Positions 1-64,000 of a DNA stretch of 64,000 nucleotides are shown here, piece after piece; position 1 is the stretch's first letter, and every line of letters begins with the position of its first letter. The position numbers and the translations under genes were made by a program. Source of the DNA: Verpa conica (taxonomy: Eukaryota > Ascomycota > Pezizomycetes > Pezizales > Morchellaceae); assembly GCA_033030425.1 (NCBI GenBank), contig JAUFSD010000014.1, forward strand, positions 124,001-188,000, given 5' to 3'. The notes below the pieces were generated by a model, which was not told where the DNA came from, did no database searches, and was given only the letters and a program-made list of their open reading frames with translations.

Positions 1-934
1 CATGCACGTGCCAGTCTGGAATTAAGTTCCTAGTCTAGAGTGAATGCCAAGAGTTGATCTTAATTGTAGTAGTAGTAGAGGTTACTGGACTGTCTGTGTA
101 CTTGTTTTATACTAGTATTGAGGTTTTAGTATACTCTCTGTTCAGATGAAGGTTGTCCTTGACTCGTGAATATTGACTTTTATCTGGGAATAGCAAAAGC
201 TCAAGGTTCTTGGTCTGTAAAGATACTTCACGCGTAAGTTTTCATATGTAAAAGTAATGAGTAGTTCATCTAATTACGTTGGGGGAGAAGGGGGTAAGGG
301 AACTGGGCCGGGATTCCCCATGAACAAAGTACTAATATCAGTGATACTTCCGACCATATAATCGCTACACACTACCAGATTGTCTTTTCTAATAACATGA
401 TTTTTCCTTTTCGTCATCAATAAACAAAAGCGCGTGCTAGACTTTCTTCCTCCCCTCCCCCCCCCGCAAAAACCACCACAAGATGAACGTGGTTATGTTA
501 TCGGACGGTTGAGTCCGTCGCCTGCAAGGAACCTCAACTCTAAATTGAAGGGCTGCATAGCTAAGAAAGTGGGGCGCTCGGAAACATCGGGGTGCGTCGC
601 GGGGTTGAAGGGGTCAACGTACCCCTGACTAGCAATTAAGGCAGCTTCCGAGCCATGTCCACGGTACGGTTACGATCACCGGTACCACCGTCGGCCCTGC
701 TTGCCGCTAAGGTCTACCAGAATTATACAAGGGGAATGTCCTAGGGAGAGGCGGGGGGGGAATATCTCATTAAACATGGTTATTGAAAGGGAAATTTGTG
801 GTGATGTTTGGTAGATATGAGGTATGATTGAGTAGTATAAAACGAGGAGGAAATCCATAGATGAGTGGGAGTTCTGTTCTTGTTATTCAGTCTGCGATTC
901 TGTAGTATCTCCGTTCTTTGATACTTCACTCACG
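1..934. other. Intergenic, no supported gene
   Basis: No convincing coding exon was found on either strand. The only open frame of any length (434-628 +) is a low-complexity proline-rich stretch with no family resemblance. The right end is the promoter of the AA9 gene that follows. Confidence 0.5.
836..842 (+). promoter_or_regulatory. TATA box of the AA9 gene
   Basis: A perfect TATAAAA lies 93 bp upstream of the AA9 start codon. Strongly regulated secreted enzymes of fungi often carry such a box. The assignment rests on position only. Confidence 0.5.
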
Positions 935-1764
935 ATGAAATTTCTATCAGTTGCTCTCATTCTCAGCGCGGCGTTTGTCGATCAGACGCTTGCCCACTGT
1001 AAGCATAGACCCCCACAATTCAATCGAGTGATATTCCAAAAACTAATATCAAGTTAGACCGCTTCTATAAGTTCATCAACGCCGGTACTGTTGGTGCCGA
1101 ATATGTTGGCATCAGACAGAACACCAACACAAACTCACCAGTCACAGATGTGACCTCCACCGACATGAGGTGTAACGTCGGTGGACTTGCTTCTGCTGCC
1201 ACAACCTCAACCATCTCAGTCACTGCTGGTTCAACAATCGGGTTTCAGGCCGATATTGCTGTATTCCACCCTGGCTCGTTCAACATCTACATGGCCAAAG
1301 CCCCAAGCACTGCTGCTGCTTTCGACGGCTCTGGAAGTGTCTGGTTCCGTGTCTGGCAGAAGGGTGCTACGTCGATCACCACAGACGCTATTACTTTTGA
1401 CACAACATCAAGCGCTTTCACTCTCACTATACCAAAGTCCCTTCCTAATGGTGAATACTTGGTCCGTATCGAGCATATTGCCCTTCATGGTGCATCCTCG
1501 TTCGGCGGTGCGCAGTTCTATATCTCTTGTGCTCAGATCAATGTCACTGGTGGCGGTTCCGGCTCTCCTAGCCCGAAGGTTGCAATCCCGGGCGTGTACA
1601 CCGGAAACGAATCTGGAATCTTGATCAATATCTACTGGCCCATTCGTAAGTTCACTCAATCTCTATAAGTTCGTGTTTGAGAGTTTACCATACTGATTTT
1701 CTTTTTTTTTTTAATTATAGCTACTAGCTACACTGTTCCTGGACCTGCTATCTGGACTGGTTAA
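935..1764 (+). CDS. AA9 lytic polysaccharide monooxygenase, secreted
   Basis: A copper enzyme of the AA9 (former GH61) family, which oxidatively cleaves cellulose or related glucans outside the cell. Exons 935-998, 1058-1645 and 1721-1764 give 231 residues. Both introns have GT..AG ends, and the ACTAATA and TACTGAT branch sites fit. Residues 1-20 form a signal peptide ending in LA, so His21 becomes the amino-terminal histidine of the copper brace. The second brace histidine is His92 (motif FHPG). His165, Gln174 and Tyr176 (motifs IALHG and AQFY) match the conserved active-site His, Gln and axial Tyr. Cys60 and Cys179 can form the usual disulphide. The C-terminus is the family-typical IYWPIPTSYTVPGP. 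No cellulose-binding module or linker follows, so this is a single-domain enzyme. Whether it is C1- or C4-oxidising cannot be told from the sequence. Confidence 0.95.
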
Positions 1765-2283
1765 GTGGGGGAGTTTTTGGTTTAGTGAATTATGTACATT
1801 TTAAAAATCCTTTAGTGGTAACAATATTAGCACTGGATTTGCAACTGAGAACTCTATGATCGAGATGGGATATGTCTTTATCGTCTTGGGTGGGCGTTTA
1901 TGTGAAGTGTTATGCCAGGTTGTCGTCTATCATGCTGCGGGAATGCCTATCAGGCCTCGGTATGCCCGCACGTGATGGAAAATTCGTAGGCTACCACTTC
2001 AGGATTGACCCCGAATCTGCTATAATTACGAGTTTTGAAATGAAGTCTATCCGTAACAAGCAAGGGTATCTCGATGAACCAATCGTTTGTTTATAGTTAG
2101 AGGTTTAATTTCAAGGACAATCATAAGTCATCACTCGCCCGAGGTACAAATATTGGCAACAAGACACGAAGCAAAACTAGTATTTCAATCTTATTCTTTC
2201 GAGTACCGATTTCCAATCCCTTTTACGCCACTTCTATCTCAATTTTCCATTAACTGTACAATCTCTAAACATAAGACAAAAAT

Positions 2284-5255
2284 CTACACCATTAACGCCC
2301 CACCATCACCCATCCCCTCGGCTCCATTATTCCACTCAGGGCCCTCAACCTCATCACCTGTACCATCAAAAGCTGAGGGGTCTCCATGCGCTTCATAGGT
2401 ATTCTCTTCGATAGCCCCATTATACTTGTTGCTGTAGTCATTAGTAATCCTTACTGGCTTAAAGTACGTGATAACCACCGGTACATCCCCCTCTTGCCAC
2501 TCCATTGCCTCTTCCTGCTCCTTGCCACGGAACGCTTTGCCATTCCGACCTACCCTTAGGACTCCTTCTTCGTCTATATCTATCCCCATGCGTGCTTCAA
2601 TATCCCGTGGTTTGATACGATGTACTCGGTTCTCTCCCGGTTTTTCTTTACCTTTACCTTTGCACTCAGGTATGAGATCGCCGTGACTCCATGCGGCAAC
2701 AACATGGAGCTTAAGGGCCTGCCATTCCGGGGCCTCATCATCGTGATACCAGTTGCCATCCCATCTACTATCTACATTTCCAGAATCTTCATCTGGAATG
2801 GAACAGCAGCTGCCTGCGTTTTCCCATGCGTCCCAGAAGGCCTTTTCATCAGTTGGATCGTCTGGGACTACTGTTGGTGTGTAGTTCTGGGTATCCTCAG
2901 TGTTATCGTTGAAAATGTCTGGACTAGAATATTCATCGATGGAGTTATTAATAGTGCCAGGGGGGTTGACAGTCATTCTGACAAGCTCCTGTCCTTGGAG
3001 TTCGACAATCATCTTTTCAGTGCTGTGATATTCCGAATCTTGTAGGATTGTAGAGTCCCCTGTAGTGTCAATGATTGTTTTCCCTAAACCAAATCAAAAA
3101 CGTTAGAAATGTACTATTGCCCGAGAAATAGATACTCACACTCCGCACTCTCCAAAGAACCTGAGGACTCCACTATCTCCTCTCCTGCCCCAATGAAAAG
3201 CCGTCGGAACACATCATAATGAAACCGAAATGCTCTCTGCAGTTTATAACTACAGTCCCACACTTCCTTCGTGCCAAGTACCATCTTGACAGCCTGTACA
3301 TCCTCCGCTTTCATCCCGCCCATGATTTCGGTCTGTCTCTTGACTCTACACCGTTCTTTTTCCTCTTCTATTTTTTTGGCCTTTGCCCTTGCCTTTAGAA
3401 CCTCCGCTGTTGGCGGCTCGTAGAAATCACCGGGATCAAGGTCCATATTCTCTAATACCGGCCTATAGAGAACACCATCTTTCTCCGCCTCTCGTGTGCG
3501 CTCTTCGCGAGCCAACACCGCAGGTGTCTTCTGCCATTCCTCAAGAACAAGGGCGGGGAGGAAGCTAATAAAAGTTTCTTGCACCATCTCAAGCATACGG
3601 ATGTAAGGCGGTGGATACTCCTCGTTTTCCAGGAACGGGTAGCTGTAGTGACACACAAGGCGTATATCTGGTGCAGTAAAGAAAGGAAGAGAGAACCAGT
3701 TATCAGGTGTTATAAGCGGTGCCCACGCATCCGGAAATACAGGCTTTGCTGTGCCCTCGCTGCGGGAGCCAGTACGAGCGCGAAGATTTCGGGCTCTATC
3801 GGCCGTACTAACGAAGCCTTCGACAGAGTCCCATTCTGCTTCTGTAGATTCTTTAATCACAAATACCGCAATCTGCGAACAGTCGCCATATACCGACTTT
3901 GCTTTTCTAGCCAGTGTCCCCATCTCTTCAGCACTTTTGCCAATGAGATCCTCGAGCCCTTCACCTAGGACCTTGTTGTCACCAATACTAATACTTCTAA
4001 GACAGTTTTTCTCGTCTTCGAAAAACGTATCCTCTGCGTCTTCTAGCGATTTTTCAATCGCCCAGCCTGTCCCAACGACACTCATACCACAGTCCAGGTT
4101 ACCAACGCCCGTGAATACGACATCATAACCAAACTGCTCAGCAGCGGTTTTTGCCCACTCACGAAACTCGGCACGGGTCCATTCGAAGCGATGGTCGTGA
4201 TGGCGCATAGGGTAAGGGATCCCGGTGCGCCAGAAACGCCTCTCGGAATCCCCAGCTATATCATGATTGTCTGGAGCTAGCTGTGGGGACTCGGGGCGGC
4301 TAGGGGGATTGTCAAACATAAACTCAGTACCCTCTACTTTTTGATTCTCAGTCTCAGAGACAACAGCTTCGAGAGCATCGATTATGCTCTTTCCAGATAC
4401 CGGCTTTGGCATTGGTTGGTTTAGAGTACTTTCGATGATACTGTCGATACCTAGCTTAGGCTGTTCATGAGCGCCGTTGATAATGCTCTCTATATTAGGG
4501 AGGTTTGCATCATTATTCAGCGCTGGCCGAGCTACTGGACTATTTTGAGGCGGGGTAAACGGTATCTCAAACACTCTGTTGAAATCGCGATTTGGCGTCG
4601 TGATAACACAGATCTTGGGCTTCATTTTACCGAGGAGTACGGGAGCAAAATGGGATACCGGTTGAGGATCAAGATGCTCGATCACTACACATGTTAAAAA
4701 ATGTACTAATTCGCGAGTGATGATCTATGATTACCTTCAGTAGAAACAATAATATCATGCCTCGGCACTGTCTTTGGCGTTAGATGTTCAAAAGATCCTA
4801 TAAACTCTTAATTAGTACAATTTTCTGGTGATTTCCCCGAGGATAATTTACTAACCTTGCAACAAACTAAAGTCTAAAGGCCTCCATCTATCCTCGGCGC
4901 CCCCAGTGCCTCCAAAAGACCCCGGAGCCACACTCTCCGCCACATCAGGGTGAAACAACCCTTCATCAAAGTCAATTCCCGTGATACGCTCTAGCGGGAT
5001 GTCGTCCTCGCACGGAATAAGAGAGCGAAGGAGCAAGCAGTCCGTTCCGCAGCCTACATCAAGAACACTGCGAAGCTTTCCGGAGAAACGTGGGGAAGAA
5101 CTAAGTTGGCGGAGAATAGCATGAACTGCTGTGCGACGCTGAAGAAATAGTGGAGGATCAAAGGAGATGCGCGGTGGTGTTGAGGGAGGTGACGGGGGGA
5201 GTAATTCTTCGGCGGTAGGTGTTGGAGCTCGTGGTGTTGTTGAGCTTGTTTCCAT
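2284..5255 (-). CDS. hen1: HEN1-type small RNA 2'-O-methyltransferase
   Basis: Likely methylates the 3'-terminal 2'-OH of small RNAs using SAM, which protects them from tailing and decay. Exons, read on the minus strand, are 5255-4856, 4797-4735, 4684-3140 and 3083-2284, giving 935 residues. The SAM-binding motif LDVGCG is at about 65-70. The HEN1 signature EVIEHLD is at 154-160 and is only assembled by splicing exon 2 to exon 3, which supports the model. TTPNRDFN at 183-190 and RHHDHRFEWTR near 315-325 follow. Glu154, Glu157, His158 and a histidine of HHDH correspond to the metal ligands of plant HEN1. About 120 residues separate TPNRDFN from HHDH, far more than usual, and the insert holds repeated SII/IDS motifs. 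After the catalytic part, about 590 further residues carry no domain I recognise and end acidic. The first ATG of the frame was taken as start. No Dicer or Argonaute gene lies nearby. Confidence 0.88.
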
Positions 5256-5701
5256 GGCTGGTTGATTGGCTAAGGGGCAGGAATAGTTGTAGACCAAGAT
5301 ATTTCACCTTTTGTAGTTTGGGACTGCCAGGAACAAGTCACGTGTAAGGCAACCAATGCAATCAGGGATTGGACACGATGTTGGGAATTGAGGTTGAAAC
5401 AAAGATAGATGAAGCCCTGGACGCAATGTGAGATGGGATGGGATCCCGGTGGGGTAATGGTGGGGCTGGGTGTTGGTGGGGTAGATTATGTGAGTTGGTG
5501 TGGGGTGTGCTGGGCGCGGGGGAGATAGGAGGTTGTTGCGCCCCGCATCTGTTTGTAGAATCATCCACTCTCACTCGCATGATAAAACCTGTGTTGGAGA
5601 TTTCTTTTGAGATATAATAAAAGTACAGTATTTACATACCCAGTTAATGCATACATCTCCCAGTCAATGTATACATCCCCCAGTCATGCCCGTCTATACA
5701 A
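5256..5701. other. Intergenic: HEN1 promoter and short tandem repeat
   Basis: This holds the upstream region of the HEN1 gene (minus strand) and the 3' flank of the next minus-strand gene. A roughly 20-bp unit (CCCAGTCAATGTATACATCC and variants) occurs about 2.3 times in tandem at 5639-5685. No gene is seen. Confidence 0.45.
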
Positions 5702-6253
5702 TCACTTCCTATCAGGATCCCTCGCATCTTTCTCCTGCTCAATCTTCTTCAGAATCTCCTCCCTCACATTCACCTCGGGTCCATCCTTCTTATCCTCCTG
5801 GTCCCTATCCCTCTGCTCCCACACATCCCATATCTGCTCCATGATCAAACTCCCAATACTCGGCGCTTCCTCCTCACGGTGTCTCATATCCTTAACAATA
5901 CTCTCCCCCTTCCAGCCCCCCACCTTGACCCCCTCCACCTCGGGCTTCCGCGCCAGACTCCGTGCAATATCCTCATTCCGCCTGAACCCGCGCCACATGT
6001 TACGTCCGTGCGCATCGCTAACTTCCGAGAGACAGTAGAGCCACGCAGACCCTAACCCAAAAGTGTACCAGTCAATCTTGCGGGGCGGGACCATGGCAAG
6101 CGCAGGACAAGCAACAAGGAGCCCAATGGAGATTTTGTATCTGAGATCTTCGTATTTTTTTTGCTGGGTGATATATTCACGCTGGAAGGCTAGTCGGGCA
6201 TCATCTTGTGGGGATGGCACCGTCCCAGTTGCGGCTGGATTTGTGGAGGTCAT
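5702..6253 (-). CDS. Small membrane protein, resembles fungal 'rhomboid family membrane protein' entries
   Basis: A single exon of 183 residues. The start ATG at 6253 (MTSTNPAATG) was chosen because the frame above it opens only with a non-ATG codon. After a disordered N-terminus comes a charged stretch, then two closely spaced hydrophobic segments (ISIGLLVACPALAMV and WYTFGLGSAWLYCL) separated by PPRKIDW. The rest is a hydrophilic, highly charged C-terminal half rich in E, K and D, probably a helix. The layout and the PPRKxDxYTF motif resemble short fungal proteins that databases label 'rhomboid family membrane protein'. There is no rhomboid GxSx serine motif, so protease activity is not expected. 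Function unknown. It might sit in a mitochondrial or ER membrane, which is a guess. Confidence 0.6.
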   Translation of the reverse strand: MTSTNPAATGTVPSPQDDARLAFQREYITQQKKYEDLRYKISIGLLVACPALAMVPPRKIDWYTFGLGSAWLYCLSEVSDAHGRNMWRGFRRNEDIARSLARKPEVEGVKVGGWKGESIVKDMRHREEEAPSIGSLIMEQIWDVWEQRDRDQEDKKDGPEVNVREEILKKIEQEKDARDPDRK

Positions 6254-7312
6254 TGCTGAGGAGCCTTGTAAGGTGTTTGCGCACAGCTGGGTTTCAGTCA
6301 ATTCCTGGCTGCTTGAATTGATACTTGTGATTGTGATAGTCGGAGGGGAGGAAATGAGATCTCTCTGATGGCGCTGCTGGAAATGAAATGATGAGGTCAA
6401 CGCCCCGGAAAAAGCTTCGCTAATCTTCGTGTGACGTAAAATAGGATGGGGCTTAGCGTGTCGCTTAGTTAGGGTTAGGGGTGCTTTGTCATGAGCCTGT
6501 CCTAATACTACAGGTATGGGTTTCTATATTACTTGGCCTTGGTAGTATTTATTTTATAAGCGTGAGATCCTATAGTAGAGAAGGAAGGGGGGAGATATAT
6601 ACGTAGCTGAGCTTCGCTAGGTAGGTGTCTTTAGCTACAGATGAGGGACAGGCTTATAGAAAAATCAGCTGCAGTAGCGTTCTACAAAGGCTTTAGAAAG
6701 AAGTAATAAGTTAGGCAGGCACCTATGAGGGTAGAATAATAGTAAAAGGAGATTTATAGTTTGGTTTATCCTAGCTATACTGTCAGGCCTTATTTTTGAA
6801 CTGAGAAGTAGAAAGGCAATATTTCCTATTCAGGACATTTTGTGGCTACGGTAGTGTGTTACCGAATCTTAGAATCCCAGTCATGAGAGATCACTCGCAC
6901 AATAGCATATCATGGCGTTACTGAAACCACAAACACGAGATTTTTCGACACGAAAACTACAGAACTCATCTCCTATAGTAAATCACAATTCCTCGCTCGC
7001 TTGCAGACTCTGATTTTGTGCACCCTCTGACGGCTGATTTCCGGAGATGAGCTCGATGCCCAGAACAAAGAACAAGAGCGGGTAGCTGCTTACTTCGTTC
7101 TTTCCCGTTCCACCCGGGGGGAAATCATCCTATCCACCTCGCTTATTATGCTGCCATAGACTTAGTCCCAGCCAAAGACATATAGTCCCTATAAACTCTT
7201 TGGATTTTCCCCAAGATCCAATTCAAGACTACGAGGGGGGGACCATAAAGAAAAGAAACCTCTCGAGCTCCTATTTCCCTCTTTACTTTCAAGCCAATAA
7301 CCACCAAAGACA
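6254..7312. other. Intergenic, no supported gene
   Basis: A divergent promoter region between the small membrane protein (-) and the next gene (+). It contains a TGACGTAA element near 6431 that looks like a bZIP/CRE site, and the string TTAGTTAGGGTTAGGGG near 6466. No coding exon was recognised. Confidence 0.4.
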
Positions 7313-8017
7313 ATGTCCAGCGACTTCTCAACCCAATTCCCAAGCGACCTCGATATGGACATCACCCCCCAAAACGTACAAATCGACCGCCAACAAACCC
7401 CCCGACCGGGCCCACACCAACAACCCCCAGAGGACGTTATCCGCGTCCTGCATTTCGACACTCATCGTGACCAGAACACGCTTTGTGTTGGTGTTCTCGC
7501 GTACCTTGATATGCTTGAGCGGGAAATCACCCAGATGAGGAACTTCATACACATCGGTTACAAAAGACTCAATGATGCCAGCGAGGACGGGAACTTGCTT
7601 GTGAAAGTAGAGAGGTTTGATCACTTGGGTAATTTATGTTTTTTTAGGAGGGAGTACGTAGGCTGAAGAGTGTAGTGCGAGGCTTCAGGCGAGGGTGTGG
7701 AATAAGTTTCATGTCACGGAGTTGAAGGAGGTGTTTAGAGTGCTTCCGTTGTCGAATGGAGAGTTTCCGAATGGTATCCCGTGTGCTGGGTTGGAGTTGA
7801 GGGGTGTTGACCGTATGTTGGTTTGTTCTTCCGTTTGGGTTCTTGGGAGTATTACTAAATGGTGTGGCTTTGGTGGTGTACAGATAAGATGATTGATTAT
7901 TTATTGGATTTATATGATCTCCCGTTTATCCCTACGATGTTCTTGCTTGAGAAGAAGATTGTTTACCTCCATTTCTTGGGCGCAAATCAGGTCGCGATGC
8001 ACCGTATTTTGGATTAA
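7313..8017 (+). CDS. Uncharacterised protein of about 195 residues, splicing partly uncertain
   Basis: Starts MSSDFSTQFP with a disordered, proline- and glutamine-rich N-terminus. A helical part with VLAYLDMLEREITQ follows, then a second part with ARLQARVWNKFHVTELKEV, and it ends in HFLGANQVAMHRILD. The last intron (7813-7883) is clear: it has a GTATGT donor and a CAG acceptor, and it joins VDH to KMIDYLLDLY in frame. The first intron is ambiguous. Two GT..AG pairs keep the frame: 7629-7668 (40 nt) and 7607-7661 (55 nt). The acceptor with the good pyrimidine tract at 7647 would lead straight into a TAG. I do not recognise the family. Even composition across three exons and a good reading frame argue that it is a real gene. 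Confidence 0.6.
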
Positions 8018-8353
8018 AGACTTGGTACTTTTAGTTACTTGTGCTATAGTTGTAGTAGACAGGGCTGCAACTGGATAACTGGCGCCATTAGCTTTTTTCC
8101 GGTGCTGCAGTACGGGAGTTAGATGTGCTATAAAGTCCTGGGGAGATTAAATATTATAGTCAAGTCCATATTTAATTCAAGTTGTGTTGAAACAGTAACG
8201 CATGACGTCATTCCTGTGGCTGTGCATATTGCACCCCTCTTCTAGTCGCTTGAGCCTCATCCCACTGGTACTTGACTAGTACTGCATTCGCGTACCCTCA
8301 GCTCCGCGGCCATCTCTACAGCTTCCTACTAGAACTCTCTCAATTCCATCAGA
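8018..8353. other. Intergenic, promoter of the YBP-like gene
   Basis: 336 bp without a gene between two plus-strand genes. A CATGACGTCATTCC palindrome near 8201-8214 contains a perfect TGACGTCA, a classical CRE/bZIP site, about 150 bp upstream of the next start codon. Confidence 0.45.
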
Positions 8354-10653
8354 ATGGACAGAATCGTTACCATCGACAAGGCCATCAGTGCCATAAAGAC
8401 AGCTGCCGAAGAAATCCCCGTAACAAGACCCCGCTCTAATTCAGCTCGAAACAAGGCTAACTATGGGAGCTGGATAACTTAAGGCAGAAGACTTTCTCTC
8501 CTATTCAACGATTCTTGACGTACATCTTTCTTATGCTGTCGAGTTTTTTTCTCCTGATGATCAGCATCAGCTCTTGGAGACTCTGAATGAGATATTGAAT
8601 ACCCATGTTGGTTGCCTATCTCGGATTCTGTATGGAGCTAAAGAGCTTACACTCAAGATAGGAAGATCTAGCTCGTGATATTTCGTGGGATCTCGTCTCA
8701 GTTCTTCTCCCGTTCCTGGAGTCGCCGTCTCCGACTACCCATCAGGTTGCGGAGACTCTTATCGCCTCGGCCGCTACGAAGGGTAATCCTAGGGAGGTGT
8801 TCATCAAGGTTCTCGAATCACTGTCATCTCTCCACTGGGCACCACAAACCAGCCATAAAGATAACGAGGACGAGGACGAAGATAAGGCTGCTCACTCTGG
8901 GGATGAGGATGAAGAGAAGGCAATCCCATATGAAGAGGAGGACAAACACAAACACAAGCACTCACTTAAGAAGTTCCATGCCCTTCTTTCGGCTTTGTCG
9001 ATTGTGCACCCTAGGATAGCTGCCAAGTTCCCGTCTCGATTTCTGTCAACCGAATTAACAACACTATTGGGTGTTTTTATGAAATCCGTCCAGTGGCTCG
9101 AAAGGGAAGAAGTTGATGGTATTCTACGAGCGGTCCTAGAATTTGTTGAATTGGCCAAACCAAAGCTACGGCAACCGAGGAAACAGAGCCTAGCGAGAGG
9201 AGAGAGGCCACCTCTACCCCCAAGAGTTTCAACCGCAGAAAATATTCCTACTTTGTCGGGAGAAGCTGTAGAGAGGGATACCCCCGAGGAACTGCTTCAA
9301 GCGAGGTTGCTAGAGTCGTTCCTGACCCATATCCTAGAGATATATCTCCTCCGTACCCGGACTCGCTACAATCAAACTTCAATAGATTACCCTGAAAAGT
9401 CTCTTGAGCATAGTCACTCACACCCGGCTGAAGATCCTGAGGAGGAAGAGTCAAGAGGATTGGTTATAGGGTGGGCTGGCACTTACGACGAAGAGGTTGT
9501 TCGGAAGGAGAAGAGCAAGGTCCCGGGAGGACAGACTCTTATTGACGATGAGCGCGCAGCAAGGGCAGGAAGAAGAGATGTTAAACGTATTGTCGAAGAC
9601 ATCGCCGCTCTATGCGAGGGACTGGGACTGAAGACAGATGAACTATTTGAAGTATGCGAGACGATTGATGGTTAGATATCCATATCTAGAAAGTTTTAAT
9701 ATCACTGTCTAACGAGATTAGAACCAAGCGAGCACACCGATGATGAAGGTGAGCATACAGACGTTCCAGCACCTTCTTCAGCAGATGAAGTGCCACTCTC
9801 AAAGATCGGGTCTCTCTTTCTTTTGGCCGAGCGCTTTGCGAAAACCCCTATATGCTCTCTGGAAATCTTCCCAGATCACCAAAAAATCTCGCGCAATTTC
9901 CTAGTCCTCGGGCCGGGACAATCGCAACCTCCAGTTGTGGATGCAGTATTATTCCTTGGTGCCCTTGCACTCCACCATGGAGAGGGCCTTGGCGACATTC
10001 CTCTCCAGGTGGAAGAGTTCTTAATGTATCTGCAGGTATTTGCAGCGATTTCCGCTACTGCAACATCACCTCAGGCTAGATTCTTGGCGAATTATCATGT
10101 CGCAACTTGCCTGAAGAATCACCCGGATGAGGGCGTGCGTTTGGCGTATATTAAAGACACGCTAGAGCACTGTCCCTTTGAGTCTTTGAAGGAGAGGGTA
10201 GTGGTAATACTCAAAGACGAAATAATCAAAGCGACTTCACCTTCAGCGTTGGCCGGAGATTCAGCACCATCAACGCCAAGCTCTATCTTTGGCTCACCGC
10301 TAGCTCTACAGGAGCTATTCCCGGTCTTATTCCCAGATGTTGGTGAGTTACTGGCAGGTAGCGAGGAACAAAACTGGGCAGCTTTCAAGAATACCTATCC
10401 GATATTTGTTTCGACGGCCAATTTGTATTACTTCCTTCTCAAATCGCCGCACACACAGGGCCGCATGGGAGTATGCGATAAAGCACACGCAGAGAAGGTG
10501 GATAAACGATTCCTTGCACCTCTGGCAAAAGCTATAGAGGGTTTCAAGGCAAGGGAGAAGACCGAGGATACAGATGCAATGGAATTCGAGCTCGATATCC
10601 TCGCAGAGATCCTAGAGAGGATTGCGGAGACAAAGAAGAGCATTATCCAGTGA
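8354..10653 (+). CDS. YBP1/YBP2-like protein (Alf4/glomulin family)
   Basis: Exons 8354-8419, 8484-8606, 8662-9670 and 9722-10653 give 709 residues, mostly helical. It begins MDRIVTIDKAISAI. Near residue 70 it has the family-typical block WDLVSVLLPFLE, followed by KGNPREVFIKVLESL. Yeast members of this family bind the redox factor Yap1 (Ybp1) or act at kinetochores (Ybp2), and relatives include Alf4 and glomulin, regulators of cullin ligases. Which role applies here cannot be told. An acidic, histidine-rich insert follows the NPREVF block. The intron at 9671-9721 has a clean TCTAAC branch site. The intron at 8607-8661 uses an unusual GTTGGT donor but is the only in-frame way to reach EDLARDISWDLV. 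No Yap1-type bZIP gene lies close by. Confidence 0.8.
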
Positions 10654-11335
10654 GGTGGATCTTGTGATATTTAGCATATATCTATGAGTTATCTTTGTTG
10701 GTTATTTTTTATGGAAGCAGGAGCATTTTTTGTACTGTTTGTCTTACAAGTAGCTAATGTGATTGGGAGTAAAATATCAATTGAATATTTCTAATAAATT
10801 TGTGACCTCGGTATTTTTGGCCATCTTTGTCAGGCGGGTTAGAGATGCCCTTATCCACTGTGCATAGATTAAGGTGGCAATATTTTCTAGCCTGATTACT
10901 ATGCTTAGTATTGTGCCATGTCTTACCCTTCTTCATGGATAGGGGGCTAGCTACAATAGGGATTTTGGACGTTGAGTACCAGATGTCGGCAAATACATTA
11001 GTCTAGTAGCCCTGTTTGGGTAAGGTGGGTTGTTAGTTTGGTATAGACATGAGCGTAAGATAAGAGCACAATCCTAACAACCGAGAGTTGTAGTCCCGCT
11101 AATTGGGTTGTGAGTGCATAGGTATCGTCAACTCCTTTTGTTTTTTAGTTGTCCCGGATAGAAAAATACGGGAATAATCTTACATCTAAGGAAACTCAAT
11201 AGGCAATCTTGGCCATGGGGGACTTAGCCGGGAATAAAAATCTGGCCAGAGCTGAGTTTTATGACCCAGAGCACATTAGTTATCCTAATATTTCTAGAAG
11301 GTTGCAATGGTTGATATTACCATGCTTGGCATTTA

Positions 11336-11374
11336 AGGACAATGCTAAGACATTAGCGTCCTTAGCATTGTCCT
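11336..11374. repeat. Perfect 14-bp inverted repeat (hairpin)
   Basis: AGGACAATGCTAAG and its exact reverse complement are separated by 11 bp. It sits alone in non-coding DNA. It could be a transcribed hairpin, a terminator-like structure or the end of an old element. Confidence 0.5.
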
Positions 11375-11884
11375 CAACCACAAGAGTCCTACAACTAGCC
11401 GGCAATATTTAAAGAAAGGATCCTCGCTTTTGAATGGTGAAACGACAATTCTAAGTTCTTCTTCCTCACCATGTTTATACGCAGTATCTTTGTTAACTAT
11501 GACAGGCTCATGTGCTACATTCTCTATGGACAATAATTACCCATGAAACGTATTGCTTCACTCTCTATGGCCTCTTTCAACAGATTATATTCACTCTCTC
11601 CGGTGACGCCCTCACCAGCATGACCCATTCCAACCCCCCCCTCTCCCTCCCTCCTCTCCTCCCTAACTCACCTCGGAATTGGATCATCTCGTCTCGCTAG
11701 AGGATGATATAAATATACCATCCCCCTACCACATATACTGCATACTTTCTTTTAGTACACCAGCCAAAGACCCCCCCGCAGCTGTCATAACAACTAAAAG
11801 AAAGACTCGTCTTCCTTAATCTTGAGAGTCCTTCACCTCGCTTATCGCTTTTTTTTCTCTCCATAAGGAGATATTCCAGCAGAT

Positions 11885-12053
11885 ATGCAGCCAACAATCA
11901 TTGCTGTCGTCCGGCCTGCTGTTCCGGAGGACGATGAGATTGTGGATGAGCAGCGTGGTGAGTTTATTTACAATATTGTAGTTTTCTTGGTGTACTGATT
12001 CTTTTTGGTGGGGTTGTAGGTAATATTTGGTATCAGTGTGTTATTTGTTAGCA
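11885..12053 (+). other. Possible small two-exon gene, low confidence
   Basis: An ATG at 11885 follows a C/T-rich leader and opens MQPTIIAVVRPAVPEDDEIV. A consensus GTGAGT donor follows at 11959 and an acceptor TTGTAG at about 12019. Joined this way the product is only 34 residues. The alternative downstream frame encodes a hydrophobic helix (LFVSILIAFIVRNFVYL) but does not join in phase. The leader and donor look real, so a transcript may exist. The protein cannot be fixed from sequence alone. Confidence 0.25.
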
Positions 12054-12967
12054 TCCTGATTGCCTTTATTGTTCGGAATTTTGTCTATTTGCCTATTTCA
12101 TACCCTACCAATCAGCCAAAAAGTCCTTACCTACCTACCTATTATCGTCGGAATTTCAACAATGTCTTTAGTGCTATTACTGTCCTACCGTACATCAGGC
12201 TTCACCTGCTATCTCATTCAACAACCCGTCTCGATCGGTCTCTATTCGGTCAATGGGAAACCCAAAAAAAAAAAAGACTCTATCGCCATCGTCGAATATC
12301 ACAAGAAGGAAAGAAGAAGAAAAAACAACAACTAGTAACACCTATCACTCCTTTCCCTCTCGCAATTATGGTCGTGCAGGATCATTACCGTGGAGGATTT
12401 GTCTGATGAGGTGTTGTGGTACTTAAATGGATGTGATTTTCTGATTAGTGATGAGTTTGTTTATGTCTATCTCTGTAAAATGTTGATTTTTTTGGAAAGT
12501 CTCTTGTTTTTTCTTGGCGTGGACTTTTACGTATGTCAATATCAGAGAGAGGGAGAAGTAGAGAGAGAGAATATATGGAAATTTCCCCCTAACCGAGATG
12601 TGCTGTGCGGATATGAGACTTCCATGTTATGCACCGTGTGGGGTTTGAAAAGCAACGGGGATCTACACCGTGCATAGAGTATGTACAATTCAGGCGGCCA
12701 CTCCTAGTGTTACCTACGACACAATTCCTCCGCTCCCCGTAGAGAGAATATCTGCTCGTGGGAGCTGCACACAAAATCTCACTCGAAAGTAGACTGACGT
12801 CCAGGCAACCCACCACGCTGGAAGCGAGGGGAAGCTGCAAGACAACCCCACAAATCACCCCCCCCACCTCTGTTGCTGCGAACATAAATTCCCACCTTTG
12901 CTCTGTTCTGTGTAGCTCCTTTCATCATCTATCAAAAAAAAAAAAACATCAACCATACACACAACAG

Positions 12968-14373
12968 ATGTCGCGAAAGGTTTGGGAGTAAGCTTCAATG
13001 TCCCGCTTTGCTCAAGTCTTGCTGTTAATAAATCTACTAGACGCTATGATTCAGATGATTCGGATATCTATAGCGATGACGGTGAAGAGATAATTGCTCC
13101 TACCACCAATCAGGCTGGTGGCTCTCTTGCTGCTGAGCCTGATCAATTCAAATGCGTGCCTTGCAAGGTTGGATTCAGGACTAATAAGGAGCTTAAAGCT
13201 CATAAGTTGAGGGATCCCGAGGACCATGGGTACTGTGGGCCTTGTGATCGTGATTTCGATAGCAATAAGGAGTTGAGGATGCACTTGATTAGGAGTCCGC
13301 TACATATCGTTTGTATGGATTGCTTTAAAGAGTTCAAGAGTAAGGGTGGGTTGGAGGGGCATCGTAAGCAGGTTTGTTTATCCACTTTTTTTTTGCTACG
13401 GTGGGTGGTTGTATCCACCTAAGAAGGCGGCTGTAGGGATTAGGTCTACACCAAGGCCGAAATCTATAATCATCATAGGAATTCGACTTGGAGGAATATA
13501 ATATCCATATAGTTATTTACATCTAGACTACTACTAACAGATAAAATTAACAGATGCACCGCGTTTCACAGCGCATCAAGTGTCCCGGCTGCGGTAACGT
13601 TTTCCAAAATGCCTCCGGTATCGCCCAGCACATTGAGAGCGATGACTGTACAAGAGGACTCGACAAGGCCACCCTCGCCCGCAGGATTATTGAAGCCCAT
13701 GATCCCACTGCCAGGCTCGATATTGAACCTCACCAGAAGCCAGACACCACAACCACCCATATCTGGCGTGATGGTATTGTCACCCCGGCACTCAAAGCCC
13801 AGATGGAGCAAGATCCTACTCAGGCTGGACCTCCTGGCGCGCCTCGTGATGCCAGCGGTGCACCCCGAGCCTTGCCAGAGTGGCATAAATACCAAAATAG
13901 CTCTGTTTCTGGAAGTGTGCGTAGTGGCGAGACTGCCAGTAGCAGCGTTATAACGGAGATTCGTCCGGGACCGTCTGTGCTTGACTATACTGATGGAATT
14001 GGGGGTGATGATCAACCTACGTATAGCCTTACTGATATGCGAAAGTATTGGGACCCTGGTCAGAAGAATTTCTTTTGTCCGCACAATTCATGCAGGAAGA
14101 AGTTTAAGAAGGCGGGCGCTATCCATCAACACATGTCGAGCACTGCGCATGCTAGGAAGGTCTTCCGGTTAGTATTATCCCTCCTCCTATAACTTGCCCC
14201 CCCTGAGGCGTTTATGCTGATAATCACCCAGTTGCCCTACTTGCTGTGACCGTTATAAATCCTCATCTGCTTTGTTGCAACATATGGAGTCCGGGAGTTG
14301 CAAGATCAATCAGACGAGCCAGTTCGGCGATGCTACTAATACTCTAACTGGTGGACTTGTCTTTCCAATGTGA
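12968..14373 (+). CDS. C2H2 zinc finger protein with about six fingers
   Basis: Exons 12968-12987, 13041-13371, 13554-14167 and 14232-14373 give 368 residues. The short first exon (MSRKVWE) is joined through a GTAAGC donor to an acidic region (SDDSDIYSDDGEE). Fingers follow: FKCVPCKVGF..H..H, YCGPCDRDF..H..H, IVCMDCFKEF..H, IKCPGCGNVF..H..C, FFCPHNSCRKKF..H..H and RCPTCCDRY..H..C. Two fingers end in Cys instead of His, and the last is created only by splicing exon 3 to exon 4, which supports the model. A disordered linker separates fingers four and five. Such arrays bind nucleic acid, but the widely varied linkers do not match the TGEKP type, so RNA or protein binding is as likely as DNA binding. 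The 182-nt intron 2 is unusually long for this window. Confidence 0.85.
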
Positions 14374-15410
14374 AAGGCAAGAATATCACTCTGCCCCTTG
14401 GCAATTTGGGTGTTGCCGTGTTGCAGTGAGATGGAGTTCTTTGGGTCTTTTCTCTTACCTTCCTTTCATTAGTTGATTGTCTATCTTGGGTTGTTAACGC
14501 GTTTATCTGAAATCTGCTGCTGATATTTCTTCACGTTGTCTCAACTTATTTCCTTTACTTTTTGGGAAGGATTGTGAGGAGGGTACAATGAAGAGTTTGT
14601 TAGTTAAACTAGGAATAGAAATAAAGTTTCAGGTTATGTGATCTGCGAGTTTTATTATCGTGACAGAGGCTATGGGCAGTAGCGGCATAAATAATGGGAC
14701 TTGAGAATAGTAGATTAAAAATGATACGGGGAACGGTAAAAGTGATCCAAAGTTAGTGTATTATCGAGTGACAGTGTATGATTAATGGGTGTCTCTGTTA
14801 TTAGTGGTAAGACACAAGCAGCATCAAAAGAAACCATATTCATCTAGTAAAATATGTAGAGTAATCTAATAAAGAATGTAAGATAATCTAATATCAGCTT
14901 GGGGAGCCGCAAACTACCTCAAAGCGCATCGCCAAGGCGTTATGTCAGGGACCATCAGGGCTAGGGTTGTTGTTGAGCCTCATTCGTGATTGAACGTCAT
15001 GCGATCCCCCGTCCTTGTGGGAAGAATCCCTCTCTTCTCCTCTCCTCTCTCTATCTCATCTATCTCAAACGCGTCTCACGCCTTTCAGTTCTAACAGTAT
15101 ATCCCCTTGCATAGACATCTTGAACCCCGTCTTCTTGAGCCTCGCCAATCGATTGCTGTTGTGTTTACTCAGCCATAACCCCCATCATTCGCTGCGTTTC
15201 GCTGCTGACTGTCCGTCTTCTGTTTGGTGCGTCTGCTGCCGGAACACCTGCTGCTCCTCTCCCCTCCATTGCGCAGCCTTTATCTTCATTCCTTCACTAC
15301 CGACCTCCCCTCCCCTTGTCCATCTACTCTCACCACCTGATCGCGTTTGTTGTTCGCTTCGTCTATCGACCAGCGCATCATCAATTCTATCGCAATCTAG
15401 TCCTCTCACC
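14374..15410. other. Intergenic, CT-rich promoter of the next gene
   Basis: About 1 kb without a gene. The last 400 bp are strongly C/T-rich on the plus strand (for example TCTCTTCTCCTCTCCTCTCT near 15030), typical of fungal leaders. An open frame runs through it in phase with the following gene, but its composition is that of a leader, not of a protein. Confidence 0.45.
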
Positions 15411-16666
15411 ATGGCTTACATTTTTGGCGCGGCGATTAAAGGAATCTGGGGCTTCGTATTTCCCAGGGAACATCCGCATCCAATCTCTACTCCCGAAGGC
15501 CCTTCTACCACTAGCGACGACTTTGCTGCCACTGGCATTCCCCAAGCTTATAGTAATCACAGAATGCAATCAGCTTTTCGCACCTCCGCTGCACAACCCT
15601 CATCCTCCTCAGCAGAGGGGCAGCCAGAAAACTCTACCGAGAACATCCCATGGGTACAGATCCACTATGCCCACGTCTCGAATCTGCGCGGGCAGCTTCG
15701 CTATCTAAAGCTCGTTGGTGATAAACACAATTGTGCCGATAAAGTCGACGAATGTTAGTCCCCCTCCCTCCCATCTCCCCCGTACTGCAATTAATCATAA
15801 TTAACCCTCAAATAGATGTTAAACGCACCCGCCAAGCTCTACAAGACGCTAAAGATGCTGCAGTCATTGCAGGTATCATTCCACCTTCTTCAAACCCTGC
15901 ATTGTCGAAACGTCGGCGTTCTGTCACTTTCGCACCAGATGTCGAGGTCTTCGTTCACAAGAAGGCCAAGATCCTTCCTGCCTCTACGGCTAAGGCTCCA
16001 CGTTATACGAAGCGCACTATGACCCGGGACCCGCCCTCCGCAGAGAAACTAGCGGCGTTGACCTCATCTTTGGGGAAACGTGGGCGTGCTAGTCCAGAGG
16101 TTGGCATGGAGGAGGAGGAGGAATCAATGTCCGAGAAAGGTACAAAGAGGAGTAGATTTGTGTACCTGGAGAAGAAGTATTGGAAACCATGCCAATACGA
16201 GGGGGATGCGACAGATTCTGAGGAGGACGACGAAGATGATGCAGATTTTGCACCTATGCCGGAGGATATGGGGAGCTCATCTTCTGGCTCTTCTATGAAT
16301 TCTTCTCAGGTATCTTCAGATGATAGTACCCCCGCGAAGGATGAACCGGTGGCTCCAGCTACTGTGAAGAATTCGGGAGTCGCTACTGGAGATAGTGAGA
16401 ATAGTAGCGTCTCTGAGGAGAGCAGCAGTATTCCCAAGGGGAGCGGAAACAAGACCCCTGTTGTTGAAGAACAGAGCATCCCCAAGTCTACAAAACACAC
16501 TGCCGAAGAAGAAGCCTCTAACCAACAAACATCCTCTAAGAAGCAGAAAAAAAACAATACTTTAAGACTCATCGAGGACTCATCAAAACGTCGGGCCGAA
16601 CATGCCGAGGAGGAGTCAGTCGAGGTTGTCTCAGGCGGGAATACCAAGAAGCAGAAACGGGTATAA
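15411..16666 (+). CDS. Uncharacterised acidic, nuclear-looking protein
   Basis: Exons 15411-15753 and 15816-16666 give 397 residues. The start MAYIFGAAIKGIWGF has a CACCATGG context. An in-frame ATG at 15015 would add 132 residues of low-complexity leader sequence and was not chosen. The conserved-looking core is IPWVQIHYAHVSNLRGQLRY, then a helix VKRTRQALQDAKDAA, then a basic KRRRSVTFAPDVEVFVHKKAK. The C-terminal half is disordered, rich in Ser and Glu, and ends in TKKQKRV, a likely nuclear localisation signal. I recognise no catalytic or DNA-binding domain. The intron is 62 nt with a TTAATCATAATTAAC branch region. Confidence 0.7.
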
Positions 16667-17578
16667 AGCTCAAACTTACAAGAGCTTTGTAAAGTCTTAT
16701 GTCGGAGTTTTGTTTGGTCCACGGTCCACGGTCTCATTTGTGAGGGGAGTATTGGGAAATAAAGATTACCTTTTTGTGCACTGTTTAGTTGTATATGTAC
16801 TGAATACTTTTACCTTTTTTCCCAAGAGGAACGGGAGATTCCTGATTCTGATGTCTATTATTATTTCTTTTTGGTACGCTTTTTTTTTTTGTTCATCTAT
16901 ACTTTTTTTCTCTTTCTTATAATTATTAACTCATGGTTTTGTTTTGGAGTTAGTTAGGGGTGTGATATGGGTCCTTTCCTAGCTTTATAGTTTTATGTAC
17001 CTTATGCGGTCATGCGGGGTGGGGGTAAAGCATGGATTGCTTACCTGTATATGTTCATAAGGTCTTGTACTTTATATCAAAGAAGAGGGAATTGGATTAT
17101 CCCTATTTAAAGTAAAGTTATCGCAAGAAGTTTCTATTTGTATGGTGGAAGTGTGACTCCCCAAAGATGGGCAATATAAATAGGTTCTGTGTTCTGAATG
17201 TTGGGTTTGAAGGTGGAGGTTTGTAGAAGTACGTAAAGATGCCCGAGGAAATTATTTAGCTGGTGGAAGTTGCGAGTGGTATTCTATGGGTAATAACCAG
17301 CATTAATTTCGGGACTGTACAAATAAGTCCCAGGTTAAAAAGAAAAACTTGTAATAAATAGCAAAAGGTGCTTATGCCAATCATTTCCCTGTACGATTGC
17401 CTCAGTCCGTGTAGAATAAATACATGTATTTAATATCCTAGAAACTCCCCGGTGACAAAAGAATAAAGAAAACAGAAAACAGAAAATAGAAAATAGAAAA
17501 TAGAAAATAGAAAAAACCAGTAATAAAATAGATAAAAGCGAGATCGAAAACGAAAATGAAGTGAACCCCTAGTCCAGC
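16667..17578. repeat. 3' flank of copy A, shared with the copy B flank
   Basis: No gene. Part of this stretch matches 21600-22690 recognisably: the TTATTAACTC...GGAGTTAG...GATATGGGTCCTT string, the GGTGGAAGT...GTAGAAGTACGTAAAGA block, and CAGTAATAAAATA...CCAGCTTATCCTCC. A microsatellite-like (AGAAAAT)n run of about 50 bp occupies 17467-17517. Confidence 0.7.
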
Positions 17579-19993
17579 TTATCCTCCAAAAGAAATTAGA
17601 CCCATAAAAAAATCTATCAACCTAATCTCTCCCGATGCGTCTTCCGGTACATCCTCTGGTAAACTCTCCGGTACATCCTCCGGTACATCCTCGACAGCGA
17701 CACCCCTCTTTGGTCTACTAATTTGCTCTCCTTCTTGCGTAGTGCTCCCTTCCTCCTCTGGTGCACGTACCGAAATAGCCCCCCTTTCTTCTAGTGAAGT
17801 GCTTGTCCCATCGTCTAAAGTGGTATGGTCTTCAATCCAAGTGATCAGTTTTACTTCCGGTCTAGACTGCTCTTCTTCTGACCAGTTGATTAGGCTTTCT
17901 TCGATCTCAATAGTGTGCCCCCCTTCAACGCCACTCCCCTCTTCTCCCAGCTGAGCCAACCCCGTTACCCCCTCCACTTCTTCATCTAGACTTCTTCTCG
18001 CTTCTTCGCCCAACTCGTTCTTCACTTCTTCACTCATCCTATTTCTCGCTACAGCCTCCAACAACATTGTTCTAATTCTCTCGAAGCTATCTCTCCGATT
18101 ATCATACATAGCGCAACCTGCCTCTGCCGCTTCCAGGGCGGTAATCCCCAATATAGGTGCTGGCTGGGCATGGACATCGGCTCCTGCCTTTAGGAGTATG
18201 TCAACGATACGTTCACGACCAAACTCTGCTGCAGTCTGGAGCGCCGTCCGTCCGTGGTTTGGTGCTGGTGGGGCATTGACCTGGGCTCCGGCATTAAGAA
18301 GAATACTGATAGTGTCTTCATGTACATCCCATGCCGCAGCTTGTAGTGCTGTTTTCCCCCAGTTATATGCTGGTGGAGCGTTGACTTCGGCTCTGGCACT
18401 AAGAAGAATCTCCACAATGCCAGCATGACCATTTTCTGCAGCAGCTTGAAGAGCTGTTCTTCCCCAGGCCGATGGCAGATCGTTGACTCTAGCCCCGGCC
18501 TTGAGTAGGGTCCGGACAATTCTTTTATCGCCAGTCTCTGCTGCAGCTTGGAGTGGCGTTCGTCCTAAGGCAGGTGCTAAGTCCGGTGATGGTTGAGCAT
18601 TTACATCAACATTGAGATGGGATAAGACTTCAACAATATTGTGATGGCAACCCTTAATCGCATCCAAGAGCGATATTTGCGTGGGGTCCCATGGGAAGTA
18701 ATCAACCCCAGGTCCAAGGAGAATATCTATTATCCATAACTGGGAGCCTACGGCGTGAAACAATGTTCGTCCTGAGTCCACCAACGCTGGTCGGATTTTG
18801 AACTTGGCCCCACGATCTAGGAGAATCTTGGCAACAGCTTCGTGCTCGCTTCAACGACGTATGCACACCCAAACGTACCAATGGCGAGAAGTAGCGTTCC
18901 ACTAAAAAAAAGCCAGAACGCATGGGCAGGCTGTTCTTTTACGTTCCATGGCTCGTTTCCGGAAAACTGCAGCCTGAACTGTATGGCTCCCGCAAAGGCC
19001 AGAACAGCACCCTGTAAGATAACCCCGACGGAAATACAAAATGCTTGTTTCTGTCGGCTGACGGTCTTGAAACCAACGTTTAATGAGAGGTTTGGAGGGT
19101 TTTCGAGAGCTGACAAAAGTAACTCCAAATCTCCCTCTCCCTTAGGGTCATCATCCTCTCCTTTACGATCACCGCTATAGCTACCTTTGTTAAAATACCC
19201 CATATCAACCGCTTCCCGAAATGTGAGTATCTCGGGTACTTTCTTAGCTGAATCTTCCGATGGCACAAAGACAAGCTGCAACAAAAGCGGAGACCCAAGA
19301 ACCCTGGCTATACCTTCGCCATTCCATAGCTCACAAACATCTGGGGATGTGGATGACATCAAGTCCGCCTCCACAACAGCTCGACTTTCCGTTGACCTCC
19401 CAATGAGCGATCGGAGATTTGGACTGCCTGAGACCCGGATGGCAGATACCACGACAGTAATAATTCCCAGTGGAGCCAGGGCAAAGATTATATTATCGAC
19501 CAGATTGAACGACTCTCCCAGGTACTGCTTGGTAACCTGCTCTCCAAATAGTGCAAGCAATGGAGCTAAATCAGTTCCGAGGTTATTGAGGATATCTTGC
19601 CACGCAGGTGTGGTTTCGTTTCCAGCGGCGCTAGTTGATGCGGCCATTGATAGCATGAGGATGAATACCGTGAGCGACCGAATATTTGGCCTGAAAGATA
19701 TATCTATGGTTGTAGCTCCGGGGTACGGTAGCTGCGACAAAAGTGGTACTAATCCCCTAGTTGGTACACTCTATACTGGCAATTCGTTAGGCATTGACCC
19801 AATGCCATCCATACAGCTATAAGTACACACCTTCAAACTCCCGTAGAACAGTATCAATCCCCAGTTTCTTTTCTTCTCGTGGTTTATCAGGCCGGAGGTG
19901 CCGTGTTGCCAGTAGATAGTCCTATTCTAGTGTCAAAACCCGATTATCCCAAATCAAAACCAACTCATTCTTTACCTCGATAACAGTATCCAT
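17579..19993 (-). pseudogene. Copy A: membrane-ankyrin gene, internally deleted and out of frame
   Basis: A shortened paralogue of the gene at 22851-30959. Two 5' exons are visible: ATG near 19993 (MDTVIE), then DYLLATRHLR..LREFEG at about 19927-19835. The membrane exon (from about 19780) reads a signal-like helix, WQDILNNLG, APLLALFGEQVTKQYLGES and three further hydrophobic segments. After YVVEASTK at 18838 the frame runs into a stop, while the +1 frame continues at once with AVAKILLDRGAKF and about eight ankyrin repeats (18784-18060). An acidic tail with EDVPE repeats follows and ends at 17579. The second membrane half, the linker and some 40 repeats are missing relative to copy B. A 41-nt GT..AG stretch (18878-18838) could restore the frame if spliced, but copy B keeps the same bases as coding. 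A pseudogene is therefore more likely than a functional short form. Confidence 0.75.
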
Positions 19994-22850
19994 TATAGTA
20001 TTTAATCGTAGTGCCGTATGCCAAAAGCAATCATGTATTGTAGGTAATCTCTAACTAGAGACCGGTACGCAATATGTTTTGACTATGGGCATGGAAAACC
20101 CCACTTTCCGGTGAGGCCTGGATTTATCTAGTTTGTCTGGTGAGACATACACCTCCCAGCCTCCTCGCCTGGTGTGTGCTTCTAGCTGGGCCCTGAGTCT
20201 GCGGTTAAATTAAGCGCTGTCGGGTCCAGGCAAACCACTCTATGTAGGATCTGCTCTGGTAGGCTCGGTACTTGCGACTGCGGCATTCCCTATTAGAGCA
20301 GAAAATGTTTTAGCACAGCCTCTTATAGAAGTATGGGATACCAAACAAGGGTCCTATGCGGCTAATTCTAGAGCACTGCTATGCACAGTAGAATCCTTGC
20401 TGAGAAGCTAGAGGACCTTTAATTTTACACGCCGTATTTCTATTGGAAACTGTAGCCTTGAATACAGAGGATATGATATATCATTTCTAAGAGATAGGAG
20501 CGATTTACCGCATCATGTAGGAAAAAAGATCGAGAAATGTGAGACTCCCGGCTGATCTTGAGGTGAGGGTTTTATGGATCGTTCGCGTGCGCAGCGAAGC
20601 CTCTCACTGTGCGCATTAGCCATCCTCGGCCAATCCCTAGCCGTCTTACGTTGCAGAGCACTGGTCTAACACTATAGGGAGCCGTAATATTCGTCAATTA
20701 AAATAGCCAGAAGCACTAATGACCACGATCGGCTTTATTCATCAGGTAGGTAGGCAAACCCGTGGGAGGTGTTTTGTATAATCGTGATAGGGGTATAGTG
20801 GGCTCTTGGTACGTTGGGTATAGGTTAAATGGGTTCGCGACCGTAGGGTAATATATGGGCAGGATAGAAAATACGCTAATAAGAAATGCTAATAATGTGT
20901 AATATCGCCCTGAAACGGCTTGGCTCCTAACAGTGCTGAGACCTGGTTACGAAAGATCATGATGATCTAAGCTACGAGCCTCATGAGGCTCTTATAATAC
21001 ATGCTAAGACATACATTGATGACATGTTCCATGACACGAACCCTTCGGTTCGAGATTTAGGGAAATAATTTACTTTAATAGCCATAATACTAATGAAGTA
21101 GTATGTTTTTGTAGTTTTATATAATTTGAACCTGTATCCCTACAAGGATGCGTATAACTATACTAGCTAAGAAAATAAAGCATGCTGTATCTTTTTAGGT
21201 GGTTCCCACACTCCCTAAGATCACCCCCTGAGCAATATATATGGTATTGTGAATAGGTTCTTATGAGTTCAGGTGATCTTATGGTCGAATCAGCTCTCTA
21301 CCTGAAGAAAGACAAGTCTAGACCTAAGAAAGTGAGATAGCTGGTGCCAGGCGGCTTACTCAGCTTTGGCGTCCATCACGTGCCACAATATGCGCACTGT
21401 GGCTCAAAGGAAGATTCTAGTACACCCATAACGTATGCACAAGATGTCTGGTTAGTTGTCTAGCTGAAAGAAGGAAAACCTGTTATATACAGCTCCACAA
21501 CACCTGATACCAACAACGATAGCTCAACCTCCCCCCAATACATCTTTGTGCCTAGGCATAGTAAAGCCCATATACTCAGGGCTCGAAATTCCGTATATGC
21601 CCATTGATATTTCTTTTTGGTTTGCTTTTTTCCTCATCTTTTTTTCCTTATATTTATTAACTCTTTATAGGAGTTAGCTGGGTGTTATGGGTCCTTCCCA
21701 ACTTGGTTGTTTTATTAGGTGGTGAAAACGAGTCTCCGGGCTTGCTAATCTAGGCGGATTATTATCTTGGAGATTAAAATATAAATCAGTAATGACCCGG
21801 CTCCTAGTAAGATGCGTGATATTAAGTAAACCAGAATAGGTATTTATATAAACCTACTACAAAAAGACTTCCCAACCAAAAGATCCCTACATAGAGAACA
21901 GTGATCCGTATCTACCGCAACTTCCCCTCAACTCGAATATGGGTAGTACTAAATCACTCTAGAAAACACATGCACCCAACGAACTCAAGCAAAAGGGGAG
22001 AAAATCTTTCAAAACTATACACTATGACTAGGAAAAGAGAAAAACGAAAAATAGCAAACAATAACTCATACCAGTTCATCCGCAGATTTAACAGAAGAGA
22101 TAAAAAAATAATCCTAGGCTACCTTATCCACCTAATGAAATTTATTTACTAGACAGGTTTGTCTTTGTTTACTCCTTTATTCATTCTAGTTTTGGTTAGC
22201 TTTGTTGTTTTTTAATAGTTTATTGTATCCTATGTGGTGATTCAGGGTAGGATAGGCTATAGGCTTCTTACCTATAAGTATCTTTTTTGCGATGGGAGGG
22301 GTCTCTTTATTGTTTTAATGGAGGCTAGACTGCCTAAAGTGGAGGATCTAGATAGACTCTGGGTCCCGGAAATTTTCTATAAAGGTGGAAGTCAGTCAGT
22401 AGAAATACATAAAGAGCCATAGAGGAACTTACTAATTGTTGGAGGTTGCGACCGGTATTCTGGAGATACGAATAATGTTACTTTAAAGAGAGGATATAAG
22501 AAACTCGGGTTGAAAAAACTGACATGCTGCTCGTCCTTGGAAATTCTCCCGCTCAATCTTTACAAAACAAAAATTCAACCACCCAGAAACTGTCATCGGT
22601 GAAAAAATAACGGAAAGAGGAAAAGAGACCCCAGTAATAAAATATAAAAAATAATAATAAGAGCACCCCACAATCCAGCTCATCCTTCCAACGAAATTCG
22701 ATTCATTATCTTCATATACCCCCCGCATCTGCTCTTCTAGTAAGGTATTTGACCCTTCTTCTCCTAGTCAGTGGAAATAGTTCCTATCAGTCTACAGAGT
22801 TTCAGCAGTATGCTTACATACCTATCTAAATGAACCTTTTTTGCTGTTAT
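19994..22850. other. Spacer between the two copies, with duplicated flanks
   Basis: About 2.9 kb without a supported gene. The left end (19994-20150) resembles the 5' flank of copy B (30960-31130), for example GCGCAATG..TGGGCATAGGAAAA against ACGCAATATG..TGGGCATGGAAAA. The right part (21600-22690) resembles the 3' flank of copy A. The middle (20150-21590) has only stop-filled frames. A frame at 22483-22728 on the minus strand aligns with the very end of copy A's reading frame, a remnant of a lost tail. Confidence 0.6.
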
Positions 22851-25800
22851 TTATAAAATTGCTACTTCTGGTGCTACTTCTGTTGTAAAACCCGTAATCG
22901 CGCCGGCCGCTAGCAGAAAGTCTTTGACCTTCTCAAAACCATCTTTACGAAAGTTGTCTTTTAAACTGCCTTCAATTGCCACCTGCAATGCTGTTTTCCC
23001 CGATATACGTGCTGGTGCGGCATTTACGCTAGCCCCAGCCATCAGAAGCACCTTAACAATACCCAAATGACCAGTAGATGCCGCAGCCTGAAGTGCTGTT
23101 CGTCCTGAATATGGTGCTGGCGAGGCATTGATATCGGCTCCAGCTCTCAAAAGCAATTCAACAGTATCTACACGACCAGCCCTTGCTGCAGCCTGAAGTG
23201 CCGTTCGTCCTGAATCCGATACTGGTGGGGTGTTGACATCTGCTCCGGCTTCTACAAGCATCTCAACAATTTCTACATGACCAGTCGATGCCGCAGCCTG
23301 AATCGCCACTATTCCTGAAATTTTTGCTGCTGCGGCATTTGCGTCGGCCCCCGCTTCTAGAAGTATCTCAACAATACCTCTACGGCCAGCCCGTGATGCA
23401 GCTTGGAGTGCTGTTCGTCCTGAGTTCGGCGCTGGTGGGGCATTGGCTTCTGCCCCAGCCTCTAAAAGCATCTTGACAATGCTTACCCGTCCAGTCCTCG
23501 CAGCAGCTTGAAGCGCCGTCCGTCCCGAGCCCGGTGCGGGGGGCGCATTAATTTCTGCCCCAGCAGCTAGGAGCACCTCTATAATTTCTTCACGACTACA
23601 CTCTGCTGCAGCTTGGAGTGCTGTTCGTCCTGAGTCTGGTGCTGGAGGGGCGTTGACTTCTGCACCAGCATTCAGAAGTATATAGATAATTTCTTGATGA
23701 CTAAACTCCACCGCAGCTTGAAGCGCTGTTCTTCCGGAGACCGGTGCTGGTGGAAAGTTGACTTTGGCCCCGGCTTTCAGGAGGGTCAAGAGGATATCTT
23801 TGTTACCGCATTCAGCAGAAGCCTGGAGCGCAGTACGCCCTGAAATCGGTGCTGGTGCAGCATTGGCGTCGGCACCAGCATTTAGAAGAATTTTAACAAT
23901 GCCTTCATGGCCACCCGCCGCAGCAGCTTGAAGCGCCGTTCGTCCTGACTTTGGTGCTGGCCGAGCGTTGACATTAGCCCCGGCTTTGAGAAGGAGGTTG
24001 ACAATGTCTTCATAACCACATTCTGCTGCAACTTGAAGTGCCGTCCTTCCTGAGTCATGTGCCGCTGGGGCGTTGACATCTGCTCCAGCTTTAAGAAGCA
24101 TATCGATAAAGACTTCATGCCTAAATTCTACTGCAGTTTGAAGCGCTGTTCTTTTTGAGTCTTGGGTATTGGGATTAACTCCACGATCTAATAGAATACT
24201 GGTAATTCTTTGGTATTGGCCCTCAACTGCAGCCCTGAGAGATATTTCCTCCGAGTCCCATGACTCAGGATTAGCCCCAGATCCCAAAAGAAATTCAATA
24301 ATTTCTAGATTTAAGCCTGCAGCTTGTAGTGCCGTCCGCCCTGAAACCTCTGCTGGAGCGGCGTTAACATCTGCCCCAAACATTAGAAGGACTTTGATAA
24401 TGTCTTGATGGGCACCCTCTACCGCAGCTTGAAGTGCCGTTCGTCCTGAGACAACCGCCGGTGCGGCATTGATGTCGGCGCGCGCTTTCAGGAGGATATT
24501 GACGATGCCTTCATGACCATACTCTGCTGCAGCCTGAAGCGCCGTTCTTCCTGAGTCTGGTGCTGGTGTGGCGTTGACATTTACACCACTATCCAAGAGA
24601 ATACTGACAATACGTTCATAGCCACCTCTAGCTGCTGCTTGTAGGGCCGTCTGCCCTGAGTATAGTTGTCCTGCTCCGTTATGTACTTGCACTTGACCGG
24701 TTATTATACTTGATGTGTACATGGCTGGTTGGGCGTTAACATCTGCGCTAGCCTGTAAGAGAATCTTGACAATGCTCTCATGTCCACCCTCTGCCGCAGC
24801 TTGGAGCGCTGTCCGTCCTGAGTACAGTGCTGCTGCGTCATTGATATCGGCCCCGGAATTCAAAAGGAGGTTGACGATGTCTTCGTGGCCACTCCCTGCT
24901 GCAGCTTGAAGTGCCGTCCGCCCTGAGTATAGTGCTGGTTCATCGTTGATATTGGCCCTGGCCTTCAAAAGGAGGATGACAATTTCTTCGTGGCCGTATT
25001 CCGATGCAGCTTGAAGTGCCGTCCGCCCTGAGTCCTGTAATGGTGGTGCATTAACATTGACTCCGCGAGCTAGAAGTAAATTGACAATGTCTGCATAACC
25101 ATTCCGAGCTGCAACTTGAAGCACCGTCGGGGGTATTAATGATTGGGCTCTCTTATCCAAAAGGGTCTTTGTGGTCCTGCTGTGGTGGCCCTCTACTGCA
25201 GCCATGAGCCATATTTTCCTTGGGCGCCACAACTGGGGGTTGGCCCCGAATTCTAGAAGTGTTTCAATCATTTTCAAGTCAGTTCCCGCGACTTGAAGCG
25301 CTGTTTGCCCAGAGTCTGGGTCTGAGGCGTTGGCGTCGGCTCCGCGAGTTAAAAGAATTTTGGCAACTCTGCTGTGATGACCCTCTACTGCAGCCAGGAA
25401 CGGTATATATTTTAGGTCCGAGGAGAGAGGTTTGGCCCCAAATTCCAGAAGTATCTCGATTATCTCTAAATTTGAACTTGCGGCCTGAAATGCAGTTAGT
25501 CCTGAATCAGGAGTTGGTGCAGCGTTGGCATCGGCCCCGCGATTTAAAAGAATCCTGAGTATACTACTGTGGTGACCCTCTATCGCAGCCAATAGGGGTA
25601 TATAGTCCGAGCCCCAGGAATGATAATTAGCACCTGATTGCAAAAGTGTTTCTATTACTCCTAGATGAGTATTGGCAGCTTGAAGTGCCGTCTTTCCGGA
25701 GACCTCTGCTGGCGCGGCGTTGACATCTGCATTGGCTTTCAGAAGGATGTTAACAATAACTTTATGACCACCCTCTGCTGCAGCCTGGAGGGCAGTTCTT

Positions 25801-28800
25801 CCCGAGTCCGGTGCTGGTGCGGCATTAACGTTGGCGTTGGCTTTGAGAAGGGCCCTAACAGTATCCGCGTAACCACCCCCTGCCGCAGCTTGAAGCGCTG
25901 TTCGCCCTGAAATATCTGCTGGTACAGCATTGATATCGGCTCCAGCTCCCAGAAGAATATTCAAAATTCCTTCATGCCCATACCCTGCGGTAGCCTGGAG
26001 TGCTGTTCTTCCTGAGTACAATGCCGGCGCAGCATTGACGTTGGCTCCGTAGTTTAAAAGTATCTTGACAATATTTTCATGGCCACTTTCTGCCGCAGCC
26101 TGGAGTGCTGTTCGTCCTGAGTGTAGTGCTGGCGCAGCGTTAACATCGGCTTCGGCTTGTAAAAGCATCTCGACGATGAATGTATGGCCGTGCCATGCCG
26201 CAGCTTGAAGCGCCGTTCGTCCTGAGTCCGATGCCGGTGGAGCATTGATGTCAGCCCCAGCTTCCAAAAGAATCTTGGTAATGACCTCATAACCCCCACT
26301 TGCTGACGCTTGAAGTGCCGTTAGACCTATATTTTGTGGTGATAGAGCATTGATATCAGCATCGGTTTTTAGGAGAATTTTGACAATGCCTTTATGGCCA
26401 TATTCTGCCGCTGCATGAAGTACTGTTCGACTCGGGTCCTGTTCTGGCACGGCGTTGACATTGGCTTTATGGTCTAAAAGCGCTTTGACAATACCTTCAT
26501 GACCACTCGCTGCGGCAGCCTGTAGTACAGTTCTTCCATGGCGTATAGTATTGACATTAGCCCCCGCCTCTAGAAGCTTGATAACAATTCCTTCATGACC
26601 AGCTCCTACAGCCGCCTCTAGTGCTGTTAACTGAAAACTATCTGCAGGCATAGAATTGACATTGGCTCCCCCTTTTAGAAGCATACTGACGATGGCTTCG
26701 TGGCCGTGGCTTGCTGCAGTCTGTAGCACAGCTCCTCCACGGCCTGCAGCGTTGGGATCGGCTCCTCTGTCTAAGAGATTCTTAAAGATTCTTTCATGTC
26801 CCGCCTCTGCAGCTGCTTCGAGTGCTGTTTTCCCAGATATATCTGCTGGTAGGGCGTTGACATCAGCTCCAGCTTCTAGAAGGATCTCAACAATCCCCTC
26901 ATGACCACCTTCTGCTGCAGCTTGAATCGCCGTCCGTCCTGAATTTGATGATTGTGAGGCGTTAACATCGGCTCCGGCATGTAAAAGGGCCTCCACAATG
27001 CCTTTATCACTACCCCCTGCGGCAGCCTGTAGTGCGGTTCGTCCTAATAACAGTGATGGTAGTGCATTGACTTCGGCCTTGCGATCTAAAAGGAGCCTAA
27101 CAATTTCTGCATGGCCACCCTCTGCGGCAGCTTGGAGGGCCGTTCGTCCTCCGTCTTCTGCTGGTTTGGCATTTACATCGGCTTTAGAGTTTAAAAGGAC
27201 CCTAAAAATACTTTCATGGCCAGCCGCTGCTGCAACTTGTAGTGCAGTGCGTCCATGATTAGAAACGTTGACGTCGGCCCCTCCTTCTAATAAGATCTTA
27301 ACAATTTCTTCATAGCCAGCCTTTGCAGCTGCTTGAAGCGCTGTTGTCCCTGATATATCATTCGGCACGCTGTTGACATCGATCCCTTTCTTTAGGAGAA
27401 TCTTAACGATTTTTCCATGCCCACCCCCTGCGGCAGCTTGCAATGCAGTGTTTCCATGCCCTACAGTATTGACATGGGCTCCGGCTTTGAGAAGGATATT
27501 GACGATTTCCTCATGACCAGACTCTGCTGCTGCTTGAAGTGCTGTGACCCCAGTTATATCCTGTGGTATGGTGTTGACCTCAGCTCCTTTCTCCAAAAGG
27601 ATCTTGACAATGTTTCCGTGGCCACCCCCTGCCGCAGCCTGCAGTGCAGTTCGACCGTTTTTCGGTGCTGGTGCGGAATTGACAACGGCCCCAGCTTCCA
27701 GAAGGATTTTAGCAATATTTTCGTGACCACCCTCAGCTGCGGCCTGGAGTGCTGTTCGCCCCGAGTAGTATGCTGGTGGTGCATTGAGATCGGCACCAGC
27801 ATCTATAAGCCATCTCACGACCTTGTCTAATCCAGCCCTTGCTGCATCCTGCAGAACCGTGTCCCTACTACTATCGTACTCCAGCGCTTCGGTTGGTGGT
27901 TGTAGGACATCTAGCCTTCGTTCATCAATGTCACCCTCGTTAATAAAAAGTGCTTGTATCCTACGGAGTGCACTGTCAGGGGCGGGGAGCTTTTTCGAGC
28001 TGCGCAGTGGTGGAATGATGGATAAATATGCCCTCTCGATCGTACCGAGGCCGGAGTTATTATAGATAGTCGCAAGAGAAGCTAGATTTGAGTTCAAAAG
28101 GCAGAAGTTCCTCAATCCAGTCTTTTTACTATTTGTACGAAGCGTAGTATCACCACCAATATCCTTTATGATGTTCACTAACTCCGACATGAAGCGTGCA
28201 TAAACCTCTTGGGCGCATAGAACTTCCATATCCTCTTCAGCGCCAACACTTAGATAATGTTGCTCCATGTTATGGGATTTACCACTCCATCCGAAGTATC
28301 GAGTTTGGGGCTCCAATGGCTTCTCAACCAATGCATTCTCGCGGTGTATCCAGAGCTTATAGTCCCCCTTTGCTGCCATGTCGTCACCAGGCGCTAATAT
28401 CCAAATATTTTTGATTGGGTCTCCGCCATCTGGTTTGTGACTTTTATCGACTTGAGAAAGCGAATAGATCCAAAGGCACAAGACAGCCTCAAGCTCCTTC
28501 TCATCAATTCTCCAAGGGCTCCAGTCGCTGTCGTCATCCTCCCGGCGAAGGGTAAGGCAGATACTCGACAGCTCAGTTTCAGGATCGTCGATAGCGGGTA
28601 TAGTTGGCGAGGTCTACATTAAGTGGTTAGTCGTCTCTTATACGATATACCGTATCTACTATCGATATAGATAGATTAATAGGCCATTTGATCTGAATTT
28701 GTGAGGAACATATTCTCCACATAGACATATCACATGACAGATTAGTCTACTAATACCCACCCACCCTGATAGCGGTATAGCCACATATCTTACCGTGGCT

Positions 28801-30959
28801 TGACGTCTCAATATGTGACTTACACCGCTGCTGGAGATCGAGTAGATACGTTATTGTCTAAGAGGAAGGGAAGAGCCTACAAATAGAGATTTTAACCACT
28901 TTAATAATCCTAAAAGATCTCTAAAAATAGCCTTTGTTGCACTATATAACAGAAATTCATGTCAGATGATTTGACTACCCAGGTGATAAATATTAACGGG
29001 ATATCAACGCACTTTAGAGAAAACTAACCTTAATCGACTTCTAAATTTGTTTGGTGTAGCATCTGGTGTGGGGGCAGAGGTATCCGACTCCCCAGTTGTT
29101 GAACGGTTACCAGAACTAGTGCCAACTCTCTCATCGCGAGGTTTAGGCTTAGGCTTAGTTCTCACTTGTAAGTTCCATTTAAATTCATTAGAGAATTCAA
29201 AGCCAGACTTCAAGGTCATAGTATCATAAACCTCCCTCATCGTTTCTTCAATAGCGTTCTTCAAAATCCTAACATTTTTTCGATCCCTAACTTTCCAGCC
29301 CCCCGAGAGTTCGGCCAAGCGGGCGCGAGTTTTCATGACCGTTGTTGCCCGATCCGTAGATTTCTTTTCGTCCGTCGTTTGCTGTGGCCCAGAGATAATC
29401 TCCCATGACTCGCAACTATTAAAATCGTTCGCTAGCCAATCCAACTCATGCCCTTCCACCTTATCAGGGTTTATGATACCCTTTTTGTTTTCTTGTCTTA
29501 CATGGACCCAGGACCTTATAGCGGTCATAAACATAATTGCACCCAATTGTGCCGCTATAACTAGATTGTTCATCATTCGGGAGGCAACAAACTGGACAAT
29601 AAAACCGACCACAGCACTGAGAGAGACAACCAAGACCACAATCTTCCTCCAGGTCGATTCCCGCCCTTTCTCTGATGTTAATATCATAGATGTCTTTAAG
29701 CGTAGAGCAAAGGCTTCAAATAGTTGATCACCAACTGTTTGCCCCCCCTTCTGAAGCCAGACCACCTCAATGTTCCCTGCGCCATTCGACTCCCAGGAAA
29801 TCTCTTTTGTGCTTGTTTCAACTACCCATGCGCATCCAAATGTTCCAATTGCAAGAATCATCGTTCCACCGACAAAGAGCCAAAAGGCATGCATAGGCTG
29901 CTGCTTTGTAGACCACGGCTCGCTCTCAGAATACTGCAGCCTAAACTGTAAAACCCCCGCAAAAGCGAGAACAGCGCCCTGTGCAATAACCCCAAGCATT
30001 ACGCAGAATGCCTGTTTCCTATAACTGGTATTTTTGAGGCCAACATTCAATGAAAGATTTGGAGGATTTTCGAGCGCCGATAAAAGGGCCTCCGAATCGT
30101 TGGTATCTCCCTTCCGGTGGGGTTTGTAGATCCCCTCGGCAACAGCATCCCGAAATGTGAGTATTCTGGGCACATTCTCGCTATGCGGGAGATCAGGATC
30201 GTTCGATGTCACAAAAACCAACTGTAGTAGAAGCGGGCACCCAAGGACTCTGACTATCCCTTCGCCATTCCATAATTCGCAAACATCCGATGATGTAGAT
30301 GACATTAGGTCAGCTTCCACAACACCACGACTTTCAGTAGACCTCCCAATGAGTGACCGGAGGGCTTGACTTCCTGAGACTCGAATGGCGGATACCACTA
30401 CAGTGATAATCCCAAGGGGGGCAAGGGCGAAGATTACATTATCGACCCAGGAGAATGACTCCCCTAAGTACTGCTTTGTAACTTGTTCCCCAAATAGCGC
30501 AAGCAATGGAGCCAAATCACTCCCAAGATTGTTAAGAATGTCTTGCCATGGAGCCGTAGTATTTTGGCCTTCGCAAGGAAATATGACCACCGATAGAATA
30601 ATTGTAGCGATAAAAAATGCCGTAGACGACCTAATTTTTGACCTAGAAAGTGCTTGAGTAGTTGGCATTTCGGTCCACGGGTATTGTGGGTGTGACAAAG
30701 GTAGTAGCCCTCGAGTTGATGCCTCTCGTGCCTCTCGTACTAAAGTTATTCAGGATTAGACACTTGCAAGAAAATCATATATAAGATAGTGAATAAATAC
30801 GTTTAGAGATTCCCATGATATTAACCTCTAGATCGCTGCCTTCTAGAGTGGTCTCAGACCATAGCCTTTCTGCTGCTGGCGCATTCTAACTCAACGTCAA
30901 ATTCTGACACTCTTTCAAGTCAATGTTAGTCTCTTTACCTCAATAGTGTCGAGCTGCAT
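22851..30959 (-). CDS. Copy B: giant membrane protein with about 48 ankyrin repeats
   Basis: Probably one gene of about 2,500 residues. Exon 1 (30959-30939) gives MQLDTIE. A small exon near 30890-30830 follows. The membrane exon (about 30710 to 29026) has a signal-like helix, the motif APLLALFGEQVTKQYLGES, and about five more membrane segments ending near QLGAIMFMTAIRSWV. A cytoplasmic linker follows. The last exon (28613-22851) starts TSPTIPAIDDPETEL, then ELEAVLCLWIYSLSQ, a linker, and an uninterrupted array of 35-residue ankyrin units of the form SGRTALQAAAEGGHEGIVKILLEAGADVNAAPA. The linking introns between 29026 and 28614 are not resolved: phase requires a small middle exon (28920-28881 fits) or a weaker acceptor. 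Fungal proteins joining this membrane module to ankyrins are known but uncharacterised. The array points to a receptor or scaffold role, perhaps in non-self recognition. This is inference. Confidence 0.8.
22907..28030 (-). repeat. Ankyrin-coding tandem repeat array, unit about 105 bp
   Basis: About 48 repeat units of roughly 35 codons lie head to tail without intron or stop. Many share runs such as SGRTALQAAAE. Most units are 35 residues, not the canonical 33, because of a two-residue extended loop (APAPD, PADIS and similar). Between units 20 and 26, and again near unit 34, a different two-unit module appears in which LEIIEILLEFGANP is followed by LLAAVEGHHSR. Confidence 0.9.
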
Positions 30960-32249
30960 AATATTCAATCGTGGCGGAATGTTGGGTGTTGTTGCCAAAA
31001 GGATTTGAGGCTCATATGTATATCTACTTTAGATACGGGTATGTTCGTAGTGCGCAATGTTTATTAACGATGGGCATAGGAAAAGTGCATACCATTTTGT
31101 GGGTCTGAGCCTGCTATTATCCGATGGCCCTGTAGGACACATATTTCCCCACAGAACGAATTTTCATGTAAGGTATAGATGCTGCTGCAAGACATATTGG
31201 AGTTGCGGTGTGTGGTTGGTCTTCAATGTAGGATTAGGGTTTTCCATGATTCACGTAAGCCGCCACCATGCAGCTCTCTCGATTATGCGCTCTGCGCATG
31301 CTACGGACTCTCACACTCACTCTCGTACAGCTTCCGGCAAAAATGATCGAGAAACAATTCGAACTTAAGGTTTCTATTGGCCTTTTGGTCTTGTGGCAAA
31401 GATTGTAGCAATTGTAATAGCTGTAGGACCCCTGCTCGATCGGCTTTGCTGGAGACTGTACCGGGTGTTAAGGGTAAGTCCCAAGAACTGTCTCCGGTTG
31501 GGCAGCTCCTTGATGCAGGTTGTGGTTGGTCTCAAAATGCCACGCTGGGGGGCAAAGTGGTATATGAGCTACAAGGCCCCCAGGCTAGCCAACACAAGCT
31601 CTAAACTCACAATTTGACTCTCATTTGTACAGTGCCTAACATAAAAGGCCAAGATAAACTTCAAAAAAGGTATTAGTATGAAGCTAGTAAAAGGCTCAAT
31701 CCTGTAGATATTTTTTTCGATTTTTGAAAAGGGTACACAAATGTTCTTGCACAATTTTTATGGGGGAAAAAAGCACCATGTCTGGATAGGCACTATTGGG
31801 CCCCTCCTGTGGCGCCCACATATTCTCGCCCTATGGGCATCGAGTTCTCGGTACTTAAGCACACCCCCGAGTACAGCAAAGGGAGAAATATGATACCTGA
31901 AATTAGGGTTTTATTGGCCGTTTACTTTAGACTCTTGGTGAGGATCATAGAGATAGAGCTGATCACAGGAGTCTTTGTCGCCGTATGCACAATAGAGCAC
32001 CGTAAAGGCAGATGTGATATACATCCTCCGGTAAAAAAGAGAAACCTAGATTCGACCCACATACTTTAGATCAAATTCCTAATGGTGGGATTCTACCACC
32101 GATCGCTCATACTGCACTGAGCGCCCCATGAAGCTAGGGTGCCAAGAGTAGCTGCATGGCTCATTCACCACCAGTAGACATACCTGGTTCAATGCAATGG
32201 GATTTCAAGAGTAATAATGTGTGCATGAGTAAAAATAAGACCTTCTACC
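30960..32249. other. Intergenic, 5' flank of copy B
   Basis: No supported gene. The first 170 bp resemble the upstream flank of copy A. The rest has several frames of 60-100 codons that match no family and are broken by stops. Confidence 0.4.
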
Positions 32250-33230
32250 CTATTGCAAACATCTTAACGCATCCTCCCCAAACTCTCCCACCACACTCCC
32301 CTCACTCTCTAGAAGTTCCTTCAGAAATCCTCTCACCTCCTCTAGCTCCTTCCCACTTACCTTAACTAGCAAAAAACCCCTAACACTTGTGGCAGTCCAC
32401 AAAACATCCCACCTCCTCTTTTCCACCACACTAGAGTTATTATGCGTAACCGCAAAACCTTTCCCTCCAATCCGAGGCTCAGCCTTGTACATTTCAAGGG
32501 CATACTCGGCTAATTTCGCGAACCGAGGCCCCCGAACAATCAGCGTGGCAATACACGAGAACCCATCCATCCTCCCACAGAGATCTTCACCGCCTATCAA
32601 AGCACTATCAAGCGTCAACGCATCCCGGAGAAGCAGCCGATTCCGCCCGGAAGAAGTAATCGTGTAGACTTCATTCCTGCTTTCGAATCGCTTCAATTCC
32701 CAGCGCTCTCCACGGGCGGTGCGGCCCTCGCTTACCCAGTCCAATAGCACAAAGCTTGCCGTATCATCAGGTGGGATATTAATGACCTGGTGCTGCGTAT
32801 AGTAACTATCCGCAAACGGCTGTATAGGATCCGGGAGTAATATAAGTGCAGAGGATGGATGGAGTGTTATTGTGAGGGTTTGAGATGTGCGATGAGTAGG
32901 TTGTTTACGCTTGAAGATTTTGGTGCTGCCTTTTATACTATGTGGGATTAATAGAAATGCTACATTACAGGGGAGGGAGGGGTGCTGACCCTGGGTGAGA
33001 AGGCAAAGCTTTGCTTGCTCTTCGAGTATGACTTTGAGATTGATTTTGTCATCTGAGACGAGCCCACCGCCATAGGAGAGGATGAAGACAGTGAGGAAGG
33101 GTGCTGTCGGGGATGAGGTTGAGATTAGCTTTAGCGGATACACAAATTCAAGTGATGGGAGGACAAGGCGAGATGGGGGCAGAAGACGGGCATGAATTAG
33201 GCCATCTCCAGGAGATACAGTGCTTGCCAT
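32250..33230 (-). CDS. ureD: Urease accessory protein UreD
   Basis: A single exon of 326 residues with a clear ATG at 33230. UreD is a chaperone that works with UreF and UreG to deliver nickel to urease in the cytosol. Family landmarks are visible: SYGGGLVSDDKINLKV, then TQGQ, STKIFKRKQ, LLPDPIQPFADSYYTQHQ, VLLDWVSEGRTARGERWELK and RLLLRDALTLD. The length fits eukaryotic UreD proteins. Neither urease nor UreF/UreG lies in the window, as usual for fungi, where the genes are scattered. No intron was needed to keep the family match continuous. Only the far C-terminus is less typical. Confidence 0.9.
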   Translation of the reverse strand: MASTVSPGDGLIHARLLPPSRLVLPSLEFVYPLKLISTSSPTAPFLTVFILSYGGGLVSDDKINLKVILEEQAKLCLLTQGQHPSLPCNVAFLLIPHSIKGSTKIFKRKQPTHRTSQTLTITLHPSSALILLPDPIQPFADSYYTQHQVINIPPDDTASFVLLDWVSEGRTARGERWELKRFESRNEVYTITSSGRNRLLLRDALTLDSALIGGEDLCGRMDGFSCIATLIVRGPRFAKLAEYALEMYKAEPRIGGKGFAVTHNNSSVVEKRRWDVLWTATSVRGFLLVKVSGKELEEVRGFLKELLESEGSVVGEFGEDALRCLQ

Positions 33231-33667
33231 GGGGAAAGGATTGTGAGAAGTTATATGTAAAGGGAGTGTTCAGGTTGGAGGGGTGAAGTATGGGTCTTAT
33301 CCGGGTCACGTGCTCCGATATTAATTCGAGTGATTCTCTGTGATGTCAACTCCAAAGTGAGAACATATACGAAAATGTATAAAAGTACACGAAAATAGCC
33401 AAAAGCTGTCCCCTTATTACAAAATTGAAGCTTGAACACAGAATAACTATACTTACATAGTTGAATTCCAAGATCAGGTTCACCGTCCCTTTCGTGCATA
33501 CGGGCATCATCATCGCACATCACACACCCCCCGATCGGATTCAGTCACGTCGTCTGCCATCATCCACGCGACCCAACCAGACAAACAACACCCTCCTGCC
33601 TCCCCGTAAATTTCACAACAACCCCCCCCTAGACAATCAAGCCATAGTCATACGCATCACCTGCTCG

Positions 33668-36600
33668 ATGCCAGCACGCATCGCCTCCAACCCCCCGGAC
33701 GCGATGGACACCAGCGACGATGCGGCCTCTGTCGCGAACGAAGACGCGTCAAATAACAACACCCCACGTCCAAAGAACGGCGCGTCCTCGTCTTCGGTAG
33801 CGGCGCCGGATACAGGCAATCGTAGGCGCTCTACGAGGGTGGTCAAAAAGCCGACATTATTAGCTACCCAGCAAGCTGCTGAGCCAACGCCCAGGGCAAA
33901 ACGTAAAAGGCCAGTCAGGGAGGAATCATCAGAGGAGGAAAATGAGGATGAAGAGGGGGATGATGAAGAGGAGGAGGAAGAGGAGGAAGAGGAGGTAGTT
34001 GAGAAAGCTAAGCCCAAGTCTAAACTGAAAGCGAAACCCAAAGAGCTAGAGAAGGAAGGAAGTGGAGACGACGATGAGGAGGAGGGGGAAGGTGGAGATG
34101 AGGATGAGGATGAAGATGATGAGGAAAGTAGTAGCGAGGAAGAGTCCTCTGAAGGGGAGCCAGATGAAGAGGAGATTAAAGAAAGGCGAAAGAGGAACGC
34201 GGCTGCCCGCGCAAGAAGAGGGCAAGGACGACCCGCGGGTTCTGCGGCAAAGAAACCACCTGCGAAAAAGACTCGAACTGCTACCGGTGCTATAGCAGCG
34301 ACACCAGTGAGAAAGTCTTCGAATGGGCGAAAAAGGACAGGGAAATCAAAGGGCAAAGGGAAGGCGAGAGCGGTTAATGGAGAGGGGGATGAAGAACAGG
34401 AGGTTGAGACTGAAGAGGTGGAGAACAATGCTCTTTTTGGTGAGTTTCTTTAGTTTTACAGCTACGCGTTTGGGTGATTTCAAATCAATGAATAGTTGCT
34501 AATCGTGATGAATAGATTCTGTATTTGAGGGTGAAGAAGATCACGATGATGTCGCGCAGGCGTGGACTATCAAGTACGAAGATGATAATGCAGAGGCCAT
34601 GAAAGAAATGGTCAATTTCATCCTGAAGGTAATTCCCATCCCCAAATCTATACCTCATCCTATCACTCGGCCCCGCTAATTCTTTCAGTGCTGTGGTTGT
34701 GAAAAAACCGTTACAAATTACGATATCGAGGACCAAGACTCAGCTGCGACAACCCTCTCCCAGATCCAAGAAGCCTTTCAGAGGCAAAGACATGCCGACT
34801 ACCCTCTCACTTCTAAAAAGCCTGAATTCCGCCGCTTCCGCCAGAACCTATCGTCGTTCCTACACTCACTCATGTCGACCTTTTCTGCGCGCGAGATTCT
34901 ATACACTGACCCTGCACTCGTCGAGAATTTGCAGGTATGGATCACCGCCATGTCCTCCTCGACTCTACGACAATTCCGGCATACGAGTACTGTTGTTGCC
35001 CTAGACCTTGTATCTAGTCTTGCGACTATCGCCGCAGAAGCTAGAAAAGCGAATAGTACAACTAACCGACAATTTGAAGCGGAAGGGAAGAAGGGAAAGC
35101 GAAATGAAGGAAGAATCACAGCACTAGAAACGAAACTAAAAGAAGGCGAAGAGCGAAGAGAAATTATTGAGAGTATCATTAAAGATATCTTCGATACTGT
35201 ATTTGTTCACCGGTACCGCGATATTGATGCCAAGATTCGCTCTGATTGTGTCCGTGAACTCGGCTCATGGATTCTTACTCTACCGGATGTCTTCTTTGAT
35301 GGGTCCTACCTTCGTTATCTGGGATGGGTGCTCTCGGATACCACCCCAGCAACCCGCCTAGAGGTCGTAAAAGCACTTACCAAGCTCTTCAAGAAAAAAG
35401 ACTCTGTCTCTGGGCTTCGTCATTTCACTGAGCGTTTCCGACCTCGCCTCGTAGAGATGGCAACCCGAGATGCTGATTCTAGTGTTCGCGCTGCTACCGT
35501 TGAACTTCTTGATGTGGTCCGTGAAGTCGGGTATCTAGAGCCTGCAGATGTCGATACTGTTGGGCGCCTCCTCTTCGATTCCGAGCCGAAGGTCCGCCGT
35601 GCGGTCGTTGGCTTCTTTGTTGAGAATATTGGTGATCTCTACGAAGAGAAGATCGAAGAGCTCGGTGGTGAAGAAGCCGTTCTTGAGGCTCTCGGCGATG
35701 ACTCCGACGAAAACTTTGAGGGCCCAACTCTCTCCTGGATTAAGCTGAAATGCCTAGTTGAAGTCTTGGCGACCTACGATCTTGAAGATGGAGCTGCAGA
35801 TGAAGATACAGATGGGGCTACACAGGGAATTGAAAAGAGCGCGCTAAAGATCGGGGATGCAGAGAGTAGGTTTTCGCTCGCCGGAAGTGTACTCTGGGAG
35901 GCGTTTGAGGAGGTTGGTGATTGGGAAGGCGTAGCAAGGTATCTGTTGTACGATCATAGCGAGGGTGCAAGAGTCGAGGAAGGGAGTGACGAGGAGGATG
36001 TAGAGAAGAGGGTTAAGGCGATGGTAGCATTAGAGGCAAGGGAAGAGGCGATACTGCTACAGTTGTTGAATGCAAGCGTAGCAGCTAATATTGCGGAGGG
36101 AGGTGAGGGCGGAAAGAAGAGGGGTGCCGCTAAGGTGAGTAAAATATTTACATCTCGATCATTGACCTTGCTAATAATTATTTTAGCGTACGGCAAAGGA
36201 AATTGAGAAACACACAGAAACGGTCTCCCGTAACCTCATGATGCTTATCCCCCCACTTCTCAAAAAATTTGGCCCGGTTCCAGATGCAGCTTCCTCGGTT
36301 CTCCGTCTTGAACAACTTATGAAACTGGATGTCTTCCAGGAGCTCCGGCAGTCAACCGCTTATGCTTCTCTCTTGGACGACATCAACCGCCAGTTCCTAA
36401 CCCATGCGGATGAGTCCGTGCTCAAGGAAGCATCTGCTGCCCTTCTCCACGCAAAAACCTTCGAGGAGCTCGACGAAGTGACAGATCTGAAAGTTGGCCA
36501 GCTGAAAGACGAAACTGTGACTGCACTAGTCAACGCAGTGCGTGGGAAGGACCTCGGGAAAGGCAAATTTAGTGATGCCAGCTTAACAGAACTTATCAAC

Positions 36601-37824
36601 ACTGTCCGAAGACTTGAGTACATCGCGTCTATTACAAGCTGTGTCGAGATCATGGAAATTCCTCCTGCAACCTCTTCTAAGGGGAAATCGAAAGCCGCAG
36701 ACCTGAAGCCAATTGAGGTTCTAATGGCTCTCCTCCAACGTGGCGGAAGTGTCGATGAACTAGAAGAGGAGCTCATTATTCGCACCATGAAGACGCTCGA
36801 GTACTACTTCATGTGGAAAGTCAGCTCTATCAATGGAATCGAGGACCTTGCAGACCTAGATATCGATGATTTGACGACCCGCCGAAACGGAATTATGGAG
36901 CGTATCGGAGGCATTCTCAAGAATCGTTCGAAGGTGGACCCTGTAAAGATCACCGCCGCAACAACAATGATGGGTCTTGCTACTCTGTTTATTGCTGCAG
37001 CTGCCAGAAACGAGAAAAAGAAACCCGCTACAGAGGGGGAGCATGGTGTTGTTGAAGATGCCGCAGAGGAGATCGCAACGAAGCTCTCAGCGCTTGGTCG
37101 TAAACTTGATACGACTCTTGAAGCCGAGATGCTACGGGTCTTCGATGCCGTTGAAAAGATATTCGCCAAATCTTCAGACATAGCTCTTGAGCCAGACGAG
37201 CATGCTGCCCCCGAAGATGTTGACTCTGATACCGAAGTTGATGATACAGAAAAAACAGAAGCAGACGAGAGCGTTGTCTTGCTGCATGAGCAGCGACTTT
37301 GTGAGTTTTCAGGGAAAATCGTACTTGCAGTACTTGCTGGGGCTGTCGATGAGAAGGTGTTTAAGAAACGCCTAGATAGGAATGTGAGCAAGCTCGGACC
37401 CAACTACCGGGAGGTTGTTGCGCACCTCACCGGTGGGGAGGAGGAGGTTGTGAAGAAGGTTCCTGGAAAGAGGGGAAGGAAGCCGAGACCACATGCGGGT
37501 GAGATTATTGTGGATAGTGATGACGAGGAGGAGCATGAGCATGAGCATGAAGAAGGCGAGGAGCATGTTGAGGCCGAGGCTGAGGCTGAACAAGGCAAGA
37601 AGGCTGCCGACAAGAAAAAGAAACCTGAACCTGAAGAGGAGGAGGAAGAGGAGGAAGAGGAAGAGGAAGAGCATCATGATGAGAATATTGAACTCGAGGA
37701 CGAGGAGAAAGATGAGCCTGAGGCGGAAAGCGACAATGAGTCAGAACCGGACCCAGAGGTTGAGGTACCCCCCGATGGCGCTGGCGATGAAGACGAGGAT
37801 ATGCCTGATGTAGATGACGAGTAA
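33668..37824 (+). CDS. SCC3: Cohesin subunit Scc3/STAG (Psc3, Irr1)
   Basis: Exons 33668-34439, 34516-34628, 34689-36134 and 36187-37824 give 1,322 residues. It is the HEAT-repeat subunit that binds the kleisin Scc1/Rad21 and loads cohesin on chromatin in the nucleus. The N-terminus (about 257 residues) is disordered with alternating acidic and basic blocks and the RRSTRVVKKP motif. Family-typical sequence starts at AWTIKYEDDNAEAMKEMVNFIL and runs through the STAG domain (FRRFRQNLSSFLHSLMS, DTVFVHRYRDIDAKIRSDCV) into the conserved region LPDVFFDGSYLRYLGWVLSD. The C-terminus is again strongly acidic (EEEEEEEEE). All introns are 52-76 nt with in-phase joins. The ATG at 33668 (MPARIASNPP) was taken because the frame above it looks like leader sequence. 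Essential gene; start site is the main uncertainty. Confidence 0.95.
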
Positions 37825-38748
37825 TTAACACCACCGATGGGGAGAGAGGAAAGGGTAATGTTCTTTTCGTTTGGAGGGCTTTTTTGGGGGTTATTGTCTT
37901 TTCTACTTTTATTAAAAAGCTGGTGTTGGTATTTTCCATTCTTGTTTTACTACAACTTTTTTTTCCTCCCCCACAACTTTTATTTTCTCTTACTCGCCTT
38001 TTCGTTGTTTCCCTTCTACAGTGAGTGTGGGTGTACTCTACAACTAGTTGTGGTACTAGTTTCTTTATTCATCATGGCTCTTGGCTGCTTTCCTTGTACC
38101 TACCTTTATAGTGAGTAGAGTATGTAGGCGTAGGAAAGCATGCGGGTTGGTAATGGGCGGGGAGTGTGCAGGATTTGTTTGTATTTTTCTTCTTTGCGTT
38201 AGATATATTTGTAGCTTTTGTCTTTACGATGCTCGAGGGGAATTTAGTGGTCAATGGGACAGAGGGGGAGGGGGTGTAAATAGCCTTTTACGAAGATGAA
38301 TGGTAGTTATGCTTGTTTTTGTTACCAACTTGTCCCTTCTTGTCCTAGATTACAGATCAGTCTCATGCGTTTTACAGACTTGGCATTGGCTTGGCCCAGT
38401 CTGTACACTACAAGTATCCTGTTCTCCCAAAAAGCAAATACACAGAACAAAAAGGGGTTGTTCCCTCCAGACTGGAAGGTATTTGGGCCCATAGTTACTC
38501 GAGTAAGCTATCGGTATAGGGGAATACCTCTGCATACCGCTCAGTGAACATAACACGGTATGTACCCTCCCGCCCCCCCTTCGATTTCCACCGGTAACTT
38601 CTTCATTTGATGAGACCGTACTAATCCTTGCATCAATGTATAGGCGAAGGTACTAGTTAGTGTATGGGGTACATCAGATAACCACCACCACTTACCACCC
38701 GTCTACAATTCCGAATTCGAACCCCCTTCCCAAACCTCCCGAACCGAA
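37825..38748. other. Intergenic, no supported gene
   Basis: The 3' region of SCC3 is T-rich. The frames in it are hydrophobic by composition only. The right end is the promoter of the F-box gene that follows. Confidence 0.4.
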
Positions 38749-40158
38749 ATGGCCCAAAACCCATCTCAGCATGATATCGCCTCCGAGGAGGAGGAAGAGG
38801 AGGAAGAAAAAGTATCGATTCTCAGCCTCCCAAACGAAATCCTTCTACAGGTTGCCGAATATACAACAAAGCCCCGAATCAGCCACCGTACCGGAGAACC
38901 ATTTTCCGAATTCTTTGCACGGTGTCAAGCATATAAAGAAAAATCTCGGTCCAAGTCTTGGCCTGGTGAATCAGGTCTCAAATCACTCATACCCCTCAGC
39001 CTTACAAACCGGCTGTTTGCAAATATCACGTCAGAGATCTTCCATAAGGCTGCCTGCCTAGCAAAGAACTCAACTCAGGCCATTTATTTCGCAGCGGCTA
39101 ATGGTAACGAGAAGATGGTTCGGCTTCTCTTGGCTAAGGGGGAGGGTATTAAGTTTCAGTTTAAGCCCGGGCCGGGAGCCAAGGTTAGGTACCTTAATTC
39201 GCCTGGAATATATGATGAAACTATCATAAGACATGTGATGGAAAAGGGACCAAATTTCGAACATGGAGGTTATAGTTCTTTAGAATGGGCGATCACTAGT
39301 GGGAAAAAGGCATTAATGCGGAGAGCTCTGGAGCGAGGGGCGAATGTTCGTGCTAGGTGCGCTCGTGCTCATAATGCAGGGTTGTTTACAGTGGGAGAGT
39401 GGGCGCTCCACGTAGCGGCGGAGGAGAGGCTGGGAGAACCCGTTTCAATCGAGCTTTTGTTGGGTATGGGAGTCAATGTCAATGCTCAAAAGAGTACGGA
39501 TGGGGCAACGGCGCTTCACCGGGCAGCTTTTGTAGGATGTTCGAGCACTATAAGGCAGCTCATTAAAGGCGGAGCAGATGTCAATATCATGGACAATGAT
39601 GGGCGGACATCACTTGACTATGCTAAACGTCCCCGGGGGATACCACGCCCCCCTGGCCGGGAGTTAAAGGACTTGGTTTGGCCACTTCTGGAGGCTGGAG
39701 CTATAGACGAGAAGCCTGGAACGTCTTTACTCCATATGGCAGTAGAGTATGATCACTTGAGACTTGTCAAATACCTTTTACGGCATGGTTTCGATATTGA
39801 TGCTCGTGACGACAATGACGACACGCCGTTTCACCTTGCAGTGAAAACGGGTAATATAGACATTGTAAAGGTACTTCTCGCGAAAGGGGCTGATATCAAT
39901 GCCTGTGCCTTGTGTGGATGGACCGGGCTTCATTTTGCAGTCAGACTTGGATACAAGACTGGGTACGAACAGAAGAGAATGATTGAACTGTTGGTGGAGT
40001 ATGGGTCTGATATAAATGCACGAGATGGACATGGCAAAACGCCTCTCATGTTTGCAGGAAGAAACTTTGATGATAGGACGTTGGCTTTGCTGTCAGGTGA
40101 GTTGGATATAAACGCTTCTTCTGGCAGCGCCGATACGAGGAGGAAGTCTAGGGATTAG
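38749..40158 (+). CDS. F-box protein with ankyrin repeats
   Basis: A single exon of 469 residues. After an acidic start (EEEEEEEEKV) comes an F-box-like helix pair beginning ILSLPNEILLQVAEYT and ending with TNRLFANITSEIFHKAA. About eight ankyrin repeats follow from residue 105 (IYFAAANGNEKMVRLLLAKG) to the end. Good examples are TALHRAAFVGCSSTIRQLIKGGADVNIMD and TPFHLAVKTGNIDIVKVLLAKGADINA. F-box proteins recruit substrates to SCF ubiquitin ligases through Skp1, with the ankyrins as the probable substrate-binding part. This gene is the largest of three related F-box/ankyrin genes in the window. It differs from them by an insert between F-box helices (SHRTGEPFSEFFARCQ). Target unknown. Confidence 0.85.
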   Translation: MAQNPSQHDIASEEEEEEEEKVSILSLPNEILLQVAEYTTKPRISHRTGEPFSEFFARCQAYKEKSRSKSWPGESGLKSLIPLSLTNRLFANITSEIFHKAACLAKNSTQAIYFAAANGNEKMVRLLLAKGEGIKFQFKPGPGAKVRYLNSPGIYDETIIRHVMEKGPNFEHGGYSSLEWAITSGKKALMRRALERGANVRARCARAHNAGLFTVGEWALHVAAEERLGEPVSIELLLGMGVNVNAQKSTDGATALHRAAFVGCSSTIRQLIKGGADVNIMDNDGRTSLDYAKRPRGIPRPPGRELKDLVWPLLEAGAIDEKPGTSLLHMAVEYDHLRLVKYLLRHGFDIDARDDNDDTPFHLAVKTGNIDIVKVLLAKGADINACALCGWTGLHFAVRLGYKTGYEQKRMIELLVEYGSDINARDGHGKTPLMFAGRNFDDRTLALLSGELDINASSGSADTRRKSRD

Positions 40159-40449
40159 TTAGGGATGTAATCACCTCGGCGATTTTGTTTATTTATGTCG
40201 TTGTAATATAAGCCCAAACAGTCTTTTGTTCTTTATCAGTTCAATAAACTCCCTTTAATCATTTTTCTTACAAAAACTTTGATTTTTACTGCCTATACCC
40301 CTACAAAATTGTTGTCACCCCCTCCCCCGGCGGGTATAACTGTAGTGTTGCGCGAAAAAACCTCTACTAGAGAATATTAGTAGTTGAGGGGATGGTAGTG
40401 ACTCCTGAATCATTATCCACTGGACCTACAGGAAAATAGGGTATATTCC

Positions 40450-41485
40450 TCAGTCTTCATAGTTGTATAGATCTTCCCAATAAAAGACATCTTCCAAGTA
40501 TTTAATAGGCAGTTCCATATTCTCCCACACATCTCTCGACGGCGTACGTATTTGCTCATGGACATTCCGGGGCCCTGTCCTCCCAAAGAACCCTGCCATT
40601 TCCCACCCAATGATCCCAACAATCACATCGTCCTTGACAATGATATTAGATGTCTTCAAGTTATTGTGAGCCAAACCCGGCGGAGTATTGCTTTCCCCTG
40701 GTGATGCAAAGAGTAAATTATATTCCAACCTCCCTATATCATGATGGTGGAACGGGTCCGGATCCGGAAGGACATAAGATGGTGTTGGATACCTGCGCAG
40801 GTCTTTCAGGGAGTCTAGTCGAGAGATTAAGTTGCGTGTCTGCTCTTTGAACATCTCTTTTTGCGTTTGTGTCAAGTAGTCCCAAGCGATATTGAGCCCA
40901 ACACCTTCCATACGTTTTTGGATGAGTACATCTGAACCACGGAGCTGTAGTGATATATAACAGTATTAGCACAATATCTCTAGGCGGTGGTACGAATATA
41001 CAGATTTTTATGATCCTCAAAGAAAAAGAAAAAAAAAGGTATTTCAAGAGCCCCCCCCCCCATAAATGACTGATAGAGAAGGTGGTGAATTTCAATCAAC
41101 TCACTTTTCCTTGAAAATACACAACAGGAACCCCAATATCCTTAAAATTCTTCCTAACCGCAGAAATAGCAGCAACTCCATTCGCATCGCTATAGTTGTA
41201 ATTACGACGACGACCACCCCGTACCTCAGCCGGCTGCAAGTGAGCCGAATGAATAATCAAAGAATCCACAGCAAACACATCGCGTGCGCCATCAGAACCT
41301 TTTCGGATTCTATTTGTCTCGTTGCAGATTGATAGTAGACTGTTCCAGTAATCGACATGAGCAAATGTCTTTGATGGGTTTGGATGGAAGTCATCTGCGG
41401 TGGGTTTGTAGCGGCCGTAAAGTGGTGTATTGGCGTATCGGTCGGACTTGCGGATGTTGCGTGGGTCGGCTTCGTAGGGGTTCAT
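40450..41485 (-). CDS. APH-fold kinase-like protein with altered catalytic motifs
   Basis: Exons 41485-41105 and 40944-40450 give 291 residues. The intron is 160 nt and contains a run of C. The fold is that of aminoglycoside/choline-kinase-like proteins common in fungi. The N-lobe part is VPVVYFQGK joined to LRGSDVLIQKRMEGVGLNIAW by the splice. The catalytic loop reads LAHNNLKTSNIIVKDD where the family has HxDLxxxN, and the metal-binding motif reads IIGWEMAGFFG where the family has IDWE. Both key aspartates are therefore replaced (Asn and Gly). The enzyme is probably inactive, or sequence decay has begun. The long N-terminal piece before the N-lobe (MNPYEADPRNIRKSDRYANT) has no known role. 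Its natural substrate is unknown even for intact relatives. Confidence 0.75.
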
Positions 41486-41903
41486 TTCTTTGTGTGGATG
41501 GGGGTTGGTGTTCTTTAGCGTGGCACTATTGGTGGGTGTTGTCGGGTTTGTGGTACATGTCCTAGGGAAAGTATATGGTATAGGTTAGTATTAGGGGTTC
41601 TGTGGGAGGTGCTTCTTAAATACCGCTTGAGGCACAATTGAATGTAATTGGTGTTCTTTTTGGGCTCATAGAGGGGCTCTAGTACAAAGAATAAGGTAGA
41701 AGAAGCGGTGAGTGATAATTTGTGATGCATGGAGGGCATTTTTAAAATTCACTAAAAAGAAGTTTCTAGTTGTTAAGGAAATATTTATCTCCCGCGATTA
41801 GTTATATTATAGGTCATACGTAATTCGTAATATACATAAGAAAAATAGAAAATGAAAAACAACTCCATCTAGATACAAAAATAACAGAAACCACCTTCCT
41901 ATA
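41486..41903. other. Intergenic between two minus-strand genes
   Basis: Promoter of the kinase-like gene and 3' flank of the DUF6594-type gene. A short AT-rich stretch lies at 41740-41880. No gene seen. Confidence 0.4.
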
Positions 41904-43767
41904 TCAAAACCCTGCTCTTCCCACCGTATTCTCTATACAAGCATCTCCACTACACCCCTGATTCCCCTGTACAAACACCACCAAAACCGCCGCATAAGCA
42001 GCAATAACCATTACGATAGCCTCCCCTCTGCCTCTCGTCGCCAGCGCTACCAGCATCGCCAACACGATAGTAAATAAACTAATACACACAAGCTTCCACG
42101 TATCACTCGTCAGAAACTGCAATATAACCATCGGACATAACATCAAAGCCGTCGTTGCAAGTGCAATAATCAGCCTTGTGATACGCCTCGTGAATGGGGA
42201 TAATATAGAAGCCATATCTTTCTGTGAAAGGTTACGGTGGCGGACATCTTCGACGCTAGGATTGCGGTGTGGGAAGATCGCAGGGACGATACGACCAACA
42301 AGCTTTTCTAGGGAGTCTCGACCACCGAGGCCGAGTGCGACTAGATCATCACTATTGGCAGTGCCTGTGAAAGGGTTGGAGTCGTCGGGTGATGCAGAGG
42401 GGTCTTCAAGAGCAGCTAATAGTCGGCTATCAACTAGACGTGGAGGATCAAGAGCGGTGAATATTTGTTCTTGGAGAAGAAGTGCCTCATCTATATATAT
42501 TGTTATTATTACTGGGTAACCACAATATATCGGGGGGGGGGGACGAACAGTAACTCTTTAATTTAACTTGCAACATTTTCATTAATTTAATTCTCGTTTC
42601 CCGGAGCTCTTGCTTCTCGCTTTCACTCTCACTAACCCCAGTTTGCGTCCACCTGGTCTCTTCCATATCAACGTGTGTCAATGCTCTTTCTATACCGGCG
42701 AGCTCATCCTGGTAATATAGCAGATTTGCCATCGATAGTCTTCCAAAGCGTCTAAAGATCGAGATATGTCGATATGCGTGCATAGACTGTGCAATTACCC
42801 GATAATCAAAGACAAGTCTATCATAACGCGGGTCTGGCTCCTGTGAAGCGGTCGACCAAGAGAAACTACTGCCCGTCGTGTTATAAAGACTTGTTTTTGT
42901 CCCTGTAGCATCATGATGGTGGTGGTGATGGGTTTTGTGATTATTGTGTGAAAAGTTTGTGTAGTATCCATGGGGCTCATCGGGAGTAGAGGAGGGTATT
43001 GAAGGACTCTTTGGGGGCGCGCTGCATGAATTTTCTGGGACAGACTCTAGCGATGCGGGTTTGATTGTTATTTGTGACTCTTTTCGGGTAACGACTGGGG
43101 AAGAGTGTTGTGATTCCCTCATGGCGTTGAATGACGCCTGAGTTATTGTTGCTTGGGATGTCTGTCTATTGGGGGTCGGCCTTATATTGTGAGATTCAGG
43201 AATAGAGCTTATTGAGCCTGGAGATTTCCCAGATTGTGATGACTCCCTACTTAAGCTAGGATTTTCCACTTCCTCTCCGGGGGTGCTCTTCGTAGATGTC
43301 TGTATGGTAATAGGAGTTATAGCTGCTAGAGAAAATCCTCTGTTAAATATGGGAGCTGGCTGTTGGGGTTGCTCTATTGGAGTACTAGCCGCTGGAGTTT
43401 GAACTGGTGCAGGTGGAATAGCTGCTGGAGTTGATACCCAATGAGTACCACCCGGAGTCAAAGGCGGGTCGTCAAAGCATTGCAAATAGGCCATAGACTG
43501 CCTTATAGTCGCTAGGGATGATGTCCGGTTAACCGTTGCAGTTGACTGTTGGGCTTCTCCATAAGACTGGACCACCGTGGCTTGGGATGGCTGGAAAGGC
43601 CCATCTGCAACGTACGGAAACGGGAACTGTGAACTATTCCTAGGTGTACGAGCGGACGATCGGAAGCTCATAGCTCGTGCGATAGCCGGTGGAAAATTAT
43701 ACTCGGGCTCTTCATTGCTATTGTTACTAGGACTGGAGGTCGGGGTAGACCCACTGGCTAGCCCCAT
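41904..43767 (-). CDS. DUF6594-type fungal membrane protein
   Basis: Exons 43767-42555 and 42490-41904 give 599 residues. The intron (42554-42491) has a GTTACT donor and joins VKLKN to EALLLQEQIF in frame. The reading frame above 43767 begins with CTG, so the ATG giving MGLASGSTPTSS was chosen. The N-terminal 300 residues are disordered, rich in Ser, Thr, Pro and Gln, with a six-histidine run. The family core begins at YDRLVFDYRVIAQSM and contains FRRFGRLSMANLLYYQDELAGIE, typical of DUF6594. The C-terminus has three hydrophobic helices (IIALATTALMLCPMVIL, LVCISLFTIVLAMLVAL and AIVMVIAAYAAVLVVFV). The function of this family is unknown. It is often expanded in filamentous ascomycetes. Confidence 0.85.
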
Positions 43768-46021
43768 ATTGAAGTACAGCAAGAGTGTAAAAAAGTATGT
43801 TGTTATAGTAGTAGTTCATATAAAACCAAGGTTTGGGGTCGAGAGAAGCTTTAGCTTTTATTAATAGGGTGGGGGAAGCCACACCTGTTAAGAAGGCGCC
43901 CGAGCCGAAGATTATGTATCATCTCGTTTTAAAAGCCCACTTTGCCTACTCCCGCGTGATGGGGCTGCGGCGATATATATATACCCCGAGGTCTTCATGT
44001 AGTTGTTTCGTGCGGTATATCCCCCGCGTTCAGTGGTCACGGGACCCTGTGCGACGTCCTTGTGATATACTTATCATAGACTACTAATAGCAATATTTCA
44101 TCTGATGTCACCGAAACCCAAAAGATCAAAAGTTTTTTTGATGGTGAGAGGCTGCAGGTGGATGATTCTCCTGATACTCTGTTCCTGGAAGTTTGATGCA
44201 GGTCCGTCGCTGTTGCGAAGGATCAACAAGATGCTCAAGATCCCTGCAGATTATAATGGCACATGAACATTTTGAACCGCCAGGCGGAGAATAATAGCTG
44301 GCGGAGCAAGGTAGAACCGAGATTCTCTCCAGCATGACACTCTTGCATACGCTCATCCGACTGGATGGCTGACTCAATCAATAAATGATTATACGCAGTT
44401 GCGGCTGTCCACAGGCCAGGGGTACATGTTCTTATGAACTAACCTCTAGAAAACAGTTAGTGAATAGCTCGCATCGCTTAAGTAAACCTAGAAGCTTAAA
44501 TTCTCCAGTTACCTACATTATTCAGTTGGCATCACTCTATTTCTTGTTGGTTGATGTTCAACTTGTGAACTTCGATGGTTATTGCCAAGGCCTAGTAACC
44601 CTAGCCCGCAAATCTTAATATCAGGTGGAATTACAAACCTCTTTATAAGCGCCATCCATTCAAGATACGGAGAGTAAGTCAGCTTTTTTTATTTAACGTA
44701 GTGAAAAGCGTCTAGACTAATGTTAATGGGACCCATAAAAGATATATTAACGACATAAACTATCACTCGCTCAAGAACCCTAGATTAGGAACGACTGACA
44801 AAGGGAGTAAAGGGCAAGGCCAAGTGATTCGTCTTTTTTTTATTAGGTCTTTACCCCTTTTCTGCATAGATCCGAGAACTGGGTACCCTCGATAGGTGTT
44901 CCCTCAAACCTCATTGGTTACTTGGCCTGTGCATGAAGGAGCGAAGGAGCGGAGGGATCCCATTTCTTTATCTCTTGATGCTATGGTTTGAGGCATTCTT
45001 TGAGACTACGTCAATCGTGGGGGGGGGGATTGATCTTAGGGTACTTATAGTGTTACTTCCTGCGGTACCATCACAAATATTTGGGTGGTGTCTATTCCAC
45101 TCCATATCCCTTAGCGTGACCAAAAATACAACATCTGCACACAGTATTACGTCTAGAAATCCATTTAATTCTAAGCAGACGGCCGGGTAAGGCATGAATA
45201 ATAGACGACAATGATAGGTCTTCAATGCAGATTATTCTTGCACACATACCCCACTACTCTACCAACTTCAAATCTAAGCAATCATATTTTATCCCACAAA
45301 CTATGTTTAATCACGGTGCTACTTAGTTATCAAGTCTTTATTCTCTAATTAATATCTGTTTAGCTTCATACCTTGATGTGAGATACATGCTGGATTATCT
45401 ATTGTCTGAAGTTTGATCAAAAGGCTCACGATTAGAAGGTGAGAAGAGATAGTCGTGTAGATTATCTCGGTATGATGGCCTCAATTCGTGACTGGTAGAA
45501 GGGACTAACACTTACTTTAGTTGAAGGGTACCTACATCTTTCAGGCACTTTCATGTTGGTACTCACAATGACAGCGATAAATACTCTGATTACACGATAT
45601 TTGAGGATTGGAGAAATGAGAATTATTTTCTGCTGCTTCTAGGGGTGCCTTCATACAGCAGAGAGCTTCAAATTAATTTGTCGTCGCTGAGTCTCTGGAT
45701 TAGTCCGGTTCCCAAGGGTGGTCATGGTGGGCCTCGGGGTATTTCCCATCAGCCTAAAGTTTCTCAGAATTATGTCTCGATAGCTTGGGTATGTGAGCCC
45801 ATCACATCACTTCTAAAGATCTCTGTGGTTCGCTACGGTAGGTCATACTCAAATAGTGATCAATGACTGAGGTTAATTTCATCATGATCATACAGGTTTA
45901 TTCAGTTACACAGGAATTTCGACATGTAGAAGAAGAAATCAAAATGAAATACCCAGAAATATCAGGCCAAAAGGCCAAAAACTCTACACAGGTTAGACCC
46001 CATAACTCTCTCCAAACAAAT
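43768..46021. other. Long intergenic stretch
   Basis: About 2.25 kb without a confident gene. A frame at about 45620-45866 (+) reads SRELQINLSSLSLWISPVPKG and is composed like protein but has no ATG context, no recognised family and no neighbouring exon. It could be a gene remnant. Confidence 0.4.
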
Positions 46022-46764
46022 TTAATCTTCTTTACCAGCCAACGAAGGAAGGACAAAAAAGCTGATCATCTTTCCATCGCCAATTCTAAGGGCTCCAGTG
46101 ATCGGGTGGTTATGATAATCATCCTCCGCGTCAATATCCGCACCATAGTATAATAAGACTTTTGTGGCGTTAATACAGCCGCTCCTTGCAGCCCAGTGGA
46201 GGGGGGTTTCCCCATACTGTCCAATACAGTGAACATCGGCGCCATGCTGGATGAGAAGCTCGACTATACCTGAATTACGCAATCTCGAACGACAAACGAT
46301 GTGAAGGGTAGAATTGCCGTCTTCATCACGGGCGTTGGCGTCTGCCCCGTTGGCAAGGAGAATTGCGACGATACCCTCATGTCCATTGAAGATTGCTAGG
46401 TGAAGCGCTGGATGAAGGATGCCAAGAATATCCCCTCTACCGACAGCGTTGGGACTAAGCCCTTTTTCGAGACAGATAGTAACCAGGTTCTCGTAGCCTT
46501 GAGACGCGGCCCAACAAATTGCTGGAACATCATCAACATCCTCCACGGCCGTATTGTGGAGAACAGGGGTAAGGAGAGAATGCATGAAGTGGTTTGTCTT
46601 AATCAGCGAGTTGATGGACTTAAAGTTAAGGGCTTTGGCGATATCGAGAAGAATCTCATTCGGCAAGCTGAAAAGAGTGATTTTCGACACTAAATGAATC
46701 AGGACAGAGTTAGTACTCTGATGATACTTATACTCTCAATCGAAAGCCATGAAGGGTACATACT
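46022..46764 (-). CDS. Small F-box/ankyrin protein, start codon split by an intron
   Basis: 222 residues. The coding frame opens at 46690 with GTG SKITLF, not ATG. Upstream, a consensus intron (46763-46690; GTATGT donor, GTACTAACTC branch, TTTAG acceptor) joins an exon ending in A to TG, so splicing itself creates the ATG. There is no other ATG in the preceding 100 bases. The F-box is LFSLPNEILLDIAKALN..SLLTPVL. About five ankyrin repeats follow, for example ALHLAIFNGHEGIVAILLANGADANA and TPLHWAARSGCINATKVLLYYGADID. The last repeat is imperfect. It probably acts as a substrate adaptor for SCF ubiquitin ligase, as inferred from the F-box. It is closest in layout to the gene at 47687-48682 and lies in the same direction, so a local duplication is likely. 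Confidence 0.75.
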
Positions 46765-47686
46765 GATGGAGGAACAAAAAGCAATTGTCAGTAAAACGAA
46801 TTCGAGATGGATAAAGAAAACGATTACTGATGGAGGTGATCGGTGGTAGGAACTTTGAAGTGCAAAGAGATGAAGAGAGGTAAGGTTGACTTGGAGAATT
46901 TTACTGTGCTAGCGCGGTTCTTCGCCTCCTCTGCCGTCATATGAGCCCATTCTACGGACCACATGGGATAAAAAAGGGCGGAAGTACGTGTACTGGCCTA
47001 GCTTGGATATTGAGAAACTCTCTCAAACAGAGGATCCATAAACAGCCAAGATCTGAGATTAACAAAGTATTAGAATAATAGCAGGATTTAACTAATAAAT
47101 GTTGGTCCTGAGTTTTCTTAAAACCAGTAGCCATGCACATATCTCAGCTTTACTTCTGCCAATGGCCAGGAAACTACCGAAACACTTTCTCACCCGTACA
47201 AACAACAAATGGCATCCTCTCTTAAGTATATAATGGAGCTATATTAGGTCTCGAGAGAAGGCTATACTTTCCATACGGGTCGAGTGATTTTCGGTGAATA
47301 GAGAATAACTAAGGGAAATAGCATATAAATCCAAACACATTGATATATTTCGTCCTAAACTCTCTTTATATAATCCAATATTAACCATTGTCAAATAGAA
47401 CTAGGAAAATCCCTCTCTAGGTCGAGAAGTCTTCCCATATTCTGAAAATAGTTTAATTAACCTGGCAGAACCCTGTTCTATACATGTAGTTGAATGAATT
47501 GATCATAAGTACAATACATATAGTTACACAAAAGGTACGTTTCATATCAGTACTCTTCCAATACTGCTCTTCGTGCCTCAGTATAACCCTTTGTACGACT
47601 CCATCGGGCATGGCTCGGTCGTCTGGATAACACCGAGTATCTATACTGATATATTCCCCACTCTAGTTATTCCCAAAAATTAGTGA
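46765..47686. other. Intergenic between two F-box/ankyrin genes
   Basis: About 0.9 kb, AT-rich, with no gene seen. The first 100 bp are the leader and promoter of the gene to the left. They contain a second copy of the CCTCCATCAGTA string found at the splice donor. Confidence 0.4.
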
Positions 47687-48682
47687 CTAACAGTCAAAGT
47701 AGGAGTTTCTCTTTAAGAGTGGGAAAGCCATTTTCTCATACCCACGATACACGGCTAGTGCAAGCGGTGTATAATTACCCGTGTTGATTAGGTTGATATC
47801 AGCCCTTTCATCTACCAACATCTCCATAACAGACTCGCGCTGCCATTCAACAGACAGATGAAGTGGCGTATTTCCATCGTTGTTTTTTACATCGATATTT
47901 GCACCATTTCCTAACAAGAACCTAGCGACTCCCCCTTGTCCATACATCGCGGCCATATGGAGCGCTGTATCCCCATGGTTCTCTCTCGCCTCAAGAACAC
48001 CACCTTTTTCCAGTATCAGCTTTACCACGGAGACACTACTCTGCCCACACGCCTCGTGAAGCACTGTCTCTCCGTAGATATTTGAGAGATGAACACTAGC
48101 ACCTCTCTCTAAGAGCATTATCGCCGTCTCCTCCGCTCTCGAAAATATTGCCGCCCTAACCTCCTGGTTTTCAAACTCTCTATTACAGGTTTTGACCAGT
48201 AGTTTTACCGCTTTCGAAAGCGCTGTTTTACGACTCAGATTAACAGCGTCAATCCTCGCCCCATTCTCTAGTAACATGTATGCAGCTGCCATATGACCAC
48301 CCTTTGCAGCGCTGTGAAGTGGTGTCTCACCCCTCATATCCAGTGCTTCGGTATCAGCATGTTTAGCAAGAAGTAGGCTGATTACTAACTGATGTCCAGA
48401 CCGTGCTGCGCAGTGGAGCGCTGTGAGGTGTGTATTATTGCATGTAACATTAACGTCAGCACCCTTTTCGAGAAGGAAGTTGCACCACTTATGATAGCCT
48501 TTCTTTGCAGCCCAACAGAGCGCTGGGAGACCATCTTTGTCTTGGCTGAGGAGATCGTAGAGGAGCTTGGTAGTTATTTGGGTGAAGAGGTGGTTTGTGA
48601 GGAGGAGAGAACTCATGTCTTTTGCCTTGAGGTTTTTGGCAATTATATGCAGGATTTCGTTTGGGAGATTTAAAAGCGGCAT
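47687..48682 (-). CDS. F-box protein with ankyrin repeats
   Basis: A single exon of 331 residues with a clear ATG at 48682. The F-box begins at once: LLNLPNEILHIIAKNLKAKDMSSLLLTNHLFTQI. About eight ankyrin repeats follow, among them TALHCAARSGHQLVISLLLAKHADTEA, TPLHSAAKGGHMAAAYMLLENGARIDA and TPLHLSVEWQRESVMEMLVDERADIN. One repeat is interrupted by an insert with a KAVKLLVKTCNREFENQE helix. The protein ends KRNSYFDC. The likely role is ubiquitin-ligase substrate recognition, inferred from the F-box. Together with the neighbours at 46022 and 38749 it forms a loose group of F-box/ankyrin genes. Confidence 0.85.
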   Translation of the reverse strand: MPLLNLPNEILHIIAKNLKAKDMSSLLLTNHLFTQITTKLLYDLLSQDKDGLPALCWAAKKGYHKWCNFLLEKGADVNVTCNNTHLTALHCAARSGHQLVISLLLAKHADTEALDMRGETPLHSAAKGGHMAAAYMLLENGARIDAVNLSRKTALSKAVKLLVKTCNREFENQEVRAAIFSRAEETAIMLLERGASVHLSNIYGETVLHEACGQSSVSVVKLILEKGGVLEARENHGDTALHMAAMYGQGGVARFLLGNGANIDVKNNDGNTPLHLSVEWQRESVMEMLVDERADINLINTGNYTPLALAVYRGYEKMAFPLLKRNSYFDC

Positions 48683-49228
48683 GGTTTTGTCGGGTCTTTA
48701 GTGGTGGGTAAAATCGTGGAGATGAAAAAATAGGAAGAGCAATGGGTACTAAGTGATTGTCTTATTTGGAGAGTCTTTATAGAGTTTTATAGAATGGACA
48801 TTTGATATAGAATCCCATGGTATAGTAAGGTTGTGCCCCCACAGACTCTCTCCGGCTGATGCGATGTAACCGCGAATGGAGCAGCGCGAGTGACGCCCCA
48901 TGAACGGGCAGCCAATCACACGGTATCGATAAGAGTGACAAGCTTTCACCCATGTCTCGGGACGGCCCTCCATTCAAAGGGCCAAATGCCACCGATGGCT
49001 AGGTATTGCTATGTAGATATATTTGGTCCTCAGCGGAAAAACAGAATGCTTGGCTCCGCTGCATGCATGCTGCGCCGCACATGGGGCTGTGATTCGACCA
49101 GGCACAGACAGCTCCCTTTGACTTGTTCCTCCCTCTGGTACTTCCACTCTTGTTACCCGCACACGGTAGGATCCAACCTGCCCCGCTAGAACCCATACCT
49201 ACAGAGAAGGGAGCCAGTAGAAGACACA
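48683..49228. other. Divergent promoter region
   Basis: 546 bp between an F-box/ankyrin gene (-) and the AIM6-like gene (+). No gene was seen; the frames here are incidental. Confidence 0.45.
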
Positions 49229-50398
49229 ATGATTGTCGGTCGCAACTCCTCCGTCCCTCGGCCGGACAGGTCCCGGACATCTTCCTCCCGCTTTGGCCGC
49301 CTCGCCCGCCTCGCCGCCGGCCTCGTCTTCTTCCTCCTCGTCGCACTGTACCATTCCCCACACTCCCCCTCTTCCTGCCTCCTAGCTAACCTTCCCCTCC
49401 AGCTCCTTCTCCCAAATCATCACAACCCTCCTCTCCTTCGCCCACATCGCCTGGAAATCCGACATCCAGACCCTCCTCGCAACCTGGCCCCTCAACAGCG
49501 GCAAAGGCACCTACCCGACCGCCTTCACCCGCGACATCCTCCCACGCCCAATCCACAGCCACAACGACTACTGGCGCAAGATCCCCCTCTACACCGCAAT
49601 CGCCTCCGGGTGCATCAGCGTCGAAGCCGACGTCTGGGAATTCGGCGGCACCGAGCTCTTCGTCGGCCACGACACCTCCTCCCTCACCCGAAACCGAACC
49701 TTCAAAAGCCTATACGTCGACCCCATCTTCAAGATCCTCAAAGCCCAAAACCCAGACACCGAATTCACCCGCGAGCGACCCGAAGGCAGGATCAACGGCG
49801 TCTACGACGTCGACCCAGACCAAACACTCCACCTATTCGTCGACTTCAAAACCCCAGGTCTCACAACCCTCCCTGTGGTCTTATCCCATCTCGAGGCTCT
49901 TCGCAGCCCTGTCAACTACCTCACACACTTCAACGGCAGTGACGTCATCCACAATGTCGTGACAGTACACTTCACCGGCGACGCGCCATTCGATGAAATG
50001 ATCGCCAACAAAACCTACCGTGACTATTTCTACGACGCGCCCTTGGACGACTTGGGGTCTGAGAAGTACACGTCCGAGAACAGCTTGATTGCGTCTGCGC
50101 CGTTTGGACAGCAGATTGGTAAGGTGACGTGGGGGAGGTCCATGACTCAGGCGCAGAAAGATAAGCTCAAGACGCAGGTCCAGAGTGCGCATGGCAGAGG
50201 CATCATGGCGAGGTATTGGGATACTCCGGGGTGGCCCGTAAGTGTTAGGAATAGGGTTTGGGGCGCGTTGGTGGAAGCTGGGGTGGATTTGTTGAATGCA
50301 GATGATGTTAAGGTATCTCTCTGATAAAAACTCCTTAGGAGGTGATAGAAAATTAATGAGTGTGGTATTTATAGGCTGCAGCAACTCTCGATTGGTAG
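49229..50398 (+). CDS. AIM6-like PLC-type phosphodiesterase, membrane-anchored
   Basis: Exons 49229-49347, 49403-50312 and 50375-50398 give 350 residues. The last exon codes only for AAATLDW and the stop. It resembles yeast Aim6 (altered inheritance of mitochondria protein 6), a member of the PLC-like phosphodiesterase TIM-barrel superfamily. Residues 25-45 (LARLAAGLVFFLLVALSF) form a signal anchor, the splice lying inside it. Catalytic-barrel motifs follow: RPIHSHNDYWRKIPLYTAI, GCISVEADVW, LFVGHDTSSLTRNRTF and LFVDFKT. The His of HSHND, the Glu and Asp of VEADVW and the His of VGHD match the general-base and metal positions of this superfamily. The first exon and the second share strong codon bias to C in third position, stronger than in neighbouring genes. 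Substrate unknown. Confidence 0.88.
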
Positions 50399-51613
50399 GG
50401 GTTACTGGGCATGAGATCCCCCCACTCCCCCACACACTCGTGGTATGAATCATTGATGATATGGTTGTATTCTAATCTGTACCCTTTGTTCTTTCACTCT
50501 GGGTTAGCACCAAATAGGCCGGGTAGAATCATGAAGAATATATAGAGCACTATGGTGTTTTTTCTAAGGGGGGTGGAGGGATTCTGCTTGTTTCTGTTTC
50601 TGCGTTCCGTCTTCAAAAGTATTATGTAAACATCTATTAGGATAGGTGGTAACGTATACGAGTGTTACCCCTAGTAAAACCTTAGGACTAAAAAAGACAC
50701 TCAAATATAAGTAAAAACGTTACATGTAATAGCGCCTACAATTGAAATCTACGTCTTCTGCAGTGATAGAATATGCATTTGTAGCTAGAGATTTCTAGAC
50801 TACTATCGACTCAGCCATTGATCCCTTCGGGCAGCTAGCTATATTCTCGCAATTTGGACGTGGTGCAGGTAAACATGGGTGAAGTTGATATAGAGTTTAG
50901 CCCTCTATTGTTACACGAACCTTCAGTAGCCACACAACTGCGCCACTGAGAACTGCCTTGGGTCACAATACAATAATTGGTGAAAACGGATTTGAGACAA
51001 GGAACATAAAGAACTACATAAGGGAAATTTACAAAATGATAACGACGCCTTCAATGGAATTTTAGACAAAAGAAGATAACTGCAGAAGCTGCCAGATGAA
51101 GACCAACCCACTTTTCGCGCGAGTTCTTTGAGATACAGGCTCTGACAAATGGTGACTATGGTGGGGGCGGGAATAAAGATATTCAGGAGAGGGTTTATAT
51201 GGGCATTCAAGGAATTCTCATGGGAAAGGGCTGGGAAAATATGGGCTTTAACAAAACAACAATACAGGAATTAAAAAAAAGATCTGGACAAGCTAATGAC
51301 AAGAGCAAGGGATTTTGAGGAAAAATGAAAAACAGATAAAATAAGAAACCACATAAGACATGGCGGCTTCGGATCCCCATGTCAACAAGGTTCATCCAAA
51401 GTGTTTCATGACATGACCACATTTCAGAAAATTCCCCTTGTTCCATCAATATCCCCCACCTTTTCAACAAACCGGGCCCTAAGAAAAAGAACGAAGTATT
51501 CAATCATCCCAAGATCCAAACCCCAGATCAAAACAAAAAATGAGAGTGTATTGCCTGAAACTTTCCTTTTCTCCATTCCCCTTCCATTTTGACATTTTGA
51601 CGTAGTTAAACTT
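50399..51613. other. Intergenic between convergent genes
   Basis: About 1.2 kb between the 3' ends of the AIM6-like gene (+) and importin alpha (-). No gene seen. The 51200-51610 part is likely the importin alpha 3' untranslated region. Confidence 0.45.
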
Positions 51614-53655
51614 TTACATGTCCATGGAATCGCCATTAGCGAAACTGAACCCACCCTGCTGTGGCTGGGCGCCAAAGGCAAAAGTCCCGGTCTGGCCATC
51701 TTGCTGTTGTTGGGGCGCAATGCCTTGGATTTCTCCACCAGCTTCGTCATCGTCATCCGAGAAGTACTTCTCAATAATGTTATACGCCTTCATGTAGATC
51801 TCCTCGTTGGCATTATTCTGGCAAGCATGGATGCGCTCCATACCACCGGCTTCCTCAATGTACATGGCGTACCGATTCATGTTATCTGTCTCGGCATTCT
51901 TGTCCATTTCCCCAACCTTGAGGATATTCTCCAGACCATCAAGGGCAACTTGAATGATTTTGTTGTCCATACATCCCAAAAGGTCGCAGAGAGGTCTAAT
52001 GCAGCCTTGCGAAACAAGATACCGTATCTGCTCTGGCTTCTGAAGACCTCCACTGGTTGCGTTCGAGATGGCCCAACAGGCTTCCTTACGGGTCTTAAAA
52101 TCGCCGTTGGAGAGGAGGTTGATAAGGGGGGGGATGATGTTAGCATCGATAACAGCTTGAATTTGATTGGAATTTCCAGCGGTAATGTTGGAGATGGTCC
52201 AGCAAGCCTCCTTGCGAATTCCATCCTTAGGAGAGCCAAGGAGGGAAAGAAGGGCTGGCAGAGCACCACAATTAATGATGACTTGGGTTTGGACATCGTC
52301 ACCGGTAACAATGTTTCCAACAGAACGGAGGGCAGGTGTTTGCACAGAGGTAGATGCATGCATGAGAAGTTCAACGAGGCGGCGAGGGATTCCGGCCTCA
52401 ATGACAGCCTGGATCTTATCGTTGGAGCCATCGGAAAGGTAAGAGATAGCCCAACAAGCATCAATCAAGACCTCATCGTCCAAAGAGTAGACAAGCTTCG
52501 CAAGAACAGGTAGTGCAGGGAGTATCTATATGATGTAAGTTTCACATTCCCCGTACAGAGTTGCGATGAATGTACATACAGTTTGCCAATCAGGTTGAGG
52601 GGTCTTTCCACGACAGAAGTTGCTCAAAGTCCAGGTGGCGTTCCTCAACATGCTCAACTTCCGGCTATCACCCAAAAGATTCAAGAGAGGTGGTAAAGCA
52701 CCAGCGGACAGGACGTAATCTCTGCATTGTGGTGAATCACCAGCAATGTTTCCTAACGCCCAAACAGCCTGCTCTCGGACGTCCGGCTCGTGGCTTGACA
52801 ACAATTCGACAAAGATCGGAACAGCACCAGCGTCAATAACAACCTGTGTCTGGGAGGCAGATCCAGAGGCAATGTTTGTAAGAGCCCATGCAGCTTCAAA
52901 CTGGACAAGGGTATGAGGGGAACGGAGGAATTCGACAAAGCGGGAAACAACACCACATTCGATGACCTTCTCAATGGGGGGGTTGCGTTCCTTTGATAAG
53001 AGCTTACGAAACTTAGTGGTGGCCTGAATCTGCTGGTCAATCGACTCTGAGAAGACCCCAGCGCACATAGATGGGAGATCTTCGTTCAGCTGTAATTTTA
53101 TTGTTGATCAGTTAGCGGTGTTACATATTTACAAGTTTTCCAGTACTAATTTGGTTCAAGGGATTTAAAAGAACAATCACTGGGGAAAACAGGAAGGTGG
53201 TGTCAAAAATTCCCCAGAGCGGAATCTAATCGAGGATAACAATAAAACAGGACTTTTTCTTTCCTTTTTCTTTCTTTCCTTCTGTATGACGTTTGGCAAA
53301 CTCATGCCCCACTGAGGCAGACGAGTTATCGTGGCAAACACGAAGAAACCGGAGAACAAAAAGAAAAGAAAATTTGAAAAGGAGCAGAAAAGGCAAAGAA
53401 AGGAGCGAGGAGTAAAAAAAAAAGAGCTGAAAAACAAACCTGAGACTCATTGCCGCCTTCATCATCACTCTCAGCGCCAGTTCCAGGGGCAGGGCTCGAG
53501 ACAGCCATATTTCTCCGCTTAGCCAAATTCTCCTCCCTTTTCTGCTTCCTGATCTCTACTTGCTGCTCCTCACGGCGACGCCTCAACTCATCTGGCTTGA
53601 AGGTGCCCTTCGCCTTAAAGTTGCGCCTATGCTCTGGAATGTAGCGTTCAGCCAT
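51614..53655 (-). CDS. SRP1: Importin subunit alpha (karyopherin alpha)
   Basis: Exons 53655-53440, 53089-52580 and 52525-51614 give 545 residues, the normal size. It recognises classical nuclear localisation signals and, bound to importin beta through its N-terminus, carries cargo into the nucleus. The importin-beta-binding part is basic ([21 protein letters not shown] and on to KRRNMAVSS). About ten armadillo repeats follow, with the typical ladder [68 protein letters not shown] and [13 protein letters not shown]. These carry the Trp and Asn pairs that hold the signal peptide. The C-terminus is acidic ([10 protein letters not shown]) and ends GDSMDM. The first intron is 350 nt, long for this genome, and directly follows the importin-beta-binding part. 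Confidence 0.97.
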
Positions 53656-53759
53656 TATTGATTGATTTTTGAGGTTATTTTATCTTGGTTGTGATGTTGG
53701 TGTTGATGGTGGTTGGTGTTGGGTGAAGGATGGTGGGGTTGATGGAAGATGAGGGGTGT

Positions 53760-53995
53760 GTGGTCGGTCAAGGATGGACAAGGCCGTTCAGGATAAGCGA
53801 TAACCACAGACAGCGGGGTTTGAACAGCAAACGAGATATGGAGCACAATGCAGACGAGAAGCGGGGGGGGCAGAATTCTTTTTTCCTCGACCGGTTCAAA
53901 AAAGGAAAGAGGAATAGAGACGGATGGATGGACGGAGAGGAGAAAGGGAGAGAAGGAGGGAGGAAAAGAACTGAAAGGGGCGAGTCTAAGTACGA
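53760..53995 (-). promoter_or_regulatory. CT-rich core promoter of importin alpha
   Basis: Read on the minus strand, this stretch is rich in C and T runs (for example TCTCTCCCTTTCTCCTCTCC). It ends about 100 bp before the start codon. Such tracts mark transcription start regions of well-expressed fungal genes. Confidence 0.45.
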
Positions 53996-55779
53996 GTAAG
54001 AGTAAGCAGGCAGGCAACAGCAAAGAAGCCGCAACAACCAACAACAGGTGAACAAAGTGGAGAGCCGAGAGTCTACTTGCTACAGTGACTGCAGTCCCTC
54101 CGTCCCCGTCCCCTCCTGGTGGCCAAGTCTGCAATCAGTCCAATCGCGGTGCGGGCTTGGCGTGTCTGCTAACTGCTTTGGGTGCTGTGGTCGCTTCACG
54201 TGCTCTCGTCTTCATCTTGATACCACACGGTTCTATTTATCTCAGCTCAAAGAAATGTCTCTGCGGAGGGGTACCGGTCTGGTACTTGTGCTGCTACGTT
54301 GAGGCTGAATACAAAACACATCCCGGTTGGGATGGCTTTGCAACTTTGTATTCAGCTGATGTATCCGGAAGTGGCTTTCGACCGTGTATCTATCCTGATA
54401 TTCACCTATGCAAGAGACAGCCATATCCTCTGTCATACAATGCAAATATCCGACAATAAGGGTCTCAAACTGTAGTCACTTAACCCTCTTAAATCTTCAG
54501 TACTATCAACCCTCTTGCTTCTGTCCTCTACAATAATATACAAAGCCCCAAGTACCCCTCCTAATCAGCGCCACAGCTAGCCCGGTGGTAACAGGGACCC
54601 CCAAGAAGGGTTTCGTATATTTGATTACAAGTATCCCCAAAGTGGCTACGTCTTTGAGCGACTCCGAAGATCCCCCGCTCCTGAAAGAGGCTCAGATAAT
54701 GATGTCATACGTTGACCATTATTTCAGTTAACGGTGCCGTACTATTCTTTTACCTACCTTTTACATACACCGGTGGGCTAGGGGACAGAGTACCCTGTTT
54801 TTGGATATACGGTCAATCGAGACTACTCATACTAATCACCCCTAGATCTTCAGAGTCTTGTTTCGAGTGTTACCGGGCGCTGTTATGTTGGGTGCATGTC
54901 ATGGGTTCGCTTGGCCTAGAACCCATGCTATTGCTTTTGCCGCATTGCCCGTTAGGGCCGTTGGTACCCGAGCTACTTTCTCTCCTCTTTTTAAACAAGT
55001 GAAATGAGAAAGAATTAAAAGTCTCTTGGTTCGTCTTTATTTAGGGAATTCTGGGCCAGGACTCAATGTGACCCCCCTCCCTAGAACAAAGGCTTTATTT
55101 GCGAGATGGTATATTACCACCCCAATATTAATGCAAAGATGTTTGCCTAAAAAGGGATTACATTTATAATATTAGATTAAGCGGATAAATATAATAATTA
55201 TATACCACCTATTACCCGTAGTCACTCCAAACTAGCTAGAATATATAGCCATTACGGTAGTGGTATACCTATAATACATACCTTAAGAAAACGAGGGCAC
55301 GGAATAGGAGGCAATAGTCGCGGCCGAGTTTCATGTGTGGCCTGACCTAATGCATTCACCAAACAACCCAGGAGTTGTCCAAATGCGAACCTAGTACAAA
55401 CTATTTTGGCTTAGTACTTTTGACCACTGCAACGTCACTCCGCAAGTAACCCCAAGTACTATTACCCTAAAGAACAAGATTTGATAAGATGGCGGTTCCC
55501 CCCACTCACATGGGCCAAATCTCCTGAAACGATCAGGGTTTTTAGTTCAATTGATTTTGAAATTCTTATACTTCTTCATATAGATACAAGCTAGCATTAG
55601 TTATATTATTAGGGTAATATTCTCCAGAAAAACACATGATATTTGATGAATTTTTGTGGATATGCGTGTGGAGTAGGATCGATCTGACTGTTAGCGCAAC
55701 TCCTAGATACCACGGTTAATACTTTATTACTACACGGCTAATATAATGTGCAACCTATGAAGTTCAAATTAAGTCAAAC
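53996..55779. other. Gene-poor intergenic DNA
   Basis: About 1.8 kb without a supported gene. Short frames between 54085 and 54459 show no family resemblance. The part beyond 55100 is AT-rich with frequent stops in all frames. Confidence 0.45.
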
Positions 55780-55972
55780 TACAGTTACACCTCGCTATAA
55801 GAAACGCCATGCAAGTATTCAGCGGATTTCGTTTCTTATAGCAAGTTTTCCAAAGACATCCCTTACAGCAAGGGTAAATTTAGTGTGTAAAAATCCGGAT
55901 TGACCTGGAAAAATTTCCTTACAGCAAGGTTTTTCTTATAACAAAGGTTTCTTATAGCGAGGTGTAACTGTA
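55780..55972. mobile_element. 189-bp MITE, pogo/Fot1-like, with perfect TIRs and TA target duplication
   Basis: The element runs from CAGTTACACCTCGCTATAAG (55782) to CTTATAGCGAGGTGTAACTG (ending 55970). The terminal repeats are exact reverse complements over 23 bp, flanked on both sides by TA. The start CAG..ACCTCG resembles the ends of pogo/Tigger and fungal Fot1 elements of the Tc1/mariner superfamily. It has no coding capacity. Inside are four degenerate copies of CTTATAGCAAG or its complement, including CTTACAGCAAGG twice. A transposase would have to be supplied elsewhere. Confidence 0.88.
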
Positions 55973-56754
55973 TATCTATGTTAATTTTGTACAGATTATG
56001 ATAGCAGGTGCCGTGGTTAGTAGTATAGTCTGTTAAATTAACTGTCCCTGACGCGTGTATATGGCCGTTGGGATATATAGAGCATATAAGTATGCACAAT
56101 TTTGGTGTTTTTGTGGTCACTCGGTTATAGACTCATGGAAGATAGTATGGTTTAATATTGGTAGTACCATATGTAATGCACAGAGCCTGAATCTAGCATC
56201 TACGCGTACGGACGTACATACTTAGTGTGGTACATGAGCAGGGCTTCAGATTTGTAATAATTGAGCCTGGGGTTCTCGCGAGCCAGGTTGACTTAAGCCT
56301 GAAGCCTATACTTGAATAAGTATAGATGTGTTATAAGGATATATGTAGGTTATGAGTGAGATCTCATGCATCTAGACTATATATGAGTATTATGGTGTGT
56401 GGGGCAAATGAGGACAGTCTATGCCACTTGTAAGAAACAGCTCACAAATGCCCCTTCTAGGCTTTGTACTACATGTAGCATCCTTGATTAATACTAGCCG
56501 ACCGAAAACTCGAGATTTACACCTCTATAAGCCAAGTCGCATACACAAACTACTAACTAGATCTCGGTATACTAGTAAATGATATTTGGTACATGTATCT
56601 ATAGCACTATATATTTTCTTAACGAGAAAGACTATTCGACTATACATTTTGATGTGAGCACCTCCTTGGTCCCGAATATGCATATAATTCGCTCTAGTTT
56701 TGAACTTACTCTCCCATAGTCGCGCCGCCGCCGAGAGCACATTGTTCGCATAGC

Positions 56755-56818
56755 TATATACTCAAGGAGAAGACTATATACTCAAGGAGAAGACTATATA
56801 CTCAAAGAGAAGACTATA
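56755..56818. repeat. 20-bp tandem repeat, three copies
   Basis: CTCAAGGAGAAGACTATATA occurs three times head to tail; the third copy has one change (AAAGAG for AAGGAG) and a diverged end. It is a minisatellite in non-coding DNA. Confidence 0.8.
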
Positions 56819-57358
56819 TTTTTAACTGAGGCAAAGGAAGGATATAGATCAAGAAATCCGGTAGTTAGATCCCCCATAAGTCCACCCATAGCGAGCTTGT
56901 TGGCGTACCCCAAACATGATGCCTACTTATCTGCGCATTAAGGGAGGTAGCCAACTATGAGCACGAAAGCCTGGGGGAAAAGAAAATGGTTTAGACTGGA
57001 CTCTAGCAGGGGAATACAGGTTCTGAAAACTGCTAGAATAACGCGCAGGAGGGATTTTAGAAGATGAAAAAGACCAGGTGAATAAACCATAGAGTGGAAG
57101 CGCAGATACAGCGAGGCCACAAGGCTGAATCTTAGGAAGAAGAAGAGTTAATAGGAGAGGGCCGGAAAGAATGGAAGACCGAAAAGCGACTGGGAAGGAA
57201 ACCAGGCGAAGAAACCCTCTGCTCCCAGAACCCAAGTAACTACTGAATAGCCAGACACTGCCTTAGGAGACACGATCGATTTCCTATAGGCGGTGGAATG
57301 CTTCTTAAATTCTTTAAGCTACCACCTTTAGCAACTTCAAAGACAATACTAACAATGC

Positions 57359-57446
57359 CGAGAAGTATATTGGTCACATGATCTATATTTGGTGGCGATT
57401 CTGTTCCTCCCACCAAAGATAAACCACGTGACCAATATACTTTTCG
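57359..57446. repeat. Imperfect 37-bp fold-back
   Basis: CGAGAAGTATATTGGTCACA begins the left arm, and the right arm ends in its near complement. The arms differ at five positions, four of them transitions. The loop is about 14 bp. It might be a short non-autonomous element or the product of an old inverted duplication. Confidence 0.7.
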
Positions 57447-59975
57447 ACCTCGCTAGTACAGTGCAGCAGCTAGAGATTACTGAAATAGTACACTACATCT
57501 TAGGAGACTATTCATGGCGACAAAGGCGCAGGAGGCTGATAGATTTCCTGCGAGTAAAGGCTCAGAGGGTTAGGACATTTCGGTGGAAGTTATGAATAGC
57601 TGTGATGAACAGCATAGAGTATGATCGGATGATGTGGGAATTAAGAGACTTTAAGTCACAGGAGGAGTATATATCTGAGTGAACTCCCTTATACATATGA
57701 ATATATCCTGAAATCCTCGGAGAAACTAAGGTTGCAAGGATCTACGATGCTTATGAAAACCTGGAATGTTCAGTGAAGAATATGCACGATCACAGCTGTG
57801 ATGCGCACCCTTCAGATAACACCCTGCGCACCAGCTAAAAGTTCTTCTAACTAGAACAGGATTAGATCTGGTATCACCTCCGTTACATTATGAGCCTCAT
57901 AATGATACCAGAATATTGTGATCTAAGTAGCACAATATGCTCCCACGGCTGCTTGGAGTGGGAGTACAAGTCCCGAGGACGAGTGATAGACATGGCCATC
58001 ACCCGCCAGCAAGAGAACAAGAAATCTCGCATAAAATAGTCCGTGTTATCTAGCTTAATTACTTCATTTGGTATACGCATCCCGTAGGTTATATAATTAT
58101 GATATCAAAATTCATGCCCGTTTTGTTCGTGGCCGGTCGCCAGCACCCCCTGGTAGATTACATTTCTGACCCTACGTATTCGCCCAATGAATGCATAAGC
58201 CCTTCTCCACTAAAATTGACTATTCATGCCCTTCAGTGAGTTTTCTAATTACAAGGGGCAGCCGTTGGGTGGTTGATCATTTCTTACGACATTTTGACTA
58301 AGGCCTAGCTCACCAACGTCTGCATGCATAACTAACTCGGCCGAAAATGAACTATATTTCTGGTTTTATTGAACGCGGCTGATATTTCTTAGCTTTGAGT
58401 TCATCAAGGCTCAGAACTAAATACTTAGTTACGTCTTAGTCATTTATTTCTACTTGATTGTATCACCCCGCACTTTGAGCATATTCTAGAGCAGCTTAGA
58501 TATCTACATGTAGTTACCACCTCCGGTCCTACTACCGTGATTCCTCGGCCCTTACTCCGACTGGAGTATCGGTCTATAATAAAGAAACTAGATTTCAAGC
58601 GGAACGCCTTCCGAAGCTGCAGCCCACATCTCGGCAGAACGCCCCAAGGTCTAAGGATCACGAGAACTCAATCGGTCCAATCACCACCCCTGAATTTTCA
58701 GCCTGTCGGGAGATAAAATATGCTTCAATATTGAGTGAACATTAGCTCAAGTCCCTTATATTGTAACTATTGTATTACCTTCTTGTTTTGAGGCTTAGAA
58801 GGTAACAACTTTTATAGATGCTCAGCATATGCTGCAGCGAGACTCTCCACCGTCAATGGTTGTGAAAATAATTGACCCTAATAATAAAAAAAGATGGTAA
58901 GCCTCGCAAGGATCGTGAACAAGTACAGAACGCCACTGACGCATTCTAATACAAAATTAGTCTACAGAGGTAACATAGTCCGAAGTATGCCTTCTTGCTT
59001 ATCAGTGTGCACCCGAGTGGAAGAACGCTATAGAATTGAACTTGGTGGATGATCCATAAGTTTAAAGTATATGCTATAGACGATGGCGCTCAATCTCTAA
59101 ATAAGTGCGATACTAAATCTATTATTTTTCCCTATACTCTACTCTTCTATACAGGGTGAGGGAGCCTAGAGGAATGAAGTTTAGTAGAGTTCTTATCTCA
59201 ATGATATTGTAGGGACAAAAATACTCGGGTATCTCTGTACCCCTACATGCTTACAATAAATGTAGTATTTCAGGGCTACCGCTTGCTGTCCCATGACCTA
59301 TAGTTCAATCCTATACACACGGCCCCCATCATCAACGCCCATCAATACGGGGTCTAGGCCCTGGGTTTAGATAATTACAAGATTGAAATGATAGAATATA
59401 ACGGCCAACTAGGGCTATCTTACTCAAGTATTATGACGGAATCAAGTCAAGTGATTCTTTGAATAATTTATGCAAGGCTACAGGCACATTACATATATAT
59501 GTTTGTTCTCATAAAATGTCAGGAACACTCATGCGTTGCACTAGATCCAATGAGAGTTTAAATCAGTGAGTTGCGCTTCTACAAATGACGACATGCAGTA
59601 ATATTTGGCTTCAATATAACTATTACGACAGTGTTTTCTGCGCATGCGCGTTCTCTAGATGCTAGAGCTATACTTTCGTTGTGGAAATATGCAGCTTATC
59701 CAATGCCTCGAGTGATCTATTATGAGGATATCAATTGACTCAAGATCACTACATATACTGCGAAGCACCCAGTATTATTTATGCTCTTCATCCGGCCTCT
59801 TCGACACAAATCAAGGAAAGCTACTCTTCAATTATTGAGACTTACAGTTATATCCCGAACAATCATACATATCCTTCTTGCAAGACTCTTCTCTTCAATT
59901 TTATACTCCACCATTTTTCAGAACCTCCTAAATTTCCAGCTATAATCAAAACATATAGCCTCAGTTCCATTAAAA

Positions 59976-60974
59976 ATGTCTTCATCCCCGACCACAAGCA
60001 ATCAGGATACCCTCTCGATGCCCAGAATTAACGAGCCTACTGATGTACTGGTCCGCCTCCATACCAGGGGTGTATCCAGCTCTGATGTAACTTATACCCC
60101 CATCTCTTTCTTTAATACCAACATACTAAGATAACAGATTGGTATCCAGGAAAATAGCATGGATAGCTTTACCACTTCACAACAAACCCTACTTAAATGC
60201 CACGGGTCCGTGGGCTTCGTTGTCGATGTTGGCAGTTCCGTCTCCAAATTGAAGCCTAACGATATTGTAGCTGTCGAGTCTATTACTCCATGCGCGCGGT
60301 GCACCTCCTGCACAGCCCGAGACTACACCCGCTGCATTTGCAGCTCTCAGAACCTCGCCTTAGGTTCTAGTGAAACTCATAACACCTATGTATTCCCGGA
60401 GGAAATATGCACCAAGCTACCATCTTCATTAAGCCTGTATGAGGGAGCTCTGGTAGAGCCCCTTGCGGTCGCCATTAACCTTGTCAGGGAGTCCAACGTC
60501 TCCAAGGGAAACACCGTCGTCGTCTTCGGCGCAAACCTTATTGGCATCCTTTGCTGTATTCTTATCAAATCACAGTACGTGACGAAAGTCATTGTCGTTG
60601 ATGTCAACGCCCCAGAGCTAGATATCCCTCCCCGTTCCCAAGAAAACACATTTATCATGTCCCAAGACGTGTCCTCGGACAAAAACGCGGCTGAGATACT
60701 AGAGAGGTTCTCGATGAAACCCGGCGTCGACATCGTGATCAATGCGTCGGGCAATCAAGAGTTTCTTGATACTGCTACTAAGATTCTTAAGTCTGACGGA
60801 AACTATGTACAGGCTGGAATGAAGCGTTCGGATGTATCCTTCGATGTTTTGGAACTTTTTGAAAATTTCACTGCAAAGGGTAATGTCGGGTATGCACCTG
60901 GAGGCTTTGGGCTGGCAGTGGATTTGTTGGAGGAGATTGTGAACTTGAAGAATTTCCTGCCAGCGCGCTGTTAA
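59976..60974 (+). CDS. Sorbitol/xylitol-dehydrogenase-like protein, degenerate and truncated
   Basis: Exons 59976-60086 and 60138-60974 give 315 residues; the usual length is 350-360. Family features are a structural-zinc loop with four cysteines (PCARCTSC..TRC), LVEPLAVAINLV, a Rossmann strand VVVFGANLIGILCC, and VDIVINASGNQEFL. The catalytic zinc site is lost: the first ligand Cys of CGSD is Ser (VSSSD), and the GHE motif reads CHG. The glycine motif GAGPIG is GANLIG. The N-terminus lacks the usual catalytic-domain strands, and the protein stops at KNFLPARC, about 45 residues short. No frameshift is needed for the two-exon model. It is either a pseudoenzyme or a gene early in decay. It stands alone in gene-poor DNA. 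Confidence 0.7.
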
Positions 60975-63389
60975 CTCTTGGAATCTGAGGTTGGAATTTG
61001 ATAGGATGGACCCAGTGGTATTTAGGGGATCTGTTTGTTGTTTGAATTTTTTGTTGGAGCAGAGTTTTTATTGTCATGATGTTTTATGATAGTTAGGAGA
61101 GATTTATGAGAAGAAATTGTATGGGGATTTTCTAAGAAAATGTGTACCGGCACCTGACACCTATTAAAAGTCCCTTATAGCTGCCCTAATACTGAGTGCC
61201 CAATAGCCATTAAAACCATCCCGAGTTAAACACACCAGTAAGAAGTAAGATTTTAATGCTTGCTAACAAGGCCTCTTTACTCGTCTTCCTAATCTCAGGT
61301 TTACGCTAATACTACTAGAAACCCATATATACTATAGTGAATTACAGACTGCATACCATAATCCGGAGAACTATGGTATGCGGATGGTACTGCTTTAGTA
61401 AAGTCTTCGACAACACCGTTCATGAGCCGGGTGGATCGATTGTGTACACCAATCAATCCCACAAACTAGGCGGCGCTCAAATACCCAGCCCATCTGTGAG
61501 TAGGGGCGTAAATGCCTTTTACCACAAATAATTCCTTTATAAAATCCTACTATGAATGTTTAATCACTTGTATTGGCATATCGTAGGAGCCTTGGCACAT
61601 TAGTATATATATTCGCAAACCACGCCTTATTTATTAATTTGTATAGAAATACTTAGTCAAGCGATCTACAAGTGATATCTTAAATAAGGTCTTTCCACTA
61701 ATGAAAGCCTTCTACACTAATAATCCTCAAGAGTCGACGGTACCAAATCCTTTGTATCACTTGAAATATGTATGTATACATACTAGTACTACCTAAACTC
61801 AGGGTCAATAACAAAAATGGCTATAGACAGCCTCTACCAAGCTTCTCTATAGTTTCTCGTGAGTAAACCCTGCCAAGTCTACACTTAAATACCGAGTGAT
61901 AATCTATGAAGCACGTCGACTGATATACTGGTCCACACATTAAAGATAGTATGGTACTCTCTAGTTTCTGGTTAATATAACCGCGCGGAAGTTATCATAT
62001 AAATGTATTTATATACTATCACTATATATACCGATGACCCAAAATGAAAATCATTGAATTATCCACCTCTTTGGGACTACTACTCTTAAGAAGATCCCTT
62101 CACTCCTTGTAGAACCGGGGCGATAACTACTCGAATGAATGAACTGTCACACAGACGGTCTAACTAAGGTGTGGCGCTCTGAATCATAGCCATACATGTT
62201 TCTTTTGAGACATTCTAATAGTTGGTACAGCCTAGCACTAACTGCAGTGTAACCTCTAGGTGAGGGCTTTTGGCAACTTATCTACGCGTAAATTCTAGAA
62301 TGGTTCGCTTCTCTAAGCATTGCACTTTAGTTGGCGTTTATTCAGGTTAATAAAATATTAGTCACTGGTTGCAGCTTTGCCCTAAACAGAATGTAGCCAA
62401 CGAGAAGTAGGTCCACAGCTATTATTCAGCACGTATGCTTCAGATCGCATAGAGCTCAAACCGCTTTAATCCCTAAAGCTCTACTTAAGCTAGATCTAGC
62501 TGAGCCCGACTCACTGAAAGGCGACTATTTTAGTTACGAGAGCATTTTTCAATTTCCACAACTAAAATAGTCATCTATCTGATCCTAAGTCCCGACCTTG
62601 TCCGGGAGGGAACATATTCATGCTTCTACAATTACAGACCTTGTGACAATACTTCAACTGTAGAAGAGCCCTTTCAAAAATCTATACCTGAGACGAGCTG
62701 TGAATATACAACAATACGGTTATCTACTCCGTTTAAAGTGTTTGAGACCTGTATCACTCCAAACCTGAATACTATATGTACCCCTTGCAGACCGCCCCCA
62801 GTTCACTATAAACTGGGAGTTATTATCACACTAGAGAGCACGGGATTGAGGGGCCTAGAGAGAATACACACAAACCCTCTCAGATTATACATGTGTACGC
62901 CCTAGTAGAAATCTATACATTGTTACCTAGCAGCTGATCAATCAGGGTTAGGGTTCAACATCACGTGATTTTGCCAGCGTGACGAAGCCACCCGGCTACG
63001 GGATAGATCATAAATCTTTTACCTGGTTTTATTGGAGCGGAGGACCTATTGCAGGATGTGCCTAATCGTTTGGGCACACACCGCTCCAGCATTCTAGGTG
63101 CATGACCTCAAAAGGTCGTGTGTGTGCCTTTGCTACAAAGCGAATTAGAGCACAACATCTAGGCTCGATCAGGTTCGCGATAGGGGAACTGCGCCCCCTG
63201 AGTACCTGCAGAGTGGGTTGCCTGAATTTTTTTTAGCGAATGAGTAAACAATAGGTGTAGTATATAACCCGTCGGCCAGCGCGACTTTGTTGGTCCACTA
63301 TAAATTAATTTCTTTCGAAATTAAACCCCAACATTAAAATCTCAACCTTACCTAGGTTCCTTCCCACGTCCCCCCCCCACACGATAAAT
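60975..63389. other. Gene-poor intergenic DNA
   Basis: About 2.4 kb with no supported gene. It holds a 13-bp perfect inverted repeat at 62523-62572 and a GGCACACAC..GTGTGTGCC inverted pair at about 63072-63128. TATATAA at 63261-63267 lies 123 bp before the next start codon. Confidence 0.45.
62523..62572. repeat. 13-bp perfect inverted repeat
   Basis: GACTATTTTAGTT and its exact complement are separated by 24 bp. No target duplication is evident, so it is noted as a hairpin only. Confidence 0.6.
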
Positions 63390-63861
63390 ATGCTTGGTTT
63401 ATGTAAGTCAGAACCTTAACGACAGAGGGCCACAAAAGACCTGACATTATATTGATACTGGAGCCAACATTAATATATAATCTCTAGGTGGTGTTGCCGC
63501 TAGCGTAGTCGCGTCCAGTGCAGCAGGAGCAGCTGGTATAGCTGCAGTCCCCAGCGTCCTCGGGGCAATCGGGTTTACCTCTACAGGAGTAGTCGCAGGT
63601 AAGACTCTAGCTCAAGATAACACCCCGACTACGAGGCAGTTCACGATAGTAACCGGAGGGATAGGTACTACTGCTGCTGGCATCCAGGCAGGAATGGGTG
63701 GGCTTGTAGCAAGTGGTAGCTGGTTTGCGCTTGCTCAGAGCGTGGCAGCTGGAGGGGCTGTGGCTGTGACACTCGGGACAGTTGGGACGGCATTGGCAGC
63801 TGGGGCGGGCGTGGGAGCAGCTGGAATCGGGGCCGCACACGTTATTGGGTTTCTTTGCTAG
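63390..63861 (+). CDS. IFI6/IFI27 (ISG12)-family small membrane protein
   Basis: Exons 63390-63402, 63488-63598 and 63665-63861 give 106 residues. The first exon is only 13 nt (MLGL plus one base) and is followed by a GTAAGTC donor. The product is almost wholly glycine, alanine and hydrophobic residues: GGVAASVVASSAAGAAGIAA, then PSVLGAIGFTSTGVVAGTTA, and ASGSWFALAQSVAAGG. The GAIGFTSTGVVAG and FALAQS motifs are hallmarks of this family. Animal members are interferon-induced or apoptosis-linked proteins of mitochondria and ER; fungal members exist but their role is unknown. Both introns restore the frame exactly. The short first exon makes the start site the weak point; another upstream exon is possible. 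A TATATAA box at 63261-63267 suits a regulated promoter. Confidence 0.82.
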
Positions 63862-64000
63862 GTTGTATGAGAGTTATGGGGGTATTAATGTTCGTAATGG
63901 CGGTTGAAAGGGGGAGTGGCCGGAGTGTAACTTACAGTTAATTTACTATAGAGTAATCCCTTCTAAGATCACTCGCGTAGATACACTACGTACGCGTTCC
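63862..64000. other. Window end, 3' flank
   Basis: Short 3' flank of the IFI6-type gene; nothing else is seen. Confidence 0.4.

What the first reader, a model, noticed from the sequence alone, without database searches (positions are those of the whole stretch)
22907..28030. About 48 nearly uniform ankyrin repeats in a single intact exon
Repeats share long identical runs at protein level yet the 5.8-kb frame has no stop. Such uniformity suggests recent unequal exchange or gene conversion, as in the fast-evolving repeat arrays of fungal non-self-recognition proteins. Unlike those NLRs, this protein carries a multi-spanning membrane module and no NACHT domain is seen. It may be a separate membrane-bound sensor class.
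Basis: partly seen in the sequence, partly recalled or inferred. Interest (0 to 1): 0.8.

Follow-up and report, generated by a model that had tools for sequence, protein, structure and literature searches.

The report
Giant membrane-anchored fungal ankyrin protein
This fungal gene encodes a very long membrane-anchored ankyrin protein; its 48 repeats look alike as protein but are old and well diverged as DNA, while a sister gene in the same genome carries a recently homogenised array of the kind seen in fungal recognition proteins.

Summary
An open frame on the minus strand (28613-22851, 1,920 codons) encodes 48 ankyrin units. A likely intron joins it to an exon (30668-29013) with a signal-peptide-like start and five predicted membrane spans; no NACHT is seen. 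"Nearly uniform" fails: unit cores average 53% protein and 60% DNA identity, 0 of 946 pairs reach 85%, and fourfold sites agree at 0.46 (chance 0.29; 0.31-0.40 against four sister genes). The array is an old, gene-specific amplification under purifying selection, not recent exchange. The idea fits sisters better: the module occurs at about 21 places here and across Pezizomycotina, with no Pfam model or solved relative found; the 120 listed full-length relatives all carry ankyrins. In 2 of 17 family arrays examined here (C17, C4), and in 7 of those 120, self-identity reaches the published 85% threshold; C17 units vary mainly in the inter-repeat hairpin. But 4 of 15 control ankyrin loci in this genome reach it too, so it is no family mark. 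Best reading: a membrane-anchored cytosolic ankyrin scaffold or receptor of a fungal family for which no description was found; recognition is inferred.

The parts
29013..30668 (-). Exon 1: signal-peptide-like stretch (residues about 14-32) and membrane module with five predicted spans (77-95, 222-240, 265-283, 343-361, 366-388); first in-frame ATG at 30668
   Evidence: Open frame and ATG; hydropathy; AlphaFold2 pLDDT 83.5, pTM 0.80; 42 matches at about 21 places in own genome; 217 database relatives at E up to 0.001
28614..29012 (-). Predicted intron of 399 nt: donor GTGCGT, branch-like CTAAC about 12 nt before the end, acceptor TAG; joining keeps the frame
   Evidence: Sequence; sister genes L040 and L041 carry module and ankyrins in one open frame. 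No RNA evidence; two-intron models not excluded
27870..28613 (-). Exon 2, first 248 codons: linker conserved in the family; the roughly 240-residue TPR-like region seen in relatives is about 40 residues here
   Evidence: Linker search found 6 full-length relatives; comparison with L041 and P0122-P0125
22851..27869 (-). Exon 2, array of 48 ankyrin units (mostly 35 residues, 105 bp) and short C-terminal tail, to the stop codon
24156..25697 (-). Inside the array: degenerate paired units (about 62-65 residues), three pairs in tandem at 25697-25137 and a fourth at 24341-24156; plus one 54-residue unit starting at 24818
17582..19770 (-). Broken tandem paralog, related to the gene: module as far as the third span, then a change of frame straight into about five ankyrin units; the middle is missing
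   Evidence: Pfam ankyrin in 17582-18850

Best explanation
The gene is a long member of a Pezizomycotina-wide family for which the papers searched give no description: signal-peptide-like start, five-span membrane module, linker, then a C-terminal ankyrin solenoid. Positive charges flank the spans on the side that leads to the ankyrins, which puts the array in the cytosol (inferred). Most likely the solenoid binds one or several cytosolic partners and passes the binding to the membrane module, which acts as anchor and possibly as an output such as a channel (inferred). The 48 units arose by old duplications inside this gene, then diverged under purifying selection on the ankyrin scaffold; they are not being homogenised now. 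Sister genes with near-identical units that differ mainly in the hairpin suggest that arrays of the family pass through phases of fast unit turnover, as in fungal recognition proteins. A role in recognising non-self or intruders is the most likely biological use, but is not shown. Steps shown: gene anatomy, family, repeat divergence, homogenised sister arrays. Steps inferred: splicing, topology, ligand binding, output, biological role.
For: Same module at about 21 places in this genome and in 217 and 444 database proteins (120 listed each); all 120 listed carry ankyrin domains. Confident module model; hydropathy and flanking charges. Old gene-specific amplification: fourfold identity 0.455 within the gene, 0.308-0.396 against four paralogs, 0.286 by chance. 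Purifying selection: pN/pS 0.44 over 23 regular units. Family arrays with recent homogenisation: C17 units 0.89 DNA identity (8 of 11 units), pN/pS 0.21 outside and 2.24 in the hairpin; C4 with 10 copies at 84% match; Maublancomyces P0126 and Morchella P0134. Four close database relatives of one another (P0122-P0125) keep unit order apart from one two-unit insertion and small gaps.
Against: No expression, localisation or phenotype data. No convincing structural or sequence match for the module, so an output is guesswork. High internal conservation is not special to this family in this genome (4 of 15 control loci), and 15 of 17 family arrays examined lack it. The C17 hairpin positions were chosen after seeing the codon table; for positions 29-35 the excess is not significant (Fisher p 0.14, 0.06 in a first run; 0.036 for 30-35). 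This gene shows no hairpin excess (p 0.43). Shorter relatives often show no ankyrins (11 of 37 members of A2 match); many are partial, so whether some members truly lack them is open.
Confidence: 0.5

Rival explanations
1. Plain membrane-anchored scaffold: the solenoid collects cytosolic proteins (trafficking, cytoskeleton, signalling) and has no role in recognition of non-self.
For: The array is old, under purifying selection and shows no hairpin excess; four close database relatives keep unit order but for one two-unit insertion; 15 of 17 family arrays examined are not homogenised.
Against: Large paralog number, broken copies and homogenised arrays with hairpin-centred variation in sisters.
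Confidence: 0.3
2. Active non-self sensor: this very array is kept uniform by ongoing unequal exchange.
For: High consensus similarity at protein level; neighbours slightly more alike in DNA.
Against: 0 of 946 core pairs at 85% or more; fourfold identity 0.455; best 300-nt self-identity 0.72.
Confidence: 0.05
3. Mechanically gated or ligand-gated channel with an ankyrin spring, in the manner of NOMPC or TRPA1 (recalled) but with an unrelated membrane part.
For: Multi-span module joined to a long ankyrin solenoid.
Against: No ion-channel Pfam match, no supported structural match; the ankyrins lie C-terminal instead of N-terminal.
Confidence: 0.1
4. Two separate genes, or one gene broken between module and array, instead of a spliced gene.
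For: The joining intron is long for a fungus (399 nt; usual length recalled) and rests on sequence signals only.
Against: Donor, branch-like and acceptor signals keep the frame; paralogs L040 and L041 have both parts in one open frame; the linker that follows the gap matches the family.
Confidence: 0.07

Closest known systems
Fungal NLRs with ankyrin repeats and high internal conservation (Dyrka et al. 2014, PMC4986451, passages read)
   Same: C-terminal superstructure repeats; large expanded family; in some sister genes near-identical units with variation centred on the hairpin
   Different: No NACHT or NB-ARC; membrane module instead; the array of this gene fails the 85% threshold
Plant ankyrin-transmembrane immune proteins, ACD6 and wheat Lr14a (PMC7878491, passages read)
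   Same: Ankyrin repeats fused to a multi-span membrane part, without an NLR core; precedent for a membrane ankyrin protein giving race-specific resistance
   Different: Reverse order (ankyrins N-terminal in Lr14a); 12 repeats in Lr14a against 48; no Pfam match of the membrane part was found here
Uncharacterised Pezizomycotina 'ankyrin repeat' or 'hypothetical' proteins such as Maublancomyces gigas Q9L58_008413 (P0124) and Morchella snyderi P0134
   Same: Same module and C-terminal ankyrins (linker too for P0124)
   Different: P0122-P0125 keep a helical region of about 240 residues before the ankyrins and have fewer units; some family arrays are homogenised
Tuber melanosporum NACHT-ANK genes with 3-bp mini-exons (mentioned in PMC9815663, passage read)
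   Same: Ankyrin arrays diversified in a truffle; kinship of truffle and this genome is recalled taxonomy plus nearest named relatives
   Different: NACHT present there; many mini-exons there, one array exon here

Membership tests
Fungal NLR (STAND) | NACHT or NB-ARC nucleotide-binding domain | tested here: not met
   No such Pfam match at E up to 0.01 in the frames 22851-28481 and 29004-30698; genome-wide NACHT and NB-ARC searches list no place inside the window
Fungal NLR (STAND) | C-terminal ANK, WD40 or TPR repeats | tested here: met
   Ank_2 E 2.1e-279
Fungal NLR (STAND) | Recognised N-terminal effector domain (HET, PNP_UDP, HeLo and the like) | tested here: inconclusive
   No Pfam match in exon 1; the unknown module could itself be an effector
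Arrays of high internal conservation (85% over at least 100 residues) | Units at least 85% identical over 100 residues | tested here: not met
   Best 100-residue self-identity 0.73; 0 of 946 core pairs at 0.85. My measure is not the T-REKS program of the paper
Arrays of high internal conservation (85% over at least 100 residues) | Unit-number polymorphism between isolates | not testable with these tools
   No other isolate of this species was at hand
Plant ANK-TM (ACD6, Lr14a) | Ankyrins N-terminal, membrane spans C-terminal | tested here: not met
   Order reversed
Plant ANK-TM (ACD6, Lr14a) | PGG membrane domain (Pfam; definition recalled) | tested here: not met
   No such match in exon 1 nor among the families matched by 37 relatives
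TRP channels with ankyrins | TRP-type transmembrane fold | tested here: inconclusive
Pezizomycotina membrane-module ankyrin family (as defined here) | Membrane module | tested here: met
   41-50% identity to the five best database proteins; R96, G108, E112, E118, E131, P203 invariant in an alignment of 90 sequences
Pezizomycotina membrane-module ankyrin family (as defined here) | Conserved linker followed by ankyrins | tested here: met
   Six full-length relatives found with the linker alone, 36-44% identity
Pezizomycotina membrane-module ankyrin family (as defined here) | TPR-like helical region before the ankyrins (seen in P0122-P0125 and the sister L041; not surveyed in all members) | tested here: not met
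   About 40 residues here against 239 aligned columns in P0122-P0125; TPR likeness rests on a model of P0009, pLDDT 74.8, best Foldseek E 1.8e-3

The most novel reading that the evidence does not exclude
Pezizomycotina possess a second, NACHT-free class of intracellular recognition receptors: membrane-anchored proteins whose cytosolic ankyrin arrays cycle between fast unit turnover with hairpin diversification (as in the C17 and C4 sister genes, Maublancomyces P0126 and Morchella P0134) and long quiet phases (as in this gene), with an unknown five-span module as the output device: a fungal parallel to plant ACD6 and Lr14a.
Probability: 0.25. Interest if true: 0.8.

Novelty: new variant of a known kind. 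Interest (0 to 1): 0.45.

Why it matters
The module is widespread in filamentous ascomycetes and multi-copy in this genome, yet no Pfam model, no solved relative and no description turned up (nine paper searches). If its homogenised arrays are recognition surfaces, fungi have a membrane-bound counterpart of NLRs, and the question becomes testable with unit-number typing and array swaps. The case also shows that protein-level likeness of repeats can mislead: DNA-level divergence must be checked before recent exchange is inferred.

Tried and rejected

The nearest full-length named relatives are from Maublancomyces gigas and Morchella, which suggests Pezizales (placement recalled).
Full report
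What is there. The window is G000:C14:124001-188000 of an unnamed 45.8-Mb, 25-contig genome. On the minus strand an open frame runs from 28613 to the stop at 22851, 1,920 codons. From 27869 on it encodes ankyrin repeats (Ank_2 E 2.1e-279). Cut by hand there are 48 units, mostly 35 residues long, with degenerate pairs and one unit of 54 residues. Upstream, 30668-29013 is an open exon whose first in-frame ATG is at 30668. A GT-AG intron of 399 nt with a CTAAC about 12 nt before its end joins the two in frame; the joined coding sequence has 7,419 bases and no internal stop. Two sister genes carry both parts in one open frame of 1,882 and 2,102 residues, so the two parts belong together. There is no RNA evidence. 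At 2,472 residues the protein is longer than all 120 full-length relatives listed (1,062 to 2,223 residues, which by its length rule could list up to about 3,290).

How uniform it is. With an automatic profile, 44 unit cores of 28 residues were found; their mean pairwise protein identity is 0.53, the maximum 0.82, and none of the 946 pairs reaches 0.85. Mean DNA identity of the cores is 0.60. The best 100-residue self-identity anywhere in the protein is 0.73 and the best 300-nt self-identity 0.72. Fourfold sites agree in 0.455 of 9,166 comparisons; with third bases drawn at random from this gene's own usage the value is 0.286. Against four paralogs the value is 0.308, 0.321, 0.371 and 0.396. 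The units of this gene therefore share a history of their own, but roughly one synonymous change per site has accumulated since (my estimate from 0.545 differences). Neighbours are not more alike at fourfold sites than in shuffled order (0.460 against 0.455, 194 of 500 shuffles as high), though they are in total DNA (0.630 against 0.603, 0 of 500). Over 23 regular units pN/pS is 0.44. The likeness of the repeats is thus kept by purifying selection on the ankyrin scaffold. The threshold used for comparison, 85% over at least 100 residues, is that of Dyrka et al. 2014 (PMC4986451, passages read), who report it for 10% of ankyrin repeats in fungal NLRs and 1.2% of such repeats in Dikarya at large; I did not run their program.

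The family. The upstream exon has no Pfam match. The same module gives 42 matches in this genome, which I merged to about 21 places, and 217 database proteins at E up to 0.001, 120 listed: Morchella, Tuber, Orbilia, Fusarium, Aspergillus, Trichoderma, Colletotrichum and others, mostly called hypothetical where named. That search was limited to short proteins by its length rule; of 37 such and longer relatives scanned, 11 match ankyrin families, and many of the rest are partial. A search for full-length relatives with a sister gene gave 444, 120 listed, and all 120 carry ankyrin domains. A few add a further domain: a subtilase match behind the ankyrins in P0207 (E 8.6e-6) and three H-type lectin stretches in P0229. 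The module model is confident (pLDDT 83.5, pTM 0.80, 90 sequences): a long N-terminal helix, hydrophobic helices and two small beta parts. Hydropathy gives a signal-peptide-like stretch and spans at 77-95, 222-240, 265-283, 343-361 and 366-388, with positive residues on the side that leads to the ankyrins, so the array is most likely cytosolic; a sixth hydrophobic stretch at 137-155 falls on strands in the model and was not counted. No solved structure resembles it convincingly. In P0122-P0125 and the sister L041 a helical region of about 240 residues lies before the ankyrins; it is TPR-like in a model of P0009 (pLDDT 74.8; best Foldseek match kinesin light chain, E 1.8e-3). This gene keeps about 40 residues there.

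Of 18 family sources examined in this genome (this gene, the broken neighbour and 16 loci), 17 had a scorable ankyrin frame and 2 reach 0.85: L043 (C17) at 0.92 and L042 (C4) at 0.85. In L043 the eight units of regular length (of 11) average 0.85 protein and 0.89 DNA identity; 17 of 35 positions have a single codon, while positions 10, 30 and 32-35 carry three to five residues each. pN/pS is 2.24 at positions 30 and 32-35, chosen after seeing that table, and 0.21 elsewhere. In C4 (nine units) it is 1.12 in the hairpin and 0.36 elsewhere, with further variable positions outside it. Counting minimal steps in C17, 16 replacement and 5 silent steps fall in positions 29-35 against 6 and 7 elsewhere (Fisher p 0.14), or p 0.036 for 30-35; in C4 the contrast is p 0.019 for 28-33 and 0.0004 with positions 27, 1 and 2 added; in this gene p 0.43. 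An earlier run of the same count gave p 0.06 for C17 29-35, as ties in the spanning tree are resolved arbitrarily. The windows were not all fixed in advance, so this is suggestive only. Among the 120 listed full-length database relatives 7 reach 0.85, including Morchella snyderi P0134 (1.00) and Maublancomyces gigas P0126 (0.92). Among four close relatives of one another (P0122-P0125) unit order is kept apart from small gaps; P0124 alone has an extra pair of units, and substitutions, counted on 18 regular units of P0124, gather at unit positions 14, 15, 18, 22-24, 26, 30 and 33.

The control. High internal conservation is not a mark of this family here. Among 15 ankyrin loci that lie at none of the module's places, 4 reach 0.85 (L055 0.92, L056 0.94, L058 0.96, L061 0.90) and one gave no frame; eight of the 15 were picked for having many strong matches. 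The genome also has NACHT and NB-ARC matches (61 and 18 at E up to 0.001), none in the window.

How it most likely works. Shown: anatomy, family, age of the array, homogenised sister arrays. Inferred: the array lies in the cytosol, binds one or more partners over its long solenoid, and signals through or anchors at the membrane module. Non-self or intruder recognition is the most likely use, by analogy with fungal NLR arrays (PMC4986451; PMC12222747, passages read) and with plant membrane ankyrin proteins such as Lr14a and ACD6 (PMC7878491, passages read). A plain scaffold is the main rival. A 2019 comparison of Trichoderma genomes says that ankyrin proteins of Pezizomycotina have not been systematically characterised (PMC6560777, passages read).

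Verdict. A real, intact and unusually long member of a widespread family for which I found no description; the reason given for its interest, recent exchange, is not supported for this gene but is visible in sister genes.

Noticed in passing
window 17582-19770 (-): Broken tandem paralog: 71% DNA identity to the focal module up to the third span, then another frame with about five ankyrin units; the middle of the gene is missing.
   Followed up: partly
L043 (G000:C17:424000-428500, -): Sister gene with near-identical ankyrin units; an in-frame stop falls in the last unit while ankyrin-like sequence continues behind it.
   Followed up: partly
window 38644-40155 (+): Ankyrin ORF with what looks like an F-box near its start (F-box recalled, not in the Pfam output).
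   Followed up: no
window 47687-48682 (-): Another short ankyrin ORF, 331 residues.
   Followed up: no
window 42487-43782 (-): ORF with a DUF6594 match near its C-terminal end.
   Followed up: no
window 24156-25697 (-): Second-order repeats inside the array: degenerate pairs of about 62-65 residues, three in tandem and one apart.
   Followed up: partly
P0207, P0239 (Colletotrichum); P0229 (unnamed): Family members with a subtilase match (P0239 from the precomputed list only) or three H-type lectin stretches.
   Followed up: partly
L055, L056, L058, L061: Ankyrin arrays away from the module's places that are also highly homogenised; L055 and L056 carry a GPIID winged-helix match.
   Followed up: partly
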